A stretch of 64,000 bases of DNA from Chitinophagales bacterium (GTDB lineage Bacteria > Bacteroidota > Bacteroidia > Chitinophagales > UBA10324), in assembly GCA_025056305.1 (NCBI GenBank), contig JANWWJ010000031.1, positions 1 through 64,000 on the forward strand. The letters run 5' to 3'. Of this stretch, positions 1 to 64,000 are shown one piece after another; the stretch's first letter is position 1; every line of letters begins with the position of its first letter. Under the pieces are notes generated by a model, which had not been told where the DNA came from, did no database searches, and saw only the letters and a program-made list of their open reading frames with translations. Made by a program: the position numbers and the translations under genes.

Positions 1-189
1 GCCGTCGATCCGGCAAATACCGGCTTCTGTGGAACACCACAGCAGACCATCTCTATCGAAGTGTACAGTACTTACAGTGTTTTGCTGAAGGCCGTGGCGG
101 GAGTCAAAAACCTGAGGGGGCTCGGTAAACTGCGCCTGTGCTGTAAAAAAGGGCGGCACAAGCAACAGCAGGGCAATCTGAAATTTCAC
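1..189 (-). CDS. Beta-propeller sensor histidine kinase (N-terminal fragment)
   Basis: This is the first 63 codons of a gene that runs off the left edge. It starts at a GTG at 189. Residues 1-20 form a signal peptide (MKFQIALLLLVPPFFTAQAQ). The remainder (FDSRHGL, then TVHFDRDGLLW and GICRIDG) looks like the first blade of a Reg_prop-type periplasmic propeller, as in Bacteroidota hybrid or propeller sensor kinases. An in-frame stop eight codons upstream limits the start. The gene lies 46 bp downstream of a NarL-type response regulator on the same strand, so the two probably form a cognate pair. The kinase domain itself lies outside the window, so the kinase assignment is inferred from the family and the neighbour. 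Confidence 0.7.
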   Translation of the reverse strand, partial: MKFQIALLLLVPPFFTAQAQFTEPPQVFDSRHGLQQNTVSTVHFDRDGLLWCSTEAGICRIDG

Positions 190-235
190 CGTGGGCAGAG
201 CAGGCCTGTGCTAAGATAAGAGAAATGGCTCAGCA

Positions 236-877
236 CTAAGGCTTAAAGTTGTATTGTTCGGCTACCGATCGAAGGTCCATAAGGTTGTTTACACCACACT
301 TATCAAAAATGCGCGCTTTGAACGTAGCTATGGTAGAGGATTTCAGGTTTAACTGACCGGCAATTTCCTTAACTCCCTTGCCGGCCAGCAGTTGGGTCAA
401 TACCAGAATTTCGCGATCTGAAAGTTCATCAAACGGATTTACAGTTCCCGTTTGCTTGCCCGACTCCCGCATCAACTGCTCCTGCAATTGGGGACTTACA
501 TATTTCCTTCCCCCCAAAAACAGATTCAAGGCGCGTAGTACTTCTTCTTCAGGACTGTCTTTTCTTAAAAAGCCTTTTGCTCCGGCCTGCAATACGCGTT
601 TGCCGAAAACCTCTTCACTGCACATGGTGTACACCAAAACCGAAAGCTCAGGATAGTCACGGGTGATTTCAGGTAACATACCGATGCCGTGCCCATCGGA
701 AAGCTGTAGGTCCAAGATAAGATGCGTGTAATTCTGGTTTCGCAAGGCCTCCCTGACGCCAGCACAATCTTCGGTTTCCTCTATAGCGGAGATGCGAAAA
801 TTCGAGGTCAATAAATAACGAATACCCGTGCGGATAATGGCGTGGTCGTCCGCAATAAGAATTTTGATTTGATTCAC
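236..877 (-). CDS. NarL/FixJ-family response regulator
   Basis: The 213-residue protein has a receiver domain at about residues 4-125, with acidic residues D10 and D11, phospho-acceptor D56 (in LILDLQLSDG), a T84 switch residue and K106. A LuxR-type helix-turn-helix follows at about 148-213 (LSDREILVLTQLLAGKG, then IAGQLNLKSSTIATFKARIF). It is expected to bind DNA after phosphorylation by a partner kinase. The start is a GTG at 877. A consensus -7 box lies 23 bp upstream and the propeller sensor gene follows 46 bp downstream, so the pair is probably co-transcribed. The regulon is unknown. Confidence 0.9.
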   Translation of the reverse strand: MNQIKILIADDHAIIRTGIRYLLTSNFRISAIEETEDCAGVREALRNQNYTHLILDLQLSDGHGIGMLPEITRDYPELSVLVYTMCSEEVFGKRVLQAGAKGFLRKDSPEEEVLRALNLFLGGRKYVSPQLQEQLMRESGKQTGTVNPFDELSDREILVLTQLLAGKGVKEIAGQLNLKSSTIATFKARIFDKCGVNNLMDLRSVAEQYNFKP

Positions 878-900
878 AATGGTTGAATTAAACTATCCTA

Positions 901-908
901 CAAATTTA
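901..908 (-). promoter_or_regulatory. Promoter -7 box TAAATTTG
   Basis: On the minus strand this reads TAAATTTG, an exact match to the Bacteroidota -7 consensus TAnnTTTG. It lies 23 bp upstream of the GTG start of the response regulator. No clear -33 element is visible. Confidence 0.5.
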
Positions 909-1091
909 CATCTAAGGCCAAGGGAGCAGTATGTAGAATTTTTGCCACAGACCGCTGGTAAAGGGCAAAATGGGGCTCAGGGGTCATCATTTTGTTGCAC
1001 ACTCAGCCGGTGGCTACTGCATCAAACAGGGCAAGGATGTACGAAAAAAATAGACTTAGCTCAAATAGCTTGTATAAAGTCCCTGATTTGA

Positions 1092-1790
1092 TCACTGGGC
1101 ATTCAGCATTTGGTCCACCAATTTGGGCAAACCGCGGCTGGCAGTTTCCTGAAGAAATTGCACATCATGCAACCAAGGGGATTCGGGTGGCATGGGATCA
1201 ACCAGGTATTTGGGAATGTTCGGGCGGGCGGCGTAAATCAGACCGGCCGCCGGATACACCTGTAAAGAGGTGCCCACTATGATGAAAATATCAGCAGCGG
1301 CAACAACGCGCTCGGCGACTTCCATCATCGGCACCGGTTCGTAAAACCACACCACATGGGGACGCAGCTGGCTGCCCAGCTCGCAACAGTCGCCTATGTG
1401 CAAATCAGTGGTCCATTCATAAAGCAACCGTTCGTCTTTTGTGCTGCGCGCCTTAAGGATTTCCCCATGCAAATGAATCACTCTTGATGATCCGGCTCGT
1501 TCGTGCAGGTCGTCGATGTTTTGAGTGATGATGGTTACCTCGTACGCCGATTCCAGGCGCACCAATGCTTTATGGCCTTCATTGGGTTGTGCCTTGAGCA
1601 CATCGCGGCGGCGCTGATTGTAAAAGTCCAGGACCAGTTGGGGATTGCGTTGCCAGGCCATAGGGGTAGCCACCTCTTCGATGGAATAGTTTTCCCACAA
1701 GCCACCGGCATCGCGAAACGTGCGCAAACCACTTTCCGCACTCATGCCGGCCCCCGTCAATACCGTAACTTTTTTCTTTTGCCGTTGCAT
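1092..1790 (-). CDS. cobB: Sir2-family NAD-dependent protein deacylase
   Basis: The 232-residue protein has the Sir2 NAD-binding motif (LTGAGMSAESGLRTFRD), the TQNIDDLHERAG motif with N91 and D93, and the catalytic His H108 in HLHGE. Y57 and R60 (FYNQR) match the Tyr-x-x-Arg pair that marks class III desuccinylase/demalonylase-type sirtuins. The usual zinc-binding CxxC pairs are missing: only C135 and C136 occur in that region, which is known in Bacteroidota members. It is the last gene of the purC-dapD-sirtuin run, 33 bp after dapD. A substrate preference for succinyl- or malonyl-lysine is inferred from the Y/R pair. Confidence 0.9.
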   Translation of the reverse strand: MQRQKKKVTVLTGAGMSAESGLRTFRDAGGLWENYSIEEVATPMAWQRNPQLVLDFYNQRRRDVLKAQPNEGHKALVRLESAYEVTIITQNIDDLHERAGSSRVIHLHGEILKARSTKDERLLYEWTTDLHIGDCCELGSQLRPHVVWFYEPVPMMEVAERVVAAADIFIIVGTSLQVYPAAGLIYAARPNIPKYLVDPMPPESPWLHDVQFLQETASRGLPKLVDQMLNAQ

Positions 1791-1823
1791 GACCTTAAGG
1801 GCTAAAGTATGCCATCGAAGGAC

Positions 1824-2660
1824 TCAACTGGAAATACCAAACTCCCTTAGTGCTTCGTTGAGTGAAGTTTTCTGATCGGTAGATGCTTTTCGTTTCCCAA
1901 TAATCAGTGCGCAGGGTACCTGAAAACTGCCAGCGTTAAATGTTTTTGTCGTAGTGCCGGGAATTACGACACTACGTGCCGGCACGCGGCCCCGGTATTC
2001 TACTGGTTCAGATCCGGTAACGTCGATGATTCGGGTTGAGGCAGTCAACACAACGTTGGCTCCCAGCACCGCTTCCCGTTCGACCACCACACCCTCAACG
2101 ATGATGCAGCGAGAACCGATGAAACAATGATCTTCGATGATGACGGGCGATGCTTGAACCGGTTCAAGCACTCCGCCGATGCCAACGCCTCCACTGATGT
2201 GGACGTTGCAGCCGATTTGGGCACAAGAGCCTACCGTAGCCCATGTGTCGATTAACGTTCCGCTGTCAACATAAGCGCCAATATTTACATAAGCTGGCAT
2301 TAGAATGACACCTGGGGCTAAATAGGCTCCGTAGCGAGCAAGGCCATGCGGCACTACGCGCACGCGGGCATCAACATGATTTTCTTTCAAGGGAATTTTA
2401 TCATAAAATTTTAATATGCCCGCTTCGGTTACCTCCATGGGTCGGATGGCAAAATACAGGAGAATGGCTTTTTTAATCCATTCGTGCGTAATCCAGGTTT
2501 CATTTACCTTCTGGGCCACACGCAATTGGCCTTGATCGAGCAATGCAATGGTTTGTTCGACGGCTGCTTTGACGGCATCGTCCTGAAGTAATGCTCGGTT
2601 CTGCCATGCTTCCTCAATGGTTCGTTGAAGGGCCTCCATGGAGCAAAGGTGTTTAATCAC
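1824..2660 (-). CDS. dapD: Tetrahydrodipicolinate N-succinyltransferase
   Basis: The 278-residue enzyme transfers succinyl from succinyl-CoA to tetrahydrodipicolinate in the diaminopimelate/lysine pathway, supplying peptidoglycan precursors. A helical N-terminal domain (about 1-95) is followed by a left-handed beta-helix of hexapeptide repeats (GAYLAPGVILMPAYVNIGAY through GVGIGGVLEPVQ and GSRCIIVEGVVV). Length and motifs fit DapD. The ATG at 2660 overlaps the TGA of purC (ATGA), which supports this start over an internal Met at residue 8 and indicates translational coupling. Confidence 0.95.
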   Translation of the reverse strand: MIKHLCSMEALQRTIEEAWQNRALLQDDAVKAAVEQTIALLDQGQLRVAQKVNETWITHEWIKKAILLYFAIRPMEVTEAGILKFYDKIPLKENHVDARVRVVPHGLARYGAYLAPGVILMPAYVNIGAYVDSGTLIDTWATVGSCAQIGCNVHISGGVGIGGVLEPVQASPVIIEDHCFIGSRCIIVEGVVVEREAVLGANVVLTASTRIIDVTGSEPVEYRGRVPARSVVIPGTTTKTFNAGSFQVPCALIIGKRKASTDQKTSLNEALREFGISS

Positions 2661-3610
2661 CGGGACAGATTGGCCAGGGCTGTGCTAATGTTGCGGTATA
2701 TAGTGGCCATGGGGTCGGCGTCAGTGCGTGGAACGAAAGTTTGCCCGGTCATTTGCTCGTACAGTTCAACGTAACGCTTGGAGATGGTTTGCACCCATTC
2801 ATCCGACATTTCAGGAACGATATCGCCGGGGCGACCCATGAAGTTGTGTTCTATGAGCCACTGACGGACGAACTCTTTAGAGAGCTGACGTTGCGGCAGT
2901 CCTTGAGCCTGACGTTCCTCATATCCATCCAAATAAAAATAACGCGACGAATCGGGGGTGTGCACTTCGTCTATGAGCAAAAGCTGGCCGTTTCGGAATC
3001 CGAATTCATATTTGGTATCGACTAATATTAATCCCCGTGAACGGGCATAGGTCGATCCATATTCAAAAAGCTTTAATGCATATGATTCCATTAAACGATA
3101 CTGTGCTTCTGACACAAGCCCCTTTTGAACAATTTCCTCAGGGGAAACATCTTGATCGTGACCCACATGGGCTTTTGTTGTTGGCGTTACGATGGGATGA
3201 GGCAGCGGGTCATTTTCGCGCAACCCTTCCGGCAAGTGCACGCCACACAGGTGGCGATGACCATTACGATAGTGACGCCATGCATGTCCGCATAAATAGG
3301 CGCGTACGATCATTTCCACAGCTATTGGTTGGCAGCGCCAGCCGATACATGCGTTAGGATCAGGCGCAGCAAGCAACCAATTGGGCACCAAGGCGCCTGT
3401 TGCCTGAAGAAAAAAAGCAGAGAGCTGGCTAAGCACCTGTCCCTTGTATGGGATGGCGCGGGGCAGCACCACATCGAATGCCGAAATGCGATCGGTGGCG
3501 ATAAGCACCAGCAGATCAGTGCCTATGGTGTACACGTCGCGCACTTTGCCTCTGTAAAGGCTGGTTTGACCGGAAAAGTTGAAATCGGTTTGAGTGATGG
3601 CCGGATACAT
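2657..3610 (-). CDS. purC: Phosphoribosylaminoimidazole-succinocarboxamide synthase
   Basis: The 317-residue ATP-dependent ligase joins CAIR and aspartate to form SAICAR in purine synthesis. Recognisable motifs are RGKVRDVY near the N-terminus, ATDRISAFDVVLP, EMIVRAYLCGHAW and ILVDTKYEFG/IDEVHTPDSSRY. The length suits the longer eukaryote-like/Bacteroidota PurC form. It is the first gene of the purC-dapD-sirtuin operon and overlaps dapD by 4 bp. The two decayed genes upstream lie on the same strand and could once have been part of the same unit. Confidence 0.95.
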   Translation of the reverse strand: MYPAITQTDFNFSGQTSLYRGKVRDVYTIGTDLLVLIATDRISAFDVVLPRAIPYKGQVLSQLSAFFLQATGALVPNWLLAAPDPNACIGWRCQPIAVEMIVRAYLCGHAWRHYRNGHRHLCGVHLPEGLRENDPLPHPIVTPTTKAHVGHDQDVSPEEIVQKGLVSEAQYRLMESYALKLFEYGSTYARSRGLILVDTKYEFGFRNGQLLLIDEVHTPDSSRYFYLDGYEERQAQGLPQRQLSKEFVRQWLIEHNFMGRPGDIVPEMSDEWVQTISKRYVELYEQMTGQTFVPRTDADPMATIYRNISTALANLSR

Positions 3611-3699
3611 GCCAAAGGCACAAGGATAGCCCGAAAAACTATTCGCTCCAAACGGGCCTAAGGCAAAATGGTGATTGGAGGGGAAAACACTTCATTGCT

Positions 3700-4102
3700 T
3701 CAATGTCCGGCGCGGTCTTTCAGGCGAATGGCAAATACGGCCTGCTCACTGGTTGCCTGTTCGTCTTTCAGAATGATACCGGAAAGCACGGCACGCAGTT
3801 CGCCGGTAATCGGTATGCTGGTTCCGGCCGGAGCCAAAGGAGGAATGCGATAGCGGATGGTCAATGAAAACCGCAGATCGGTAATTCAAAGGGAAAGCGA
3901 GTCGGCATGATAGTCGCCCAGGTCGCCATCGGTATATCGAATGGTAAAAAAAGGTATTGGAAAGTTGTCGCACAGTATCGGGTGTTACCTCCTCTAGGGC
4001 AATAACGTGCACCGGCGAAAGCGCTGAAAACGGAGCCGAATCTTACTTAGCATAGTAATTAAGGAACAGCAACCCCAGGGCGAATGCAGCAAACCACTTC
4101 AT
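3700..4102 (-). pseudogene. Decayed small exported protein gene
   Basis: Reading from an ATG at 4102 gives a signal-peptide-like start (MKWFAAFALGLLFLNYYAK), then an in-frame TAA at 4045-4043. The same frame continues as coherent protein (DSAPFSALSPVHVIALEEV) to a run of seven T (plus-strand A, 3946-3952), where a one-base shift restores the sense (TIRYTDGDLGDYHADS). A TGA follows at 3888-3886, and then ITDLRFSLTIRYRIPPLAP runs to a natural TGA at 3702-3700. Two nonsense codons plus one homopolymer frameshift indicate a broken gene of about 130 codons. The product would be exported; the family is not named here. Its ATG overlaps the TGA of the upstream broken gene, a relic of translational coupling. 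Confidence 0.65.
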
Positions 4103-4700
4103 TGCGCCAGAAATGAAGCATACAGCTTGATGTGCGACAGAGATCCATCGTCCGGAATTTCAGTGGGCGCAGGATGATCGCTGTCTTGCACATAGATGCG
4201 CATGTAATCAATATCGTTGGGCTTAAAGTTGCCGGTGTAGATGGTTGCATAGTGAAAGAAGGGAAGTTGGGCGCCAAACAGCCCCTCGAAATGGGGCACA
4301 AAGGTGGTTTGGAGCGTGGTTTCTAAAGCATTAGCGAAACCAAAAGTATCGGTGGAGAAACGCACCTTGTTGTAAGTAAGCAGGAAGGGATATGTTTTAT
4401 CGTCAGAAATCCCGAACCAGATTTTAAGGTTTGTGTTTGCGGGGACCAGGAAGGGGCTGGTGAGGATGCCGTTGCGGAAGGGTATCCACGCGCATGTGAC
4501 CATAGGCGGGCAGGTAGGCTACCAAGCCATCGACTAAGGGCTCTGCGCTGGGGTTTGTGCGGATGTTTCCAAACAGGACTGGTGCACCATTCATAATCCA
4601 TTTTTTGATTTGATTGTACGGAGTCAGCGGCCAGAAAAGATGTTACACCTGCCACCGCGGCCTGCAGTGCTTAAAGGTCCAGGGGTCGATGTTCGTCCGC
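4099..4700 (-). pseudogene. Decayed exported-protein gene, 3' part intact
   Basis: The last 120 or so codons are continuous (LTSPFLVPANTNLKIWFGIS to HIKLYASFLAQ, TGA at 4101-4099). A frameshift near 4468-4480 joins this to another frame that reads YNQIKKWIMNGAPVLFGN and VDGLVAYLPAYGHMRVDTLP. That frame is interrupted by TAA at 4645-4643. Further upstream no credible start or signal peptide could be assembled, so the 5' boundary is approximate and the 187 bp to the dihydroorotase stop hold nothing recognised. The KKWIMNGAP segment resembles the end of small cytochrome-like domains, but no CxxCH is present. The gene was probably co-transcribed with the broken gene that overlaps its stop. Confidence 0.55.
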
Positions 4701-4887
4701 TGGACATATATGCTGAGCTTAGCGAAGGTCAACCATCGTAGAGGATTAATACCGTTGATAAGAGTATCTGGATATAATTTTTTTATTTTTATAATCGAAA
4801 TACCTATCAGAAATTAGATCGATAGACCGGCTGCTGTAAAACGCGGATTAAACTTTGAAGATAAGTCGTTGAATCAAGCCGCGGTTA

Positions 4888-6246
4888 TCAATTCCGGTCA
4901 AAAAGCAGCCGCATGCCGTTGCAGCTTTCGTCAAAAACGCCGTTTTGGTAAACCAGTCGTCCGTTGACAAAGGTATGAGTGACGCGGCCCCGAAAGGTCA
5001 TCCCTTCCAACGGAGACCAGCCGCACTGATAATAGAGATTGTCCTTACTTACTAGCCACTCATGATGTAGGTCAACAAGAATCAGATCGGCAAAAAAGCC
5101 CTCACGCAAAAAGCCGCGACGGTATATCTGAAAAAGCCGAGCCGGGGCATGGCACATCTTCTCCACAATAGAGGCAAGGTTGAGTTTACCTTGATGAAAA
5201 AAATGCAGCATGATGTTTAGACCGTGCTGCACCAACGGCAAACCGGACGGGATACGGAAGTAGTCAGGTTTACCTTCGGCAGTAGTGGCCATTTTTTCTT
5301 GCCAGGTGTGTGGGGCATGGTCGGTAGCGATCACATCCAGGCGATTTTCTGCCAAGGCATCCCAAAGCGCCTGTCTATGTCGGGCATCTTTAATGGCGGG
5401 ATTGCATTTAATGAGGGGTCCCAATCGCTCATAATCATCAGCACAAAAGAGCAGATGATGCACACATACCTCAGCAGTTATCTGCTTTTCTTCGAGACGT
5501 GGGTGGGCCTCAAACAAGGGGCACTCATCGGCCGTAGTCACATGCAGGACGTGCAGCCGACTTCCGAAACGTCGGGCCAGATCGATAGCTTTTTCAGTAC
5601 AGCGTTTGCATTGGTCTGCGTTGCGTATGTCGGCATGCAGGCGTATTGGAATGGCATCACCATATTGCTGGCGGTAAAAAGCCTCTTGTTGTTGAATGAG
5701 GGCATCGGTTTCACAGTGTGTGGCAATGAGGGTAGGGCAGTATTGAAAGATGCGCTCAAGCGCCGCATCGTCGTCGACAACGAGCTGACCGGTGGAAGAG
5801 CCCATGAAGATTTTTAGGCCGGCCACACGCTGCGGGTCCATTCGTTTGATTTCCTCCAGATTGTCCTTCGCAGCGCCTAAATAAAAAGAGTAGTTTGCCA
5901 GCGAGGTTGTTTGGGCAATCAAAAACTTTTCCTCTAAGCGCTGCAATGTGGTTGCCGGCGGCAGGGTATTGGGCATTTCCATGAATGAAGTGACACCACC
6001 GGCGACTGCTGCTTTGGCCTCAGAGTAGATGGTGGCTTTGTGGGTGAGGCCGGGTTGGCGAAAATGGACCTGATCATCAATAATGCCGGGTAACAAATAA
6101 AGCCCTTCGGCATCAATCTCCCGGTGGGCGTGGACATTAGAGATAACAGGAGCAATACGCTCAATGTGGGCGTTTTCGATCAGAAGGTCGGCCACCTGTT
6201 CGGAGCCTTCATTGACCAGGGTGGCGTTCTTGATGAGTGTTTTCAT
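4888..6246 (-). CDS. pyrC: Dihydroorotase
   Basis: The 452-residue amidohydrolase cyclises carbamoyl-aspartate to dihydroorotate in pyrimidine synthesis. Motifs include the N-terminal metal site IIDDQVHFRQPG, the GLKIFMGSSTG segment with candidate carboxylated lysine K145, THCE with H177, LHVLHVTT, and VIATDHAPHT with the catalytic aspartate. In the usual HxH metal motif the first His is replaced by Gln (Q59) while H61 remains; related Bacteroidota enzymes may share this. It lies 33 bp after pfkA in a four-gene run. An allantoinase-like role is less likely given the motif set. Confidence 0.88.
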   Translation of the reverse strand: MKTLIKNATLVNEGSEQVADLLIENAHIERIAPVISNVHAHREIDAEGLYLLPGIIDDQVHFRQPGLTHKATIYSEAKAAVAGGVTSFMEMPNTLPPATTLQRLEEKFLIAQTTSLANYSFYLGAAKDNLEEIKRMDPQRVAGLKIFMGSSTGQLVVDDDAALERIFQYCPTLIATHCETDALIQQQEAFYRQQYGDAIPIRLHADIRNADQCKRCTEKAIDLARRFGSRLHVLHVTTADECPLFEAHPRLEEKQITAEVCVHHLLFCADDYERLGPLIKCNPAIKDARHRQALWDALAENRLDVIATDHAPHTWQEKMATTAEGKPDYFRIPSGLPLVQHGLNIMLHFFHQGKLNLASIVEKMCHAPARLFQIYRRGFLREGFFADLILVDLHHEWLVSKDNLYYQCGWSPLEGMTFRGRVTHTFVNGRLVYQNGVFDESCNGMRLLFDRN

Positions 6247-6279
6247 TCGGTGATCCTGCCGGCTCCGCGGGCCTTGAGT

Positions 6280-7272
6280 TTAGATGGATAATATGTTAGC
6301 CAGGCGCAACATATCAGGATTCACCGTTTGGTGATGTTTTACTGCCTTCCGAAATGGCGTATAAACGATTCGGGTATGGCGCATGCCGACCATCACATTC
6401 TTTTTTCCGGCCAGCGCTGCTTCTACTGCTGCCACACCAAGGCGGCTGGCCAAGACGCGGTCGTTGCAGGTGGGACTGCCGCCCCGCTGCAGGTGACCAA
6501 TGACGGTGACTCGGGTTTCATATTGACGAAATTGTTTTTTGACTTTCTCGGCCACTTCAAAAGCACCTCCTTCTTCATCACCTTCAGCAACTACGACAAT
6601 GCAGGAAGTTTTCTGGCGTTGCCAGCCACGACGTAAAAGCTCGATGAGCTGCTTGATGCTAAGCTTGTCTTCCGGAATCAAGATGGCTTCGGCACCGGTG
6701 GCGATGCCGCTACGCATGGCAATGAAGCCTGCATCACGGCCCATGACTTCGACAAAAAACAGGCGGTCATGGGCCGCTGCCGTGTCGCGGATTTTGTCAA
6801 TTGCCTGCATGGCTGTGTTGATTGCAGTGTCAAAACCGATGGTGTAGTCTGTGCCGTACAAATCGTTATCAATGGTGCAAGGAACTCCCACGAAAGGGAT
6901 GCGGTAACGCTTGCTGAAGTCCAAAGCCCCGCGAAAAGTGCCATCCCCGCCTAGAGCAATAACGTAGTCAATGTCATACCGACGCAGTTGTTCGTATGCC
7001 TTGGCCATACCGGCTTCCGTCATGAATCGGGCGCTGCGTGCCGTTTTCAGAATAGTGCCACCTCGGTGGATGATGTTGCTCACGGACGTGGAGAACAATT
7101 CCGATATTTCTCCGTCAATCATGCCTTCGTAGCCGCGGTAGATGCCGAAGATGCGGTGTCCGTAATAAATAGCGGTGCGTACAACAGCCCGTATGGCCGC
7201 ATTCATGCCAGGCGCGTCGCCGCCACTGGTAAATACGGCAATATTTCGGGGTGAGGCTGATTTCCTGGGCAT
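6280..7272 (-). CDS. pfkA: ATP-dependent 6-phosphofructokinase
   Basis: The 330-residue protein converts fructose 6-phosphate to the 1,6-bisphosphate in glycolysis. It has the ATP-site motif TSGGDAPGMNAAIRA, the GGDGTFRGA loop, the catalytic segment PCTIDNDLYGTDYTIGFDTA, the VEVMGRDAGFIA substrate motif and the GHLQRGGSP signature. The GGDGT loop suggests ATP rather than pyrophosphate use. The gene sits between a small secreted protein gene (9 bp upstream) and dihydroorotase (33 bp downstream) on the same strand. Confidence 0.96.
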   Translation of the reverse strand: MPRKSASPRNIAVFTSGGDAPGMNAAIRAVVRTAIYYGHRIFGIYRGYEGMIDGEISELFSTSVSNIIHRGGTILKTARSARFMTEAGMAKAYEQLRRYDIDYVIALGGDGTFRGALDFSKRYRIPFVGVPCTIDNDLYGTDYTIGFDTAINTAMQAIDKIRDTAAAHDRLFFVEVMGRDAGFIAMRSGIATGAEAILIPEDKLSIKQLIELLRRGWQRQKTSCIVVVAEGDEEGGAFEVAEKVKKQFRQYETRVTVIGHLQRGGSPTCNDRVLASRLGVAAVEAALAGKKNVMVGMRHTRIVYTPFRKAVKHHQTVNPDMLRLANILSI

Positions 7273-7281
7273 TGGTTGTAG

Positions 7282-7692
7282 TTATTCTCTACCCAAACTG
7301 AGAAAGCGGTAACGAGTACGCACCAAGTCGGGAGTTTGGTATTCGAGCACTAACGTGCTGTCGGTAACCTTTTTTACCGTGTAGGTGATGGTTTTTTTAC
7401 TTGCCGCGTCAGTAAAAGACAGCTGGCGGGTTTGTGGGCTAAGTCGAAAAGTGCCGCGTTGTTCTTTGCCTTCCCAGCGCAAAAAATAGGAGCCCTCGGC
7501 CAGCAGGTGCAATTGGTCTTGGGCCCTGGCTTCAGTAACAGGGGTGAAGACGCCAAATTCTTCCATACCTTGTAGCTGCCAGCGCCCGAGCAGCTGTTCG
7601 ATGCTTAAAGTCTTAGGTGAAGAAGGCTGCTGAGCCTGTAATGGGATCGTGGCTGTCTGGAGCAACATGGCCAACAGAGCAAACTTTTTCAT
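7282..7692 (-). CDS. Small secreted lipocalin-like protein
   Basis: The 136-residue protein starts with a signal peptide (MKKFALLAMLLQTATIPLQA) without a lipobox cysteine, so it is predicted periplasmic. The mature part (LLGRWQLQGMEEFGVF, FLRWEGKEQRGTFRL, LSFTDAASKKTITYTVKKV) alternates strands as in the small lipocalin-like proteins common in Bacteroidota, whose function is mostly unknown. It is closely packed between DedA (7 bp) and pfkA (9 bp), implying co-transcription rather than a shared pathway. Confidence 0.7.
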   Translation of the reverse strand: MKKFALLAMLLQTATIPLQAQQPSSPKTLSIEQLLGRWQLQGMEEFGVFTPVTEARAQDQLHLLAEGSYFLRWEGKEQRGTFRLSPQTRQLSFTDAASKKTITYTVKKVTDSTLVLEYQTPDLVRTRYRFLSLGRE

Positions 7693-7699
7693 AAAAAAT

Positions 7700-8353
7700 T
7701 TATTTGACCGAACGAGAGATGCGTATGAGCCGCAGGATGACCGGTGAAGTTATGACGATGACCAAAAACAAAATGATCCAACCCAGGTTTTGTTCCACAA
7801 AAGGAATCTTGCCTAAATAGTAGCCTGCCAAAACGAGTGGTACAATCCATACGACAGCGCCGATGATGGTATAAAACAAAAAGATTTTGAAGTCAACGCG
7901 AATAATACCCGCCACGATGGGAGCAAACGTGCGAATGATGGGGAAAAAGCGCCCACCGATGAGCGCCAATCCTCCATACTTTTTATAGAAGTTATCAGCC
8001 ATCACGAGGTATTCCCGTTTGAAAAACCAACTTTCCTTGCGGGTATAGGCACTCATGCCTACCGTGCGGCCAAATAAGTAGCCGGTGATATTACCCAAGA
8101 TGGCGGCAACAATCATGGAAATAACAACCACCCAAACGTTGTCGTGCAAATCGCCGGTTGCGGTAAGCACGCCTGCTGTGAACACCAGCGAATCACCCGG
8201 AAAAAAGAAGCAGAAAAAAATGCCTGTTTCAGCAAAGATCATCAGCAGCAGCAAAGCAAAGCCGCCCATGCGCAGCAATTCTTCAGGATTGAACAGCGCG
8301 CCAGGGTCTTCCAAAATTTGCCGGATGATATCAGATGCTGACAGCAACAGCAT
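7700..8353 (-). CDS. DedA-family membrane protein
   Basis: The 217-residue inner-membrane protein has several hydrophobic segments and the DedA/SNARE-associated core (FFFPGDSLVFTAGVL, GRFFPIIRTFAPIVAGI, ILGNITGYLFGRTVG). Family members act in undecaprenyl phosphate or phospholipid translocation and membrane homeostasis; the exact substrate cannot be read here. The G-x-F-P-x-R-T-x-P motif with its arginine is intact. It is the first gene of a DedA, lipocalin-like, pfkA, dihydroorotase run and has a -7 box 22 bp upstream. Confidence 0.92.
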   Translation of the reverse strand: MLLLSASDIIRQILEDPGALFNPEELLRMGGFALLLLMIFAETGIFFCFFFPGDSLVFTAGVLTATGDLHDNVWVVVISMIVAAILGNITGYLFGRTVGMSAYTRKESWFFKREYLVMADNFYKKYGGLALIGGRFFPIIRTFAPIVAGIIRVDFKIFLFYTIIGAVVWIVPLVLAGYYLGKIPFVEQNLGWIILFLVIVITSPVILRLIRISRSVK

Positions 8354-8375
8354 GTGCGCAAGATAACACCGAGAA

Positions 8376-8383
8376 CAAACTTA
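8376..8383 (-). promoter_or_regulatory. Promoter -7 box TAAGTTTG
   Basis: The minus strand reads TAAGTTTG, an exact TAnnTTTG match, 22 bp upstream of the DedA start. It would drive the four-gene run ending in dihydroorotase. The plus-strand barrel gene starts 40 bp away on the other side, so this is a divergent promoter region. Confidence 0.5.
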
Positions 8384-8422
8384 TTGGATTTGGGTGCTGC
8401 TGCTTAACATTGCCATGGAAGA

Positions 8423-10075
8423 ATGATGCTGCGCCTGCTGTTAATTATTTTGATGTGTTGTAAGTGGGTTGATGCCATTAGCCAAGGGGTGTTGGTGTCG
8501 CCGACCGACCTGAGCATGCAGTGGTTGCGAAGACAGGAAATAGCCCAGGCAAAAGTGTTCAATGCGGTTCATTTATCCCAGCAACCGGTAAGCCGAAAAC
8601 AACTGGCCGAAGCAGCCACGGCCGCCGTTGTCGAAGACAGCGTGCAAGAAGCCAATCGCATCTATGTGCTGACCGATAATTACGAATGGACCGATACGGC
8701 ATTGGCCGTAAGCCGCAAACCTTTCCTGCGTTATTTCTACCACTTCAGGCCGGCATTTTATGCCCATTACAGCGACGATTTTTTCGTTCAAGTCAGCCCG
8801 TTATTTTGTTTTAATGTGGGCGGGGAAACTGCAGACAACGGCCTGCTGTTTCGAAATGTGCGCGGCATTAGGTTACGGGGTTGGGTCGCCCGCAAGGTGG
8901 GTTTTGATTTAAACGTATCCGAAAACCAACTTTTTGCACCGCAATATGTGCGACATTGGATTGCGCAATATGATGCAGTACCCTTTCACGGATATTATAA
9001 AGAATTTAAGGACGAAGGGGTGGATTTTTTAGATGCTTCCGGTCATATCAGCTTTACGGCAGCCCGCTTTATCGGTATTCAGTTTGGTCATGGCAAACAG
9101 TTTTATGGCAACGGACTGCGTTCTCTTGCCCTTAGCGATTTCTCCAATGACTATTTGTTTCTGCGCCTACAAACGCAGGTATGGAGGATCAGTTACCAAA
9201 ATTTGTTCATGGACCTGACGGCCAATTTTCAACGAGGGGCCGACCGCCTGCTGGAGCCCAAATATGCGGCAATGCATCATCTCAGTTGTAATATAACTTC
9301 TTTTGCAAATATAGGGTTATGGGAAAGCGTGGTTTTTCATCGAAACAATGGCTTTGAGCTCCATTATTTGAACCCCCTTATCTTTTATCGGGCCATCGAA
9401 CAAGGTCTGGGCTCGCCTGATAACACCATGTTGGGACTGGATTTTCGGATTAATCTGCTCAAGGCAGTGCAGTGGTATGGTCAGTTGGTACTGGACGATT
9501 TTAATTTTCAGTATTCAAGAGGAAATAGAGGCTACTGGGGAAACAAGTACGGTTTGCAACAAGGTCTGCGGTGGATCAACGTAGGGGGTGTTCGCAATTT
9601 GGATGTGCAGGTCGAATGGAACTGGATTAGGCCGTATACGTATAGCCATGCCGACTCTTTGGCCAGCCACACCCATTACAATGCGCCGCTCGCCCATCCA
9701 TTGGGCGCCAACTTAAAGGAGTGGATCGTGCGCACCCAATACCAACCCTTGTTTCCTCTGCGGATTAGTGCCTCATGGTTGTTGGTGCAGCAAGGCCGCG
9801 ACAGCAGTGCGACCAACTGGGGAAGCAACATATTCTACCCCACTACTCTGTTCAACATCATGCAGGAGTTTGGCAATCGGGTGGGGCAGGGGGTGCCGTA
9901 TCGCATGCACCTGCTAGAACTGAGCGTGTCGTGGTTGTTGAAACATAATTTTTTCCTCGATGCTTCGGTCACCTACCGTAAGCAAACGGCTGGAACGCCT
10001 GCCGAATCTTCCCCATCTTTGATTTATCAATTAGGGGTGCGTCTGAATTATGATTCCGACGTATGGTGGTTTTGA
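8423..10075 (+). CDS. Wzi/RemB-like outer-membrane beta-barrel protein
   Basis: The 550-residue protein has a signal peptide (MMLRLLLIILMCCKWVDA) and a mature part rich in aromatic, alternating strands. The segment FGHGKQFYGNGLRSLALSDF, followed by LRLQTQVWRISYQNLF, resembles the capsule-assembly Wzi family and the Flavobacterium RemB protein, which associate surface polysaccharide or adhesins with the outer membrane. The role here (polysaccharide anchoring or motility) is inferred. Its 3' end overlaps the convergent merR-type gene by 28 bp. A near-consensus box TAACATTG lies just upstream at about 8405. Confidence 0.65.
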   Translation: MMLRLLLIILMCCKWVDAISQGVLVSPTDLSMQWLRRQEIAQAKVFNAVHLSQQPVSRKQLAEAATAAVVEDSVQEANRIYVLTDNYEWTDTALAVSRKPFLRYFYHFRPAFYAHYSDDFFVQVSPLFCFNVGGETADNGLLFRNVRGIRLRGWVARKVGFDLNVSENQLFAPQYVRHWIAQYDAVPFHGYYKEFKDEGVDFLDASGHISFTAARFIGIQFGHGKQFYGNGLRSLALSDFSNDYLFLRLQTQVWRISYQNLFMDLTANFQRGADRLLEPKYAAMHHLSCNITSFANIGLWESVVFHRNNGFELHYLNPLIFYRAIEQGLGSPDNTMLGLDFRINLLKAVQWYGQLVLDDFNFQYSRGNRGYWGNKYGLQQGLRWINVGGVRNLDVQVEWNWIRPYTYSHADSLASHTHYNAPLAHPLGANLKEWIVRTQYQPLFPLRISASWLLVQQGRDSSATNWGSNIFYPTTLFNIMQEFGNRVGQGVPYRMHLLELSVSWLLKHNFFLDASVTYRKQTAGTPAESSPSLIYQLGVRLNYDSDVWWF

Positions 10076-10449
10076 GCGGTATTGTTGGAGGCCGCAGGTG
10101 ATTCTGGCACTTGTGAGAGAAAGGTCATGATTTCTTCAAGCAGACTTTTGACTTCGCGCAAAGTGTCCAACACCTGAAGGGCAAGCTCAGGGTTGCGCTT
10201 GGATCGCAGTCGCTTGCGAACGCCCGCCAGCGTGTAGCCTTCTTCCTGAAGCAAATGCTTTATGGTCTGCAGTCGCTCAATGTCTTTTTTGGTATACCGA
10301 CGATCCCCCCGACTGTTCTTCCGTGTGTGAATGATGCCAATACTCTTTTCCCAAAACCGAAGTGTTGATGCAGAAACACCTAAAATTTCGGCGACTTCGG
10401 TGATCGAATAATAGTATTTAGAAGAGAGAAGATCGGCACCTGACTTCAT
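10048..10449 (-). CDS. MerR-family transcriptional regulator
   Basis: The 133-residue protein has a winged helix-turn-helix at about residues 11-79 (YYSITEVAEILGVSASTLRF, then RGDRRYTKKDIERL) and a dimerisation coiled coil at about 85-115 (ALQVLDTLREVKSLLEEIM). The short C-terminal tail has no cysteine cluster, so it does not look like a metal sensor; the inducer is unknown. A nested palindrome covers its start codon and a -7 box lies 28 bp upstream, which suggests autoregulation. The 3' end overlaps the convergent barrel gene. Confidence 0.9.
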   Translation of the reverse strand: MKSGADLLSSKYYYSITEVAEILGVSASTLRFWEKSIGIIHTRKNSRGDRRYTKKDIERLQTIKHLLQEEGYTLAGVRKRLRSKRNPELALQVLDTLREVKSLLEEIMTFLSQVPESPAASNNTAQNHHTSES

Positions 10450-10472
10450 TGATGCAATGAAGCACTGAAGTC
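10442..10472. promoter_or_regulatory. Nested palindrome over merR start (candidate operator)
   Basis: An inner inverted repeat has 8-bp arms CTTCATTG (10444-10451) and CAATGAAG (10455-10462) around ATG. An outer pair GACTTCA (10442-10448) and TGAAGTC (10466-10472) is also perfect over 7 bp and shares the left half. The element covers the merR start codon at 10447-10449 and ends 6 bp before the -7 box, a suitable place for autorepression. It could instead form an mRNA hairpin hiding the start. Confidence 0.45.
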
Positions 10473-10477
10473 GGTGT

Positions 10478-10485
10478 CAAATATA
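10478..10485 (-). promoter_or_regulatory. Promoter -7 box TATATTTG
   Basis: The minus strand reads TATATTTG, an exact TAnnTTTG match, 28 bp upstream of the merR start and adjacent to the nested palindrome. Confidence 0.5.
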
Positions 10486-10498
10486 CGTTTTTTTGAAA

Positions 10499-12850
10499 TT
10501 AGAAAGAGGCATTTATCAATAGTTGCACATTGCGGGGTGCTTCCAACAAAGCAGGGCGAATGGTGTACTCGGCGTTGAACAGATTTCTGACCACCAGAGA
10601 AAGGGTAACCCTTTCGTTGAGCTGGTAACTGAATCGTACGTCGGCAATAGCCTGACCGTGGTGATGCCGTTGCCTGTAAGCCCGGATGCCGGGGATCAGT
10701 TCAGTGGGTTGGCCGAAGATGTAGATCAACAGCGGGTCGGTTCCTTCAAAAAAAGGATCAATGTTCTGCATGAAGCTATAATACTGCACCAGGAGGCCGA
10801 GGCTCCAGCGGCGATAGTCCAAATCGACGGACAGCTTGGCCGTAGTGCAAAAGCGGTAATTCAAGATGATGGATTTCGTTAGGGAATCATGAACTGCAGC
10901 ATCGAGACTGTCTGTTGTGGAAAGTATGCTGTCCACAATGCGTTGTTGATCCAAATTGATCGGATTGATCCATGTGATTCCTCCCAACAGATTTACCTGC
11001 ACCGGTCCCAAACTGCCTTGGCCCATAAGGGTGAACTCAGCGCCAGTGATGCGCGCATTGCCCACGTTCACGGACTTAAAGCCCAAGTATTGCAGGTTTA
11101 TTTGACCGGGCACTGGCTCGGGATCGTAGTAGCCAAATCGAAATTCAATCAGGTCATAGTAGCGTTGCACAAAGACGGCGGCATCGGCAAAGGCTTTCCA
11201 TTCGTTAATGAGGAATGCCTGTTTGAGGCCTAATTCAGCCGACCAGCCCCGCTCAGCCTTGACGTCGGGGTTGGGGAAAATGCGTAGTACGTCAACAGAC
11301 GTGTTGACGAACTTTTCGGCGATCGTGGGATAGCGAAACCCCTGGCCGAACGAGGCCCGCAAGAATGTAGATGCGCTGATTTTGTAATTCATCCCTAAGC
11401 GAGCCACCGGCGCTATCGGACTTTTTTCATCGTCAATGGTAAAGTGTTCGGCGCGTAAGCCGCCAAGCAGGCGAAGACGTTGGTAAGTCCAATCGGCCTG
11501 AACAAATGCGGCCGCATGGGTGCCGTGATGGTTTTGGTAGAGTTGAGAGAAAACTTGTGACTTGCTGGCTGCCAATCCGCTCATTAAGACTAAGCCAGAC
11601 GTCAGTTGCTGGTTAAACTGGTATTCGCCGTAAGTGATGTGCGCCGTTGAGCCTTGATTGGTGTTGTTTGCGTTTCGGGTGAAGAAATAACGAAGACGTA
11701 GAGCATGGCGCTGACCGTTTGGTCTGTTCCAAATCACGTAAGGATCCATGCTCAGCCGGTTGCTTTCTCCTTCACTAATGGTGGTTGTGGCTGTGTCCAT
11801 TCCTCCTAAAGGCCGATAGGCGCCTGAGGTATCGTCCTGCCAGATGAAAAACGTGCTTCCTTTACTGTATTGCACATTGGAATTTAACCCTGCCGACAAA
11901 CCGGCACTTTTAGGGAATCGGTATCGGATATGAAGGTTTAAGCGGCCGCGCCTGTTGTATTCCCCTTGACGAAAACTATTTTCTTGAAAAAGGTAACTGC
12001 CGGTAACAACATCCCAATGGTGCACGCGACGGGCATGCATCAGGCTGGTACCGGCAAAAGAGGGCTGTTGGTTGCCCCACCAGATCAGATTCTTGCGACG
12101 AGGGTTCAAATACAATCCTTGAAAGGCAGCCAGCCGCGTCCGTGGTTGACTCGTTGCATAGGCCGTGCGTACGTTGATAACTCCATTGAGTGCAGAGCTG
12201 CCATACAACACCGATGAGGCTCCTTTTATGATTTCAACCTGCTCAACCGATTCCAGCGGAACGAAGTCCCATTTAATATCACCGGCATCAGCCGTAAGCT
12301 GCGGAATTTCATCAACGAGCAAAAGCACACGACTTCCGGCGCCGTAACTAAACCCACTTCCGCCCCGGATATTAGCCTGATTGTCCACGATGGTAAAACC
12401 AGGTACCTGTTGCAATGCAGCATCTAAACTCACAGGATTGGTGCTCAAAAGCAGTGATGGCCGCAGCACTTCCATGCTCACGGTTTCTTCGGTCAGATTT
12501 TTTTCATACCGACTGGCGGTGATGACTACAGGTTCCAAATCCCGCCCTGAAACGGACAACGCTACATTCAAAACGACGGTGTCGGCATTATCCACTGTGA
12601 CGGTGCGCTGCTGGGCAGCGAAACCCATATGGCTATAGCGAAGCTGATGCGTTCCTTTGGGCAATGAGAGTTTGTACCAGCCGAGCTCGTCCGTGACTGT
12701 GCCGGTGGACCCGGCTTGGACAATGGCTCCGATGAGTGGCTCGCCCGATGCGGTTACCTGACCTATGATCACACCTTGGGCCTCAATCCTGAAGGGGATA
12801 GCCAGCAACCCTGCCCACAAAGCCTGTGGCCACGCCGGCATCTTTCTCAT
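10499..12850 (-). CDS. TonB-dependent outer-membrane receptor
   Basis: This is a receptor of about 783 residues. After a signal peptide (MRKMPAWPQALWAGLLAIPFRIEAQG) comes a carboxypeptidase-regulatory-like domain (about 25-105: ASGEPLIGAIVQAG, YKLSLPKGTHQLRYSHMGF), a plug domain (about 115-225: LLLVDEIPQ, VEIIKGASSVLYGSSALNG) and a long barrel ending in a C-terminal F. It imports a ligand with TonB energy. No SusD partner is adjacent and the ligand is not evident. The ATG at 12850 is preferred; a GTG two codons upstream (12856) is possible. It follows the PRTase gene by 47 bp on the same strand. Confidence 0.93.
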   Translation of the reverse strand: MRKMPAWPQALWAGLLAIPFRIEAQGVIIGQVTASGEPLIGAIVQAGSTGTVTDELGWYKLSLPKGTHQLRYSHMGFAAQQRTVTVDNADTVVLNVALSVSGRDLEPVVITASRYEKNLTEETVSMEVLRPSLLLSTNPVSLDAALQQVPGFTIVDNQANIRGGSGFSYGAGSRVLLLVDEIPQLTADAGDIKWDFVPLESVEQVEIIKGASSVLYGSSALNGVINVRTAYATSQPRTRLAAFQGLYLNPRRKNLIWWGNQQPSFAGTSLMHARRVHHWDVVTGSYLFQENSFRQGEYNRRGRLNLHIRYRFPKSAGLSAGLNSNVQYSKGSTFFIWQDDTSGAYRPLGGMDTATTTISEGESNRLSMDPYVIWNRPNGQRHALRLRYFFTRNANNTNQGSTAHITYGEYQFNQQLTSGLVLMSGLAASKSQVFSQLYQNHHGTHAAAFVQADWTYQRLRLLGGLRAEHFTIDDEKSPIAPVARLGMNYKISASTFLRASFGQGFRYPTIAEKFVNTSVDVLRIFPNPDVKAERGWSAELGLKQAFLINEWKAFADAAVFVQRYYDLIEFRFGYYDPEPVPGQINLQYLGFKSVNVGNARITGAEFTLMGQGSLGPVQVNLLGGITWINPINLDQQRIVDSILSTTDSLDAAVHDSLTKSIILNYRFCTTAKLSVDLDYRRWSLGLLVQYYSFMQNIDPFFEGTDPLLIYIFGQPTELIPGIRAYRQRHHHGQAIADVRFSYQLNERVTLSLVVRNLFNAEYTIRPALLEAPRNVQLLINASF

Positions 12851-12897
12851 AAACACAGCTTGGGTGCTGAAGGTAACAAACCCTGAAGTAAAAAAAC

Positions 12898-13416
12898 TCA
12901 GCTCAGATAAACGGCTTCTTCAATGCCTGAGCCAATTTCCACCGTGATGTGCTGATGCATGGTAGTGGCCAGAGAAAGCCCAACAAAATCAGCACTGACA
13001 GGAAACTGTTTATGCCTTCGGTCAATTAAAACAGCAACCTGAATTTTTTTTGGAGCAAAATCCAAGAAGGGCTTCATGGCATACAGCAAGGTTTGGCCGG
13101 TATTGGCGACATCATCACATACAATGATCACCTTGTTGTTTACAAAGGAAGGATCAATGCCCATCAAGATTTCCGACTGGGTAGGCTTACGCTTTTGCAA
13201 CTGAATGTCGGTGAGGACGATGTTGAAACGCCCCGTAGCCATGATGTGCTTTTCCAGCCGCTGGGCAAGCACAAATCCTTTCTGACGGATACCGGCCAGA
13301 ATCAGGTCGGTTTCTTCGTAATTCTGTTCCATGATTTCAAAAGCAATGCGCTGGATGCGGCGGGCAATGTCGCTGCTGTTTAGCACCAACGAACGCTGAA
13401 TGACCGTTGTGCTCAT
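12898..13416 (-). CDS. PyrR-like phosphoribosyltransferase
   Basis: The 172-residue type I phosphoribosyltransferase has the PRPP loop VIIVCDDVANTGQT and a PyrR-like layout (LILAGIRQKGFVLAQRLE, VAVLIDRRHKQFPVSADFVG). PyrR proteins regulate pyrimidine genes and may act as uracil phosphoribosyltransferases, but this copy is not beside pyr genes apart from dihydroorotase several kilobases away. The start ATG overlaps the TGA of the upstream protease gene (ATGA), so the two are translationally coupled. The assignment beyond PRTase is by resemblance. Confidence 0.8.
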   Translation of the reverse strand: MSTTVIQRSLVLNSSDIARRIQRIAFEIMEQNYEETDLILAGIRQKGFVLAQRLEKHIMATGRFNIVLTDIQLQKRKPTQSEILMGIDPSFVNNKVIIVCDDVANTGQTLLYAMKPFLDFAPKKIQVAVLIDRRHKQFPVSADFVGLSLATTMHQHITVEIGSGIEEAVYLS

Positions 13417-15785
13417 CGGGCAATTACCATTGGAGCAAAAGCCTGCGGTTGCTCATCGTGCAGGAATAGACAAAAATAGATGCCGCCTGCAAGACTGGTT
13501 ACGTCAATTAACGTTGGTGCGTCCACGCTGAGCCTGACTTCGGTAACAGGTACCCCCAAAGGATTTGTCAGTACCACGCGATTTGCCTTTGGGTGAAAAA
13601 GCATCACCTTTTGTGATACTGGATTGGGGTAAATCATCGGAGAAGAAAGATTGGCAACCGTTTCCACTCCAACAAGGATGCAACTGCCATCGTCCATATT
13701 TGCCAATGGGTTATAGTTGATGGCTAAGGGATCTGTACATCCCAGAACGACGGGGATACACGAACCATCGTCCACGGTGGCATCAGGGTTATAGTTGATG
13801 GAAAACGGCTCGGTGCAGCCGTAAACGATGTTGGTGGTGAGTGCAGCAAAGGCATCCACTTTTCCATATCCCCAGCGATGGTCGGGCAGGGCCGTGCCGG
13901 TATAATTGTCGCTGTAAGCTGTAAGTTGAATTGCGTCCTTGATTTTTTTCCAGGTGGCTTGAGGGTCTTTTTGAAGATAAAGGGCGGCAATGCCGCTCAC
14001 CACAGGTGCAGCCATGGAAGAACCACCGTTACGGTTATGCATACCACCGAGGGCAACTTTAAAGGGTTGAATCAGAATCGTAGTGGCAAGAAAGGATAAT
14101 TCACCGGCTGTTAGCGTGGTGTTTCCAGGAGCGGCGATGTCAGGCTTTTGGCGTTCGTCACGCGTGGGGCCCCGGCTGCTGCTAAGGGCAATGCTGCCGG
14201 CATCGTCGGTCATGGTTTGCAGATTGCCGTAAAAATCCAAATAGGTTTTACGGTTGTTGTAATTGGCGACGGTGATTGTTCGATCCGAGCAGGAAAAGCT
14301 GCCGACAATAGTTTTTCGTGTGTCGGGAAGCTTATATCTGCTGATGTCGGGAAAAACTGCTGACGATGGCAGGCCGCTGGTCACCATCTCCGACGTTGCC
14401 GTGGTTGCCGGATGACTCCACAAGTCGAAGCTGCCGGAGCCATTGGTAATAAATCGCCAATAATGAGTGGTCACGTCAGGGTTGACCGTGACGGCGCAGG
14501 CATAACTGCTGTCGTAATCCGCTACTTCAAGGGTGATGATGCCCAGGCGGTTGCTGTTGTAAAAAAGGGTGTCTTTCAGGCTGGCATAGCCGTTTACAAG
14601 AGGAAAATCGTTGAGCAAATGATAATAACGGGTTCGACCAAGAAACTGCCATGGATTTGTCTGGTCAGCTCCTAGGGCAAAAACAAAATTTGATGCGTCG
14701 GCTTTTGAGACAAAAAATTGAAACAGCACCTGAGCCTGTGCACCGACGGGCTTAAACCAGGTAAACGAAGAGTCGGCTTGCGTGGCATAACCCAGATGAA
14801 AAGGAATGTGGCCGGCATTTCCGGCAGCACAAACAAACACCCGGCCGGGCTGTTGATCCAACATAGCGGCAATCATAAGCGCGGGCAAGTCGTAGCCGTC
14901 GTGCGAACCACTGTAAGTGCCTATGCTTGCGTTGATCACGCAGGGTTTTCCTAACTGTGTTGCCTTGGCAAATACATATTCGGTTGCATCTACTACGTTG
15001 TTCAGGAAGTTTTCATTGAACGCAATGTTGACGGCAATGATATCTGCCTTTGGTGCCACACCTAAAAAATTATTGACGGCCTGCCCGTTACCGGCGGCAA
15101 TACCTGCGACGTTGGTTCCATGACCATAGTTGGCTGTCGGATTATGAGCGCATTGACCAGCATTGATGGCGGCAGCGTCCCACTCCTGTCCGTAATTGAA
15201 TGGCTGCGGGGTAACTCCTCCGCTGATCGAATATTGGTCCCACAGGTAAAGAATGCGGGTGCTGCCATCGGGATGCTGAAAGTCGGGGTGTCTCCAGTCT
15301 AATCCCGAGTCAAGAAATCCGATGATAATACCCTCTCCCGAATAACCCTGAGGCAAAGGACTTATGCCCTGGTGGACGGCACCAACCCGCGCATTTACCA
15401 GTGTCATGTCGTCCAGTACCATGCCGTTTCCCCATAAGCCTTCCACACGGTCAATACCCGGCAAGCGACTAAGCTCTTCTACCTTGTTGAGCGGCAAAGC
15501 CACGGATGACATATTGCGTACGGCAAAGCGAAAAGTGCCACCGTTGGAACGGACGAAGGCTGCGACTTGTTCCGGATCGCCTTTGACCGCCAGCGAAACG
15601 ATGCGATCACTTAAGGGTAGCTGCGAAATGGCCTGGCGCAATTCCAGATTCATTCGGGCCTGCTGGGCCAGAGATAAAGTCGGCCCACACACGGCACATA
15701 AAAATGCTATTTTGCACAACCGGGCTAAAGTTCGAGCGCTCACGGTTCGAGCTTTATGGTAAAAATATGACTTAACCTGAAGCAT
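13413..15785 (-). CDS. Secreted S8 subtilisin-like protease with T9SS C-terminal domain
   Basis: The protein is about 790 residues with a signal peptide ending near TLSLAQQ. A subtilase domain carries the Asp motif (IIIGFLDSGLDWRHPDF), the His motif (NYGHGTNVAGIAAGNG) and the Ser motif (NRNGGSSMAAPVVSGIAALY). Two repeats of the type GCTDPLAINYNPxxxxDDGSC follow, then a T9SS-type sorting domain (MIYPNPVSQKVMLFH to the C-terminus). It should be exported and possibly surface attached. The ATG at 15785 overlaps the start codon of the divergent gene. A GTG at 15746 with a TATTTTTA box upstream gives a better-placed signal peptide and may be the true start. Confidence 0.9.
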   Translation of the reverse strand: MLQVKSYFYHKARTVSARTLARLCKIAFLCAVCGPTLSLAQQARMNLELRQAISQLPLSDRIVSLAVKGDPEQVAAFVRSNGGTFRFAVRNMSSVALPLNKVEELSRLPGIDRVEGLWGNGMVLDDMTLVNARVGAVHQGISPLPQGYSGEGIIIGFLDSGLDWRHPDFQHPDGSTRILYLWDQYSISGGVTPQPFNYGQEWDAAAINAGQCAHNPTANYGHGTNVAGIAAGNGQAVNNFLGVAPKADIIAVNIAFNENFLNNVVDATEYVFAKATQLGKPCVINASIGTYSGSHDGYDLPALMIAAMLDQQPGRVFVCAAGNAGHIPFHLGYATQADSSFTWFKPVGAQAQVLFQFFVSKADASNFVFALGADQTNPWQFLGRTRYYHLLNDFPLVNGYASLKDTLFYNSNRLGIITLEVADYDSSYACAVTVNPDVTTHYWRFITNGSGSFDLWSHPATTATSEMVTSGLPSSAVFPDISRYKLPDTRKTIVGSFSCSDRTITVANYNNRKTYLDFYGNLQTMTDDAGSIALSSSRGPTRDERQKPDIAAPGNTTLTAGELSFLATTILIQPFKVALGGMHNRNGGSSMAAPVVSGIAALYLQKDPQATWKKIKDAIQLTAYSDNYTGTALPDHRWGYGKVDAFAALTTNIVYGCTEPFSINYNPDATVDDGSCIPVVLGCTDPLAINYNPLANMDDGSCILVGVETVANLSSPMIYPNPVSQKVMLFHPKANRVVLTNPLGVPVTEVRLSVDAPTLIDVTSLAGGIYFCLFLHDEQPQAFAPMVIAR

Positions 15786-17913
15786 GCTGCAACAGATTGT
15801 TTTTGCTTTAGTGCTGGGCGTCAGCGTGTTTTTGGCTGTTCGCAATGCCCGCATCATAGTTCGAAACATTAAGCTGGGGCGTAAGGAACAGATCAACGGT
15901 CGCAAGCAAGACCGCTGGATGCAGGTTTTGCGCGTGGCTCTGGGCCAATCCAAAATGTTTGTACGGCCGATACCGGCCGTGTTTCATTTGATCATTTACC
16001 TCGGCTTCCTCATTATCAACACGGAAATTTTGGAAATTTTGATCGATGGCCTGGCCGGTACACATAGAGTTTTTTCTTATATATTTCCAAGCACCCTTTA
16101 TGGAATTTTGATTGCCGTTTATGAGGTCCTGGCATTGGGGACCATAATTGCCGCGGCTATTTTTCTAATCCGTCGCCACGTATTGCGCTTGCCGCGGTTT
16201 GCCAGTTCTGACTTAGACGGTTGGCCCCGCCGCGATGCAGCCGTCATTCTGGTGTTTGAAATCGCACTCATGATTTTTTTCTTGACCATGAATGGAGCCG
16301 ATCGATTGCTGCAGCAACGCGGTTTTTATGCAGAGGCGGGCTGGTTTCCCATCAGTAGTTGGCTAGTATCGCCGCTGCTTGAGGGCTATAGCTTATCGGC
16401 TCTGTTCATCGTGGAGCGGGCAGGGTGGTGGTTGCATATCGTGGGCGTGTTTGCATTTCTCAATTACCTGATTTGGTCAAAGCATCTTCATATCATTTTG
16501 TCTTTTCCTAATGTGTATTTCAGCCGGTTGGAGCCTCAGGGCCAGATGACCGATATGCCTCAGGTAACCCGAGAAGTGCAGCTCATGCTCAATCTTACCT
16601 CGGAGCCCTCTGCTGCCAATGGCGCCCCTTTCGGTGCCAAGGACATTTTTGATCTAAGTTGGAAACAACTATTGGATGCCTACAGTTGTACGGAATGCGG
16701 GCGATGTACTTCTGTATGCCCGGCTAGCATCACAGGTAAAAAACTATCACCCCGGCTCATTATGATGAAGACCCGCGACCGAATGGAAGAAGTTGGACGT
16801 TATCTAGACCGCAATCTGCCGCTGTACCGGATGCCGGCCCTAACGGCTCGACATGAAGCGCCTCCAGATTCCAAGCCATTGTTAGGCGGCTATATTACGG
16901 AAGAAGAATTATGGGCCTGTACCACGTGCAATGCCTGTGTGCAGGAATGCCCGATCAACATTTCACCCTTGTCTATCATTGTAGATCTGCGCCGCGCTTT
17001 GGTGATGGAGGAGGCCCGACTGCCAAATGAGTTGACGCAAATGAACCGTAACCTTGAAAACAACGGCGCCCCCTGGCAGTTCGGGCAACAGGATCGGCTT
17101 AATTGGGCTGAAGGATTGCACATACCCACAGTTGCCGAGTTAGCAGCTCAAGGCCGGGTGCCAGAGGTGCTGTTTTGGGTCGGTTGTAGCGGCTCGTTTG
17201 ACGAGCGAAACAAAAAAGTCACCCAAGCCCTTGCGGTTATCCTTTCTGCCGCCAACATTTCTTATGCTGTGTTAGGCACTGAAGAAAACTGCACGGGCGA
17301 TCCCGCCCGCCGGGCCGGCAATGAGTTTTTGTTTCAAATGATAGCCTTACAAAACATTCAATTGCTCAATGCATATAATATTAAAAAAATAGTCACTGCA
17401 TGCCCCCATTGCTTCAACACCTTACGCAATGAATATCGCGGATTGGGAGGAACCTATGAGGTGATGCATCACAGCCAGCTGCTTCAGCAATTATTGCTTG
17501 AGGGCCGCGTGCGGGTTCGCGACCAGCATCATTGGCAAGGAAAGACGGTAAGCTACCATGATTCCTGCTATCTGGGTCGAGGTAACGGCGTGTTCGAAGC
17601 GCCGCGCGCCGTTCTGCAGGCCTTGGGTATGGAACTTCGCGAATTGAAACGCTGTCGTCAAAATGGCTTGTGCTGCGGTGCCGGAGGCGCACAGATGTTT
17701 AAGGAAGAAGAAGCAGGCACGCATCGGGTTAATGCCGAACGGGCTGCTGAGGTGCTCGAAGCGCGGCCGGATGCCGTTGCAGTGGCTTGTCCTTTCTGTA
17801 TGACTATGCTGGACGATGGCTTACGGCAGAAAGCTCACGACCATATGCCGCCGCTGCGCGATGTGGCAGAATATGTAGCTGAGGCCTGCGAGCAGACAAG
17901 CCCTACAAAATAA
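15784..17913 (+). CDS. Membrane (Fe-S)-binding oxidoreductase, HdrD/GlpC-like
   Basis: The 709-residue protein has an N-terminal membrane domain with about five hydrophobic segments (residues 1-240). Two 4Fe-4S motifs follow (C302 onward CTECGRCTSVCP; C379 onward CTTCNACVQECP), then two CCG-type cysteine-rich domains (VGCSGSFDER, YHDSCYLGRGN, CCGAGGAQMF). This matches a widespread Bacteroidota family related to heterodisulfide reductase and glycolate oxidase Fe-S subunits, expected to move electrons to or from membrane quinones. The electron donor is unknown; no flavoprotein partner is adjacent. valS follows 58 bp downstream. Confidence 0.88.
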   Translation: MLQQIVFALVLGVSVFLAVRNARIIVRNIKLGRKEQINGRKQDRWMQVLRVALGQSKMFVRPIPAVFHLIIYLGFLIINTEILEILIDGLAGTHRVFSYIFPSTLYGILIAVYEVLALGTIIAAAIFLIRRHVLRLPRFASSDLDGWPRRDAAVILVFEIALMIFFLTMNGADRLLQQRGFYAEAGWFPISSWLVSPLLEGYSLSALFIVERAGWWLHIVGVFAFLNYLIWSKHLHIILSFPNVYFSRLEPQGQMTDMPQVTREVQLMLNLTSEPSAANGAPFGAKDIFDLSWKQLLDAYSCTECGRCTSVCPASITGKKLSPRLIMMKTRDRMEEVGRYLDRNLPLYRMPALTARHEAPPDSKPLLGGYITEEELWACTTCNACVQECPINISPLSIIVDLRRALVMEEARLPNELTQMNRNLENNGAPWQFGQQDRLNWAEGLHIPTVAELAAQGRVPEVLFWVGCSGSFDERNKKVTQALAVILSAANISYAVLGTEENCTGDPARRAGNEFLFQMIALQNIQLLNAYNIKKIVTACPHCFNTLRNEYRGLGGTYEVMHHSQLLQQLLLEGRVRVRDQHHWQGKTVSYHDSCYLGRGNGVFEAPRAVLQALGMELRELKRCRQNGLCCGAGGAQMFKEEEAGTHRVNAERAAEVLEARPDAVAVACPFCMTMLDDGLRQKAHDHMPPLRDVAEYVAEACEQTSPTK

Positions 17914-17971
17914 GTCGGTCGTGCACAGGGCCGATGCTTGCCGCCCTGCCCGCGTATTTTTGCTGCCCTGC

Positions 17972-20599
17972 ATGGAACTGGCAAAAACTTTTGATCCCAC
18001 CGGTTTGGATCAACGATGGTATGAACGGTGGATGACCCACCGTCTGTTTGCCTCTGTACCGGACGACCGGCAGCCCTATGTTGTTGTAATCCCGCCCCCA
18101 AATGTTACGGGCGTCTTGCACATGGGCCATTGCCTCAACAACACTGTGCAAGATGTGCTGGTGCGGCGCGCCCATATGCTCGGTTACAATGTCTGTTGGG
18201 TGCCAGGAACTGACCATGCTTCAATAGCTACGGAAGCTAAGGTGGTCCAGATGCTGCGGGAGCGCGGCATCAGCAAAAGTCAGTTGAGCCGGGAAGAATT
18301 CCTTCAGTATGCCTGGGAATGGAAAGAAAAATACGGGGGCATTATCCTGCAACAATTGCGCAAGTTGGGCTGTGCCCTCGACTGGGATCGCACCACTTTC
18401 ACCATGGATGATGCCTACTACCGCAGCGTCATCAAAGTATTTGTGGAGCTGTATCACAGGGGCCTCATCTATCGCGGTCAGCGCATGATACATTGGGATC
18501 CACAAGCACGTACCGCACTCAGCGACGAAGAAGTCATCTATCGAGAAGTCAGCAGCAAGCTGTACTATGTGCGATACCTTTTGGAAGGCAGTTCAGAAGA
18601 GTGGATAACGATTGCTACCGTACGGCCTGAAACCATTTTGGGAGATACGGCTATTTGCGTGCATCCAGAGGATGCGCGTTATGCGCACTTGATTGGCCGT
18701 AACGCATTTGTTCCCCTGATCAACCGGCGCATACCCATCATCGCTGATACTTATGTGGACCGTACGTTTGGAACGGGGGCTCTTAAAGTGACACCAGCCC
18801 ATGACATGAACGATTATCAGCTGGGGATAAAACATGGGCTGGAAACGGTAGAAGTTATTGCTGAAGACGGTCGAATGGCGGCGGCTGCCGGCAAGTATGT
18901 TGGATTAGACCGTTTCGTGGCCCGTAAACAAATCGTTGCCGACCTGGAGGCTTCAGGCCTGCTGGTCAAGGTTGAAGATTATACCCATAAGGTCGGTTAC
19001 AGTGAGCGCAGCGATGCTGTTGTAGAACCTCGTCTGTCGTTGCAGTGGTGGGTTCGGATGAAAGAATTGGCGGGCCCGGCCTTGCAGGCTGTGTTGGAGG
19101 GCTCGATAAAGTTTTTCCCCGAACGGTTTGTAAACCTCTACAGGCATTGGATGGAAAACATCCGCGATTGGTGCATCAGTCGACAGCTGTGGTGGGGGCA
19201 TCGGATTCCTGCCTGGTATTTACCCGATGGCACATGTGCTGTGGCAGAAACTGCTGAGCAGGCGTGGCAACAGCTTCAGGCACATGCCACCGCTAACGGT
19301 TTCCAGCAGTCCGACCTCGAACAGGACCCTGATGTCTTAGATACCTGGTTTTCATCGTGGCTTTGGCCTATTGAGGTTTTTCATGGCATCAGTCAGCCCG
19401 GCAACGATCAATTTCGTTACTATTACCCTACGCATACGTTAGTTACGGCGCCGGAAATCATCTTTTTCTGGGTTGCCCGCATGATCATGGCAGGCTATGC
19501 CTTTGTAGGCGAGCGCCCTTTCCGGGAAGTGTACTTTACCGGCATCGTGCGAGACAAGATCGGCCGCAAAATGAGCAAGTCGCTGGGCAATTCCCCCGAC
19601 CTGCTCGAGCTGATCGATCGTTACGGGGCTGATGCCGTACGTTTCGGCATCCTGATATCCTCACCTGCGGGAAATGACCTGCTTTTTGATGAAAAGCTGA
19701 TTGAGCAGGGAAGAAATTTTAATAATAAAATCTGGAATGCATTACGGCTCGTCAAAGGTTGGCAGTTCACCAATGACCTTAAAGATGCGCCCTTGATGCA
19801 ACAAAATGCGCGAGCCGTGGTCTGGTTTCAGCGTCGACTCAACCATTACCTGCACTACTGCACCCATGCGTACGCCCGCTACGACCTGTATGAAATTCTC
19901 AAGCTTACTTACTCACTGATCTGGGAAGATTTTTGTTCGTGGTATCTGGAAATGATCAAGCCGCCGGCAGGCCAGCCTCTGGACAGCACTACTTATGAAC
20001 AAACCCTTACCTTCTTTGAAAAACTGATGCAGGTCCTGCACCCGTTTATGCCGTTTATCACCGAGGAGGTATATCACATCCTGAGGCCTCGTTCCGATGC
20101 TGAATTTTTGTTGCGCAGCCGTTGGCCCCTGCCCGAAAGTGCCACCCCACCCAACGAAGAAGACCAATTACTTATTGATATGGTTACTGCCTTGCGCGAC
20201 TTCCGAAACCGCAACCAGATTAAACCGCGTGAACGCATTAAGGTTTTTATTAAGGATCAGTTGTCGCCGGGGTCGGTGGAGCTCGTGGGAAAACTGGCCG
20301 TTGCCGAAGTACATCAAGTATTTTCCGTGTCGGAACCCTGCACGCCCTTATTGGTGGGCAAGACCGAGCTCTTTGTTGCGCAAGCTGCTGAACGCGATGT
20401 CGAACAAGAGCGTCAGCGCTTAGAAAAAGAGTTGGACTATTTCCGGGGTTTTTTGGCCGCTACACAGAAAAAGCTGGCCAACGAACAATTTCTGGCCCGT
20501 GCACGAAAAGAAGTCATTGAACGGGAGCGCCAAAAGGCACGTGATGCCGAAGAAAAAATTCGGTTGTTGACGGCGCGTCTGGAAGCCCTGACGACATAG
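17972..20599 (+). CDS. valS: Valyl-tRNA synthetase
   Basis: The 875-residue class I synthetase charges tRNA-Val. It has the HIGH-type motif (PPNVTGVLHMGH), an editing domain (ETILGDTAICVHPED), the CISRQLWWGHRIPAW segment and a KMSKS loop (GRKMSKSLGN near residue 533). An anticodon-binding domain and a C-terminal tRNA-binding coiled coil (VEQERQRLEKELDYFRGF onward) complete it. The start MELAKTFDPTGLD is chosen because the family begins there; the frame stays open 17 codons further upstream to an ATG at 17921. Confidence 0.97.
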   Translation: MELAKTFDPTGLDQRWYERWMTHRLFASVPDDRQPYVVVIPPPNVTGVLHMGHCLNNTVQDVLVRRAHMLGYNVCWVPGTDHASIATEAKVVQMLRERGISKSQLSREEFLQYAWEWKEKYGGIILQQLRKLGCALDWDRTTFTMDDAYYRSVIKVFVELYHRGLIYRGQRMIHWDPQARTALSDEEVIYREVSSKLYYVRYLLEGSSEEWITIATVRPETILGDTAICVHPEDARYAHLIGRNAFVPLINRRIPIIADTYVDRTFGTGALKVTPAHDMNDYQLGIKHGLETVEVIAEDGRMAAAAGKYVGLDRFVARKQIVADLEASGLLVKVEDYTHKVGYSERSDAVVEPRLSLQWWVRMKELAGPALQAVLEGSIKFFPERFVNLYRHWMENIRDWCISRQLWWGHRIPAWYLPDGTCAVAETAEQAWQQLQAHATANGFQQSDLEQDPDVLDTWFSSWLWPIEVFHGISQPGNDQFRYYYPTHTLVTAPEIIFFWVARMIMAGYAFVGERPFREVYFTGIVRDKIGRKMSKSLGNSPDLLELIDRYGADAVRFGILISSPAGNDLLFDEKLIEQGRNFNNKIWNALRLVKGWQFTNDLKDAPLMQQNARAVVWFQRRLNHYLHYCTHAYARYDLYEILKLTYSLIWEDFCSWYLEMIKPPAGQPLDSTTYEQTLTFFEKLMQVLHPFMPFITEEVYHILRPRSDAEFLLRSRWPLPESATPPNEEDQLLIDMVTALRDFRNRNQIKPRERIKVFIKDQLSPGSVELVGKLAVAEVHQVFSVSEPCTPLLVGKTELFVAQAAERDVEQERQRLEKELDYFRGFLAATQKKLANEQFLARARKEVIERERQKARDAEEKIRLLTARLEALTT

Positions 20600-20720
20600 C
20601 GTTGATATTCGCTTGGAATGGGACAGCCGACATCCACATCCGGCCTGTTGATTTCCGTTGCAAAACTTTTATTGTCCGAAGGGTGCTGCCCGACCAAATA
20701 TTGCGTATTTCGCACCTGTC

Positions 20721-22613
20721 ATGATCAGCCCCCGCACCAAAGAACAAATTTTGTCTGCGGTTCGAATTGAAGAAGTCATCGGTCAGTTTGTTTCATTGAA
20801 AAGACGGGGAAAAAACTTAGTAGGTCTTTGCCCGTTTCACGCAGAAAGGACGCCCTCGTTCCATGTATTGCCCGAGCGGGGCATCTATAAGTGTTTTGGC
20901 TGTAACAAGGGCGGCGATGTGATCAGCTTTCTGATCGAGCACGAACGCATGTCTTTTCTCGAGGCGGTGCGCTGGCTGGCCGACCGCTATCACATAGCCT
21001 TAGAGTTTTTGGAAAAAGATAAAGCACAGACTGACCGGCAGGAGCAGGAATCGCTGTACATCGTAATGGAATTTGCCCGCCGTCATTTTCATCAAAATTT
21101 ACTTCATACGTCGGAAGGCATGACTTTAGGCTATGCTTATTTTCGTGAACGGGGTATTACCGACGACATCATTCGGCGATTCCAGCTGGGTTATGCTTGC
21201 CGTGGCGGCAATGATTTGGCGCAGGCGGCCCGAGCGGGACATTATTCTTTAGACCGGCTGCGTCTGTTGGGACTTGTCAATGAAAATTCCGGTACGGATT
21301 TTTTTCAGGAACGCGTCATCTTTCCGATCCACAACCTGGCGGGCAAGCCCGTGGCTTTTGCCGGCCGGATCATGAAAAACAATCAACATCCAGCCAAGTA
21401 TATCAATTCCCCCGAGTCGTCCCTTTACCGAAAAAGCGAGGTATTGTACGGCCTGTACGAAGGGCGCGATGCCATCCGCAAAAGCAATGAGTGTTTCATC
21501 ACCGAAGGGTACATGGATGTGCTGGCTTTGCATTTAGCCGGAGTGGAAAATGTGGTGGCATCGTCGGGAACGGCATTGACTCAAGAGCAGGTTAAGTTGC
21601 TCAAGCGATTCACGCAAAATGTCACCATCGTTTTTGACGGGGATGAAGCCGGCATAAAAGCAGCCCTGCGGGGCGCGGAGGTGTTGCTGGGTCTTGAACT
21701 CAACATCAGGGCTGTTTTGCTTCCCGAAGGTCACGATCCCCATTCTTTCTTGATGGAGCACGGCGCTGCCGCATTACGTCGCGTGCTGCAGGAACAGCGG
21801 CAGGACCTGATCGCTTTCGTCTCTGGTATTTTGCTGCCGCAGGCAGGTAACGATCCACTTAAGAGAGCAGAGGCCATCCGCCAGGTCGTTCATCTGTTGA
21901 GTTGCATACCCGACGCCATTAAACGTACTGTGCTGGTGAAGGAATGCAGCAAGCGCTTTCAACTTAACGAAGAGGTGCTTCATGTCGAAATCAATGCCCT
22001 CATTCAACGTCAATTTGCGCAAAAAGCCGGTTTGCCCGCCGATCCACCTGTTTCAAAACCGCAAGAATACCTGCAAGATTCCTCCGGAGTTAACTTAAGA
22101 CTTCATGCGATCGAAAAAGACTTGCTGCGCTTGCTATTGTTGTACGGAGATCGTCAGGTTGATGACGGAGGCACGGTAGCTGCCCACGTGGCCAACCTTT
22201 TTAAGGAAATTTCACTTTCCCATCCGTTGTATAAGAAAATTTATGAAGAATACATGAATTTGCTTAAGGAGGGCTCTCAACCTCCCTACACTCATTTCTT
22301 GACGCATCCAGAAGAAGAAATCCGAAATTTTATTACAGACATTGTAGCAAGCCGCTGGGATGTAAGTGCCAATTGGTTGACACGGCATCGCATTGATATA
22401 CCGGACCCTGAGAAAAATTATCAAAAGGAATTGTCTTCCTTGTTGCATCATTATGAAATGAGCCTTTTGCACTCGTACGAACAAAAAATTATAGAAGACT
22501 ACCAACGTGCTGCTCATGAGGAAAGCAAACAGGAATGCTTACACATGTTGCAGCAAATTCAAGAGCGCAAGAAGCAGCTTGCCCGTCAGCGGGGCACGGT
22601 AGTCGTATCTTAG
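20721..22613 (+). CDS. dnaG: DNA primase
   Basis: The 630-residue primase makes RNA primers for replication. The N-terminal CHC2 zinc finger (CPFHAERTPSFHV then YKCFGCNKGGDVISF) is followed by the catalytic core and Toprim domain (ECFITEGYMDVLALHLAG, VTIVFDGDEAGIKAALR) and a DnaB-interacting C-terminal region. The start MISPRTKEQIL matches the family; an upstream in-frame ATG at 20658 would add 21 unlikely residues. It overlaps the convergent phosphopantetheinyl transferase gene by 4 bp. Confidence 0.97.
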   Translation: MISPRTKEQILSAVRIEEVIGQFVSLKRRGKNLVGLCPFHAERTPSFHVLPERGIYKCFGCNKGGDVISFLIEHERMSFLEAVRWLADRYHIALEFLEKDKAQTDRQEQESLYIVMEFARRHFHQNLLHTSEGMTLGYAYFRERGITDDIIRRFQLGYACRGGNDLAQAARAGHYSLDRLRLLGLVNENSGTDFFQERVIFPIHNLAGKPVAFAGRIMKNNQHPAKYINSPESSLYRKSEVLYGLYEGRDAIRKSNECFITEGYMDVLALHLAGVENVVASSGTALTQEQVKLLKRFTQNVTIVFDGDEAGIKAALRGAEVLLGLELNIRAVLLPEGHDPHSFLMEHGAAALRRVLQEQRQDLIAFVSGILLPQAGNDPLKRAEAIRQVVHLLSCIPDAIKRTVLVKECSKRFQLNEEVLHVEINALIQRQFAQKAGLPADPPVSKPQEYLQDSSGVNLRLHAIEKDLLRLLLLYGDRQVDDGGTVAAHVANLFKEISLSHPLYKKIYEEYMNLLKEGSQPPYTHFLTHPEEEIRNFITDIVASRWDVSANWLTRHRIDIPDPEKNYQKELSSLLHHYEMSLLHSYEQKIIEDYQRAAHEESKQECLHMLQQIQERKKQLARQRGTVVVS

Positions 22614-23260
22614 GTTAACGAGCCAATTGCATAAGCCAGCGTAAAACCCTGTACAAATTCAACGTATATATCGTGGCGGCTGTGGTGAGGAGGTTTGTTA
22701 ATGCGGCCCGTAATCTTTCCGGGTAGATCAACTCCAGTCAAATCGAGAAAAAGATGGCGTTTGAAATCCAATTGCTTTTTTCCATAAAGTTTATACAAGG
22801 CCTCTTTGGCGCACCAGCATGCGCACAGCTCTGGAACATCTTCCGGATCCGACAGTTGACGTAATTCTGTTTCGTTGAGGAAGCGGTGACGTAGCTGAAC
22901 GATTCGGGGATGAACATACTCCAAATCAACGCCAACAGCGGCGTGGGGGCTGATCAGCACGGCAGACAGGTCGGCACTGTGTGAAAGGGAAATATTTATT
23001 GTAAAATTTTTTATATATGGTTTTCCATTATCGTCGGCACACAACGATATTGCTTCTGAAGGATTACCCATGACATGGCGAACCAACCAGCGACTGGAGA
23101 GCCACTGCAAGCGACGGCGCGGATGGCGCAGCTTTGCCAGAGCGTCTAAATCGGCAGGATCCAATATCAGCCGTGTGTGAAACCATTTTTCCGGCTCTGT
23201 AATGTGCCAGACTGCCAATCGGCTCTCTGAAGGTAAATGCCGCTCCAACAACATGGGCAT
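22610..23260 (-). CDS. 4'-phosphopantetheinyl transferase
   Basis: The 216-residue Sfp-type protein transfers 4'-phosphopantetheine from CoA to carrier proteins. The family signature is intact: GVDLE with Mg-ligands D112 and E114, and WCAKEALYK with E153. It is larger than AcpS, so it may serve ACP or a secondary pathway; no PKS or NRPS gene is in the window. A TAACTTTA box (23265-23272, minus strand) one base from the -7 consensus lies 4 bp upstream of the ATG, so the transcript may be nearly leaderless. Confidence 0.9.
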   Translation of the reverse strand: MPMLLERHLPSESRLAVWHITEPEKWFHTRLILDPADLDALAKLRHPRRRLQWLSSRWLVRHVMGNPSEAISLCADDNGKPYIKNFTINISLSHSADLSAVLISPHAAVGVDLEYVHPRIVQLRHRFLNETELRQLSDPEDVPELCACWCAKEALYKLYGKKQLDFKRHLFLDLTGVDLPGKITGRINKPPHHSRHDIYVEFVQGFTLAYAIGSLT

Positions 23261-23299
23261 GTGGTAAAGTTAACCGTAACGCTCAGTGGGGCAGGGGTC

Positions 23300-23307
23300 T
23301 ATTTTTG
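23300..23307 (+). promoter_or_regulatory. Promoter -7 box TATTTTTG next to start codon
   Basis: This is an exact TAnnTTTG match ending 4 bp before the ATG of the WD40 gene at 23312, which implies a leaderless or almost leaderless mRNA. Confidence 0.5.
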
Positions 23308-23311
23308 CCGC

Positions 23312-24211
23312 ATGCCTCAAATGGATTTGCTGGCATTATTACCGGCACATCGCGGCTCGGTATATGCATTGGCCGCGGGAAGCAATGGCAAATTTTTCTC
23401 GGCCGGATCCGATGGCGTTCTGTTGTGCTGGCAATGGCCCCAGCAACGACCTCTTATACTTGCTCAGGTGCCTTCGCAGGTGTTTGCGCTCTGGTACGAT
23501 GCGGTAACACACCACTTGCTGGCAGGCACGATGAGTGGTGCTGTTTATGTGACCGAGGTTGCGACTGGCCGCATTCTTGCTGCCTTGCAACATCACACCG
23601 ATAGTGTCTTTCACATTCGCCGCTTTGGAACACGCATCTACCTTTGCAGCAAAGACGGTACCGTCTCTTGCCTGGATCCGGAACACGACTATCAACTCTT
23701 ACAGCGATGGCGCATCAGTGCGCAGGCGGTGCGGCGGCTGGCCTTTCATCCCCAACTGCCGTGTGCCGCCGGCAGTAGCGACAGCCACATCTATCTGCTG
23801 GATGCCAGCAGCGGCAGCATCAGTGCTTGCTTGACGGGCCCCGTCAGCTCGGTTTTCTGCCTTGCTTACGACGGGGAAGGGCATCGCCTGTTTGCCGGTT
23901 CACGAGACGCCCGCCTCTACGTCTATGCCATGCCGGCCGGCACACTCATATATAAAATTAATGCACATATGTTTACGCTCAACGACCTGATGCTTATTGG
24001 TCGTGATCAATGGCTGGTAACCGCCTCACGCGACAAGAGCATAAGGCTGTGGAAAGCAGACGACCTGACCCTGCTGTTTTCTTTTTCGGCAGAAAAAAAT
24101 CAGGGCCACACCCATTCGGTCAATGCTTTGTTGTGGCTGGAACCCCAGCAATTGCTCATCAGTGGAAGCGACGACCGCCGCATTGGCATTTGGAAAATTG
24201 CATGGCATTAG
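23312..24211 (+). CDS. WD40-repeat beta-propeller protein
   Basis: The protein of about 299 residues is built from about seven WD40-type repeats (HRGSVYALAAGSNGKFFSAG, SDSHIYLLDASSG, WLVTASRDKSIRLWKADD, HSVNALLWLEPQQLLISGSD). It has no signal peptide, so it is probably cytoplasmic and acts as an interaction scaffold. The start MPQMDLLALLPAHRG is chosen because it is the first ATG after the -7 box; a second Met lies three codons on. dcd follows 30 bp later on the same strand. The function is unknown. Confidence 0.85.
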   Translation: MPQMDLLALLPAHRGSVYALAAGSNGKFFSAGSDGVLLCWQWPQQRPLILAQVPSQVFALWYDAVTHHLLAGTMSGAVYVTEVATGRILAALQHHTDSVFHIRRFGTRIYLCSKDGTVSCLDPEHDYQLLQRWRISAQAVRRLAFHPQLPCAAGSSDSHIYLLDASSGSISACLTGPVSSVFCLAYDGEGHRLFAGSRDARLYVYAMPAGTLIYKINAHMFTLNDLMLIGRDQWLVTASRDKSIRLWKADDLTLLFSFSAEKNQGHTHSVNALLWLEPQQLLISGSDDRRIGIWKIAWH

Positions 24212-24241
24212 CCAGTTTCGGCGCCCCTAAAAACGTTTGCC

Positions 24242-24778
24242 ATGATCCTTTCCGACAAGCGCATTTTAGAGGAGATTGAAAAAGGAAACATCTTAATCGA
24301 GCCCTTCAATCCGGAATACCTCGGTCCCAATTCGTACGACGTACACTTGGGCAAATACATCGCTACTTATGTTGACCGCATTTTGGATGCTAAGCGGCAC
24401 AACCCAATCGAATATCAGGTGATTCCGGAAGAAGGGATGATCCTGTATCCCGATATGCTTTATTTGGGCGTTACGGAAGAATACACCGAAACGCATGCCC
24501 ACGTCCCGTTTTTAGAAGGTAAATCCAGTGTAGGTCGGCTCGGTATTGACATTCACGCCACTGCAGGAAAGGGCGATGTGGGTTATTGCAACACGTGGAC
24601 GTTGGAAATTTCGGTGCGTCAGCCGGTTCGTGTCTATGCTGGAATGCCCATCGGTCAACTCATCTATTTTACCCTGGATGGGGAGGTCCGCAATCCGTAC
24701 AATAAGCGTCGTAGTTCCAAATATAACCAGCGAACAATTAAGCCGGTAGAAAGCATGATGTGGAAGAACAAATGGTAA
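24242..24778 (+). CDS. dcd: dCTP deaminase
   Basis: The 178-residue enzyme deaminates dCTP to dUTP, feeding dTMP synthesis. It shows the family core LGPNSYDVHLGKYI, the substrate loop EGKSSVGRLGIDIHATAGKG, and the catalytic glutamate E122 in TLEISV. The C-terminal YNQRTIKPVE tail is present. It is a little shorter than E. coli Dcd (193 residues). An AACGTTTG box, one base from consensus, lies just before the ATG. Confidence 0.95.
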   Translation: MILSDKRILEEIEKGNILIEPFNPEYLGPNSYDVHLGKYIATYVDRILDAKRHNPIEYQVIPEEGMILYPDMLYLGVTEEYTETHAHVPFLEGKSSVGRLGIDIHATAGKGDVGYCNTWTLEISVRQPVRVYAGMPIGQLIYFTLDGEVRNPYNKRRSSKYNQRTIKPVESMMWKNKW

Positions 24779-24833
24779 ACGACAGGGAAATAAGAAAAAA
24801 ACAATAGGGAGCCGATTGCAACGTTTAGTGGGC

Positions 24834-25310
24834 ATGAAGTTTTTGCAAATGAAAGAAGTGCTGATGTGGCTGGGGCTGTTTCACATGGCGCTGGCATCAT
24901 GTGCCAGCCTGAAGCCCTTAGAGCCTAAGTCGCTATCTGAGGTTACGTTGCGCAACGGGGCACGCCCACGCGTTGAGGCCGAGTTTCGCTTGTATAATCC
25001 AAACCGCATGGGGGCCACCTTACTGCCTTCCACCCTGGATTTTCGTTTAGAAGGCGTGCGGTTGGCTTCTTTACAGCTCGAGCAGACCCGCATGAAGGCA
25101 CGTGCTGACGTGGTTGTGCCCTTCAGCGCAGAAATCACCTATGGCGATCTGGTAGCTGCCGTACCTGCCGTGGCCATCTCGTTGCTGGCAGATCGACGAT
25201 TAAATCTGGAAATAGAAGGCACCGTGCGCGTGCGCAAGTTTTTGTTTACGCGGCAATACCCCATAGCCCTGCGTCAGGATGTGCGCTTGCGCGATCTGCG
25301 CTTGCGCTAA
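24834..25310 (+). CDS. LEA14-like lipoprotein
   Basis: The protein of about 158 residues has a signal peptide with a lipobox (MALASCAS), so it should be lipidated after export. The mature domain (EAEFRLYNPNRMGATLLPST, FRLEGVRLASLQLEQTRM, ITYGDLVAAVPAVAIS, NLEIEGTVRVRKFLF) matches the LEA type 2/WHy fold of small periplasmic or outer-membrane lipoproteins of unknown role. The start is uncertain: ATGs at 24816, 24834 and 24849 are in frame. Its stop overlaps the convergent porT-like gene by 4 bp. Confidence 0.75.
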   Translation: MKFLQMKEVLMWLGLFHMALASCASLKPLEPKSLSEVTLRNGARPRVEAEFRLYNPNRMGATLLPSTLDFRLEGVRLASLQLEQTRMKARADVVVPFSAEITYGDLVAAVPAVAISLLADRRLNLEIEGTVRVRKFLFTRQYPIALRQDVRLRDLRLR

Positions 25311-26029
25311 CCTTCAAAATGGATGGCAATCATGAACGTACGGGCCCGCAACCGCTCAAGCACGCGCGCATAAATCAGGTTGGGATCCGGTTTCAAAATG
25401 TTGGTCAATCCGTAGCTTACTTTGATTTCGGGAGCCACGGTCACCAGTGGCAAATGAAACTCACCACCTACGCCGTATTCAAAAGCTATATCATGTTTGT
25501 AAACCTTAATGAGATTTTCTGCTAAACGTGCTGTGGCATTCGACTGCATGTCAATGCTATACTTTAATCCGGACAGCACATATAAGCGAAAATCCCGGTA
25601 CGGTTTGGAACGATATTTAATGTTGAAGGGAAATTCCAGATAAACGGATTCAATACGCTTGGTTGGTGTGGAATCGGCGCTGGTCAGCTGATACAGCAAG
25701 CTGCGATCGGCAAAAGCAAGATCAGGTATAAATCGCAGTTCGAATGAATTGGATAAATGCAAAGATGATATGATGCCCAAGCTGAAGCCGGGACTGGTCA
25801 AAGGCGAGGTAACGGTGATTTCCCCTTGTTCCAGATAGAGGGAGTCCATCGTCACCTTGTAATTAGAAAAATTCAATCCCAGGGCGATACCAAAATGAAA
25901 GTTTCGTGCTTCATACTTTAAAGTATGGCCATAGACGTTGTACTGAGCCGCAGCCGGCACAGCCAACAGCAAGCCACCTATTTGTAGGCTAACAACAAGG
26001 TACAGATGCCGGGAAACAGGCGCTGCCAT
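25307..26029 (-). CDS. porT: PorT-like outer-membrane protein of type IX secretion
   Basis: The 240-residue protein has a signal peptide (ending AVPAAAQ) and a small barrel. The segment LKYEARNFHFGIALGLNFSN and the strand-rich rest (FELRFIPDLAFADRSLLYQL, VYLEFPFNIKYRSKPY) match PorT, an outer-membrane component needed for T9SS. Its location directly after ubiE is the arrangement commonly seen in Bacteroidota. The start MAAPVSRHLYL at 26029 lies inside the 3' end of ubiE (52 bp overlap). Confidence 0.8.
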   Translation of the reverse strand: MAAPVSRHLYLVVSLQIGGLLLAVPAAAQYNVYGHTLKYEARNFHFGIALGLNFSNYKVTMDSLYLEQGEITVTSPLTSPGFSLGIISSLHLSNSFELRFIPDLAFADRSLLYQLTSADSTPTKRIESVYLEFPFNIKYRSKPYRDFRLYVLSGLKYSIDMQSNATARLAENLIKVYKHDIAFEYGVGGEFHLPLVTVAPEIKVSYGLTNILKPDPNLIYARVLERLRARTFMIAIHFEG

Positions 26030-26706
26030 GTTACTTGGCGAAAACCGACTTTCTCTAATTGATTGCGCAGAACTTCTGGTTGGGGAAAAGCTGCTATAGA
26101 TTGGTAAAGATACCAATAAGCCTGCCAATGGCCGCTAACACAACCGCCTAACAGCGGGCATATCAGGCGCAAGTATGCATGAAACAAAGATTTCATAGGT
26201 TGCCGCGGGGGCAGCGAAAATTCCAGAATGGCAAAGCATCCTTGCGGCCTCAGTACCCTTAATGATTCTGCAAATGCTTGGTGCAAATGCTCAAAATTGC
26301 GGATGCCAAAAGCAACGGTCACCGCATCAAACATATTGTCCTCGAATGGAAGTCGTTCACTATCGGCTTGCAGAAATCGAACGAGCTGTGCTTTAGGATG
26401 CTTTTGGGCCTTGCGGTTAGCTACAGCTAACATCGCGGCCGAAAGGTCAATACCGATTACCTGTTGCGGATTAAGGCGCAGTAATTCAAAGGCGACATCG
26501 CCGGTGCCGGTCGCTAAATCCAAAATATCCTGAGGGCTACGCGGTTCAAGTGCTGCCACAAGTTGTCGGCGCCAATGCCGGTGCAATCGGAACGAAAGCA
26601 TTTCATTGAGCCGGTCGTAACGCCCGGCAATACGGTCAAACAGCGTTTGCACCTGGAGCTTTTTGGGTCCCTGGGCCTGGTCATAAGGAAGCACTGTATG
26701 CTGCAC
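25978..26706 (-). CDS. ubiE: Demethylmenaquinone/ubiquinone C-methyltransferase
   Basis: The 242-residue SAM-dependent methyltransferase acts in the last step of menaquinone synthesis. It has the motifs LFDRIAGRYDRLNEMLSF, ILDLATGTGDVAFELL (SAM loop), VIGIDLSAAML and AVTVAFGIRNFEHL, as in MenG/UbiE. The start is taken as the GTG at 26706, because a perfect -7 box ends 5 bp upstream; the open frame continues further upstream to 26793 without family similarity. It overlaps the downstream porT-like gene by 52 bp. Confidence 0.94.
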   Translation of the reverse strand: MQHTVLPYDQAQGPKKLQVQTLFDRIAGRYDRLNEMLSFRLHRHWRRQLVAALEPRSPQDILDLATGTGDVAFELLRLNPQQVIGIDLSAAMLAVANRKAQKHPKAQLVRFLQADSERLPFEDNMFDAVTVAFGIRNFEHLHQAFAESLRVLRPQGCFAILEFSLPPRQPMKSLFHAYLRLICPLLGGCVSGHWQAYWYLYQSIAAFPQPEVLRNQLEKVGFRQVTWQRLFPGICTLLLAYK

Positions 26707-26711
26707 CTTGG

Positions 26712-26719
26712 CAAAAGTA
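26712..26719 (-). promoter_or_regulatory. Promoter -7 box TACTTTTG next to ubiE start
   Basis: The minus strand reads TACTTTTG, an exact TAnnTTTG match, 5 bp before the GTG at 26706. It supports that start and suggests a near-leaderless ubiE-porT transcript. Confidence 0.55.
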
Positions 26720-26819
26720 AGGCACTTGAAGGCCTTGCCAGTGGCAGGCATAGACCATACAGAAGTTGCCACAAAAGCCGCTGCTATCTTCACGATCTCA
26801 AGCGGTGGTCCGTTGGCGG

Positions 26820-28136
26820 ATGATTAAAAAAATTTTAAATCAACTTTTGGCCCGGCACAACCGTGCCGTAGGGACCGTACTCATCCTTCAGGTTACGTCT
26901 TTGCTATTGTCATTAGCGATTACCCTGCTTATCTCAAACCTTTGGGGACCGGTCGGTTACGGGGTTTATGCCTATGCATTTTCCTGGGCCCTTTTGCTGG
27001 GCAATTATGCAGGCTTGGGTATGGATCAAGCCAGCTTGCGGTTGATCCCAGAATACCTGACGCGCCAGGAGCTGCACTACGTCAGAGGTTTTTTGAAGAT
27101 CGCTCAACGTTTTGTACTTATTGCTTCACTGCTGCTGCTGGTTTGTGCCTTCTGTTTTAGTCTGATTCTTGACTTCCCCACTCAAACAGAGGTACGTAAC
27201 GGCATGTGGCTTGGCCTGCTTTCTGTGCCTGTGATCACATTGATCAACCTGAGGGCGGCATGGCTGCGAAGTTTGCAGCAACCCGTATGGAGTCAACTGC
27301 CCGATAAGCTTGTCAGGCCTGCTCTTTTGCTGGTTTTTCTGCTTACCGCATGGGCCATCGGAGCAGCAGCAATCTCACCAGAACATTTGGTGGTTTTTGC
27401 GCTTATCAGCACCGGGATTGCTCTGGTGTTAGCGGTGTGGCGTTCATCTCTACTGATCAGCAAAGCAATACCGCCCGTGGCCCCTTCTTTCAAAACCTCT
27501 GCTTGGTTACGGCTGGGCCTTTCACTGTTGCTGATCAGTGGAGCGTATTACCTTCTGGCGCAAATGCCCTTGTTGCTTTTGGGCATTTTTCACGATGCGC
27601 GTGAGACGGGTTTGTTTGCCGTCGCATACCGCCTCAGCGACATTGAAGGCTATGTATTGTATGCCTTGAATGTGGTGCTGGCACCGACCATCTCACATTT
27701 GTACACCTCAGGCGAGCGACAGCAGTTGCAGCGCACAGTAACTGCAGCCTTATGGGCCGGCTTTATTTTGGCAGCTCCCCTGATGGCTGTATGTCTATTG
27801 GCCCCCCATTGGGTATTGCATTTTTTTGGTAATGCATTTCCGGAAGCAGCTCCGGTACTTGTCGTGCTCACCTTAGGGCAACTGGTTACTTTTGTTATGG
27901 GTCCGGTGGGCTACCTGCTCACTATGACGGGGCACCAACGCGTGGCCTTGTGGATTTTAGCAGCAGCGGCGGTGCTGAGTTTGGTACTTGGACTGGCCTG
28001 GATCCCTGCTCATGGAGCCAGGGGTGCTGCATGGGCCGTTGCAGCCACTTCAGCTTTGCTCAGTGTGTCCATGGCTTTGGCAGTACGTAAATACACCGGC
28101 ATCAACGCTACTCTTTTTGCCTGGGCTAACCCATGA
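26820..28136 (+). CDS. Wzx-type polysaccharide flippase (MOP superfamily)
   Basis: The 438-residue inner-membrane protein has about 12-14 hydrophobic helices. The N-terminus (LLISNLWGPVGYGVYAYAFS, GNYAGLGMDQASLRLIPEYL) is typical of oligosaccharide flippases of the Wzx/polysaccharide biosynthesis family, which move lipid-linked glycans across the inner membrane. The start MIKKILNQLL is chosen over an upstream Met because the preceding frame is not family-like. Its stop overlaps the sulfotransferase start (ATGA), so the two are coupled. Confidence 0.88.
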   Translation: MIKKILNQLLARHNRAVGTVLILQVTSLLLSLAITLLISNLWGPVGYGVYAYAFSWALLLGNYAGLGMDQASLRLIPEYLTRQELHYVRGFLKIAQRFVLIASLLLLVCAFCFSLILDFPTQTEVRNGMWLGLLSVPVITLINLRAAWLRSLQQPVWSQLPDKLVRPALLLVFLLTAWAIGAAAISPEHLVVFALISTGIALVLAVWRSSLLISKAIPPVAPSFKTSAWLRLGLSLLLISGAYYLLAQMPLLLLGIFHDARETGLFAVAYRLSDIEGYVLYALNVVLAPTISHLYTSGERQQLQRTVTAALWAGFILAAPLMAVCLLAPHWVLHFFGNAFPEAAPVLVVLTLGQLVTFVMGPVGYLLTMTGHQRVALWILAAAAVLSLVLGLAWIPAHGARGAAWAVAATSALLSVSMALAVRKYTGINATLFAWANP

Positions 28137-29041
28137 ACAAAGCACCGACATTTTTTGTCGTAGGGGCACCTAAAAGCGGCACCACATCGCTTTATTACTA
28201 TTTGCGCAGTCATCCCCAGCTATATGTGCCGCGGCGCAAAGAACTTCTTTATTTCTGTACCGACCTGACTTTTCGTTTCCCCCTTTTAAGCAAAGAGCAG
28301 TTTCTTGCTTATTACGATGACATGCGAGCCGGTCAAATCGCCGGCGAGGTGTCGGTGTGGAATTTGATGTCGGTTGATGCCCCTGGCCGCATCTATGCCG
28401 AATGCCCTCAGGCGCGCATCATCGCGCTGTTGCGCCATCCTGCCGACATGCTTTTCTCCTTATTTCAAAATCACGTTTTCAATAAAAATGAAATACTGAC
28501 TGACTTTGCTGAAGCTTTAGATGCGGAGCCTCACCGCCGAAGGGGCCAGATGATTTCACCGGTGTTACGATGTCCGCTTCAGGCCTTATGGTACAGCGAA
28601 ATAGGACGTTATGCTACGCAGCTTCGGCGCTACTACAATTATTTTCCCAGAAATCAGTTGCTGGTAATTTTTTTTGAAGACTTCATTAGCGACACAGCAG
28701 CGGTTTATCGATCTATACTGACATTTCTTGGCGTGGATCCCCAATATCGCCCCGAGTTCAAAATCTATAATGCCCGAAAGACTGTGCGCAGTACGCTGTT
28801 GCGCAACCTTATGGTGGATGCTCCGAAATGGCTCAGGCAGGCAGCCCGGTGGGCATTACCGCATCACACGCGCGCTCGGGACTGGCTTGAACAGTGGCTT
28901 TGGAAACTCAACACGCGAAAAGTGGCCGCGCAACAGGTACCCGCTGCACTCCGGGCCCGGCTCATTGAACAATATCGACAGGAAATAGATGATCTGGCCA
29001 AACTTACGGGTCGTGATCTTTCGCATTGGCTGATTTCATAG
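28133..29041 (+). CDS. PAPS-dependent sulfotransferase
   Basis: The 302-residue cytosolic protein carries the 5'-phosphosulfate loop GAPKSGTTSLYYYL (residues 11-24) and a 3'-phosphate motif (RIIALLRHPADMLFSLFQNH). These are hallmarks of carbohydrate-type sulfotransferases, which move sulfate from PAPS to a hydroxyl group. Coupling to a Wzx-type flippase and a nearby glycosyltransferase suggests that a surface glycan or glycolipid is sulfated before export. The acceptor is unknown. It overlaps the convergent glycosyltransferase by 38 bp. Confidence 0.88.
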   Translation: MNKAPTFFVVGAPKSGTTSLYYYLRSHPQLYVPRRKELLYFCTDLTFRFPLLSKEQFLAYYDDMRAGQIAGEVSVWNLMSVDAPGRIYAECPQARIIALLRHPADMLFSLFQNHVFNKNEILTDFAEALDAEPHRRRGQMISPVLRCPLQALWYSEIGRYATQLRRYYNYFPRNQLLVIFFEDFISDTAAVYRSILTFLGVDPQYRPEFKIYNARKTVRSTLLRNLMVDAPKWLRQAARWALPHHTRARDWLEQWLWKLNTRKVAAQQVPAALRARLIEQYRQEIDDLAKLTGRDLSHWLIS

Positions 29042-30197
29042 CTTTTAAATACAATGAATAAATCCGCCTGCCCACCACGAGCGCGGAAAAATGTTCCCGA
29101 ACAAACCGTTGCAAGGCCTCACGGTCGTATTGATGGTAATGTTCAAACATGTAAATTAAAGCCTCGGCCAGTTGTTGTGGGGCATGCAGGTCTATTAACA
29201 ATCCTCGAGAGCCATCGAGAAATTCTTCGGGGCCTCCACACCGCGTGCTGATCACCGGAATTCCGCAAGCGAGGGCCTCTGCAGCAGCCATGGAAAAGGT
29301 TTCGCTGCTGCTGTTGACGACCAGAAAGGCACTTGAGCCCAGTAATCGATAGACTTCATCATTTGGCATGGGGCCATGCAGGAAAATGCGTTGGTTCAGC
29401 AGGCCGGTAGCTTTCGCACGTTCATAAAGTCGGGGGTCGGAAATGGGACACAAGATGTGAAGCTGTGCGGGGGCTATGCGCTTAGCTACTTGTGCAAAAA
29501 CATCTATAAGTCCTCTTATGTTTTTACGGTCATCATTGAAGCCGGCGATGGCGACAATACGTGGGGGATAGCAGCGCACCATTTCGTGTAGTTCAGGGAT
29601 GAACACGACGTTTGGAACGATTTCGTAGCGACCCGTCAGCCCAAAATCGCTTATGGCCCGATGCAGAGAACGCGAAACCACCGTTATGCAAAAAGCCTGA
29701 CGTGCCACAAACTTGGCAAACTGCTTTTTCGGAGGCAGCCATTCAGGTAGTTCATGGACGAAATGGCTCGAATGTTCGGTCAGCAGAAAAGGCGTGCCTC
29801 GCCACAACCGCAGCCACAATGCCAACAACGAAGGGCGGGTGAAAATGTGCACGTGGCACACATCAGGAAAACCCCAACGGGCACGTATGAGCCGCCAGCC
29901 GATCCACGTAGCATATACATAACGGAAAAATTTAATGACTCTGCCAATCCCTTTGCGTGGTACATCGTTGTTTCGATACCAGACCCGAACTACATAATAT
30001 CCATATTCATAGCCAGCGCTAACATCCCAGGTTCGGTGGCTCATGTGCGGATCGGCTCCTACGAACAGCACGGCTAAATCACAATACAGGCTAACGGCGC
30101 GGGCGTGGTTTTCGATAAAATTCCCATCCAACTTGTCAACACGGTTGGGATACCAGCGGGTTAGAAAAAGAACTTTCAGCCGCCTGTCGCTTTGCAT
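29004..30197 (-). CDS. Family 4 glycosyltransferase
   Basis: The 397-residue GT-B protein has an N-terminal acceptor domain (VLFLTRWYPNRVDKLDGNFI, VCHVHIFTRPSLLALWLRLW) and a GT4 donor domain with the E-x7-E motif (SSSETFSMAAAEALACGIPV, GGPEEFL). It is expected to add a sugar from an NDP-sugar to a growing surface glycan. It follows the CNNM-type gene by 20 bp on the same strand and overlaps the 3' end of the convergent sulfotransferase gene. Confidence 0.92.
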   Translation of the reverse strand: MQSDRRLKVLFLTRWYPNRVDKLDGNFIENHARAVSLYCDLAVLFVGADPHMSHRTWDVSAGYEYGYYVVRVWYRNNDVPRKGIGRVIKFFRYVYATWIGWRLIRARWGFPDVCHVHIFTRPSLLALWLRLWRGTPFLLTEHSSHFVHELPEWLPPKKQFAKFVARQAFCITVVSRSLHRAISDFGLTGRYEIVPNVVFIPELHEMVRCYPPRIVAIAGFNDDRKNIRGLIDVFAQVAKRIAPAQLHILCPISDPRLYERAKATGLLNQRIFLHGPMPNDEVYRLLGSSAFLVVNSSSETFSMAAAEALACGIPVISTRCGGPEEFLDGSRGLLIDLHAPQQLAEALIYMFEHYHQYDREALQRFVREHFSALVVGRRIYSLYLKAMKSANAKDHDP

Positions 30198-30217
30198 GGT
30201 GCGCTGTGAAGAATGCC

Positions 30218-31498
30218 TTATTTCTCTTGCTTGCGGATCAACACCTTATCTACGCGCAGGCCATCCATGTCCACCACTTCAAATACGTATCCATGATATG
30301 CGAAGCTATCGCCGGTGCGTGGAATGCGGCCGAGCCGGTCCATGATGAATCCTCCGAGCGTGTGGTACCCACTGTTGGCGAGTTCAGCCAAATCGCCCAT
30401 ATTCAGCAAGGAGGTCCATTTGGCGTGTTGCAGCATGCCATCCATGAGCCATGAACCATCGCTGCGGCGAATGGCTTCCTCTTCCGGATTTTGCTGGTCA
30501 GGAATGACACCCACTATGGCTTCCATGACATCATGCAAGGTAACCACCCCTTCAAACTGACCATATTCGTTCAGTACTACGGCAAAATGCACGCCATGCC
30601 TGCGAAATGCCTCTAATAGGTCGGTCAGGGGCATGGTCTCCGGAACATATAATGGTTTTTTTATGAATCGGGTTAATGAAAACGGTTTAAGCAGGATGGC
30701 GTCTATGAGATCTTTCAAAAAAACGACGCCGACGAGTTGGTCCGGACTTTTGTCAACCACCGGATAGGCGGTGTGTGGGTGCTGACGAACGATACGACTC
30801 ACTAATTCACCGTCGGCTTTTTTATCGAGCCAAATCACGTCGGTGCGGTGGGTCATGACCGAGCCGGCGGTGCGGTCGGAGCTTCGGACAATGCGCCGCA
30901 GGATTTCCGATTGTTGCGGCTCAAGGACTCCTTGCTGTCGGCTTTTTTCAATAATGATTTTTAAATCTTCCAAGGTTATTGGGGGCTCCTGGGGCGTACG
31001 CACACGCAGCAGCCATAACACCAATCGATTGGAGCGCGTCAGCAACCAGATGAAGGGCAAAGTGACATAGTACAACCCTTGAATCAAAGGTGCTAACCAT
31101 AACGCAATACTTTCGGCATGGGTCATGCCTATGGTTTTGGGCACCAGTTCACCGATGACCATCGATAAATAAGTGGTAAGCAAGACGATAGCCAGCATGC
31201 CTAAAGGACCTGCATAATGGCTGAGAGCGGGGTAGTGGGCAAATTGCTCACTGAAATGGCCGGCTATCTCTGTTCCCCCGTATGCGCCAGCTCCGATGCT
31301 GATTAATGTAATGCCCAGTTGCGTGGTAGAAAGGAATTTGTTTGGATCCTGTAAGAGGGAAAAAGCAATGCGCGCTTTCCAACTGCCTTTTCTTGCCATG
31401 TATTCAAAACGATATCTGCGCGCCGCAATAAGCGCTGCTTCAGCCATGGCAAACAGGCCATTCAGCAATATCAGCCCAATGACAACCAGAAAAGCCAT
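30218..31498 (-). CDS. CNNM/CorC-type (hemolysin C family) membrane protein
   Basis: The 426-residue protein has an N-terminal DUF21 membrane domain (about 1-190: MAFLVVIGLILLNGLFAMAE, then MVIGELVPKTIGMTHAE), two CBS domains (about 205-330: VMTHRTDVIWLD, HTAYPVVDKSPDQLVGVVFL, FAVVLNEYGQFEGVVTLHDV) and a C-terminal CorC/HlyC domain (about 345-426). Relatives take part in Mg or Co efflux. A consensus -7 box and an inverted repeat lie just upstream, in a region shared with the divergent rpsA. Confidence 0.92.
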   Translation of the reverse strand: MAFLVVIGLILLNGLFAMAEAALIAARRYRFEYMARKGSWKARIAFSLLQDPNKFLSTTQLGITLISIGAGAYGGTEIAGHFSEQFAHYPALSHYAGPLGMLAIVLLTTYLSMVIGELVPKTIGMTHAESIALWLAPLIQGLYYVTLPFIWLLTRSNRLVLWLLRVRTPQEPPITLEDLKIIIEKSRQQGVLEPQQSEILRRIVRSSDRTAGSVMTHRTDVIWLDKKADGELVSRIVRQHPHTAYPVVDKSPDQLVGVVFLKDLIDAILLKPFSLTRFIKKPLYVPETMPLTDLLEAFRRHGVHFAVVLNEYGQFEGVVTLHDVMEAIVGVIPDQQNPEEEAIRRSDGSWLMDGMLQHAKWTSLLNMGDLAELANSGYHTLGGFIMDRLGRIPRTGDSFAYHGYVFEVVDMDGLRVDKVLIRKQEK

Positions 31499-31512
31499 TA
31501 AGTATTTTAAAC

Positions 31513-31520
31513 CAAAGTTA
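31513..31520 (-). promoter_or_regulatory. Promoter -7 box TAACTTTG
   Basis: The minus strand reads TAACTTTG, an exact TAnnTTTG match, 14 bp upstream of the CNNM-type start codon. Confidence 0.5.
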
Positions 31521-31530
31521 GCTTGCTAAC
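31517..31530. promoter_or_regulatory. Inverted repeat GTTAGC-TT-GCTAAC in divergent promoter
   Basis: A perfect 6-bp inverted repeat with a TT spacer overlaps the CNNM-type -7 box and lies between that gene and rpsA. It could be an operator for either gene; the binding protein is unknown. Confidence 0.3.
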
Positions 31531-31573
31531 GTGGGGCAGATTTTTGTTGATCCGATATTTTGCCGCCAAGCAT

Positions 31574-31581
31574 TACCTTTG
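31574..31581 (+). promoter_or_regulatory. Promoter -7 box TACCTTTG of rpsA
   Basis: This is an exact TAnnTTTG match 40 bp upstream of the rpsA TTG start. A TTG lies 24 bp further upstream as a weak -33 candidate. The leader between box and start carries the Shine-Dalgarno sequence. Confidence 0.55.
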
Positions 31582-31604
31582 CAGCCCTAAAAAAATTCAA
31601 GCAA

Positions 31605-31612
31605 AAAGGAGG
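31605..31612 (+). promoter_or_regulatory. Strong Shine-Dalgarno AAAGGAGG before rpsA
   Basis: AAAGGAGG ends 9 bp before the TTG start of rpsA at 31622, an ideal spacing. Genes of this phylum seldom carry such sites, so it stands out, and it decides the TTG start. Confidence 0.6.
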
Positions 31613-31621
31613 ATTTTAAAT

Positions 31622-33715
31622 TTGGAAGAAACAAAAAACGAACCCACCAGCTCTACGGCGGAAATTACCGCTCAGCCCACAACAGCACAACGGGAAGCTC
31701 AGCAATCAGACGACTTTGATTGGGAAAGTAAGAAGCTCGTGACCCGAAAATACAGCGAGGAAGAGCGAAAACGCTGGGAAGAGCTGTACGGCGAGAGCTT
31801 CGTGACGGTTCATGACAACGAAATTGTCAAAGGCACCGTTGTTTCAATCAGCGATTCCGATGTCGTGTTGAACATTGGCTTTAAGAGCGATGGCATGGTG
31901 CCCTTATCCGAGTTCCGCGACATGGAAAACCTCAAGGTAGGAGATGTGGTTGAAGTGATGGTCGTGGAAAAAGAAAATGTAAAAGGGCAACTTATTCTTT
32001 CGCGCAAGAACGCCAAACTCGAGCGGGCGTGGGAGCGGATCGTGGAAGCCCATAACAATGGGGAAGTAGTCACCGGTTTAATCACCAGCAAAACCAAGGG
32101 CGGTTTGATTGTGGACCTCTTTGGCATGGAAACCTTTTTGCCGGGTTCACAAATAGACATCAAACCCATCACCGATTACGACCAATTCCTGAACAAGTTG
32201 ATGGAGTTTAAAGTCGTAAAAATCAATCCGCAGATTAAGAATGCGGTCGTGTCGCACAAGGCCCTTATAGAAAGTGACCTGGAGCAGCAGCGGATGCAAA
32301 TTATTTCCAGGTTGGAACGTGGCCAGGTGCTGGAAGGGACCGTGAAAAACATCACCGATTTTGGTGCCTTCATCGACCTGGGCGGTGTAGATGGTTTACT
32401 TTATATAACGGACATTTCGTGGGGCCGCATCAGTCATCCTAGTGAAGTGCTGCAACTCAACCAGAAAATCAACGTCGTCGTTCTGGATTTTGACGATGAA
32501 AAGAAGCGCATCTCCCTTGGTCGAAAGCAATTAGAACCTCATCCATGGGATACGCTTAGCGATGAGTATCGAGTGGGCGTAAAAGTCAAGGGCAAAATCG
32601 TCAACATAGAGGATTATGGTGCTTTCTTGGAAGTAGTCCCCGGCGTTGAGGGATTGATTCATGTCTCTGAAATCTCATGGAGCAATACACCCATTAACGC
32701 CAAGGAGCATTTTAAGCTCGGGGATGAAGTGGAAGCCCTCATCATCCACTTGGACAGGGCCGAGCGTAAAATGTCGCTCTCGATCAAACAACTGACCCCT
32801 GATCCATGGGCTGATATCGAGAAAAAATACCCGGTAGGAACACGACTTACCGGAAAGGTACGCTCTATCGTCAATCATGGTGTATTTGTCACGCTGGAAG
32901 AAGGCATCACCGGCTATGTACACATCAGTGACTTGAGTTGGCTTAAACGCATTCAGCATCCCAATGAAGTCACCAAGGTGGGCGAAGATCTGGAAGTCGT
33001 TGTGCTGGAGATCAACAAAGAAGAGCGAAAAATCACCTTAGGCCACAAGCAGATCGAGGAAGATCCATGGGATACGTTTGAGACCATCTTCCCTGTGGGG
33101 TCAGAACACCAGGCCACGGTGATTAAAAAAGAAGACAAATGGGCGACCGTGTTGCTGCCTTACGGCATGGAAGCTGTTTGTCCGATTAAACATTTGAAAA
33201 AATCTAATGGCAAACTTGCCGAAGTTGACGAGACTCTTACATTCAAAGTCATCGAGTTTGAACGGGCGCAACGTCGGATTACCGTGTCACACCTTCGCTA
33301 TTGGCAGGATTTGAAAGAAGCCGAAAAACAAGCCCAGAAAGAAAAGCAGCGCGATGAACGGAAGCAGCAGCGTCAGGAATTAAAGAAGCTAAGCAGTAAG
33401 GTGGAAAAGTCCACCTTGGGTGAACTGTCTGCTTTGAAGGAAATCAAGTTCAAGATCGAAACATCAGGCAAAGCCCAAAAAGAAACCAAAGAATCAAAGA
33501 AGGACCAAGGAGCCAAAGAGGCTTTGGAAACCGAGCAATCCAAGGATAAAAAGAAAACAGAGCCCCCAGCCATGGAAGCTTCGGCTGGGGCAGCCGGTCC
33601 GTCAGCCGAAAATCCACCGGCCGCTGATACAACCCCGACTTCGGAACATTCTGATCAGACATCTGAGGCTCCGCCGCCTTCAGCCGAAGAGCAGCAACCA
33701 CCGCCGCAGCAATAA
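31622..33715 (+). CDS. rpsA: 30S ribosomal protein S1
   Basis: The protein is about 697 residues with six S1 RNA-binding domains after a short acidic N-terminus; domain starts include GTVVSISDSDVVL, GLITSKTKGGLIVD, GTVKNITDFGAFID, GKIVNIEDYGAFLE, GKVRSIVNHGVFVT and ATVIKKEDKWATV. A lysine- and proline-rich acidic tail follows from about residue 590. S1 helps unfold and load mRNA. The TTG at 31622 is chosen because it directly follows a perfect Shine-Dalgarno and -7 box; the frame stays open to 31523, but that part would precede the promoter. Confidence 0.95.
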   Translation: MEETKNEPTSSTAEITAQPTTAQREAQQSDDFDWESKKLVTRKYSEEERKRWEELYGESFVTVHDNEIVKGTVVSISDSDVVLNIGFKSDGMVPLSEFRDMENLKVGDVVEVMVVEKENVKGQLILSRKNAKLERAWERIVEAHNNGEVVTGLITSKTKGGLIVDLFGMETFLPGSQIDIKPITDYDQFLNKLMEFKVVKINPQIKNAVVSHKALIESDLEQQRMQIISRLERGQVLEGTVKNITDFGAFIDLGGVDGLLYITDISWGRISHPSEVLQLNQKINVVVLDFDDEKKRISLGRKQLEPHPWDTLSDEYRVGVKVKGKIVNIEDYGAFLEVVPGVEGLIHVSEISWSNTPINAKEHFKLGDEVEALIIHLDRAERKMSLSIKQLTPDPWADIEKKYPVGTRLTGKVRSIVNHGVFVTLEEGITGYVHISDLSWLKRIQHPNEVTKVGEDLEVVVLEINKEERKITLGHKQIEEDPWDTFETIFPVGSEHQATVIKKEDKWATVLLPYGMEAVCPIKHLKKSNGKLAEVDETLTFKVIEFERAQRRITVSHLRYWQDLKEAEKQAQKEKQRDERKQQRQELKKLSSKVEKSTLGELSALKEIKFKIETSGKAQKETKESKKDQGAKEALETEQSKDKKKTEPPAMEASAGAAGPSAENPPAADTTPTSEHSDQTSEAPPPSAEEQQPPPQQ

Positions 33716-33726
33716 TCTATGGCATC

Positions 33727-34143
33727 ATGGCCTATTGGCTTTGCAAAAGCGACCCAGACGAGTACAGTTGGGCTGATTTGGTAAAAGACGGGGAAACAGA
33801 TTGGACGGGTGTGCGCAACCATTTGGCGCGCAAATATTTGCTGGCAATGCGGCCGGGCGACCATGTTTTATTCTATCACACAGGCGGCGAGTCTGCTGTT
33901 GTGGGTATTGCGCGGGTGGTCAGCGAAGCTTATCCTGATCCCACTGCCGATGACCCGCGTTGGGTGGCCGTACGGCTCAAGGCGATCAAACCATTAAGGC
34001 AACCGGTGCCCCTGCAGGAAATCAAAAAAGTGCCGCATCTAAAAAACATGTTATTGGTGCGTATGGGCCGACTTTCTGTTCAGCCGGTAAGCGAAGAGGA
34101 ATTCACGGCCATCCTTCGTATGGGTAATACATCATTGCGCTGA
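33727..34143 (+). CDS. EVE-domain protein
   Basis: The 138-residue protein is a single EVE (PUA-like) domain: MAYWLCKSDPDEYSWADLV, TDWTGVRNHLARKYLLAM, GDHVLFYHTGGESAVVGIA and a C-terminal LVRMGRLSVQPVSEEEF. EVE domains recognise modified bases in nucleic acids; their role outside defence islands is poorly known. It lies 11 bp after rpsA on the same strand and overlaps the convergent acyltransferase gene by 12 bp. No restriction or defence gene is nearby. Confidence 0.9.
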   Translation: MAYWLCKSDPDEYSWADLVKDGETDWTGVRNHLARKYLLAMRPGDHVLFYHTGGESAVVGIARVVSEAYPDPTADDPRWVAVRLKAIKPLRQPVPLQEIKKVPHLKNMLLVRMGRLSVQPVSEEEFTAILRMGNTSLR

Positions 34144-35037
34144 ATCAACTGCTGGAAAAAGGTAACTGTGTTTCCACCGGCGATGACTCCACAGCCATTG
34201 CGAAGGACTACGCCGCACATCAGCTTCCAAACAACGGGCAAATCGTTGGAGTAGCTCCGTTTCATTCAGGGAATCTTCGCTTAACAATTGCGCATCGATC
34301 AGGTAGTTACCTCGGCTTTGCTGCCGAACAACAGCATAAATGATGGGCCGTCTTAACCGGGCTGCCAGGCGAAACCCTGATGCAAAAAAAGGGGTTGGGC
34401 GGTTCAAAAAATTTATCCAGGTTGCCTGTTGCGGCTGCGGGCTCTGATCTGCTATAAGTACACTGCACGTCAGCACTTCTGGTTCTGCCAGCAGCACACG
34501 AACGGCCCGATCGGCTGACACAGGTTCACCTCCAAACCGTCTTCTTAGGCGCAACAGCAAGCCATCAAAAAAAGCCGATCGAAGCGGCAAGTACACTGGT
34601 TGCAGGCGGTAGGGAAAGTGCATGCACATGCTCAGGCAAGCCCATTCCCAGTTTCCTAAATGACCCATCAGCACTAAACAATGGCGTTTTTGCCGACTGA
34701 ACTGTTCAAAAAGCGTTGCAGCCTCATGCGAAAACCGGCAGCGCCGCTTCACTTCGTCGTGGCGCATGGTCAGCGCTTTAAGAATTTCCACAACCAAGTC
34801 GGCAAGATGCTGGTAATACTTTTTTGCAATGTGCTTGCGCTGTTGTTCCGATAGTTCAGGGAAACAACGGCGTAAGTTGTCGTGCACGACGGATCGGCGG
34901 TACTGGAAAATGTAATAGATAATAAAAAAAATAATAAATGAAAAAGCGTAAAGTACAGATAAGGGAAGGCGAGACAGCCCGATGCAACACAGGTAGGCGA
35001 TCGCGTGTGTTGGCCGATACACCGGTTGAAAATACAC
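34132..35037 (-). CDS. LpxL/HtrB-type lysophospholipid or lipid A acyltransferase
   Basis: The 301-residue protein has an N-terminal membrane anchor (LSVLYAFSFIIFFIIYYIF) and an acyltransferase domain (NLRRCFPELSEQQRKHIAKK, LVLMGHLGNWEWACLSM with a catalytic-type His, and QSPQPQQATWINFLNRPTPF). It matches the LpxL family that adds secondary acyl chains to lipid A, or the related Bacteroidota lysophospholipid acyltransferases. The start is a GTG at 35037. It is divergent from the Ddl gene. Confidence 0.88.
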   Translation of the reverse strand: MYFQPVYRPTHAIAYLCCIGLSRLPLSVLYAFSFIIFFIIYYIFQYRRSVVHDNLRRCFPELSEQQRKHIAKKYYQHLADLVVEILKALTMRHDEVKRRCRFSHEAATLFEQFSRQKRHCLVLMGHLGNWEWACLSMCMHFPYRLQPVYLPLRSAFFDGLLLRLRRRFGGEPVSADRAVRVLLAEPEVLTCSVLIADQSPQPQQATWINFLNRPTPFFASGFRLAARLRRPIIYAVVRQQSRGNYLIDAQLLSEDSLNETELLQRFARCLEADVRRSPSQWLWSHRRWKHSYLFPAVDSAQ

Positions 35038-35087
35038 ACTGTTTGCAGACGCATCTGGCTTCGCCCTTCTGCGGCAGGGTCAATTGC

Positions 35088-35095
35088 TAAATTTG
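35088..35095 (+). promoter_or_regulatory. Promoter -7 box TAAATTTG before double Ddl gene
   Basis: This is an exact TAnnTTTG match 7 bp before the ATG at 35103, suggesting an almost leaderless transcript for the Ddl-PASTA run. Confidence 0.55.
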
Positions 35096-35102
35096 GCGCT
35101 CC

Positions 35103-37760
35103 ATGCTCCGTGTAGGCATCTTATTTGGGGGAAGCAGCCGCGAGCGGGAGGTGTCGTTTGCCGGTGGGCGCACGGTTTACGATTTGCTGGATAAATCACT
35201 GTTTGAGCCCATTCCGCTGTTTCTTGACTCTTTGGGCAACCTGGTAGAGTTGCATTGGACTTATCTGTACAAAGGCACGATCCGCGACTTTTATCCTCCG
35301 GCCTCGTATCAGGGGGGGACAGATTATCCGTGGCAGATCTATATTGAATCGCTGAGCGAGCTTCAGGCCGACGAGCGGCTGCGTCTTCTGTCGCAGATAG
35401 GCCGGCCTCTGCGGTGGGATGAACTCCCCCAACGTGTGGACCTTGTTTTTCTGGCCCTCCACGGCACCGATGGTGAAGATGGCAGCGTGCAAGGCATGTT
35501 GGAATTGCTTCGAATTCCCTATACCGGGTCGGGCATTTTGCCTTCAGCCATCGGGATGGACAAAGCCTTTCAGAAAAAAATCATGAAAGAAGCCGGCCTG
35601 CAGGTGCCGCGCAGTGTTGTTCTTCATCGGCAGGAATGGCTCAACGGGAATCGCCGCCGCTGCTATGAGCACGTTCGCCGCGCGGTGGGTTTTCCTTTAG
35701 TGATACGCCCAGCTAACCAGGGCTCCAGTATAGGTGTGACTTCCCTGCATGAAGACAGCTACAGCCAGTTCTGTGCTGCCGTCGATAGGGCTTTTTTCAC
35801 CCATCGCCTAACCGCACAACAATGGAATAAGCTGAGCGAGCAGCAGGCAGCCGCATGGGTGCAGCAGCTCTGTGAAATCAAAGAAGGCATCGGATTGCCC
35901 ATACGTATAGGTGAAAAAATCATTTATCATCCAGAGACGCTGTTTCGCTTCTTAAGCGATCATTTTCGTCGGAGCAAACAACCGCTGTGGCTGTACAGCC
36001 TCATGGAAGAAAAGCAGGTTTTGGCCGAGGAATTCATAGAGGGCACAGAATTCAGTTGTATCGTCATTCGCAACGAGGACGGCCGTCCTTTTGCCCTTCC
36101 TCCCACCGAAATTCGAAAAGCCTCCTCGGTATTTGACTACCGCTCTAAGTATTTGGCGGGTATGTCGCGCAAGATCACCCCGATGGAGCTTTCCGACCGA
36201 AAAGTCGAACAAGTCAGGCAGGCCTGTGAGCGCCTGTTTTCCTTTTTCGATTTCCATGTGTATGCTCGTATAGATGGCTTTGTTCGCCGGCGGGATGGCG
36301 CCATTTTGCTCAACGATCCAAACACCACATCGGGCATGATGCCCTCTTCGTTTTTCTTCCATCAGGCAGCAGAAATTGGTCTTGACCCCACGCAGTTTTT
36401 AACCTATGTGGTGCGCACCTCTTTATGGGAACGCTTGCAAAGTGGAAAATACAGCCATGTGCGGCCCATGTTGAAACAACTGGATGAAGTTATCGCCCGC
36501 CGGCAGCAACAGCAGCAACAAAAGGTTCGTGTTGCCGTGATTTTGGGGGGATATTCCTCAGAGCGCCATATTTCGGTCGAAAGTGGTCGAAATGTATATG
36601 AAAAACTGGCATCCTCAACACAATATCGCCCGCTGCCTGTGTTTTTGCTGGGCAATGCCCGCAGCTATAAGCTCTATCAAATACCCATAAATCTGTTGTT
36701 AAAAGATAATGCTGACGACATAGCTGAACACATCCTTCATCGTCGGCGACGGGCCATGCTGACAGTCCTTTGCCGGCAGGCTGCAGCTTTAAGGCGTCGA
36801 TACGGAAGCTCAACCTACCTGTTCGAACCCCGGCGACTCACCTGGGCGCAGTTGCGGCAAATGTGTGATAAGGTTTTTATAGCGCTGCATGGGCGCCCGG
36901 GGGAAGATGGTACGTTGCAACAGGCGCTGGAACGTATTGGCCTGCCTTACAATGGTTCGGGGCCTGAGTCCTCGCAGCTAACCATCGATAAATATGCCAC
37001 CAACGAACTGCTGGCGCGTCATGGCCTGCGGGTACCCCGACATCAGTTGTTTTATCGCAAGCAGTGGCGGCAGCATCCACGCCGGTTTTTTCAGTTAATT
37101 GAGGAGCAATTCTCCTATCCATTTATTTGTAAGCCGGTCGATGATGGATGCAGTGCTGCCGTAAAAAAAATTGAGCAGCGAAGCCAGCTCGAGGCCTATT
37201 GCAAGCTCCTCTTTCGCAACAGTGCCACCGTTCCCAAAGGACCTGGCTCGGTGTTAGGCCTCCAGCCCAGTGAAGAGTTTCCCGCCAAAGACCAAATGCT
37301 GGTCGAAGAGCTGATAACCCGCGGAAGTGCTGTTCGGTTTTTGGAAATCACCGGAGGCATGCTCATTCACCGCACGGCAAACGGCCAACTCCGCTACGAG
37401 GTTTTTGAGCCGAGTGAAGTGCTGGCTAGCGATCAGATTTTGTCGTTGGAAGAGAAATTCCTGGCAGGGGAGGGGCAAAACATTACGCCGGCTCGATTTG
37501 CGGAAGACCCTGCCGAAAACGAGCGCATCACCAAACAGGTTAAGGCAGAACTCGAAAAAGCCGCCCGTGTTGCCAACGTCAGGGGCTACTGCCGTATCGA
37601 TGCCTTCGTACGCATTTATGAAAAGGGTACGGTGGAAACCATCATCTTAGAAATCAACTCCCTGCCAGGTATGACCCCGGCAACATGTTTGTTCCATCAA
37701 GCAGCCTTACACCATTACCGCCCCTTGGATCTCATTGATCAAATCCTGAAAAACGCATAA
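35103..37760 (+). CDS. Fused double D-alanine--D-alanine ligase
   Basis: The 885-residue protein contains two complete Ddl ATP-grasp units joined by a Gln-rich linker (about 467-474). Half 1 (1-465) has GGSSREREVSFAGG, LALHGTDGEDG, TGSGILPSAIGMDK, EEFIEGTEF, YRSKYL and NDPNTTSGM. Half 2 (475-885) has GGYSSERHISVESG, IALHGRPGEDGT, NGSGPESSQLTIDK, and ILEINSLPGMTP. The usual ATP-site Lys is Arg in half 1 (R202) but Lys in half 2 (K677). The Tyr of the YxxKYL loop is present in half 1 (Y346) but is Leu in half 2 (LSLEEKFL). Each half has therefore diverged. It likely makes D-Ala-D-Ala for peptidoglycan; which half is active is unclear. A PASTA protein follows after 11 bp. Confidence 0.92.
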   Translation: MLRVGILFGGSSREREVSFAGGRTVYDLLDKSLFEPIPLFLDSLGNLVELHWTYLYKGTIRDFYPPASYQGGTDYPWQIYIESLSELQADERLRLLSQIGRPLRWDELPQRVDLVFLALHGTDGEDGSVQGMLELLRIPYTGSGILPSAIGMDKAFQKKIMKEAGLQVPRSVVLHRQEWLNGNRRRCYEHVRRAVGFPLVIRPANQGSSIGVTSLHEDSYSQFCAAVDRAFFTHRLTAQQWNKLSEQQAAAWVQQLCEIKEGIGLPIRIGEKIIYHPETLFRFLSDHFRRSKQPLWLYSLMEEKQVLAEEFIEGTEFSCIVIRNEDGRPFALPPTEIRKASSVFDYRSKYLAGMSRKITPMELSDRKVEQVRQACERLFSFFDFHVYARIDGFVRRRDGAILLNDPNTTSGMMPSSFFFHQAAEIGLDPTQFLTYVVRTSLWERLQSGKYSHVRPMLKQLDEVIARRQQQQQQKVRVAVILGGYSSERHISVESGRNVYEKLASSTQYRPLPVFLLGNARSYKLYQIPINLLLKDNADDIAEHILHRRRRAMLTVLCRQAAALRRRYGSSTYLFEPRRLTWAQLRQMCDKVFIALHGRPGEDGTLQQALERIGLPYNGSGPESSQLTIDKYATNELLARHGLRVPRHQLFYRKQWRQHPRRFFQLIEEQFSYPFICKPVDDGCSAAVKKIEQRSQLEAYCKLLFRNSATVPKGPGSVLGLQPSEEFPAKDQMLVEELITRGSAVRFLEITGGMLIHRTANGQLRYEVFEPSEVLASDQILSLEEKFLAGEGQNITPARFAEDPAENERITKQVKAELEKAARVANVRGYCRIDAFVRIYEKGTVETIILEINSLPGMTPATCLFHQAALHHYRPLDLIDQILKNA

Positions 37761-37771
37761 GGTTTTTCTTC

Positions 37772-38569
37772 ATGTCAGCAAAAGAGACCACGGGCAAAAA
37801 GATTTGGATCCTGATAGGCCGGCATCTGGGATTGGTAGTCGTTTTCTATCTGGGATTTATCGGCTTGTTTGCTCTGAGTGTACGCTGGTACACGCATCAC
37901 GGCGAACAAATAGACGTACCCAACCTTAAGGGGATGAGCATTCAGCAAGCAGCCTTGACGTTGCACCAGCGAGGGTTGCAGGCAGTGATTTCCGACTCTA
38001 CCTATCAAGAAGATGCTTCACCGCTGACCGTCCTGGATCAAGTGCCGGCAGCCGGATCTTTCGTAAAAAAGGATCGAAAAATTTATTTAACGATTAATTC
38101 TGTAATTCCACCACAGGTTGTCTTGCCCGACCTGAAAGATGTTTCCCTAAAGCAGGCGGCGGCCATTTTACAGAGTTACGGACTGAAGCCCGGACAGTTG
38201 ATTTACCGCCCCGACTTAGCCAAAGATGTTGTATTAGAAATGCGTTTGGGTGGGAAAACCGTACAGGCTGGCACGCAGGTCAGCAAAGGTTCGCGTATTG
38301 ACCTTGTGTTGGGTGATGGCTTGGGAGCTACTGAAGTGCCCGTTCCAGATCTTGTTGGCTTATCGTTGCGCGAAGCTCGTTTTGTGTTGGAAGGTACGGG
38401 CTTGCATTTGGGAGCTGTGGTAGCAGATCAGAGCGTGGTCGGCGATACCTTGGATGCTATTGTGTACAAACAACTGCCAGCACCCACCCCTGAAGCCATG
38501 ATGCATTTGGGCGAGGGCGTTGACGTATTCGTAACTTCACCGCGCAACTATGAACAAGACGAAGAGTGA
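37772..38569 (+). CDS. PASTA-domain membrane protein
   Basis: The 265-residue protein has one N-terminal membrane helix (about 14-35: WILIGRHLGLVVVFYLGFIG) and three PASTA domains (about 47-112 VPNLKGMSIQQAALTLHQRG, 117-183 LPDLKDVSLKQAAAILQSYG, 189-257 VPDLVGLSLREARFVLEGTG) facing the periplasm. PASTA domains sense peptidoglycan or unlinked muropeptides. There is no kinase domain. Its position right after a Ddl gene supports a peptidoglycan role and resembles an arrangement common in Bacteroidota. It overlaps the next gene by 20 bp. Confidence 0.9.
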   Translation: MSAKETTGKKIWILIGRHLGLVVVFYLGFIGLFALSVRWYTHHGEQIDVPNLKGMSIQQAALTLHQRGLQAVISDSTYQEDASPLTVLDQVPAAGSFVKKDRKIYLTINSVIPPQVVLPDLKDVSLKQAAAILQSYGLKPGQLIYRPDLAKDVVLEMRLGGKTVQAGTQVSKGSRIDLVLGDGLGATEVPVPDLVGLSLREARFVLEGTGLHLGAVVADQSVVGDTLDAIVYKQLPAPTPEAMMHLGEGVDVFVTSPRNYEQDEE

Positions 38570-40409
38570 GTGGAAGGCGGTCTGGGTAAGCATAGTGTTG
38601 TGGTGGTTCCCTTCCAAAGCACAGGAGGTATTATTGCCGCTGCGAAGCATGCCCCTGGAGGCACCGATCAAGGCTGCCCAACGTTCAGCCTTAAGTCTTC
38701 CTTTTATAGATGATTTTTCTTATGAAGGTCCCGTACCGGATCCGCAGCGTTGGGTCGATCGTCAGGCATATGTCAGTTATACCTATGGCATTAATCCCCC
38801 TTCTTTAGGTGCAGTAACTCTTGACGGCCTCAATGAAAACGGCCTGCCCTACGACACTACCAGCTATAAGCTCAACGTCATCGGCGGAGCCGATACCTTG
38901 ACCTCGCAGCCCTTGCTTTTGGGCTTGCTTGCCCCTGCTGATTCTGTATATCTGAGTTTTTTTTATCAAGCGGGTGGATTGGCAGACTTCCCCAATACCG
39001 CTTATTTCAATAACAGTAATTATGGAATTTCCTTTGGCGATTCTTTAGTGCTGGAGTTTAAAGATGCTGCCGGCATTTGGAAAAAAGTATGGGCCACCGA
39101 CGGAGTGATGGGTCCCACTCCATTCACGCAGGTTTTGATCCCGATTAAATCACCTGCCTTCTTTCATAATGACTTTCAGTTCCGGTTCCGCAATTATGCC
39201 ACGCTCGTCGGTCAATACGACTGTTGGCACATAGACTATGTTCGGGTGGATAAGAACCGATCCGCTGCCAACGATGTGCTCAATGATGCCGCCATGCAAT
39301 ATCGGCCTACGTCATTGCTGGGGCATTACCGCAGCATGCCGTGGAATCAGTTTTATGCGTATCAAAACAAAGAACGTGCAGCTCATGTTTTCTCCAGCAT
39401 ACGCATCAACCGGACACAGCCTACGAACATCACTACGCAAATGGCTGTGATCAACACAGCAAACGGCCAATCGCTGTATGTGTCCCCTCAGAATGCGTAT
39501 AACCTTCCGGCCCAGTCTTCTACACCGGTGCAGCATGCTACTACGACCCTTTCTGCACTGAGTGGCGACACCATTACCCTGCTTACCAAATTTTATTTAA
39601 TTCCTGGCTTTAGCGGAGATGTACAAGCGGCCAACGACACCGCCTACAGCTACACCGTTTTCAGCAACATTTTAGCCTATGATGATGGTACTGCAGAAGG
39701 GGTATATCGGTTACTGGGTTCTCCTGCCTCATTAGCCCTGAGGTTCGTGGTGAATGCTCCCGACACCTTACGCGGCATGCAAATCTATTTTCCACGCACC
39801 GAGGTGGACTTCACAAACCAACTCATAAACCTATATGTATGGAAATCGTTAAACCCGGAAGACAGTCTGTTGCGCGATGAGCTGATCTTTCCTGCCTATG
39901 GCGCCGGCCTGGATGATTTTGTCTTTTATCGTTTTTCCAGACCGCTTTATGTGGAAGACACGTTTTACATCGGCTGGCAGCAGGTCTCGTTGCTTACCGA
40001 TATGAAAACTGATGTCGGATTTGACCGTAACGATACTTCCATGCAGCACCTTTTTTTTAATGTAAACGGCACGTGGCAATCATCACAACTGCCCGGTGCC
40101 ATCATGCTGCGGGCAGTGATCGGAAAAGAAATTCCCTTTGGTGTGGGCATGCAGGAAATGCCCCCTTTGGGGCCGTACTTGGTATTTCCTAACCCAACAA
40201 GGCATCAAGTCCAGATCGCAGGGGAGTGCTCCCGAATTCAATCTGTTGATTTTTACGATGTGACAGGCCGTTGGCTAAGCCGATCGGCTGCATACGGTGA
40301 ACCGATCATCTTGGATACAAGCCATTTGCCACGAGGTTGTCTGATCATGGTGCTGCGCGACAATGCCGATAAGATTATTTTTCGTGCCCGGTTGTTTTTA
40401 ATGCCTTAG
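38550..40409 (+). CDS. Secreted protein with T9SS C-terminal sorting domain
   Basis: The 619-residue protein has a signal peptide (about 1-24, ending PSKAQ) and a beta-rich body with jelly-roll or MAM-like features (LPFIDDFSYEGPVPDP, YLSFFYQAGGLADFP, FRFRNYATLVGQYDCWHIDY). The last 80 residues form a T9SS-type domain (YLVFPNPTRHQVQIAGEC, VDFYDVTGRWL). It should be exported by T9SS to the surface. Its function is unknown. It sits inside the Ddl-PASTA run, overlapping PASTA by 20 bp, with a rhodanese gene 2 bp downstream. Confidence 0.88.
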   Translation: MNKTKSEWKAVWVSIVLWWFPSKAQEVLLPLRSMPLEAPIKAAQRSALSLPFIDDFSYEGPVPDPQRWVDRQAYVSYTYGINPPSLGAVTLDGLNENGLPYDTTSYKLNVIGGADTLTSQPLLLGLLAPADSVYLSFFYQAGGLADFPNTAYFNNSNYGISFGDSLVLEFKDAAGIWKKVWATDGVMGPTPFTQVLIPIKSPAFFHNDFQFRFRNYATLVGQYDCWHIDYVRVDKNRSAANDVLNDAAMQYRPTSLLGHYRSMPWNQFYAYQNKERAAHVFSSIRINRTQPTNITTQMAVINTANGQSLYVSPQNAYNLPAQSSTPVQHATTTLSALSGDTITLLTKFYLIPGFSGDVQAANDTAYSYTVFSNILAYDDGTAEGVYRLLGSPASLALRFVVNAPDTLRGMQIYFPRTEVDFTNQLINLYVWKSLNPEDSLLRDELIFPAYGAGLDDFVFYRFSRPLYVEDTFYIGWQQVSLLTDMKTDVGFDRNDTSMQHLFFNVNGTWQSSQLPGAIMLRAVIGKEIPFGVGMQEMPPLGPYLVFPNPTRHQVQIAGECSRIQSVDFYDVTGRWLSRSAAYGEPIILDTSHLPRGCLIMVLRDNADKIIFRARLFLMP

Positions 40410-40411
40410 CA

Positions 40412-40732
40412 ATGGATGAAATAACTGCTGAGGAACTCAGGACCTTGCTGGATGCCGGCCATCCGCTTCATTTTATTGATGTGCGGGAGCCCTGGGAGTA
40501 TGAGGAATTCAATTTAGGAGCGAAGAACATACCCCTTCATGAATTGGCTGGCATGCTGCCGTCGATGCCTTTTGAAAAAGATAAGCTCATTGTTGTTCAT
40601 TGCCAGCGGGGGCAGCGAGGGCAACAGGCAGTTGCCTTACTTAAGCAGGTCGGCTACGTGCAGGTGCGGAACCTTAGGGGTGGCATTGAGGCCTGGACGA
40701 GTTGTTACGGCAGGCATACCCCTGCACGTTAG
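40412..40732 (+). CDS. Rhodanese-like sulfurtransferase
   Basis: The 106-residue single rhodanese domain has the typical FIDVREPWEYEEFNLGAKNI and a candidate active-site Cys in VVHCQRGQRG, followed by LRGGIEAW. It can carry persulfide sulfur or act in a redox role; the partner is unknown. It is 2 bp after the T9SS cargo gene and is the last gene before a new promoter at 40755. Confidence 0.93.
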   Translation: MDEITAEELRTLLDAGHPLHFIDVREPWEYEEFNLGAKNIPLHELAGMLPSMPFEKDKLIVVHCQRGQRGQQAVALLKQVGYVQVRNLRGGIEAWTSCYGRHTPAR

Positions 40733-40754
40733 GCGGGTGCTGAACCTTTGCCGC

Positions 40755-40762
40755 TACTTTTG
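40755..40762 (+). promoter_or_regulatory. Promoter -7 box TACTTTTG before cytochrome gene
   Basis: This is an exact TAnnTTTG match 5 bp before the ATG at 40768, suggesting a near-leaderless mRNA and separating this unit from the Ddl run. Confidence 0.55.
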
Positions 40763-40767
40763 AACGA

Positions 40768-42672
40768 ATGAAAGTCGGCAGTCGCTTTCTGGTGGCAGCG
40801 CTCACGACTTTTTTGTTGTTTGGTTCGTGGGCCATAACCCACTGTGGCAAGCAACCACACCAAAGGCCTTATCGCAATCTAAGTGACACGGCCTACTACG
40901 TGGGCATGCAGGCCTGTCGCGGTTGCCATGAAGATATTTATCAAACGTTTATACGTACCGGAATGGGACAGTCGTGGGGGGCAGCCACTCCCAGCAAATC
41001 GGCTGCCCGACTGACCGGTCATGAAGCCGTGTATGATTCGTTCAAAAATTTCTGGTACAGACCGTTTTGGCTGGGAGATCGCATGTATATCGAAGAATAT
41101 CGCCTCAGGGGGACTGATACGTTATATCGGCGCCGTGAGCAGGTCACATTTATCGTAGGCAGCGGCCAACATACCAACTCACACCTGTGGTGGCATCAAG
41201 GATACCTCTGTCAGGCCCCTATTACCTATTACACCCAAAAAGGTGTTTGGGATTTGGCTCCTGGCTTTGAGGGCGGCCGAAACAGCCGCTGGCAGCGCGC
41301 CATCAACATGGAATGCATGACCTGTCACAACATGTATCCGCAGGCCAGGGTAGGAGCGGAAAATGCTTACCTCAGTATTGGCACCGGCATTGAATGCGAG
41401 CGATGCCATGGCCCAGGCAGTATTCATGTAGCCGAAAAACTTAAAGGACTACGCGCAGATACATTGAAGGCTCCGGACTATTCTATTGTCAATCCCCGCC
41501 GTTTGCCGAGGGAACTTCAAATGCAGGTATGCATGCGCTGCCATTTGCAGGGCATAACCGTGCTGAAACCGGGTAAACGCTTTACAGACTTTAAACCGGG
41601 CATGTATCTGAATGAAGTCATGGAAGTCTTCATGCCCCGCTACGCTGGTGATCCACCCCGTTTCATCATGGCTTCTCATGTAGATCGCCTAAAACAAAGC
41701 CGCTGTTACCAGCAATCGCAAATGACCTGCTTGACCTGTCATAATCCTCATGTAAGTGTAACTGTTACGCCGAAAGAGCACTTCAACAACGCATGCAAAA
41801 GTTGTCACGGTGTAAAACACACGTGTACTTTGCCGCTGATGCAACGCCAAGCCGTCGGTGATCACTGTTATTCCTGTCACATGCCGGTTTCCGAAACGCT
41901 GGATATTCCGCATGTCACCGTTCACGATCATCGCATCCAGGTGCCCCAGGCCCGAAAGGAAAAAGAACAAGTTGCACAGTTTTTACGGTTGGAATGCCTG
42001 ACGAGTCAAAATCCATCCCCGCTGTTGATGGCTCAAGGTTACCTGCAGGCATACGAGGCCTTTGAACAAAAACCCTTTTTGCTGGATTCGGCTGCTTACT
42101 ATCTGAGTCGAGTTAAAAAGAAAGATCAACATTATTTCGAAACAGGCGTACGGTTGGCATTTCTGCGTCAGCAATTTGATCAGGTCCTTGACTATGCGGC
42201 TCGTCTGGACCCGCACACCATTTCTGCCTGGACTGCCTATCGCATAGGTGAATCTTATTATCAAAAGAAAAACTATGAACAGGCCTCTGCCTTTTTCGGC
42301 AGAGCTGTGCTTCACGATTCTTTGGATGTGCATTTTCTGAATAAGTACGGCAGCAGCCTGATGGCACAGCAGCGCTTGGGAGAAGCCGAACAAGTCTTTA
42401 GGCGAATAGTGGCCCTGTATGATCGCTATGCTCCGGGCTGGAACAACCTGGGGTACGTGTGGCTGCAACGAAACAATCATGCTCAAGCCCGGGAGTGCTT
42501 TCGACGCGCTTTAGAGCTCGATCCTGACTATGAACAGGCGTGGCTGAATCTGGCCGCCCTCGAGTGGACTTTAGGAGACCGGCAAGCGGCACGCCAGCAT
42601 CTGCAGCAGGTGTTAAGGCTTAACCCGCATAATGCCCAGGCATTGGCCGCCATGCGGCAGATCGGTGGCTGA
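40768..42672 (+). CDS. Seven-heme cytochrome c with TPR repeats
   Basis: The 634-residue protein has a signal peptide and a poor lipobox-like Cys (THC at residue 26). Seven CxxCH heme motifs start at C50, C183, C210, C255, C321, C343 and C367, and the C-terminal third (about 465-634) carries TPRs (AWTAYRIGESYYQKKNYEQA, AWLNLAALEWTLGDRQ). It is presumably periplasmic or on the outer-membrane face and takes part in electron transfer; a role like nitrite or tetrathionate-type multiheme reductases cannot be shown. mltG follows 17 bp later. Confidence 0.88.
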   Translation: MKVGSRFLVAALTTFLLFGSWAITHCGKQPHQRPYRNLSDTAYYVGMQACRGCHEDIYQTFIRTGMGQSWGAATPSKSAARLTGHEAVYDSFKNFWYRPFWLGDRMYIEEYRLRGTDTLYRRREQVTFIVGSGQHTNSHLWWHQGYLCQAPITYYTQKGVWDLAPGFEGGRNSRWQRAINMECMTCHNMYPQARVGAENAYLSIGTGIECERCHGPGSIHVAEKLKGLRADTLKAPDYSIVNPRRLPRELQMQVCMRCHLQGITVLKPGKRFTDFKPGMYLNEVMEVFMPRYAGDPPRFIMASHVDRLKQSRCYQQSQMTCLTCHNPHVSVTVTPKEHFNNACKSCHGVKHTCTLPLMQRQAVGDHCYSCHMPVSETLDIPHVTVHDHRIQVPQARKEKEQVAQFLRLECLTSQNPSPLLMAQGYLQAYEAFEQKPFLLDSAAYYLSRVKKKDQHYFETGVRLAFLRQQFDQVLDYAARLDPHTISAWTAYRIGESYYQKKNYEQASAFFGRAVLHDSLDVHFLNKYGSSLMAQQRLGEAEQVFRRIVALYDRYAPGWNNLGYVWLQRNNHAQARECFRRALELDPDYEQAWLNLAALEWTLGDRQAARQHLQQVLRLNPHNAQALAAMRQIGG

Positions 42673-42689
42673 ACGGTTTCTTTGCAGCT

Positions 42690-43754
42690 ATGGTGCGTCG
42701 CCGTAAGCAAAGAGGGGCATTTCAGCGGGGCAAACGGGTGGCTTTGGTGCTTTTAGTGCTGGCGCTGTTTTCGGCGGGAGCAATGGCATACCGCTTCTAC
42801 CAAATAGTTTATGCCCCTTCAGTGCACGTGGATGAAGAAGATTTTTTGTATATACCGACGGGAACGAATTATACAGAACTTTTGGCCTTGTTGCAGCAGC
42901 AAAACGTAGTTCGGAAGATCGAACACTTTGATTGGACAGCCCGTCAGATGAATTTGCCTAATCACGTACAGCCAGGGCGTTATCGGATCCGTAACGGTAT
43001 GACCAATCGCGAACTGGTGGCTATGCTGCGCAGCGGTCGTCAAGAACCGGTCCGGCTGGTGCTAAATAAGTTTCGAAGTGCACAGGAATTAGTCCGTTAC
43101 GTATCTAACCGCCTGGAGGCAGATCAAACAACTTTGCTGCTGCTGTTCCAAGACTCGGTTTTTTTGCGCTCGTATGGACTAAAACCAGCCACGAGCCTGG
43201 CAATCATAATACCAAACACTTATGAATTTTTCTGGAATACCTCTGCGCGCGATTTTTTTGACCGCATGTATCGTGAATACGAGCGGTTTTGGACGCCCCA
43301 GCGGCGTCAACAAGCGCAGCAATTAGGACTTACTCCTGTAGAGGTGGTAGTGCTGGCTTCCATCGTTGAGGAAGAAACCAATCATCAACCGGAAAAGCCC
43401 ATCATTGCGTCGGTCTATCTGAATCGATTACAGCGGGGCATGAAATTACAGGCTGACCCAACGGTCAAATTTGCCGTGGGGGATTTTGGCTTGCGGCGCG
43501 TGCTGCTGCATCACCTCCAAACACCTTCCCCTTACAATACCTACCTGGTTTCGGGACTGCCGCCGGGGCCCATCTGCACCCCCCAACCGGCCACCATCGA
43601 TGCCGTCTTGCAAGCAACCCCTACAAATTACCTATACTTTTGTGCCAATCCCGAACAACCGGGTACGCATGTATTTGCCCATACACTAGCCCAACACAAG
43701 CGTAATGCTCGCCGGTATCAACAGTGGTTGTCGCAACAAGGAATTTACCGTTAA
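42690..43754 (+). CDS. mltG: Endolytic transglycosylase MltG
   Basis: The 354-residue membrane-anchored enzyme cleaves nascent peptidoglycan strands. One N-terminal helix (about 17-36) is followed by a LysM-like region and the YceG/MltG catalytic domain. The catalytic glutamate lies in SIVEEETN (E227), followed by IASVYLNRLQRGMKLQADPT and GLPPGPICTP. A TTTCTTTG box, one base from consensus, lies 6 bp before the ATG. A thioesterase follows 5 bp downstream. Confidence 0.95.
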   Translation: MVRRRKQRGAFQRGKRVALVLLVLALFSAGAMAYRFYQIVYAPSVHVDEEDFLYIPTGTNYTELLALLQQQNVVRKIEHFDWTARQMNLPNHVQPGRYRIRNGMTNRELVAMLRSGRQEPVRLVLNKFRSAQELVRYVSNRLEADQTTLLLLFQDSVFLRSYGLKPATSLAIIIPNTYEFFWNTSARDFFDRMYREYERFWTPQRRQQAQQLGLTPVEVVVLASIVEEETNHQPEKPIIASVYLNRLQRGMKLQADPTVKFAVGDFGLRRVLLHHLQTPSPYNTYLVSGLPPGPICTPQPATIDAVLQATPTNYLYFCANPEQPGTHVFAHTLAQHKRNARRYQQWLSQQGIYR

Positions 43755-43759
43755 CTGCC

Positions 43760-44170
43760 ATGTACGCGCATGAAATCGAAATCCGGGTCCGCTACGGTGA
43801 GGTGGACATGATGGGATACCTCTATTACGGCTATTACTCGTTTTACTACGAGCAAGCGCGTGTGGAAACCATGCGTTCCTTAGGCATTTCGTACAAGCGC
43901 ATGGAAGAACTGGGGTATCTGCTTCCTGTCCGCGACCTGCACATCAAGTTTATCAAGCCCGCTTATTACGATGATGTGGTACGCATCCGTACCATGATCT
44001 TAAAGATGCCTACCACGCGTCATGAGTTTCATTATGAAATGTTTAATCCTCAGGGTGAACTGATCAATCAGGCCCGCACCACACTGGTTTATTTGGATAA
44101 AGCGACCCGTAGGCCGTTGGAATGTCCCCAGTTCATTAAAGATCTGCTCCGTCCTTATTTAAGCGAGTGA
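43760..44170 (+). CDS. YbgC-type acyl-CoA thioesterase (hotdog fold)
   Basis: The 136-residue 4HBT-family protein starts YAHEIEIRVRYGEVDMMGYL, with the catalytic-type Asp and then YYGYYSFYYEQARVETMRSLG. Such thioesterases hydrolyse acyl-CoA. The start MYAHEIE is chosen over an upstream in-frame Met within mltG. It overlaps the next gene by 4 bp (GTGA). The substrate is unknown. Confidence 0.9.
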   Translation: MYAHEIEIRVRYGEVDMMGYLYYGYYSFYYEQARVETMRSLGISYKRMEELGYLLPVRDLHIKFIKPAYYDDVVRIRTMILKMPTTRHEFHYEMFNPQGELINQARTTLVYLDKATRRPLECPQFIKDLLRPYLSE

Positions 44171-45096
44171 ACTCACTTTGGCAGCAAATCAGGCAACGCA
44201 GCGGCTGGAACCTGCTGGTGGCCGCTTCGAAGCGATGGCCGTTCCCCGGTGCTCCCGATGTTTCTGTTTATGATGTAGTGGCGTTTTTAATTAAAGAATG
44301 GAAGCGCGACAGCCTGAATGTACGTGCTGCCAGCATGGCTTTTTCTCTGTTCCTTTCCCTCTTCCCTTTATTGGTAGTCATGTTCACTGTGATTCCGTTA
44401 TTGCCGTTAAGAAATTTTCAAGAAGAGTTGCTTGACTTGTTGAGTAAGTCTATGCCTCAAGAAGTATTTCATTTGATCGAAGAGGCCGTTACCGATATCG
44501 TCATGAAGCCCCGTACCGGTTTGTTGTCGGTAAGCTTGCTGCTCTCCTTCTATTTTGCCTCCAACGGCGTGCTCAGTATGTTGGATGCTTTTGACAAAAT
44601 GCATCCCGGGTTTCGCCAACGTTCGTTTTGGCAGAAACAACTGGTTGCATTAAAAATTTTGGCCTTGTTATTTGCCCTGCTTCTGCTCTCCATCACCTTG
44701 ATTATCGGGGGCGAGTGGTTGGTGAGTTGGGTGGTCAGCCGCATGCAGATGCAACATGCTCCGCTTTATTTATGGTTTACGGTCTTGCGGTTCACCGTTG
44801 TAATCACAGCTTTTTATGTCTCTGTCGGGCTTATTTATCATTTCGGACCAGCCACCAGCAGGCCGATGAATATTTTTAGTCCCGGTACGGCTTTGGGCAC
44901 AATCTTGCTCTTATTGGTTACGCTGGCCTTTTCCACCATCATCACCCGGTTTATACAATACAACCAGGTATATGGCTCAATAGGCACAGTGTTGTTTACC
45001 CAATTATGGATTTATTACAATTCACTTAGTCTGCTGATTGGTTTTGAGTTTAACGCGGCCATTCACGTAAATCGCCATCTGAGCAAGTCAGACTGA
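44167..45096 (+). CDS. YihY/BrkB-family inner-membrane protein
   Basis: The 309-residue protein has about six membrane helices and the family segment LNVRAASMAFSLFLSLFPLLVV plus VGLIYHFGPATSRPM and GTVLFTQLWIYYNSLSLLIGFEFNA. The function of the family (UPF0761) is unclear despite the old RNase BN name. The start is a GTG at 44167 that overlaps the stop of the thioesterase gene, so translation is coupled. It is the last gene of the cytochrome-mltG run. Confidence 0.92.
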   Translation: MNSLWQQIRQRSGWNLLVAASKRWPFPGAPDVSVYDVVAFLIKEWKRDSLNVRAASMAFSLFLSLFPLLVVMFTVIPLLPLRNFQEELLDLLSKSMPQEVFHLIEEAVTDIVMKPRTGLLSVSLLLSFYFASNGVLSMLDAFDKMHPGFRQRSFWQKQLVALKILALLFALLLLSITLIIGGEWLVSWVVSRMQMQHAPLYLWFTVLRFTVVITAFYVSVGLIYHFGPATSRPMNIFSPGTALGTILLLLVTLAFSTIITRFIQYNQVYGSIGTVLFTQLWIYYNSLSLLIGFEFNAAIHVNRHLSKSD

Positions 45097-45118
45097 AAAA
45101 ATGGATAGGACTTACGAA

Positions 45119-47389
45119 TCAGTGTTTTGCGTGCACATATCGAAACGCCTCAATCAGGCCATTGCCGTAATGCAATACGAGTACATAAACGCCGTTCGGC
45201 AAGGGCAAGGAATTGGACCAGGAAGAAATCTGGTTTAGAGGCAAAACAGCTTGCAGAAATAATTTGCCTGCCAGGTCGTAGCAATAAACACGTACCGGTT
45301 CATCCGGCAATTGAAACGTACAAGAAGTTGACTGGATCGTCGAAATGGTCCCGTTTGTGTCGGCTTGTTTGAGGCGGTAATAGTTAGGTCCCGGTAATGG
45401 ACGAGGATCAGCGAAAACATATTGGGTGGGCACGGTAGAAAATGATTTTCCTTTCAGTGTTCCTATGGTTTCAAATATTTCGCCATCTGCTGAACGTTCT
45501 ATGATCCAGCGTTCGTTATTGTATTCACTTTCTGAAGTCCATTGCAGCACAATTTGAGTCGACTGCACGAGACAGGCAAAAGAACTCACTTCCACAGGCA
45601 GCACCGGACAATCGATGGATGCGCCGTTGGTCAGAATCCAATTCAGGTTAAAGCCACTGCCCCCCGCCGACCACTTGCTGATGCACAAGTAGTAGGTTTG
45701 GCCCGCAGATACCGGAAGGTCGTTAACCCAGCAGTTGCCGCAGGCATCTTCCCACGTGTCGTTGTTGGAGACACTGCAGAAACCCGGATAGGTTTGATTA
45801 TTTATGGTACTGATCCCCGTGTTCCCTGCATTGCCTGTGTTGTTGTTCTGCCCCTGAGTCGTCGCTGTGGAGCAACGGATGGGATTGCCCAGGTTGGAAC
45901 ACGAAACGTTAGGTCCGTATAGGGCCCAGTCGTAGTCGTCGGGAGGTCCCGGGCCCGTGGAGAGCGGGTCAATTACAAAGCCAAGGGTGCCACCAGAAGT
46001 TACCGTAAACGCGTACCAGTTGGTAAATGTTTCTGCGATCAAACACGGGTCGCTGACATCGCTGATGACCCCCGGCCCTGTGCTGGCATCGGAGAAGGTC
46101 GTACTGGTGCATAACGGTGTGGCGCGGATGCAATCATTGTTGTCGATGCCGTTAGGTCCGGACGCACAAGGAACACAGTCGAAGGTAGCCGACCAACCTG
46201 GACCATTCGTGCTAAAATTTGAAGAAAAAATAAATGTAATGCACCCGCTTTGATCACTGGAAAGATAGGGGCCCCAACCTCGTGCGACACAGGCCTGATA
46301 ATTCGCACATGTTCCATTGGTAATGTTTCCATTGGCAAAAAGCGGACTTTGCATGGCAGCACCGTTACGCACCTCCAGCTTGTCACCGCTTTTTATATCG
46401 ACATGATGAAACTGAACGCGCAAGCAATGATTGATTTGGGAAGGGCAGTACGTTTGATAAATGGAATTAACATTGTTCGCATAGCTTCCGGCCAGACCCC
46501 CATTGTCAGCAAATGTTCCCGAGCAAGTGGATATCATGGTACCTCCGATGTAGGAATTGGCCAAACCAACGGTTGGGTGCAGGTAATTGGCAACGGGACC
46601 TGGTGGCGATGGACAGGGAACGCAACTGATGGCGGCAGTCCATCCCGCATTTGCCCCTATAGCATTTGACTTAAAAGAAAAGGTGATGCAGTCTGTGCTG
46701 CTCAAAAAGACCGGAGGTAAGGCCGTGGTATTGGTATATACAGCAAAAAGGGGTGCTGTGGTACCGGGCCCATCGTAAATACGTAACGTGTCGCCCGATC
46801 CCAGGTCAAAATTGTAAAACACAAACTGTACACAGTTACCAGCCGAAGAGCAAAAGGTCTGCGTAAAATTCTGGTTAGGGCCGTAATTGGCCCCTGAGCC
46901 TCCGGAATCATAGAAAAGGCCATCACAGGTATTGTATGTGGCATTGCTGCTTAGGGTATAAATGGTGCCACACGGCGCACATGATATGCTGGCTGCCCAT
47001 CCCATCTTGTTATTAGAACCGTTGGAAACAAAACGAAAGGTTATTGAAGATGTGCTGGAAACGATGGCAGGAGGCAACTTGTTACCGGAAAAATTTCCAA
47101 TGATCGGCGCACTGGTATTGGGACCGTCATATACGGTCAAAATATCGTTGCCGCCCTGAGTATGAAACGATGTAAACGTAAAAACGAGGCACTCACCTGT
47201 ACTGCTGTGAAAAGTCATTGTAAAATTGGCGTTGTCGGAATAATTGGCACCACTGCCGCCGTTATCGTAAAAAGTGCCCCCACAAGTGGTAACGCTACCG
47301 TTCGACATGTTGTACGATTGTGCCCATGATGCATGGGCACCGGTCAAAAAGCCTATTAGGAGTGCCAGACTTGTTCCCCTCAACAGCAT
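45119..47389 (-). CDS. Secreted protein with three CUB-like domains
   Basis: The protein is about 756 residues. After a signal peptide (MLLRGTSLALLIGFLTGAHASWAQ) it has three CUB-like domains with repeated TCGGTFYDNGGSGANYSDN-type starts and KSGDKLEVRNG or SGDTLRIYDG cores (about 35-140, 145-260 and 280-410). A region seen in many Bacteroidota surface proteins (DDCIRATPLCTSTTF, TFTNWYAFTVTSGGTLGF) follows. The C-terminus resembles a T9SS tail (YCYDLAGKLF, GVYVLVLHYG) but lacks the YPNP motif. The start at 47389 is chosen for its signal peptide; a further in-frame Met lies at 47428. The function is unknown, probably adhesion. Confidence 0.82.
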   Translation of the reverse strand: MLLRGTSLALLIGFLTGAHASWAQSYNMSNGSVTTCGGTFYDNGGSGANYSDNANFTMTFHSSTGECLVFTFTSFHTQGGNDILTVYDGPNTSAPIIGNFSGNKLPPAIVSSTSSITFRFVSNGSNNKMGWAASISCAPCGTIYTLSSNATYNTCDGLFYDSGGSGANYGPNQNFTQTFCSSAGNCVQFVFYNFDLGSGDTLRIYDGPGTTAPLFAVYTNTTALPPVFLSSTDCITFSFKSNAIGANAGWTAAISCVPCPSPPGPVANYLHPTVGLANSYIGGTMISTCSGTFADNGGLAGSYANNVNSIYQTYCPSQINHCLRVQFHHVDIKSGDKLEVRNGAAMQSPLFANGNITNGTCANYQACVARGWGPYLSSDQSGCITFIFSSNFSTNGPGWSATFDCVPCASGPNGIDNNDCIRATPLCTSTTFSDASTGPGVISDVSDPCLIAETFTNWYAFTVTSGGTLGFVIDPLSTGPGPPDDYDWALYGPNVSCSNLGNPIRCSTATTQGQNNNTGNAGNTGISTINNQTYPGFCSVSNNDTWEDACGNCWVNDLPVSAGQTYYLCISKWSAGGSGFNLNWILTNGASIDCPVLPVEVSSFACLVQSTQIVLQWTSESEYNNERWIIERSADGEIFETIGTLKGKSFSTVPTQYVFADPRPLPGPNYYRLKQADTNGTISTIQSTSCTFQLPDEPVRVYCYDLAGKLFLQAVLPLNQISSWSNSLPLPNGVYVLVLHYGNGLIEAFRYVHAKH

Positions 47390-47483
47390 GCAGGCAGAGA
47401 GCACTGAGCCTTGCCTAAAGGTAATCAAATCTGAAATTTCAGTAAAATATTGTTAAGCCTGAGGATCCACCGTTGTGCGGAAC

Positions 47484-48878
47484 TCAATTGGCAGCTACTT
47501 CAGAAATGAGCTTCTGAAGGGTGGCCTTGGCGTCGCCAAAGAGCATGCGTGTCTTAGGGTCATAGAAAAGCGCATTTTCAATACCAGCATAGCCGGTACT
47601 CATACTTCGCTTTATCACAATCACATTTTTTGCCTGACTGACGTCGAGGATGGGCATGCCGTAAATAGGGGAGGACGGATCATGTTTGGCAGCCGGATTA
47701 ACTACATCATTAGCTCCAACAACAATAACGGCATCGGCCTTGGGGAATTCATTATTAGCCTCTTCCATTTCGAGGAGTTTGCTGTAGGGCACATCGGCTT
47801 CGGCCAGTAACACATTCATGTGTCCGGGCATGCGCCCTGCCACCGGATGAATGGCATAGCTCACCTCTACACCTTTTTCTTCGAGCAACTTCTCTAGTTC
47901 ATGTATGGCATGCTGGGCTTGGGCCACGGCCAGTCCATAGCCAGGCACCACCATTACTTTTCGCGAGTAACTGAGCAAAATGGCTGCATCGGCAATGGAT
48001 ATTTCTTTGATGGCACCTTTGTCGCTGCCCGCACCATCTGCCGCTGTTGTGGATCCAAAATGACCAACCAGTACGTTGATCAACGAGCGGTTCATGGCAT
48101 TACACATCAGGATGGTCAATATGGTTCCGGCAGAGCCAACCAGAATGCCTCCGGTAAGCATGACTTGATTGTTATAAATAAATCCACCGCAGGCTGCGGC
48201 CACTCCGGTAAATGAGTTGAGCAAAGAGATAACCACAGGCATGTCGGCACCACCAATCGGAACGACAAACAAAACGCCATAAAGCAAGGTTAGACCAGCC
48301 ATAACTATAAATAAGGGCATGTTGGGCTGTGATTGAACGGTCAGGTAAATTCCAAGGCTTAATAATGCTGCCAGCAACAACAAATTCAGGATCATCTGAC
48401 CTCGAAAACGCACATCTCCGATGTTGCCGTTGAGCTTGCCAAAGGCAATCATGCTTCCAGAGAAGGAAGTACCACCGATAAGCAGTCCTGCTACGATGAC
48501 GGCAGCCAGCGTCCAGCGGCCGCCCTCAAAAGAATGGTGGGGATATTCCATCAAGGAAATGACGGCTGCACAGGCGCCACCCATGCCATTGAACAGCGAA
48601 ACCATTTGGGGCATGGCCGTCATCTTGACGCGCTTGGCCGCAATCCAGCCAATGGCCGTACCTAAAGCTATGGCGACAAAAATCAAGCCGCGATTGCCTA
48701 AGGGTTGACCCTCAGCGTTTCGATAGAGAAATATGGTAACCAAAATGGCCAAGGTCATGCCCGCCGCAGCGATAAGGTTGCCTCGACGGGCTGTTTCTGG
48801 GTGGGATAAAAATTTTAATCCCACGATGAAGGTCACCGAAGCCAACACGTAGCTGAACCAAACCCAGAATTCGTACAT
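47484..48878 (-). CDS. pntB: NAD(P) transhydrogenase subunit beta
   Basis: The 464-residue protein has about eight membrane helices (dII) and a C-terminal NADP-binding domain (dIII: MVVPGYGLAVAQAQHAIHEL, HPVAGRMPGHMNVLLAEADV, VIVVGANDVVNPAAKHDPSSP). With the alpha subunits it couples hydride transfer between NADH and NADP to proton movement across the inner membrane. The start MYEFWVWFSYV is preferred over an upstream Met. It follows pntAB by 10 bp. Confidence 0.96.
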   Translation of the reverse strand: MYEFWVWFSYVLASVTFIVGLKFLSHPETARRGNLIAAAGMTLAILVTIFLYRNAEGQPLGNRGLIFVAIALGTAIGWIAAKRVKMTAMPQMVSLFNGMGGACAAVISLMEYPHHSFEGGRWTLAAVIVAGLLIGGTSFSGSMIAFGKLNGNIGDVRFRGQMILNLLLLAALLSLGIYLTVQSQPNMPLFIVMAGLTLLYGVLFVVPIGGADMPVVISLLNSFTGVAAACGGFIYNNQVMLTGGILVGSAGTILTILMCNAMNRSLINVLVGHFGSTTAADGAGSDKGAIKEISIADAAILLSYSRKVMVVPGYGLAVAQAQHAIHELEKLLEEKGVEVSYAIHPVAGRMPGHMNVLLAEADVPYSKLLEMEEANNEFPKADAVIVVGANDVVNPAAKHDPSSPIYGMPILDVSQAKNVIVIKRSMSTGYAGIENALFYDPKTRMLFGDAKATLQKLISEVAAN

Positions 48879-48888
48879 CCCTGTTGTT

Positions 48889-49212
48889 TTAACTTTCTTT
48901 TTTGGTTTTTTTCTTTTTGAACATTTCCAACATCCGATCCGTGACCACAAAGCCTCCAACTACATTCAGAGTACCCAGCACTACTGCCAGAAATCCCAGG
49001 ACCAAGGCGGGGTAATTATCGGCAGCGGCCTGCCCCATGACGATTATGGCGCCGATGATTACTACGCCGTGAATGGCATTGGCACCCGACATCAGCGGCG
49101 TATGCAATACGGTAGGCACATTGGAAATGACTTCTACCCCCAGAAAAATCGAAAGGATGATGATGAAAACCATCTCCCGATGTTCCAAAAGATAATTCAT
49201 CAATTGTTCCAT
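48889..49212 (-). CDS. pntAB: NAD(P) transhydrogenase alpha subunit, membrane part
   Basis: The 107-residue protein corresponds to the membrane segment of the transhydrogenase alpha subunit (three or four helices, FLGVEVISNVPTVLHTPLMSGANAIHGVV). In E. coli this part is fused to the dI domain; here it is separate, as in many Bacteria. It lies between pntAA (49 bp) and pntB (10 bp). A lysine-rich tail (FKKKKTKKES) ends the protein. Confidence 0.94.
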   Translation of the reverse strand: MEQLMNYLLEHREMVFIIILSIFLGVEVISNVPTVLHTPLMSGANAIHGVVIIGAIIVMGQAAADNYPALVLGFLAVVLGTLNVVGGFVVTDRMLEMFKKKKTKKES

Positions 49213-49261
49213 TATTTTTCTTTAAATGTGTTCATGACAGTGAAGAAACGGCTGAACCTGT

Positions 49262-50398
49262 TTACCCGATTGCCGGCAGAGCCAGCGCTTCGCGCACCCG
49301 TGGCGAAATCACTTCGCCTTGATGCGTAATGCAGGTTTCCGCTACAATTGCATCATCCAGGTTGAGCGATAAACTTCCTTCGCGGATAAGCAGTTTCAAA
49401 AAGCTGATCAGATTGTTGCCATACATGCGGCTGGCATCGATGGGCAAGTCGGCGGCTAGGTTAGAATTTCCCACGATAGTGACCAGATTCGGGGTACGCA
49501 CCACCTCCTGGTTGCGGGTATCCTCACAGTTGCCTCCGGAGGCTGCGGCCAGGTCGACGATGACACTTCCTGGGCGCATGTCGGCGACCGTGGCATGGGG
49601 AATCAATAACGGGGCCCGTTTTCCGGGTACCTGAGCCGAACAGATCACCACATCGGCTTTGATGGCATGCTCACGAATTTTTTGCCGTTGTCGTTGCAGA
49701 AACTCTTCGTGCTGCTCAACGGCATAGCCTCCTGCGGCTGCCGATTCCAGGGCACCTGCCACCTCAATGAATTTGGCTCCCAATGATTGTACTTCTTCCT
49801 TCACCGCACTGCGTGTGTCAAAAGCTTCAACCACGGCTCCCATCCGACGGGCTGTCGCAATGGCCTGCAGGCCGGCCACACCGGCCCCCAATACCAGCAC
49901 ACGGGCCGGAGCTAAGCTGCCTGCCGCCGTCATCAGCATCGGGAAAAACCGCGGCAGATATTGTGCTGCTACCATAACGGCGCGATAGCCGGCAACGGTA
50001 GCTTGCGACGACAACACATCCATCACCTGCGCCCGCGTAATGCGGGGTACCATGTCCATACTGAACGACGTAATACGCCGTTCGGCAAGTCGCAACACGT
50101 AAGAGTGCTGAACCAGCGGCTGAAATTGACCGATCAGCCATGCATTGGGCCGTAGCCTTTCCAGCTCCTGCTGCTCCAGGGGGTGAATCCCGATGATAAG
50201 ATCGGATTCTAATACGTCCTGACGGCTAACTACCTGCGCACCGGCAGCCCGATAGGTTTCATCGCTGGCATAAGCTTTCAGCCCTGCTTGCTGCTCAACC
50301 CGGATTTCTAATTGCCATTTTTTCAATTGCTCGATGGCCTGCGGTAACAGGGCTACGCGGCGTTCGTTTTCTGGTTCTTTCAGCAGGCCGACAATCAT
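49262..50398 (-). CDS. pntAA: NAD(P) transhydrogenase alpha subunit, NAD-binding part
   Basis: The 378-residue protein is the soluble dI domain. Motifs are LKEPENERRVALLPQ, the Rossmann loop VLVLGAGVAGLQAIATARRMGA and RAPLLIPHATVADMRPGSVIVDLAA. It binds NAD(H) and passes hydride to the NADP domain of PntB. Because it resembles alanine dehydrogenase, the linked pntAB and pntB genes decide the call. coaD lies 62 bp upstream on the same strand. Confidence 0.95.
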   Translation of the reverse strand: MIVGLLKEPENERRVALLPQAIEQLKKWQLEIRVEQQAGLKAYASDETYRAAGAQVVSRQDVLESDLIIGIHPLEQQELERLRPNAWLIGQFQPLVQHSYVLRLAERRITSFSMDMVPRITRAQVMDVLSSQATVAGYRAVMVAAQYLPRFFPMLMTAAGSLAPARVLVLGAGVAGLQAIATARRMGAVVEAFDTRSAVKEEVQSLGAKFIEVAGALESAAAGGYAVEQHEEFLQRQRQKIREHAIKADVVICSAQVPGKRAPLLIPHATVADMRPGSVIVDLAAASGGNCEDTRNQEVVRTPNLVTIVGNSNLAADLPIDASRMYGNNLISFLKLLIREGSLSLNLDDAIVAETCITHQGEVISPRVREALALPAIG

Positions 50399-50460
50399 GT
50401 CAAGGTATGACGGCTTTATCGGGGCGCGTAAAATTAGGCGGGCAGGCAGAAAACGCCAAG

Positions 50461-50937
50461 CTAATCGCCCAAACGCACGCTGGCTTCGATCTCTTCGGGC
50501 ACAAAGGCCTTCACATCACCCCCGTTGAGAATGATGTCTCGTACCACAGAGGAAGAGACCACTGAAAGGCTTGGATTGGCCAACAAGAACACCGTTTCAA
50601 CTCTTCTGCTTAAAACACGATTGGCTTGAGCAATGGATTTTTCAAACTCAAAGTCGGCAGAGCTGCGGATGCCGCGCAAAATGAATTGTGCCGATCGCTG
50701 CTCGCAAAAGTTTACCGTAAGTCCGGTATAGCTTTCAATAGAAATGCGCGGTTCATGGCCAAAAATTTGCCGCAACCACTGCATACGTTTCTCTAAAGGA
50801 AACAGGTATTGTTTTCGGCTATTTATGCCAATGCCAATGATGAGCTGATCGAACAACGGCAAGGCACGCTGAACGATATCCACGTGCCCGATGGTGACCG
50901 GATCAAAAGAACCAGGAAAAACAGCTATGCGTTTCAT
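50461..50937 (-). CDS. coaD: Phosphopantetheine adenylyltransferase
   Basis: The 158-residue enzyme adenylylates 4'-phosphopantetheine in CoA synthesis. It has AVFPGSFDPVTIGH with TIGH at 15-18, ILRGIRSSADFEFE and a C-terminal VVSSSVVRDI motif. The start MKRIAVFPGS matches the family; upstream in-frame Mets would add 23 residues. Candidate -7 boxes one base from consensus lie just upstream. The transhydrogenase genes follow on the same strand. Confidence 0.97.
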   Translation of the reverse strand: MKRIAVFPGSFDPVTIGHVDIVQRALPLFDQLIIGIGINSRKQYLFPLEKRMQWLRQIFGHEPRISIESYTGLTVNFCEQRSAQFILRGIRSSADFEFEKSIAQANRVLSRRVETVFLLANPSLSVVSSSVVRDIILNGGDVKAFVPEEIEASVRLGD

Positions 50938-51404
50938 TTGCGAAAAATAAAGCTTGAAAAGGTCAAATATGGCTTGCTTTTCGTGCAAATTCATTTGAGT
51001 GAGCAATGACAGCCCTGATGTTCATGACCAAAAGATTCAGCGCTTGTGTTTCTGACAACAATGCTATGATCAAAGACAAAGACAGTCTGAATGATCTATA
51101 GAATGCAGCCAATTCTTTCCATGTGAAAAGTTTTAATGAAACGATGGTGCCCGATGTCTTGATTTAACTGCCTCATTGAAGGCCATTGTGCCGGGCAATA
51201 TGACATTTCCGTCATGTTCTGAATTCAGCCGTGAAGGAAACAATATAGTCTGGCGCGATCTGCATTTCCGAAGAGCGGGCAGTGGGTCTTCTCGCCTCGC
51301 CGGTAATGGCGTAATTTCGCCCTCGTTACAGGCAGTAGATGGGCCTGAGCATGCCTCAGCCAACAAAGCTGAGTGGAGCGTTCTGCCGCAGGCAGGCGCG
51401 AAAT
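50938..51404. other. Intergenic region upstream of tRNA-His
   Basis: These 467 bp between the divergent coaD and tRNA-His show no convincing gene on either strand. No RNase P, tmRNA or 6S signature was seen. A short imperfect inverted repeat (CTGAG/CTCAG) is at about 51346-51360. The region presumably holds the promoters of coaD and of the tRNA. Confidence 0.5.
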
Positions 51405-51479
51405 GGTGGTTGTAGCTCAGTTGGTTAGAGCACCAGATTGTGGATCTGGGGGTCGGGGGTTCAAGTCCCCTCATCCACC
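51405..51479 (+). tRNA. tRNA-His (anticodon GTG)
   Basis: The cloverleaf folds with the anticodon GTG in TTGTGGA between a perfect stem (CCAGA/TCTGG), a D-arm with GCTC/GAGC and a T-arm GGGGG-TTCAAGT-CCCCT. The extra G at position -1 faces C73, as is diagnostic for tRNA-His. CCA is not encoded. In the acceptor stem GTGGTTG and CATCCAC pair except for a T5-T68 mismatch. Confidence 0.93.
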
Positions 51480-51529
51480 CTGAAGTTGGCCAAGGCGTTC
51501 CTGTCGCTGCTGTAACGCAAATTGGGGCC

Positions 51530-52867
51530 GTGGCCATTTCCTACCTGTCGTATCGCACTATATTATCCATTGCCCTTCCCATGATTCTGGGCTCTTTGGG
51601 GCAAAATCTGATTCAGTTTGCCGATACGGCTTTTCTCGGTCGACTGGGTGCTGTTCCTCTGGGCGCAGCTGCTCTGGGAGGCATCTTTTACTTCGTCCTA
51701 TATCTGATAGGTCATGCGTTCAACACCGGCATGCAAATCATAGCCGCGCGGCGTGCCGGCGAAGGCAATCGCATTCAGGTGGGGCTAACCGTTGATCATC
51801 ACTTCGTATTGATGGGCCTGGTTGCGATGTTGCTCTTTCTGGTAATGTATGCAGGTAGTGGCTTCGTCTTGGAACGCTTGGTGCACTCAACAGATGTGCA
51901 GCAGCATGCAATTCATTTTCTGGAAATCCGTAGTTGGGGCATCTTCTTCGGTCTTACAAATTCTGCACTCATGGCCTTTTACTTAGCCATTGGACATACG
52001 AAAGTGAACATTTACAGCACATTGGCCATGGCCATGGTCAATGTTGTGCTGGACTATGTATTCATTTTCGGAAAGCTGGGATTGCCTGCCATGGGGGTTG
52101 CCGGTGCCGCTTTAGCTTCTGTACTGGCTGAAGCCGTAGCGACAGTTATATTTTTTGTTTATCTGTTTGCACATGCCTTTCATAAGCAATTCGCCTTGTT
52201 TCGATGGTCCTCGTTCCATCTGAAACCAATTCGCCATATCGTATGGCTTGCAGCGCCGTTGGTTGCGCAAAACCTCATCAGCATAGGGGCATGGTTTCTG
52301 TTTTTCGTAGCGATTGAGCAGGTGTTGGGTGAAAAAGCTTTGGCTGTTTCCAACATCAGCCGCTCGCTGTACACTTTAGCGGGCATGCCGGTGTGGGCCT
52401 TGGGATCGACGGTCAATGCAATGGTCAGTCATTTAATCGGTCAAGGACACAGCGACAAAGTGTTTCACCTTTTGGCAAAAATCAGTTTCATCAGTTTTGT
52501 TTATGCATTGGCAGCTGCGCTATTACTTTACCTGTTGCCGCATCAAGCCCTTCGCTTTTATACTGCCGATGGCGCACTGATTGAGTCAGGTGTTACCACT
52601 GTTCGGGTAGTTGCGCTGGCTACCGTGCTGTTGTCGATTTCGGTGTTGTTCATCTTCGCGGTGTCGGGCACCGGCGCCACGCATATGGCCCTTCTGATTG
52701 AGGTGATCTGTATCTTCATATATATCTTTTATTTATGGCTGGTGATCCGATCGGAAACGCCCAGCTTGCCCAAATTCTGGCTTGCAGAGGCTGTGTATTG
52801 GATTGCTGCCTTAGTGCTGTGTGCAGCATATCTGAAACAAGGCAGATGGAAGAGCCGCCACGTCTGA
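51530..52867 (+). CDS. MATE-family efflux transporter
   Basis: The protein of about 445 residues has twelve hydrophobic helices in two related halves (ALPMILGSLGQNLIQFADTA, IVWLAAPLVAQNLISIGAWF), as in MATE/NorM transporters that export cationic compounds by Na or H antiport. The frame is open back into tRNA-His, so the start must be later: GTG at 51530 (then AISYLSYRTILS) is the first good start after the tRNA. No dedicated promoter box was seen; read-through from the tRNA promoter is possible. Confidence 0.88.
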   Translation: MAISYLSYRTILSIALPMILGSLGQNLIQFADTAFLGRLGAVPLGAAALGGIFYFVLYLIGHAFNTGMQIIAARRAGEGNRIQVGLTVDHHFVLMGLVAMLLFLVMYAGSGFVLERLVHSTDVQQHAIHFLEIRSWGIFFGLTNSALMAFYLAIGHTKVNIYSTLAMAMVNVVLDYVFIFGKLGLPAMGVAGAALASVLAEAVATVIFFVYLFAHAFHKQFALFRWSSFHLKPIRHIVWLAAPLVAQNLISIGAWFLFFVAIEQVLGEKALAVSNISRSLYTLAGMPVWALGSTVNAMVSHLIGQGHSDKVFHLLAKISFISFVYALAAALLLYLLPHQALRFYTADGALIESGVTTVRVVALATVLLSISVLFIFAVSGTGATHMALLIEVICIFIYIFYLWLVIRSETPSLPKFWLAEAVYWIAALVLCAAYLKQGRWKSRHV

Positions 52868-52881
52868 GAACATGCAGACCT

Positions 52882-53361
52882 TTACAGCTTATTCACGTCA
52901 GCAGGAAGTGAAACCGGCGGATCCAACAGTCTTCGGTGGTAGTTGATCTGGCCGAGGTGGTAATTCAAGTGCGCTAACAGATGCAGAAGTCGGGCCACGG
53001 TGGTTTTCCATGGCTTGCCATCGTTGAGGGGATAATTACCAAAAAGTTGGTCGTCGGTCAGCGATGCAATCGTCGTCTTGGTTTGGTAGAGCAGCTCATC
53101 TATTTGCTTGATCAAAGAACCGGAGGGAACAGGGTTACCGGCAAATTCCTGTTCTCTGTTGCGCTGATAACCGGATAGGCCTAACACTGCACCGATATAG
53201 TAGCTGAGGTTGCCAATAAGATGAACACACAAGGTGCCGCCGCTATTTTTTATGTCGCCATCCGTCTTCCACAGCCGATCGTGGTGCGTGTATGCATTTA
53301 TTTCGTTGCGCAGCTGAAGCAATGCAGCTTCAAATTGTTGCGCTAAATCTTGCTGCAACAT
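52882..53361 (-). CDS. DinB-like (DUF1572) protein
   Basis: The 159-residue four-helix protein resembles the DinB/YfiT metal-binding superfamily, DUF1572 branch. Histidines in CVHLIGNLSYY and LLAHLNYHLGQINYH are candidates for the metal site. Related proteins act as small-thiol transferases, but the activity here is unknown. A -7 box lies 20 bp upstream. Its 3' end faces the MATE gene with 14 bp between stops. Confidence 0.75.
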   Translation of the reverse strand: MLQQDLAQQFEAALLQLRNEINAYTHHDRLWKTDGDIKNSGGTLCVHLIGNLSYYIGAVLGLSGYQRNREQEFAGNPVPSGSLIKQIDELLYQTKTTIASLTDDQLFGNYPLNDGKPWKTTVARLLHLLAHLNYHLGQINYHRRLLDPPVSLPADVNKL

Positions 53362-53381
53362 AAGACCATGCCTTGGACTTG

Positions 53382-53389
53382 CAAAGGTA
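53382..53389 (-). promoter_or_regulatory. Promoter -7 box TACCTTTG
   Basis: The minus strand reads TACCTTTG, an exact TAnnTTTG match, 20 bp before the DinB-like start. Confidence 0.5.
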
Positions 53390-53521
53390 GAAACGTCGCC
53401 GATGGCTGCGGGGAGCTTTCGAAGAAATGGATGGGCACTAAAACTTTTGAGTTCAGCGTTTCTGAAGCAGGGGAAAAGGTTCTGAAGAAACGGCGTGAGT
53501 AATTATGTGTTTTAGTTCAAT

Positions 53522-53698
53522 ATGTATCAGTCACCACTTGACCGCATTCGTTTTTACAGAAAGAGAGCCAACGCACGGCAGTTTAAGAAAAGAAAGGTGT
53601 GGGAAGCAGACTTTTTCAGCCGCACCGGTAGTATACGTTGGGCAGCCACATGTTTTGAATTTACCCTCTGTTTAGACTGGTTTCCGGCAAGTCGGTGA
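53522..53698 (+). CDS. Possible 58-residue basic protein
   Basis: In the roughly 400 bp between the DinB-like promoter and the UbiA-like gene, one ATG-started frame encodes 58 residues (MYQSPLDRIRFYRKRANARQ to CLDWFPASR). The N-terminal half is rich in Arg and Lys. No family, signal peptide or clear promoter was recognised, so it may be chance. The rest of this intergenic stretch shows nothing. Confidence 0.2.
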   Translation: MYQSPLDRIRFYRKRANARQFKKRKVWEADFFSRTGSIRWAATCFEFTLCLDWFPASR

Positions 53699-53786
53699 GC
53701 CATTGCCGGGATACACGTTCACGGATAAATTGCATTTTTTCTACAGCGAAAATCAAGAACAAAACACCTTTGCAGGGAAATTTTTC

Positions 53787-54674
53787 ATGAACGAACGGAG
53801 CTGGCTGGCCAAACTGGTGTTGGATCAACTGCTTCGCTTGGGGCAAGCAGTGTTATACGGAAGTTTGTTCATCGCCTTGTGCGCTGCATCCTTAGTGATG
53901 GTAACCTGCCGGCAGTTAACTATAGAACCAACCTGTGGGATACCTGCTGTGTTTGTCTTTTTTGCGACTCTAGGCGTGTACAATATTCATCACCTTATGG
54001 GGATGAACCGAGCCGCTGCAACACCTCAGGCCTTTTGGGTGAAAAACCATCGTTTCGGAGTGTTGCTGTTAAGTATCATAGGCGTGGGGGGTGCCGGTTT
54101 TTTCTTTTTTCAGCTGCGCTTGCCCGCGCAGCTTCTCGCAGTGGCGCTGGCCTTTATTGTTGTTTCTTATGAGCTGAAGGCTTTTCGGGATTTTTTGACA
54201 CATGCTTTTGGCGGTCGGCTGGTTTTATTGAAAACTTTCGTTATCGCTGCGGTATGGACTGCTGCTACTGTGTTGATTCCAGCCTGGAATGCCCAGCACC
54301 CTGCTGATAACATGCACCTGGCTTTAATGCTTCTGAATCGCTTTGCCTTCATCAGCCTGTTGGCCCTGTGCTTCGATGCACGCGACCAAATCAGCGACTC
54401 AAGACGTGGCCTTCTGACCATACCGGTACGCTTTGGAATGGATTTTACTCTTTATCTGTATCGAGCCTTGACGGCAGCTTCGTTTGTTTTGATTGTAGTT
54501 ATGTACGTTCTGTTATGGCCCTCTGCTGCGATGGCCATAGCACTGACGCTTAGTGTCTTAGCCGCCTATTTTGCAGTAAGCCGGGCTGATCAAGTCAGCT
54601 CACCCTATTACTACCCCATGCTGGTAGATGGACAAATGCTCCTTCAATGGATGTTGGTGATGCTCTTGACCTGA
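53787..54674 (+). CDS. UbiA-like membrane protein
   Basis: The protein of about 295 residues has eight or nine hydrophobic helices. The segment LLALCFDARDQISDSRRGLLTIPVRFG resembles the second Asp-rich motif of UbiA prenyltransferases, but the first motif (NDxxDxxxD) is not evident; the equivalent place reads VYNIHHLMGMN. The activity is therefore uncertain. The start MNERSWLAKLV is chosen because a near-consensus CACCTTTG box (53767 region) lies just upstream; an in-frame Met at 53703 would precede the box. It converges on a small membrane protein gene. Confidence 0.6.
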   Translation: MNERSWLAKLVLDQLLRLGQAVLYGSLFIALCAASLVMVTCRQLTIEPTCGIPAVFVFFATLGVYNIHHLMGMNRAAATPQAFWVKNHRFGVLLLSIIGVGGAGFFFFQLRLPAQLLAVALAFIVVSYELKAFRDFLTHAFGGRLVLLKTFVIAAVWTAATVLIPAWNAQHPADNMHLALMLLNRFAFISLLALCFDARDQISDSRRGLLTIPVRFGMDFTLYLYRALTAASFVLIVVMYVLLWPSAAMAIALTLSVLAAYFAVSRADQVSSPYYYPMLVDGQMLLQWMLVMLLT

Positions 54675-54681
54675 AGTGGGT

Positions 54682-54837
54682 CTAAATTGCATCAAGGGCT
54701 CCGGCTAAGAATGTGGCAACAAAAGGAAAAGATACCCAGCACCATTCGGGCTTAAAAACAAACAAGAGAATCATGGCTGTAACTGACAGCAGCGTCAGAA
54801 ACCAATAAATCGCTCGAGAGCTTTTTTGTTGTTCCAT
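54682..54837 (-). CDS. Small two-helix membrane protein
   Basis: The 51-residue protein (MEQQKSSRAIYWFLTLLSVT to AGALDAI) has two hydrophobic stretches with a short turn (KPEWC). The start at 54837 is chosen because a consensus -7 box lies 18 bp upstream; an in-frame Met at 54924 precedes the box. It converges on the UbiA-like gene with 7 bp between stops. The function is unknown. Confidence 0.55.
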   Translation of the reverse strand: MEQQKSSRAIYWFLTLLSVTAMILLFVFKPEWCWVSFPFVATFLAGALDAI

Positions 54838-54855
54838 GGGTAACAGAAGTGGCGG

Positions 54856-54863
54856 CAAAGGTA
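54856..54863 (-). promoter_or_regulatory. Promoter -7 box TACCTTTG
   Basis: The minus strand reads TACCTTTG, an exact TAnnTTTG match, 18 bp before the start of the 51-residue membrane protein. It supports that gene being real. Confidence 0.5.
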
Positions 54864-54933
54864 TTAGAGCGTCGTGACACATTTGTAACCGCATGAGGCC
54901 AACTAATTTGTGGGTATTACACACCGAGCTCTT

Positions 54934-54950
54934 TTAGCTTTTTAAGCTAA
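54934..54950. promoter_or_regulatory. Inverted repeat TTAGCTT-TTT-AAGCTAA
   Basis: A perfect 7-bp inverted repeat with a TTT spacer lies 24 bp before the GH31 start, in the divergent region. It may be an operator for the glucosidase or a small hairpin. A TAAACTTG box, one base from consensus, follows at 54957. Confidence 0.3.
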
Positions 54951-54974
54951 ATCGCGTAAACTTGACGCCTCGTT

Positions 54975-57452
54975 ATGGAAACAGCTAAAGAATCGGTAAA
55001 CACCGGAGATGAGTTTGTTGTACCTGACACTACCGAAGCCAGTGCCGATATTCCTTCTTTAGACGTGCCCCCCGTCACCAAGCAATACCTGGGGGCTATT
55101 TCGAACTGGCGTGTTGAAGGCAATCGTCTTTGGCTCAGCGACGGCCGCGCAACAGTGGAGATGGTTGTCATTAGTGACGAGGTCTTTCGTATTCGGTTAG
55201 CGCCGCACAGTCAGTTTCTTGACGATTTCAGCTATGCCGTCACCAGCCTCAAGGGTCAGCTATCACACCTGGATACCCACAGCGATGAACAATTTCTCTA
55301 CCTTACTACCAATGCGCTTCAATGCCGTATTCAGCTTGCCGACGGTAAAATGAGCTTTTATGATAACGACGGCTATTTAATCAATGCTGACCGCTTGCCG
55401 CTGCACTGGGAGGAAAACGTTGCTTACGGCGGATATTACGTCTATTGCAGTAAACAACGACGCAACGACGAGATTTTTCTCGGATTGGGAGATAAGCCGG
55501 TTTCGCTCAACATAGCGGGCAAGCGCTTGCGTCTTTGGAATACCGATGCTTATCACTACGACCAGTACACCGATCCACTCTATAAAAGCATTCCTTTCTA
55601 CATTGGGTTACACCAGGGGCAAGCATATGGGATTTTTTTTGATAACTCATTCCAAACTTTTTTCGATTTCGGCCAGGAAGACCCCCAAACCGTTAGTTTT
55701 TGGAGTGAGGGAGGGGAAATGCGTTACTACTTCATTTATGGTCCCCATCCCATCGATGTCATTCGGCGCTATGCGCAAATAACGGGTACCACACCGCTCC
55801 CCCCGATATGGGCCTTGGGTTTCCATCAGTCGCGCTGGAGTTATTATCCGGAAAAACGGGTACGCGAGCTAGCCGCTACCTTTCGGCAGAAAAAGCTGCC
55901 GTGCGACGTCATCCATCTGGACATCGATTACATGGATGGCTTTCGCTGTTTTACGTGGAACCGCAGGCATTTCCCCAATCCCAAGCGCTTGATAGCTGAC
56001 CTTGCGCAGCAAGGGTTCAAGACCGTACTCATCGTTGACCCCGGCATTAAAGTAGATGAAGCATATTGGGTGTTTAAGGAAGGAAAAGAACAGAACCGCT
56101 TTTGCCGACGTGGCGACGACTATTTCATGGAAGGCCACGTGTGGCCCGGCCGCTGCCGCTTTCCTGATTTTACCCATCCGGAGGTACGCCGCTGGTGGGG
56201 CGGCTTGTTTGCCGGATTTATCGAGCAGGGGGTAGCCGGTTTCTGGTGCGACATGAATGAGCCCGCTGTTTTTGGCACCGGTACTTTTCCCCTCGACGTT
56301 CGCCACGATTATGACGGTCAAGGAGGGTCACATCGCAAAGGCCATAATGTGTATGGCATGCTCATGGCCCGAGCTACATGGGAAGGTGTAAAAAAGTTGC
56401 GACCCGACAAGCGACCTTTCGTCATTACGCGGGCTGGCTATGCCGGCATGCAACGTTATGGTTGTACATGGACCGGCGATAATCAGGCTACCTGGGCACA
56501 TCTAAAGCTTGCTTCGTTAATGCTGCAGCGGCTCAGTTTATCTGGCGTCTCTTTTGCCGGATCAGACATTAGTGGCTTTGTCGGCAACTGTGAGCCCGAA
56601 TTGTATGTGCGCTGGATACAATTAGGGGTGTTTTCACCCTTTATGCGCGTACACAGTGCCGGAAATTCAAACCAACGAGAACCCTGGACCTTCGGTGTCA
56701 AGGTAGAACGTATTGTAAAAAAATATATGGAACTACGCTATCGGTTGTTGCCGTACATCTACTCGGTTTTTTGGGAAAACAGCCGCTATGGCTTTCCGGT
56801 GCTGCGCCCCCTCATCGTCATGGAACCGCATAACCCAGACACCTTGAAGTTTGAGGAATGCTTCTGCTTTGGCGACAAGCTGCTCATAGCCCCCGTTGTT
56901 GAACCCAATGCAGAGAGCCGATCCGTTTATCTACCGAAAGGTCTTTGGTACGACTACTGGTGCCTGCAACTTTATGAGGGCGGTCGCATCCATCAGGTTG
57001 CAGCTGCCTTAGACACTTTACCGCTTTTTGTAAAAGCGGGCACGGTTTTGCCGGAATGGCCTGTTATGCAATACACTGGAGAAAAAACCGTAAACCCCCT
57101 GCCGCTTAACGTGTTTTATGCTCCTTATCATGTAAACTCATTTCTGTATGAAGATCATGGCGACACCTTTGCCTATGAACAAGGCGTCTATTGTGAGAAA
57201 AAATTTGAGTTGCAAGGTTCTACTTTTCAACTTGTGCTTACCCAATCCATGAGTGGCATGTTTGCTTCTCCTTATGATATGTATCGCATAAAGCTGATCG
57301 GCTTGCCCTTTGTGCCCGGCCAGGTATTGGCGGATGGCCGCGTCGTGCGGGGCCTCAAAAAAGTGCGCTCAAAAAACATCTATGTTGTAGATGTGGCCAA
57401 AAACTTTTCCCGATTGGAGATTCACGCCCACGAAGGCAGCCCAAGATGTTGA
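54975..57452 (+). CDS. GH31 alpha-glucosidase
   Basis: The 825-residue glycoside hydrolase has an N-terminal beta-sandwich, a (beta/alpha)8 barrel and C-terminal beta domains. The nucleophile is D426 in GFWCDMNEPAVF and the acid/base is D531 in FAGSDISGF; IWALGFHQSRWSYYPEKRV is also typical. It releases glucose from alpha-linked glucans or oligosaccharides. No signal peptide is visible, so it is probably cytoplasmic and acts on imported oligosaccharides. No other carbohydrate genes are adjacent. Confidence 0.93.
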   Translation: METAKESVNTGDEFVVPDTTEASADIPSLDVPPVTKQYLGAISNWRVEGNRLWLSDGRATVEMVVISDEVFRIRLAPHSQFLDDFSYAVTSLKGQLSHLDTHSDEQFLYLTTNALQCRIQLADGKMSFYDNDGYLINADRLPLHWEENVAYGGYYVYCSKQRRNDEIFLGLGDKPVSLNIAGKRLRLWNTDAYHYDQYTDPLYKSIPFYIGLHQGQAYGIFFDNSFQTFFDFGQEDPQTVSFWSEGGEMRYYFIYGPHPIDVIRRYAQITGTTPLPPIWALGFHQSRWSYYPEKRVRELAATFRQKKLPCDVIHLDIDYMDGFRCFTWNRRHFPNPKRLIADLAQQGFKTVLIVDPGIKVDEAYWVFKEGKEQNRFCRRGDDYFMEGHVWPGRCRFPDFTHPEVRRWWGGLFAGFIEQGVAGFWCDMNEPAVFGTGTFPLDVRHDYDGQGGSHRKGHNVYGMLMARATWEGVKKLRPDKRPFVITRAGYAGMQRYGCTWTGDNQATWAHLKLASLMLQRLSLSGVSFAGSDISGFVGNCEPELYVRWIQLGVFSPFMRVHSAGNSNQREPWTFGVKVERIVKKYMELRYRLLPYIYSVFWENSRYGFPVLRPLIVMEPHNPDTLKFEECFCFGDKLLIAPVVEPNAESRSVYLPKGLWYDYWCLQLYEGGRIHQVAAALDTLPLFVKAGTVLPEWPVMQYTGEKTVNPLPLNVFYAPYHVNSFLYEDHGDTFAYEQGVYCEKKFELQGSTFQLVLTQSMSGMFASPYDMYRIKLIGLPFVPGQVLADGRVVRGLKKVRSKNIYVVDVAKNFSRLEIHAHEGSPRC

Positions 57453-57468
57453 CCTTTCCTACAATGCC

Positions 57469-57501
57469 TTTGCTCCACTCTTGCTTAAATAGTTAGCTTT
57501 G
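57469..57501 (+). promoter_or_regulatory. Promoter: TTTG, 21-bp spacer, TAGCTTTG
   Basis: A -33 element TTTG (57469-57472) and a -7 box TAGCTTTG (57494-57501) are separated by 21 bp, the best full match to the Bacteroidota promoter in this window. The ATG of the arylsulfotransferase-like gene is 22 bp downstream. Confidence 0.6.
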
Positions 57502-57523
57502 TTGAAGCATTAAGTGCCGTTTT

Positions 57524-59602
57524 ATGAAATTTCATAGGAATCTGTCTTTTTTGATCATCCTTGCCTCTGTGCTCGGTCAACAGGCAGGGGCCCAGTTTCA
57601 GTATTTGTCCCCAATGCCTGGATCCAAATATCATCCGGTCAAAACGGGTATCATCATCAGGGAAGGGGAGGAGCTTATGCCCGAAGTGACAAGGCAGCAT
57701 CACCTTTTTCATATTGTAGGTGAGCAGTCCGGAGTACACCAGTTTACGATTTCTTTAGCTACCGATGGGAAAACCCTGAACCTAAAACCCCTTCGTGCTT
57801 TTGCCGAAGGAGAAACGGTTACGGTTACCATCTTGCCGGGATTGACCACACGTTCGGGCCGTGTTATCGGTGGTACCGAGTTTAAGTTTCAAACCAAGCC
57901 GTACTGGACTCCTGAGGAGCGAAAACGTGTGGCCGAACACATGCAGCAGGTTTACCGTGAAGACGACATAAACTATTATGCCGCCAAGGGAGGTCCTGAA
58001 TCCGGATTTCCTGATTTTACCATCAACATCAACACAGCACCGGCTGCCGGCGAAGTATTCTTTAGCCATTTTTCCATTTTTGGCGGCATCGGTGATCCCC
58101 ACTATTGCATCATTAAAAGCAATGGGGACTCCGTTTACGGAAAATGGGATACAGTCAACTTCAACAATTTTGAATTAAATGAAAACGGTTACCTGACGCT
58201 GTACAACCGGTTAGACTCCACATTCATTATGTTGGACTCTAACTACTTGCCTATAGATACTTTTCAGATGAAAAATGGGTATATCGCCGATGTGCACGAA
58301 TTCGTCATTTTCCCCAACGGCACCCATTACATGCTTTGTTATGACCCCCAAATCGTGGACATGACGGTTTACAACCCGAGCTATCATCCGGCAGCCACAG
58401 TCATAGGATGTGTTTTCCAAAAGATAGATGCGGCCGGCAATGTCCTGCTGCAATGGCGCAGTTGGGATCATATAGATATTATGGATGCCAGCAATATATT
58501 CTTTCAAAACCCAATTGTGGATTACGTGCATGCAAATGCCATCTTCGAAGATTGGGATGGCCATATCTGGCTTTGCAGCCGGCACCTAAGCGAAGTAACC
58601 AAAATTGACGCCAACACCGGCAACATCATTTGGCGTTTCGGAGGTAAAAAGAATCAGTTCACCTTCATCAACGACAACAACAAAATTTCTTTTCAGCATG
58701 ATGCGCACCGCTTGCCCAATGGAAACATGTTGCTTTTTGATAATGGTGTTTATCACAACCCGCCCCTGACTGCAGTCAAGGAATATGTTCTGGACGAAGT
58801 AAACAAGACCGCCACATTGGTATGGAGCTATTCTCGGGTCATCGGCAGTAGCAAAGTGTTCAGCAAGGCCATGGGGAATGTGCAGCGCCTGTCGAACGGA
58901 AACACCTTCATTTGTTGGGGACTAACGATTGCCCAACCTGGCGCTCCCAAGTTTACAGAAGTAGACGTCAACAATCAGGTGGTGTGGGAGCTTACTTTAA
59001 ACAGTGCAGATGCTGTATATCGAGCACAACGGCATGTGTGGGAGCCCTGTGCACGCCCCTCGGCTTCCACCATCACGGTGGACAAGCTAAAGCCAACTTC
59101 AGCTCGAGTGGTGTGGGCGCCCGCAACCAACGCCACCAGTTACGACTTACAGTATCGAAAACAAGGCACCACAAACTGGAAAACCAAGGGGACCAATAAA
59201 CCTCAGAAGCGGCTTAAAGACCTGATGCCTGAAACCACCTATGAATATCGAATCAAGAGTAAATGCGCCAACATTTCCAACAGCCCGTCGGCGTTTACGG
59301 ACATTAAAACTTTTACGACTCCACCCATGCGCACATACTTTGAGACGCCGTTGCAAAAGCCCGAGGTAAATGTTTATCCTAACCCAGTTCAAGACGTGCT
59401 TCAGGTGATGTTGAAGGGACTTGACGGCCCAACCGCAATTACCCTGTATTCGTTGCAGGGACAAGTTTTGCAACATCAACAGTTCAGCGAAGCTCAACCC
59501 GTAATGGTTGATGTCAGCTTTCTTTCCTCGGGTATGTATTTGTTGGAAATCCGGAGCGCGGATCAGCTATTCGTTCAGCGGTTCATTAAAAACGATTATT
59601 AG
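57524..59602 (+). CDS. Secreted arylsulfotransferase-like protein with Fn3 and T9SS domains
   Basis: The 692-residue protein has a signal peptide (ending QQAGAQ), an ASST-type propeller domain (about 160-500: DVHEFVIFPNGTHYMLCYD, DWDGHIWLCSRHLSEVTKID, IIWRFGG, FQHDAHRLPNGNMLLFDNG with a candidate His), a fibronectin type III domain (about 510-600) and a T9SS sorting domain (about 615-692: VNVYPNPVQDVLQVMLKG). ASSTs move sulfate between phenols without PAPS; activity here is not proven, and many Bacteroidota members are uncharacterised. It should be exported to the surface. It overlaps the convergent aminotransferase gene by 4 bp. Confidence 0.85.
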   Translation: MKFHRNLSFLIILASVLGQQAGAQFQYLSPMPGSKYHPVKTGIIIREGEELMPEVTRQHHLFHIVGEQSGVHQFTISLATDGKTLNLKPLRAFAEGETVTVTILPGLTTRSGRVIGGTEFKFQTKPYWTPEERKRVAEHMQQVYREDDINYYAAKGGPESGFPDFTININTAPAAGEVFFSHFSIFGGIGDPHYCIIKSNGDSVYGKWDTVNFNNFELNENGYLTLYNRLDSTFIMLDSNYLPIDTFQMKNGYIADVHEFVIFPNGTHYMLCYDPQIVDMTVYNPSYHPAATVIGCVFQKIDAAGNVLLQWRSWDHIDIMDASNIFFQNPIVDYVHANAIFEDWDGHIWLCSRHLSEVTKIDANTGNIIWRFGGKKNQFTFINDNNKISFQHDAHRLPNGNMLLFDNGVYHNPPLTAVKEYVLDEVNKTATLVWSYSRVIGSSKVFSKAMGNVQRLSNGNTFICWGLTIAQPGAPKFTEVDVNNQVVWELTLNSADAVYRAQRHVWEPCARPSASTITVDKLKPTSARVVWAPATNATSYDLQYRKQGTTNWKTKGTNKPQKRLKDLMPETTYEYRIKSKCANISNSPSAFTDIKTFTTPPMRTYFETPLQKPEVNVYPNPVQDVLQVMLKGLDGPTAITLYSLQGQVLQHQQFSEAQPVMVDVSFLSSGMYLLEIRSADQLFVQRFIKNDY

Positions 59603-60888
59603 CGCAGGCGACTTAAGCCGACGCGCAGCCGACTAAGCGCTTCATCCATTTCCTCCAGCTTGCAGGTGCCCACGCTGAGGCGATACCAGGAAGATTCGGG
59701 CGAAGCGCCGAAAGCATAAAAAGGCACCAATGCTATGCCGCATTGGTGCAGTAAATAGTCGGTAACATCAGCGGTAGTGTGTAGGGTGCGGCCTTCTGGC
59801 GTACGGCGCCCTCTCAAGTCAATTTGGACGGTCAAGTATAAAGCGGCTTGAGGTGCGATAGCATTCACCGGCAATCCCTCATCTTTCATCTGCATCAATC
59901 CTCGATAAAAGTGTTGAAGCCTTTGGTTGAGCTGCTGCCGAAATTGCGTCAGAAACTGACTGACCGCCGAGTTGTCCTGCAAAAAATCGGCTGCCGCTAC
60001 TTGTTCGGGCTTAGGGGCCCAAGCCCCAATGTGCGACGATATGGATTTCATTTTTTCTATAATAGATCGGGGCCCGAAAGCCCAACCTACGCGCAAACCG
60101 GTAGCCGCAAAAACCTTCGACAGGCCATCGGCATAAATGGTAAACGGACGCAACTCCGGATACAACGATACCGGATCATAATGACGTACTCCATCGTAGG
60201 TCAAGGCCCAATACATCTGATCATAAAACAAATACAAGGGCTTGCGCACCCCGGCTCTACGGTTGTTTTCTTCCAGAATCAGTTCGCACAGCTCACGCAG
60301 TCCTTGTTCTGAAAAAACCGTACCGGTGGGATTCTGCGGAGAACATAAGGCAACCATGGCCGCATCGTTTAGGTGTGGGCGCAGCTCCGCAGCAGTTGGC
60401 ATAAAGTGATTTTCCGGCTTCGTTTCTACACCCACGGCTACGGCTCGGGCTAAATGACAGTAATGATTGTTGTTCCAACTCGGAACAGGAAACACAACTT
60501 TATCGTCTGGGTCCAATAAAGAAATGTAAATGCAATAGATGGCCGGTCGGCCTCCGCTGGTAATCAGGATATCGTCAGCATGAACGGTGATGCCGGCCAT
60601 CTGTTTCAGGAAAAAGGAAACTGCCCTTCGGAGTTCAGGAATTCCGTTGGCCGGCGGATAGTTGGTGTGTTTTTGCCGCAGAGCCGTCACTATTCGTTCC
60701 TCCAACTCATGAGGAATCGGAAAAATTTGGGGATCGAAATCGCCGATGGTAAAGTTGAAAATAGTGGCTCCCTGCTTGATTAAATCATTGATTTCCCATG
60801 CCATGCGGATGATTTCGCTTCCCACAAGGGAATCAGCCATGCGCGAAACGGTTGGAGGCTTGACAGCACCGGCCGAAGTTTCATTCAT
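59599..60888 (-). CDS. PLP-dependent class I/II aminotransferase
   Basis: The protein of about 429 residues is a fold type I aminotransferase: YPPANGIPELRRAVSFFLKQ, ITSGGRPAIYCIYISLLDPD, CSPQNPTGTVFSEQGLREL, and the PLP lysine in YADGLSKVFAATGLRVGW. It is related to aspartate/aromatic aminotransferases; the amino donor is not evident. The ATG at 60888 (MNETSAG) is preferred over a TTG four codons upstream. TrmH lies 57 bp upstream on the same strand. Confidence 0.9.
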   Translation of the reverse strand: MNETSAGAVKPPTVSRMADSLVGSEIIRMAWEINDLIKQGATIFNFTIGDFDPQIFPIPHELEERIVTALRQKHTNYPPANGIPELRRAVSFFLKQMAGITVHADDILITSGGRPAIYCIYISLLDPDDKVVFPVPSWNNNHYCHLARAVAVGVETKPENHFMPTAAELRPHLNDAAMVALCSPQNPTGTVFSEQGLRELCELILEENNRRAGVRKPLYLFYDQMYWALTYDGVRHYDPVSLYPELRPFTIYADGLSKVFAATGLRVGWAFGPRSIIEKMKSISSHIGAWAPKPEQVAAADFLQDNSAVSQFLTQFRQQLNQRLQHFYRGLMQMKDEGLPVNAIAPQAALYLTVQIDLRGRRTPEGRTLHTTADVTDYLLHQCGIALVPFYAFGASPESSWYRLSVGTCKLEEMDEALSRLRVGLSRLR

Positions 60889-60945
60889 ACCCTCACCCAA
60901 ACGACGTGTGTTAAAGTTCGCAGAAAAGACTTGGAAAAAAAATTT

Positions 60946-61542
60946 TTACACCGAATGGCGCTCCTCCCGCTGTTTCCATCGCATAAATGTCTGCTCAAGC
61001 CATACGGCATCGGGGGGCTGCTCATACCGTCTGGCCAACCAACGCTGTCGAAATGCTTCATACAAGATCACTGCACAAGCTACCGAGATGTTCAGACTTT
61101 GAATCATGCCAACTTGTGGAATGCGTACCAACCCATCACAAAGAGCCAATAATTCGGGCGTGATACCTTCTTTTTCATTTCCGAAAACCACAGCCGTAGG
61201 TTGCACCAGATCAATGTCGTAAACCGACACAGCTTCGTCGGTGAGCGCTGCGGCCCAAATGTGCTTGCATTGTTTCCGAACAGCGGCAACGCATTCAGCA
61301 GCATTTTGAAAATGATGGATGTCCAACCACCGCGCAGCCGATGCTGAGGTCTTTTCACTGAGCTTCGACTGGGTTTTCGCCTTACTGGTGAGAATAAATA
61401 CATCGCTGACTCCGACTGCGTCGCAACTGCGAAGGCATGCCGCCACGTTGTGCGGGTCGTCTATATGCTCGAAGATGACCGTCAAGTCTCTTTGCCGTCG
61501 CAGCAACACTTGCCGAAAACGTTGTTCGCGTCGCTCCGTCAT
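60946..61542 (-). CDS. trmH: SpoU-type tRNA/rRNA 2'-O-methyltransferase (TrmH-like)
   Basis: The protein of about 198 residues has the SpoU knot motifs: FEHIDDPHNVAACLRSCDAV, AVVFGNEKEGITPELLALCD and IPQVGMIQSLNISVACAVIL. These are typical of TrmH, which methylates G18 of tRNA. The start MTERREQRFRQVLL matches the family; an in-frame Met 22 codons upstream is less likely. Confidence 0.93.
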   Translation of the reverse strand: MTERREQRFRQVLLRRQRDLTVIFEHIDDPHNVAACLRSCDAVGVSDVFILTSKAKTQSKLSEKTSASAARWLDIHHFQNAAECVAAVRKQCKHIWAAALTDEAVSVYDIDLVQPTAVVFGNEKEGITPELLALCDGLVRIPQVGMIQSLNISVACAVILYEAFRQRWLARRYEQPPDAVWLEQTFMRWKQREERHSV

Positions 61543-62244
61543 GGATACGAAAGGTTTAATTAAGATGCTGATTTCACGTGCCGAATCTGTTGTTCGTGGT
61601 GTGGGCAAAATACCATTTTAGGTTATTCCTTTTCACCCCTTGTACATTCTTCCTTTACATGGCTCCTAATAAAATGACCAACTCTCGTCAGCTTTTTTAT
61701 GTGACTTTTTTGCCTGTTGACTTGCTCCACTCTATGACATGTGACTGCCAATCCTGCAAGGCAAAAGGCAGATACACCGCACGAAGCGTTAAGCCGCGGC
61801 TTATTTGTACGCAAATCGTTGTTGGTTCCCTTATTGCAATGCTCTACCTCCGCGTTTCACAAACGTCCTCTGACTCCGGCTGGCTAAAACGAAGCAGTAT
61901 TGAGCGATTAAGTTGCTATATTTTGCTTTTCGATGGGTTACTGTTTAACAGATAACATGCTCCGATTTCTGCAATAATCAAGCTGAAAAGCCGAGAATGG
62001 CGCTCCCCTGGTTTTACTTCCAACGGGTCGAGTACACTTTGAAGGAAACAGGTTGCATAAGTGCCTTCAGCCCTTATCAACTCAATGCACTTTGTCAATC
62101 ACATTTTTCTCCGCAACAGGAAAATTTAAAAGGGGCTGAGAGCAAAAATTACGATGAAGCGGCGGCACTGATGTGCCGGTGTCAATGCATAGCACTGTTG
62201 GGGCTTCACTCTACTGTTGACGTAGCTTTTTGTATTTTCCTGTT
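61543..62244. other. Intergenic region of about 700 bp
   Basis: Several short frames exist on both strands but none has a recognisable family, good start or promoter. No tRNA, tmRNA, SRP RNA or repeat was seen. It is the longest stretch without a supported gene in the window. A TAGCTTTT box, one base from consensus, lies at about 62223, before the radical SAM gene. Confidence 0.45.
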
Positions 62245-63312
62245 GTGAGAAATGACGGTATTACCACCTGCTCCCACCGGGGCCGAGGAGCCCAATGCAG
62301 GCCGCATAATCGCTATCGTCTCTGGCATTACGTTGCTGATGCTGCCGATGAAGCATCAGACTATCAACGCTTGCCTACGCAAATTTTTGCCGACTATCCG
62401 CGGCGCATCATTAACGAAGTGCATAGTCCTGATGTAGGTGCCGAGTATTCGGCAAATCCTTATCAAGGTTGTGAACATGGATGCGTCTATTGTTATGCTC
62501 GCAATACCCACAATTACTGGGGGTTTGATGCCGGATTGGATTTTGAAACGAAAATTATCATCAAGCCGCATGCTCCTCGTCTTTTGTTGAAAGAAATCAC
62601 ACATTCGGCGTATCGCGTAAAGCCATTGATGTTATCAGGAAATACCGACTGCTACCAACCTATTGAACGAAAGCTACGGCTCACACGGGCAATGTTAGAG
62701 GTGTTGTGGCAATTCCGGCATCCGGTAAGTATTGTCACGAAAAATGCGCTGATTCTCCGCGACCTTGATTTGCTCCGACCTATGGCAGCAAGCCAGCTGG
62801 TTCATGTTACTATTTCTATCACTACGTTGAAAGAGTCGCTACGGCGGTTAATGGAGCCGAGGGCCGTAAGCGGGCACCAACGTTTGGAAGTGGTTCAAAG
62901 GCTGGCACAGGCGGGCATTCCGGTAAACGTCAACATAGCTCCCATAATACCTTTTTTAAACAGCGACGAAATACCTGCGCTGGTTCGAGAGGCGGCGGCT
63001 GCCGGCGCTCGCTCATGTGCGCTGTTGCTAGTGTGCCTGAATGGCGATGTGGCTATAGTTTTTTCCGACTGGCTCCAACGCCATTTTCCCGATCGGGCCG
63101 CCCGTGTACTCCAGGCCATCCGCGACCTCCACGGCGGTTCTCTCAGCGATTCACGCTTTGGTATTCGCATGAGAGGGGAGGGTGCTTTTGCCCAAGCTCT
63201 TCAGAAACTTTTTCAAATGACATATAAAAAGTATTTTGGTGAAAGCCGAATGCCTCCACTCGATTGTTCGCAATTTCGAAAACTACCTCACCAAAAGCTG
63301 CTTTTTGATTAG
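62245..63312 (+). CDS. PA0069-family radical SAM protein
   Basis: The protein of about 355 residues has the family opening RGRGAQCRPHNRY and SPDVGAEYSANPYQGCEHGC, with the CX3CX2C cluster C76, C80, C83. Further motifs are SAGLDFETKI-like FDAGLDFETKI, LMLSGNTDCYQPIERKLRLT and VNIAPIIPFLNSDEIP. It resembles spore photoproduct lyase-like radical SAM enzymes of unknown substrate. There is no ATG near the family start: GTG at 62245 is preferred, and a TTG at 62230 is also possible. Confidence 0.9.
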   Translation: MRNDGITTCSHRGRGAQCRPHNRYRLWHYVADAADEASDYQRLPTQIFADYPRRIINEVHSPDVGAEYSANPYQGCEHGCVYCYARNTHNYWGFDAGLDFETKIIIKPHAPRLLLKEITHSAYRVKPLMLSGNTDCYQPIERKLRLTRAMLEVLWQFRHPVSIVTKNALILRDLDLLRPMAASQLVHVTISITTLKESLRRLMEPRAVSGHQRLEVVQRLAQAGIPVNVNIAPIIPFLNSDEIPALVREAAAAGARSCALLLVCLNGDVAIVFSDWLQRHFPDRAARVLQAIRDLHGGSLSDSRFGIRMRGEGAFAQALQKLFQMTYKKYFGESRMPPLDCSQFRKLPHQKLLFD

Positions 63313-63329
63313 TAAGGGTTCAAGAAACG

Positions 63330-63656
63330 TTAACCGATACGTTCGCCGTTGGGTACAGGCCGTTCGGGCTGCAATAACACCACCCCCTCTTGCGTCATAA
63401 CTCCTAATACTAAGCACTCACTTCTAAAGCCAGCAATCAGCTTAACTGGCAGGTTGAGTACGGCAATCACTTGTCGGCCTACCAATTGTTCTGGTCGGTA
63501 AAAGTCGGTGATTTGCGCCGACGACTGCCGAAAGCCCATCGGACCAAAATCAATTATTAAACAATAGGCCGGCTTTCGTGCCCGTGTCAACGGCTGTGCT
63601 TCAACGACTGTTCCTACCCGGATGTCTACGTCAGCGAAGAGCTCGGGCGAAATCAT
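63330..63656 (-). CDS. CsaA-like tRNA-binding protein
   Basis: The 108-residue single OB-fold tRNA-binding (EMAP-like) domain has VDIRVGTVVEAQPLTRARKPAYC, QITDFYRPEQLVGRQVIAVLN and ECLVLGVMTQEGVVLL. CsaA proteins have export-chaperone and RNA-binding properties. It converges on the radical SAM gene (18 bp between stops) and is divergent from the exonuclease gene. Confidence 0.92.
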   Translation of the reverse strand: MISPELFADVDIRVGTVVEAQPLTRARKPAYCLIIDFGPMGFRQSSAQITDFYRPEQLVGRQVIAVLNLPVKLIAGFRSECLVLGVMTQEGVVLLQPERPVPNGERIG

Positions 63657-63689
63657 TTTTTTTGCTGAAGTTAATACCTTACTGTCGCC

Positions 63690-64000
63690 ATGGCGTCACG
63701 ACTTCGCCTTGCAAGCTGGAACGTCAACGGCCTCAGGGCCATCTGGAAAAAAGGATTTCCTGAATGGCTTGCAAAAGAGCAACCTGACGTAGTGTGCATT
63801 CAGGAAACCAAAGCTCACATTAATCAGCTTTCGGATGAAATGGTGAATTTCATGGATTACGAGGGATATTTTTTTCCAGCGGAAAGAAAGGGTTATTCGG
63901 GCGTAGCCGTTTATACACGACTTAAACCCCAAAAAGTTCTCACGGGTTTCGGTGTTCCCCGCTTTGACGTGGAAGGCCGAGTTCTCCAATTGGATTATGG
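63690..64000 (+). CDS. xth: Exodeoxyribonuclease III, N-terminal fragment
   Basis: These are the first 103 codons of an EEP-family nuclease that runs off the right edge. LASWNVNGLRAIWKKGF (with N11) and VVCIQETK with metal ligand E39, then GYSGVAVYT, match exonuclease III/AP endonucleases of base excision repair. The start MASRLRLASWN is in the expected place. Confidence 0.93.
   Translation, partial: MASRLRLASWNVNGLRAIWKKGFPEWLAKEQPDVVCIQETKAHINQLSDEMVNFMDYEGYFFPAERKGYSGVAVYTRLKPQKVLTGFGVPRFDVEGRVLQLDY

What the first reader, a model, noticed from the sequence alone, without database searches (positions are those of the whole stretch)
35103..37760. Double Ddl enzyme whose halves have lost different residues
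One polypeptide carries two full D-Ala-D-Ala ligase units. The ATP-site Lys is Arg in half 1 (R202) but Lys in half 2 (K677). The Tyr of the YxxKYL loop is kept in half 1 (Y346) but is Leu in half 2. Ddl normally works as a dimer, so the fusion may be an obligate heterodimer in which one half is catalytic and the other regulatory, or the halves differ in substrate (for example another D-amino acid).
Basis: partly seen in the sequence, partly recalled or inferred. Interest (0 to 1): 0.6.

Follow-up and report, generated by a model that had tools for sequence, protein, structure and literature searches.

The report
Asymmetric double D-alanine ligase in Bacteroidia
About half of the sampled species in a large bacterial class make an essential cell-wall building block with one enzyme that is two fused copies of the usual one, and the copies have fixed, different changes in their active sites, so they probably do different jobs.

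Summary
ORF 35103-37760 (+) encodes 885 aa with two complete Ddl units. It is the only Ddl in a 99%-complete genome. The fusion is in 91 of 197 sampled Bacteroidia genomes and in none of about 148 genomes of other classes of the phylum.

R202 is not fixed: Lys and Arg swap at least 4 times. Across 130 intact fusions (91 clusters at 80% identity) the fixed changes, in E. coli DdlB numbering, are E270D in half 1 and S150C, Y216F and S281T in half 2. The ATP/metal set is intact in half 2; the substrate triad is intact in half 1. Both halves are equally constrained.

Two natural experiments help. Six genomes with an added stand-alone Ddl have wrecked signatures in the fusion. One complete genome keeps only half 1 plus a stub of half 2, so half 1 probably suffices for D-Ala-D-Ala synthesis.

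Best reading: a housekeeping Ddl, with half 1 the ligase and half 2 a retained ATP-binding partner. A second, depsipeptide-type activity of half 2 is not excluded. A PASTA gene follows, and in one family it is fused on behind a membrane anchor. Activity was not tested. New variant of a known kind.

The parts
35103..37760 (+). tandem Ddl-Ddl gene, 885 aa, the genome's only D-Ala-D-Ala ligase
   Evidence: ORF; Pfam; the only PF01820 matches in G000; 15 of 16 genomes of its family have it
35103..36512 (+). half 1 (residues 1-470): substrate triad E14-S208-Y350 intact, E270->D (D405), K144->R (R202)
   Evidence: alignment to E. coli DdlA/DdlB; NCBIfam Ddl 226.6 bits against a cut-off of 243
35706..35708 (+). 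R202, equivalent of DdlB K144; Lys in the majority of the family
   Evidence: K 79, R 56; at least 4 switches
36147..36152 (+). K349-Y350, equivalents of DdlB K215-Y216 (dipeptide-type Tyr)
   Evidence: invariant in 135 of 135
36315..36317 (+). D405, equivalent of metal ligand E270 (motif LNDPNTTSG)
   Evidence: Asp in 135 of 135 fusions; Glu in 18 of 18 stand-alone Ddl of the order
36504..36521 (+). poly-Gln linker between the halves (Q468-Q473)
   Evidence: translation
36513..37757 (+). half 2 (residues 471-885): ATP/metal set intact (K630, K677, E735, E748, D833, E850, N852), substrate triad changed
   Evidence: NCBIfam Ddl 165.5 bits against a cut-off of 243
37149..37151 (+). C683, equivalent of DdlB S150
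   Evidence: Cys in all 131 covered sequences
37458..37460 (+). F786, equivalent of DdlB Y216 (the dipeptide/depsipeptide switch position of lactic acid bacteria Ddl)
   Evidence: Phe in all 130 covered sequences; PMC5996685
37683..37685 (+). T861, equivalent of DdlB S281
   Evidence: Thr in all 130 covered sequences
37772..38569 (+). PASTA-domain membrane protein (one N-terminal hydrophobic segment, three PASTA), 11 bp downstream; fused to the C-terminus of the double Ddl in part of one family
   Evidence: Pfam PF03793; separate same-strand neighbour in 73 loci and fused in 19 locus entries

Best explanation
This is the cell's single housekeeping D-Ala-D-Ala ligase, made as a covalent pair of Ddl units. 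Shown by sequence: one fusion, two clades of halves, both halves equally conserved, and fixed complementary active-site changes. Inferred: half 1 makes D-Ala-D-Ala. It keeps Glu15, Ser150, Tyr216, Arg255 and Ser281, and tolerates Asp at the metal ligand E270 and either Lys or Arg at K144. Half 2 keeps a complete ATP/Mg2+ site but has a rewritten substrate-closing triad (Cys150, Phe216, Thr281). It most likely acts as an ATP-binding partner that supports or regulates half 1 in an intramolecular pseudo-dimer, rather than as an ordinary second D-Ala-D-Ala ligase. The adjacent PASTA membrane protein, fused on in one family, probably ties the enzyme to sites of wall synthesis.
For: Only Ddl in the genome (other PF07478 hits include AccC-, CarB- and PurK-like proteins). 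A MurF-alanine racemase fusion is present, so D-Ala supply and use are in place. Invariant two-part signature in 130 fusions, 91 clusters at 80% identity; mean pairwise identity 53% (half 1) and 55% (half 2); 75 and 73 invariant columns. Each half forms one clade, support 99 and 100. All six genomes with a fusion plus a separate Ddl have destroyed signatures, as expected if the fusion is the functional Ddl elsewhere. G660 (7.2 Mb, 100% complete) has one PF01820 match in all: half 1, with D at E270, plus a stub of half 2's N-domain. Fold model pLDDT 87, pTM 0.87; the best PDB matches are all Ddl.
Against: Half 1 lacks the metal-ligand Glu; Glu275 and Lys148 of B. pseudomallei Ddl (= E270, K144) are conserved in 98-100% of Ddl sequences (PMC6899670). 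The half-1-only case is a single genome whose half 1 also regained the canonical Pro275 and Leu282. Half 2's changes are chemically mild, and the Y216F protein of E. coli still binds ADP and a phosphinate intermediate analogue (PDB 1IOW), so half 2 may be active. The relative placement of the halves was not inspected. No assay.
Confidence: 0.55

Rival explanations
1. Both halves are ligases with different products. Half 1 (Tyr216) makes D-Ala-D-Ala; half 2 (Phe216, Thr281, Cys/Ala at 282) joins D-Ala to a hydroxy acid such as D-lactate or to another D-amino acid.
For: In lactic acid bacteria the single Phe/Tyr choice at this position decides depsipeptide or dipeptide activity (PMC5996685). Half 2 has an intact ATP/metal set and is as conserved as half 1.
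Against: S150C and S281T do not occur in the 18 stand-alone Ddl examined and are not known to me from D-Lac ligases. Half 2 scores 78.3 bits against a cut-off of 550 for the D-Ala-D-Lac model. No VanX-type M15 peptidase in the genome. Genome G660 lives without half 2.
Confidence: 0.25
2. [quoted passage not shown]
For: Half 2 has the full canonical ATP/Mg2+ set (K97, K144, E270); half 1 has E270D and often K144R.
Against: G660 keeps half 1 and lost half 2. Half 1 scores higher on every leading Ddl model listed (226.6 against 165.5 bits on the best). K144 can be Lys or Arg in half 1 without other change. From general knowledge, carbamoyl phosphate synthetase, an active ATP-grasp enzyme, uses Arg at the equivalent position.
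Confidence: 0.1
3. The two sites do the same ordinary reaction; the substitutions are harmless drift fixed by descent after an ancient duplication and fusion.
For: All substitutions are conservative (E to D, S to C, Y to F, S to T), and one origin explains their sharing.
Against: Drift would not hold exactly these residues constant in 130 proteins down to 41% identity, while K144 varies and the signatures collapse once a separate Ddl is present.
Confidence: 0.1

Closest known systems
Bacterial D-Ala-D-Ala ligase (DdlA/DdlB; Pfam PF01820 + PF07478)
   Same: Each half has the full domain set and fold; half 1 has the complete substrate triad; genome role as the only Ddl
   Different: Two units in one chain; E270D in half 1; S150C/Y216F/S281T in half 2; long inserts; neither half alone reaches the NCBIfam Ddl cut-off
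Plant DDL (Arabidopsis At-DDL, Physcomitrella)
   Same: Also a fusion of two DDL units, throughout the plant lineage (PMC9954125); moss Ddl is closest in sequence to the Fibrobacteres-Chlorobi-Bacteroidetes group (PMC9434261)
   Different: Whether it shares this fusion's origin or residues could not be tested: no plant sequences in these tools
D-Ala-D-Lac ligases with Phe at the switch position (Leuconostoc Ddl F261, L. reuteri F258)
   Same: Half 2 has Lys-Phe (K785-F786) at the same position
   Different: Half 2 also has S150C and S281T; far below the D-Lac model cut-offs; sits in a housekeeping fusion, not a resistance cluster
Carbamoyl phosphate synthetase large subunit (general knowledge)
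   Same: Two fused, diverged ATP-grasp units in one chain
   Different: Different reaction; both of its halves are known to be catalytic

Membership tests
[quoted passage not shown]
   in each half
[quoted passage not shown]
   whole protein 385.9 against 243; half 1 226.6, half 2 165.5, both below it
[quoted passage not shown]
   half 1 met; half 2 not met (S150C, Y216F, S281T)
[quoted passage not shown]
   half 2 met; half 1 E270D in all, K144R in some
[quoted passage not shown]
   AlphaFold model pLDDT 87.2, pTM 0.87; Foldseek top hits all Ddl
[quoted passage not shown]
   needs an enzyme assay; supported only by being the sole Ddl
D-Ala-D-Lac (depsipeptide) ligase, for half 2 | Phe in place of the catalytic Tyr | tested here: met
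   F786; rule from PMC5996685
D-Ala-D-Lac (depsipeptide) ligase, for half 2 | score above the D-Ala-D-Lac ligase model | tested here: not met
   78.3 bits against a cut-off of 550
Plant tandem DDL | two DDL units in one chain | tested here: met
   PMC9954125
Plant tandem DDL | common ancestry and the same asymmetric residues | not testable with these tools
   no eukaryotic sequences held

The most novel reading that the evidence does not exclude
One chain carries two differently tuned ligase sites: a Tyr-type dipeptide site (half 1) and a Phe-type site (half 2) that makes a depsipeptide or acts as a nucleotide or substrate sensor controlling half 1. In one family this pair is anchored to the membrane and to PASTA domains outside, so that wall precursor supply responds to the state of the wall. 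The tandem DDL of land plants may descend from this bacterial fusion.
Probability: 0.2. Interest if true: 0.85.

Novelty: new variant of a known kind. Interest (0 to 1): 0.55.

Why it matters
Ddl is an essential enzyme, the target of D-cycloserine and the root of vancomycin susceptibility. In roughly half of sampled Bacteroidia genomes the only Ddl is this two-site protein, and I found no paper in the library that describes it. The fixed complementary substitutions make a clean test of how a duplicated ATP-grasp enzyme splits its work, of what the Tyr/Phe switch does in a housekeeping setting, and of where the plant tandem DDL came from.

Tried and rejected
K144R as the key loss: rejected, it varies. 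Y346/L782 as the catalytic Tyr: rejected, it aligns with DdlB Y212. A hidden stand-alone Ddl in the genome: rejected; other ATP-grasp hits looked at are AccC-, CarB- and PurK-like. Sequencing or assembly artefact: rejected, the fusion is shared by hundreds of genomes. A van-type resistance cluster: no VanX-type M15 peptidase and a housekeeping setting. A fusion outside Bacteroidia: two long frames (L213, L214) turned out to be single Ddl units in GC-rich read-through frames. A fusion on plasmids: only ordinary van and Ddl genes were among the listed records. The first single-sequence scan of genome contigs found nothing because of poor patterns; the alignment scan worked. A FemAB search found no match and bore on nothing here.

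Full report
WHAT IS THERE. ORF 35103-37760 on the + strand encodes 885 residues. Pfam finds the Ddl N-terminal domain twice and the C-terminal domain in four stretches. The halves meet at a poly-Gln linker (Q468-Q473). A phmmer search of the PDB and a Foldseek search with an AlphaFold model (36 sequences, mean pLDDT 87.2, pTM 0.87) return Ddl structures. The two low-confidence stretches of the model, 342-352 and 774-793, are the two omega loops.

WHICH RESIDUES REALLY DIFFER. I aligned the halves with E. coli DdlA and DdlB. The remaining departures were not noticed: D405 for E270 in half 1; C683 for S150 and T861 for S281 in half 2. Over the family K144 in half 1 is Lys in 79 and Arg in 56 sequences, with at least four switches on the tree, so it is not the defining feature. 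The other four changes are invariant wherever the column is covered. In 130 intact fusions (122 clusters at 95% identity, 91 at 80%, 29 at 60%; 41-100% identity to the window protein) the 15-residue signatures are EHK[K/R]SEEKYRDDNGS and EHKKCEEKFRDENGT. The halves are equally conserved (53% and 55% mean pairwise identity over 91 representatives; 75 and 73 invariant columns), so neither is a decaying relic. In stand-alone Ddl of the same order these four positions are canonical in 18 of 18.

DISTRIBUTION. The window's genome has no other PF01820 protein; its other PF07478 matches include AccC-, CarB- and PurK-like proteins. 15 of 16 genomes of its family have the fusion. In 249 genomes of the order (my count from the table) about 62 have exactly two N-domains and, where inspected, these are the fusion; about 179 have a single stand-alone Ddl; six have a fusion plus a stand-alone; two have none. 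In the class, 91 of 197 genomes have the fusion (my count), and all 54 of those re-checked have no second Ddl. About 148 genomes of other classes of the phylum have no fusion. Named carriers include Pontibacter, Hymenobacter, Rufibacter, Aureispira and Sediminibacterium. In a tree of 88 rows each half is one clade (support 99 and 100), so the fusion most likely arose once; the order of the duplication and the root cannot be read from it.

NATURAL EXPERIMENT 1. Six genomes of one family, in four genera (G196, G182, G164, G288, G186, G264), have a separate stand-alone Ddl and a fusion whose signatures are wrecked. On the tree the placed degenerate copies nest among intact ones, next to L040, which is in the same genus as the degenerate L058. 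These are not six independent events, perhaps two to four. They fit a simple rule: the fusion keeps its two sites only while it is the cell's only Ddl.

NATURAL EXPERIMENT 2. G660 (7.2 Mb, 100% complete, 0% contamination by the tool's figures) has one PF01820 match in all. Its 561-residue ORF (L215) is a full half 1, 40.5% identical to the window's half 1, with Asp still at E270, followed by a stub of half 2's N-domain; the rest of half 2 is gone and nothing downstream matches it. Half 1 there has the canonical Pro275 and Leu282 (LLHDPNTLPGMSPTSL). The simplest reading is that half 1 suffices as a ligase even with Asp at the metal site. This is one genome.

CONTEXT. Eleven bases downstream is a membrane protein with three PASTA domains (37772-38569). 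The same neighbour follows, on the same strand and close by, in 73 loci, and is fused to the C-terminus of the double Ddl in 19 locus entries, all from family f18 and including the degenerate ones. PASTA genes also lie near some stand-alone Ddl genes (L072, L077-L079), so the neighbourhood predates or is independent of the fusion. Elsewhere in the genome MurF is fused to alanine racemase.

HOW IT PROBABLY WORKS. Shown: sole Ddl, one clade per half, two constrained and different sites. Inferred with fair support: half 1 makes D-Ala-D-Ala. Inferred with weak support: half 2 binds ATP and supports or regulates half 1 in an intramolecular pair. The Phe at position 216 in half 2 is the residue that turns lactic acid bacterial Ddl into a depsipeptide ligase (PMC5996685), so a second activity is a real alternative; the accompanying S150C and S281T and the existence of G660 speak against it being essential. 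Conservation of E270 and K144 equivalents in 98-100% of Ddl (PMC6899670) is the main reason for doubt about half 1.

WHAT IS KNOWN. NCBI models would call the protein a D-Ala-D-Ala ligase from the summed score, while neither half alone reaches the cut-off. Plants have a two-unit DDL (PMC9954125), and moss Ddl is closest to the FCB group (PMC9434261); whether it comes from this fusion could not be tested. Nine literature searches found no description of the bacterial fusion, but most subscription papers are not in the library.

VERDICT. It is a new variant of a known enzyme kind, not a new kind.

Noticed in passing
37772-38569 (+), and L040, L049, L052-L060: The PASTA membrane protein behind the Ddl gene is fused to the double Ddl in one family, giving cytoplasmic Ddl-Ddl, one membrane segment and outer PASTA domains in one chain.
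   Followed up: partly
L058, L059, L060, L061, L203, L204: Degenerate Ddl-Ddl-PASTA proteins without a full set of catalytic residues are kept in genomes that have a separate Ddl, hinting at a non-enzymatic role such as a wall-sensing scaffold.
   Followed up: partly
L215:978-2648: A complete genome (G660) whose only Ddl is half 1 of the fusion plus a stub of half 2.
   Followed up: yes
G000:C43 (L211:379-3063, - strand): MurF fused to alanine racemase in the window's own genome, 895-aa frame.
   Followed up: partly
L216 (G457): A fusion reading frame that breaks near residue 835 in half 2 (frameshift in the gene or an assembly error).
   Followed up: no
31523-33715 (+): Large protein with six S1 RNA-binding domains (ribosomal protein S1-like); the listed frame opens at a TTG codon.
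   Followed up: no
40768-42672 (+): Multihaem cytochrome-like protein with C-terminal TPR repeats, following a rhodanese-like ORF (40412-40732).
   Followed up: no
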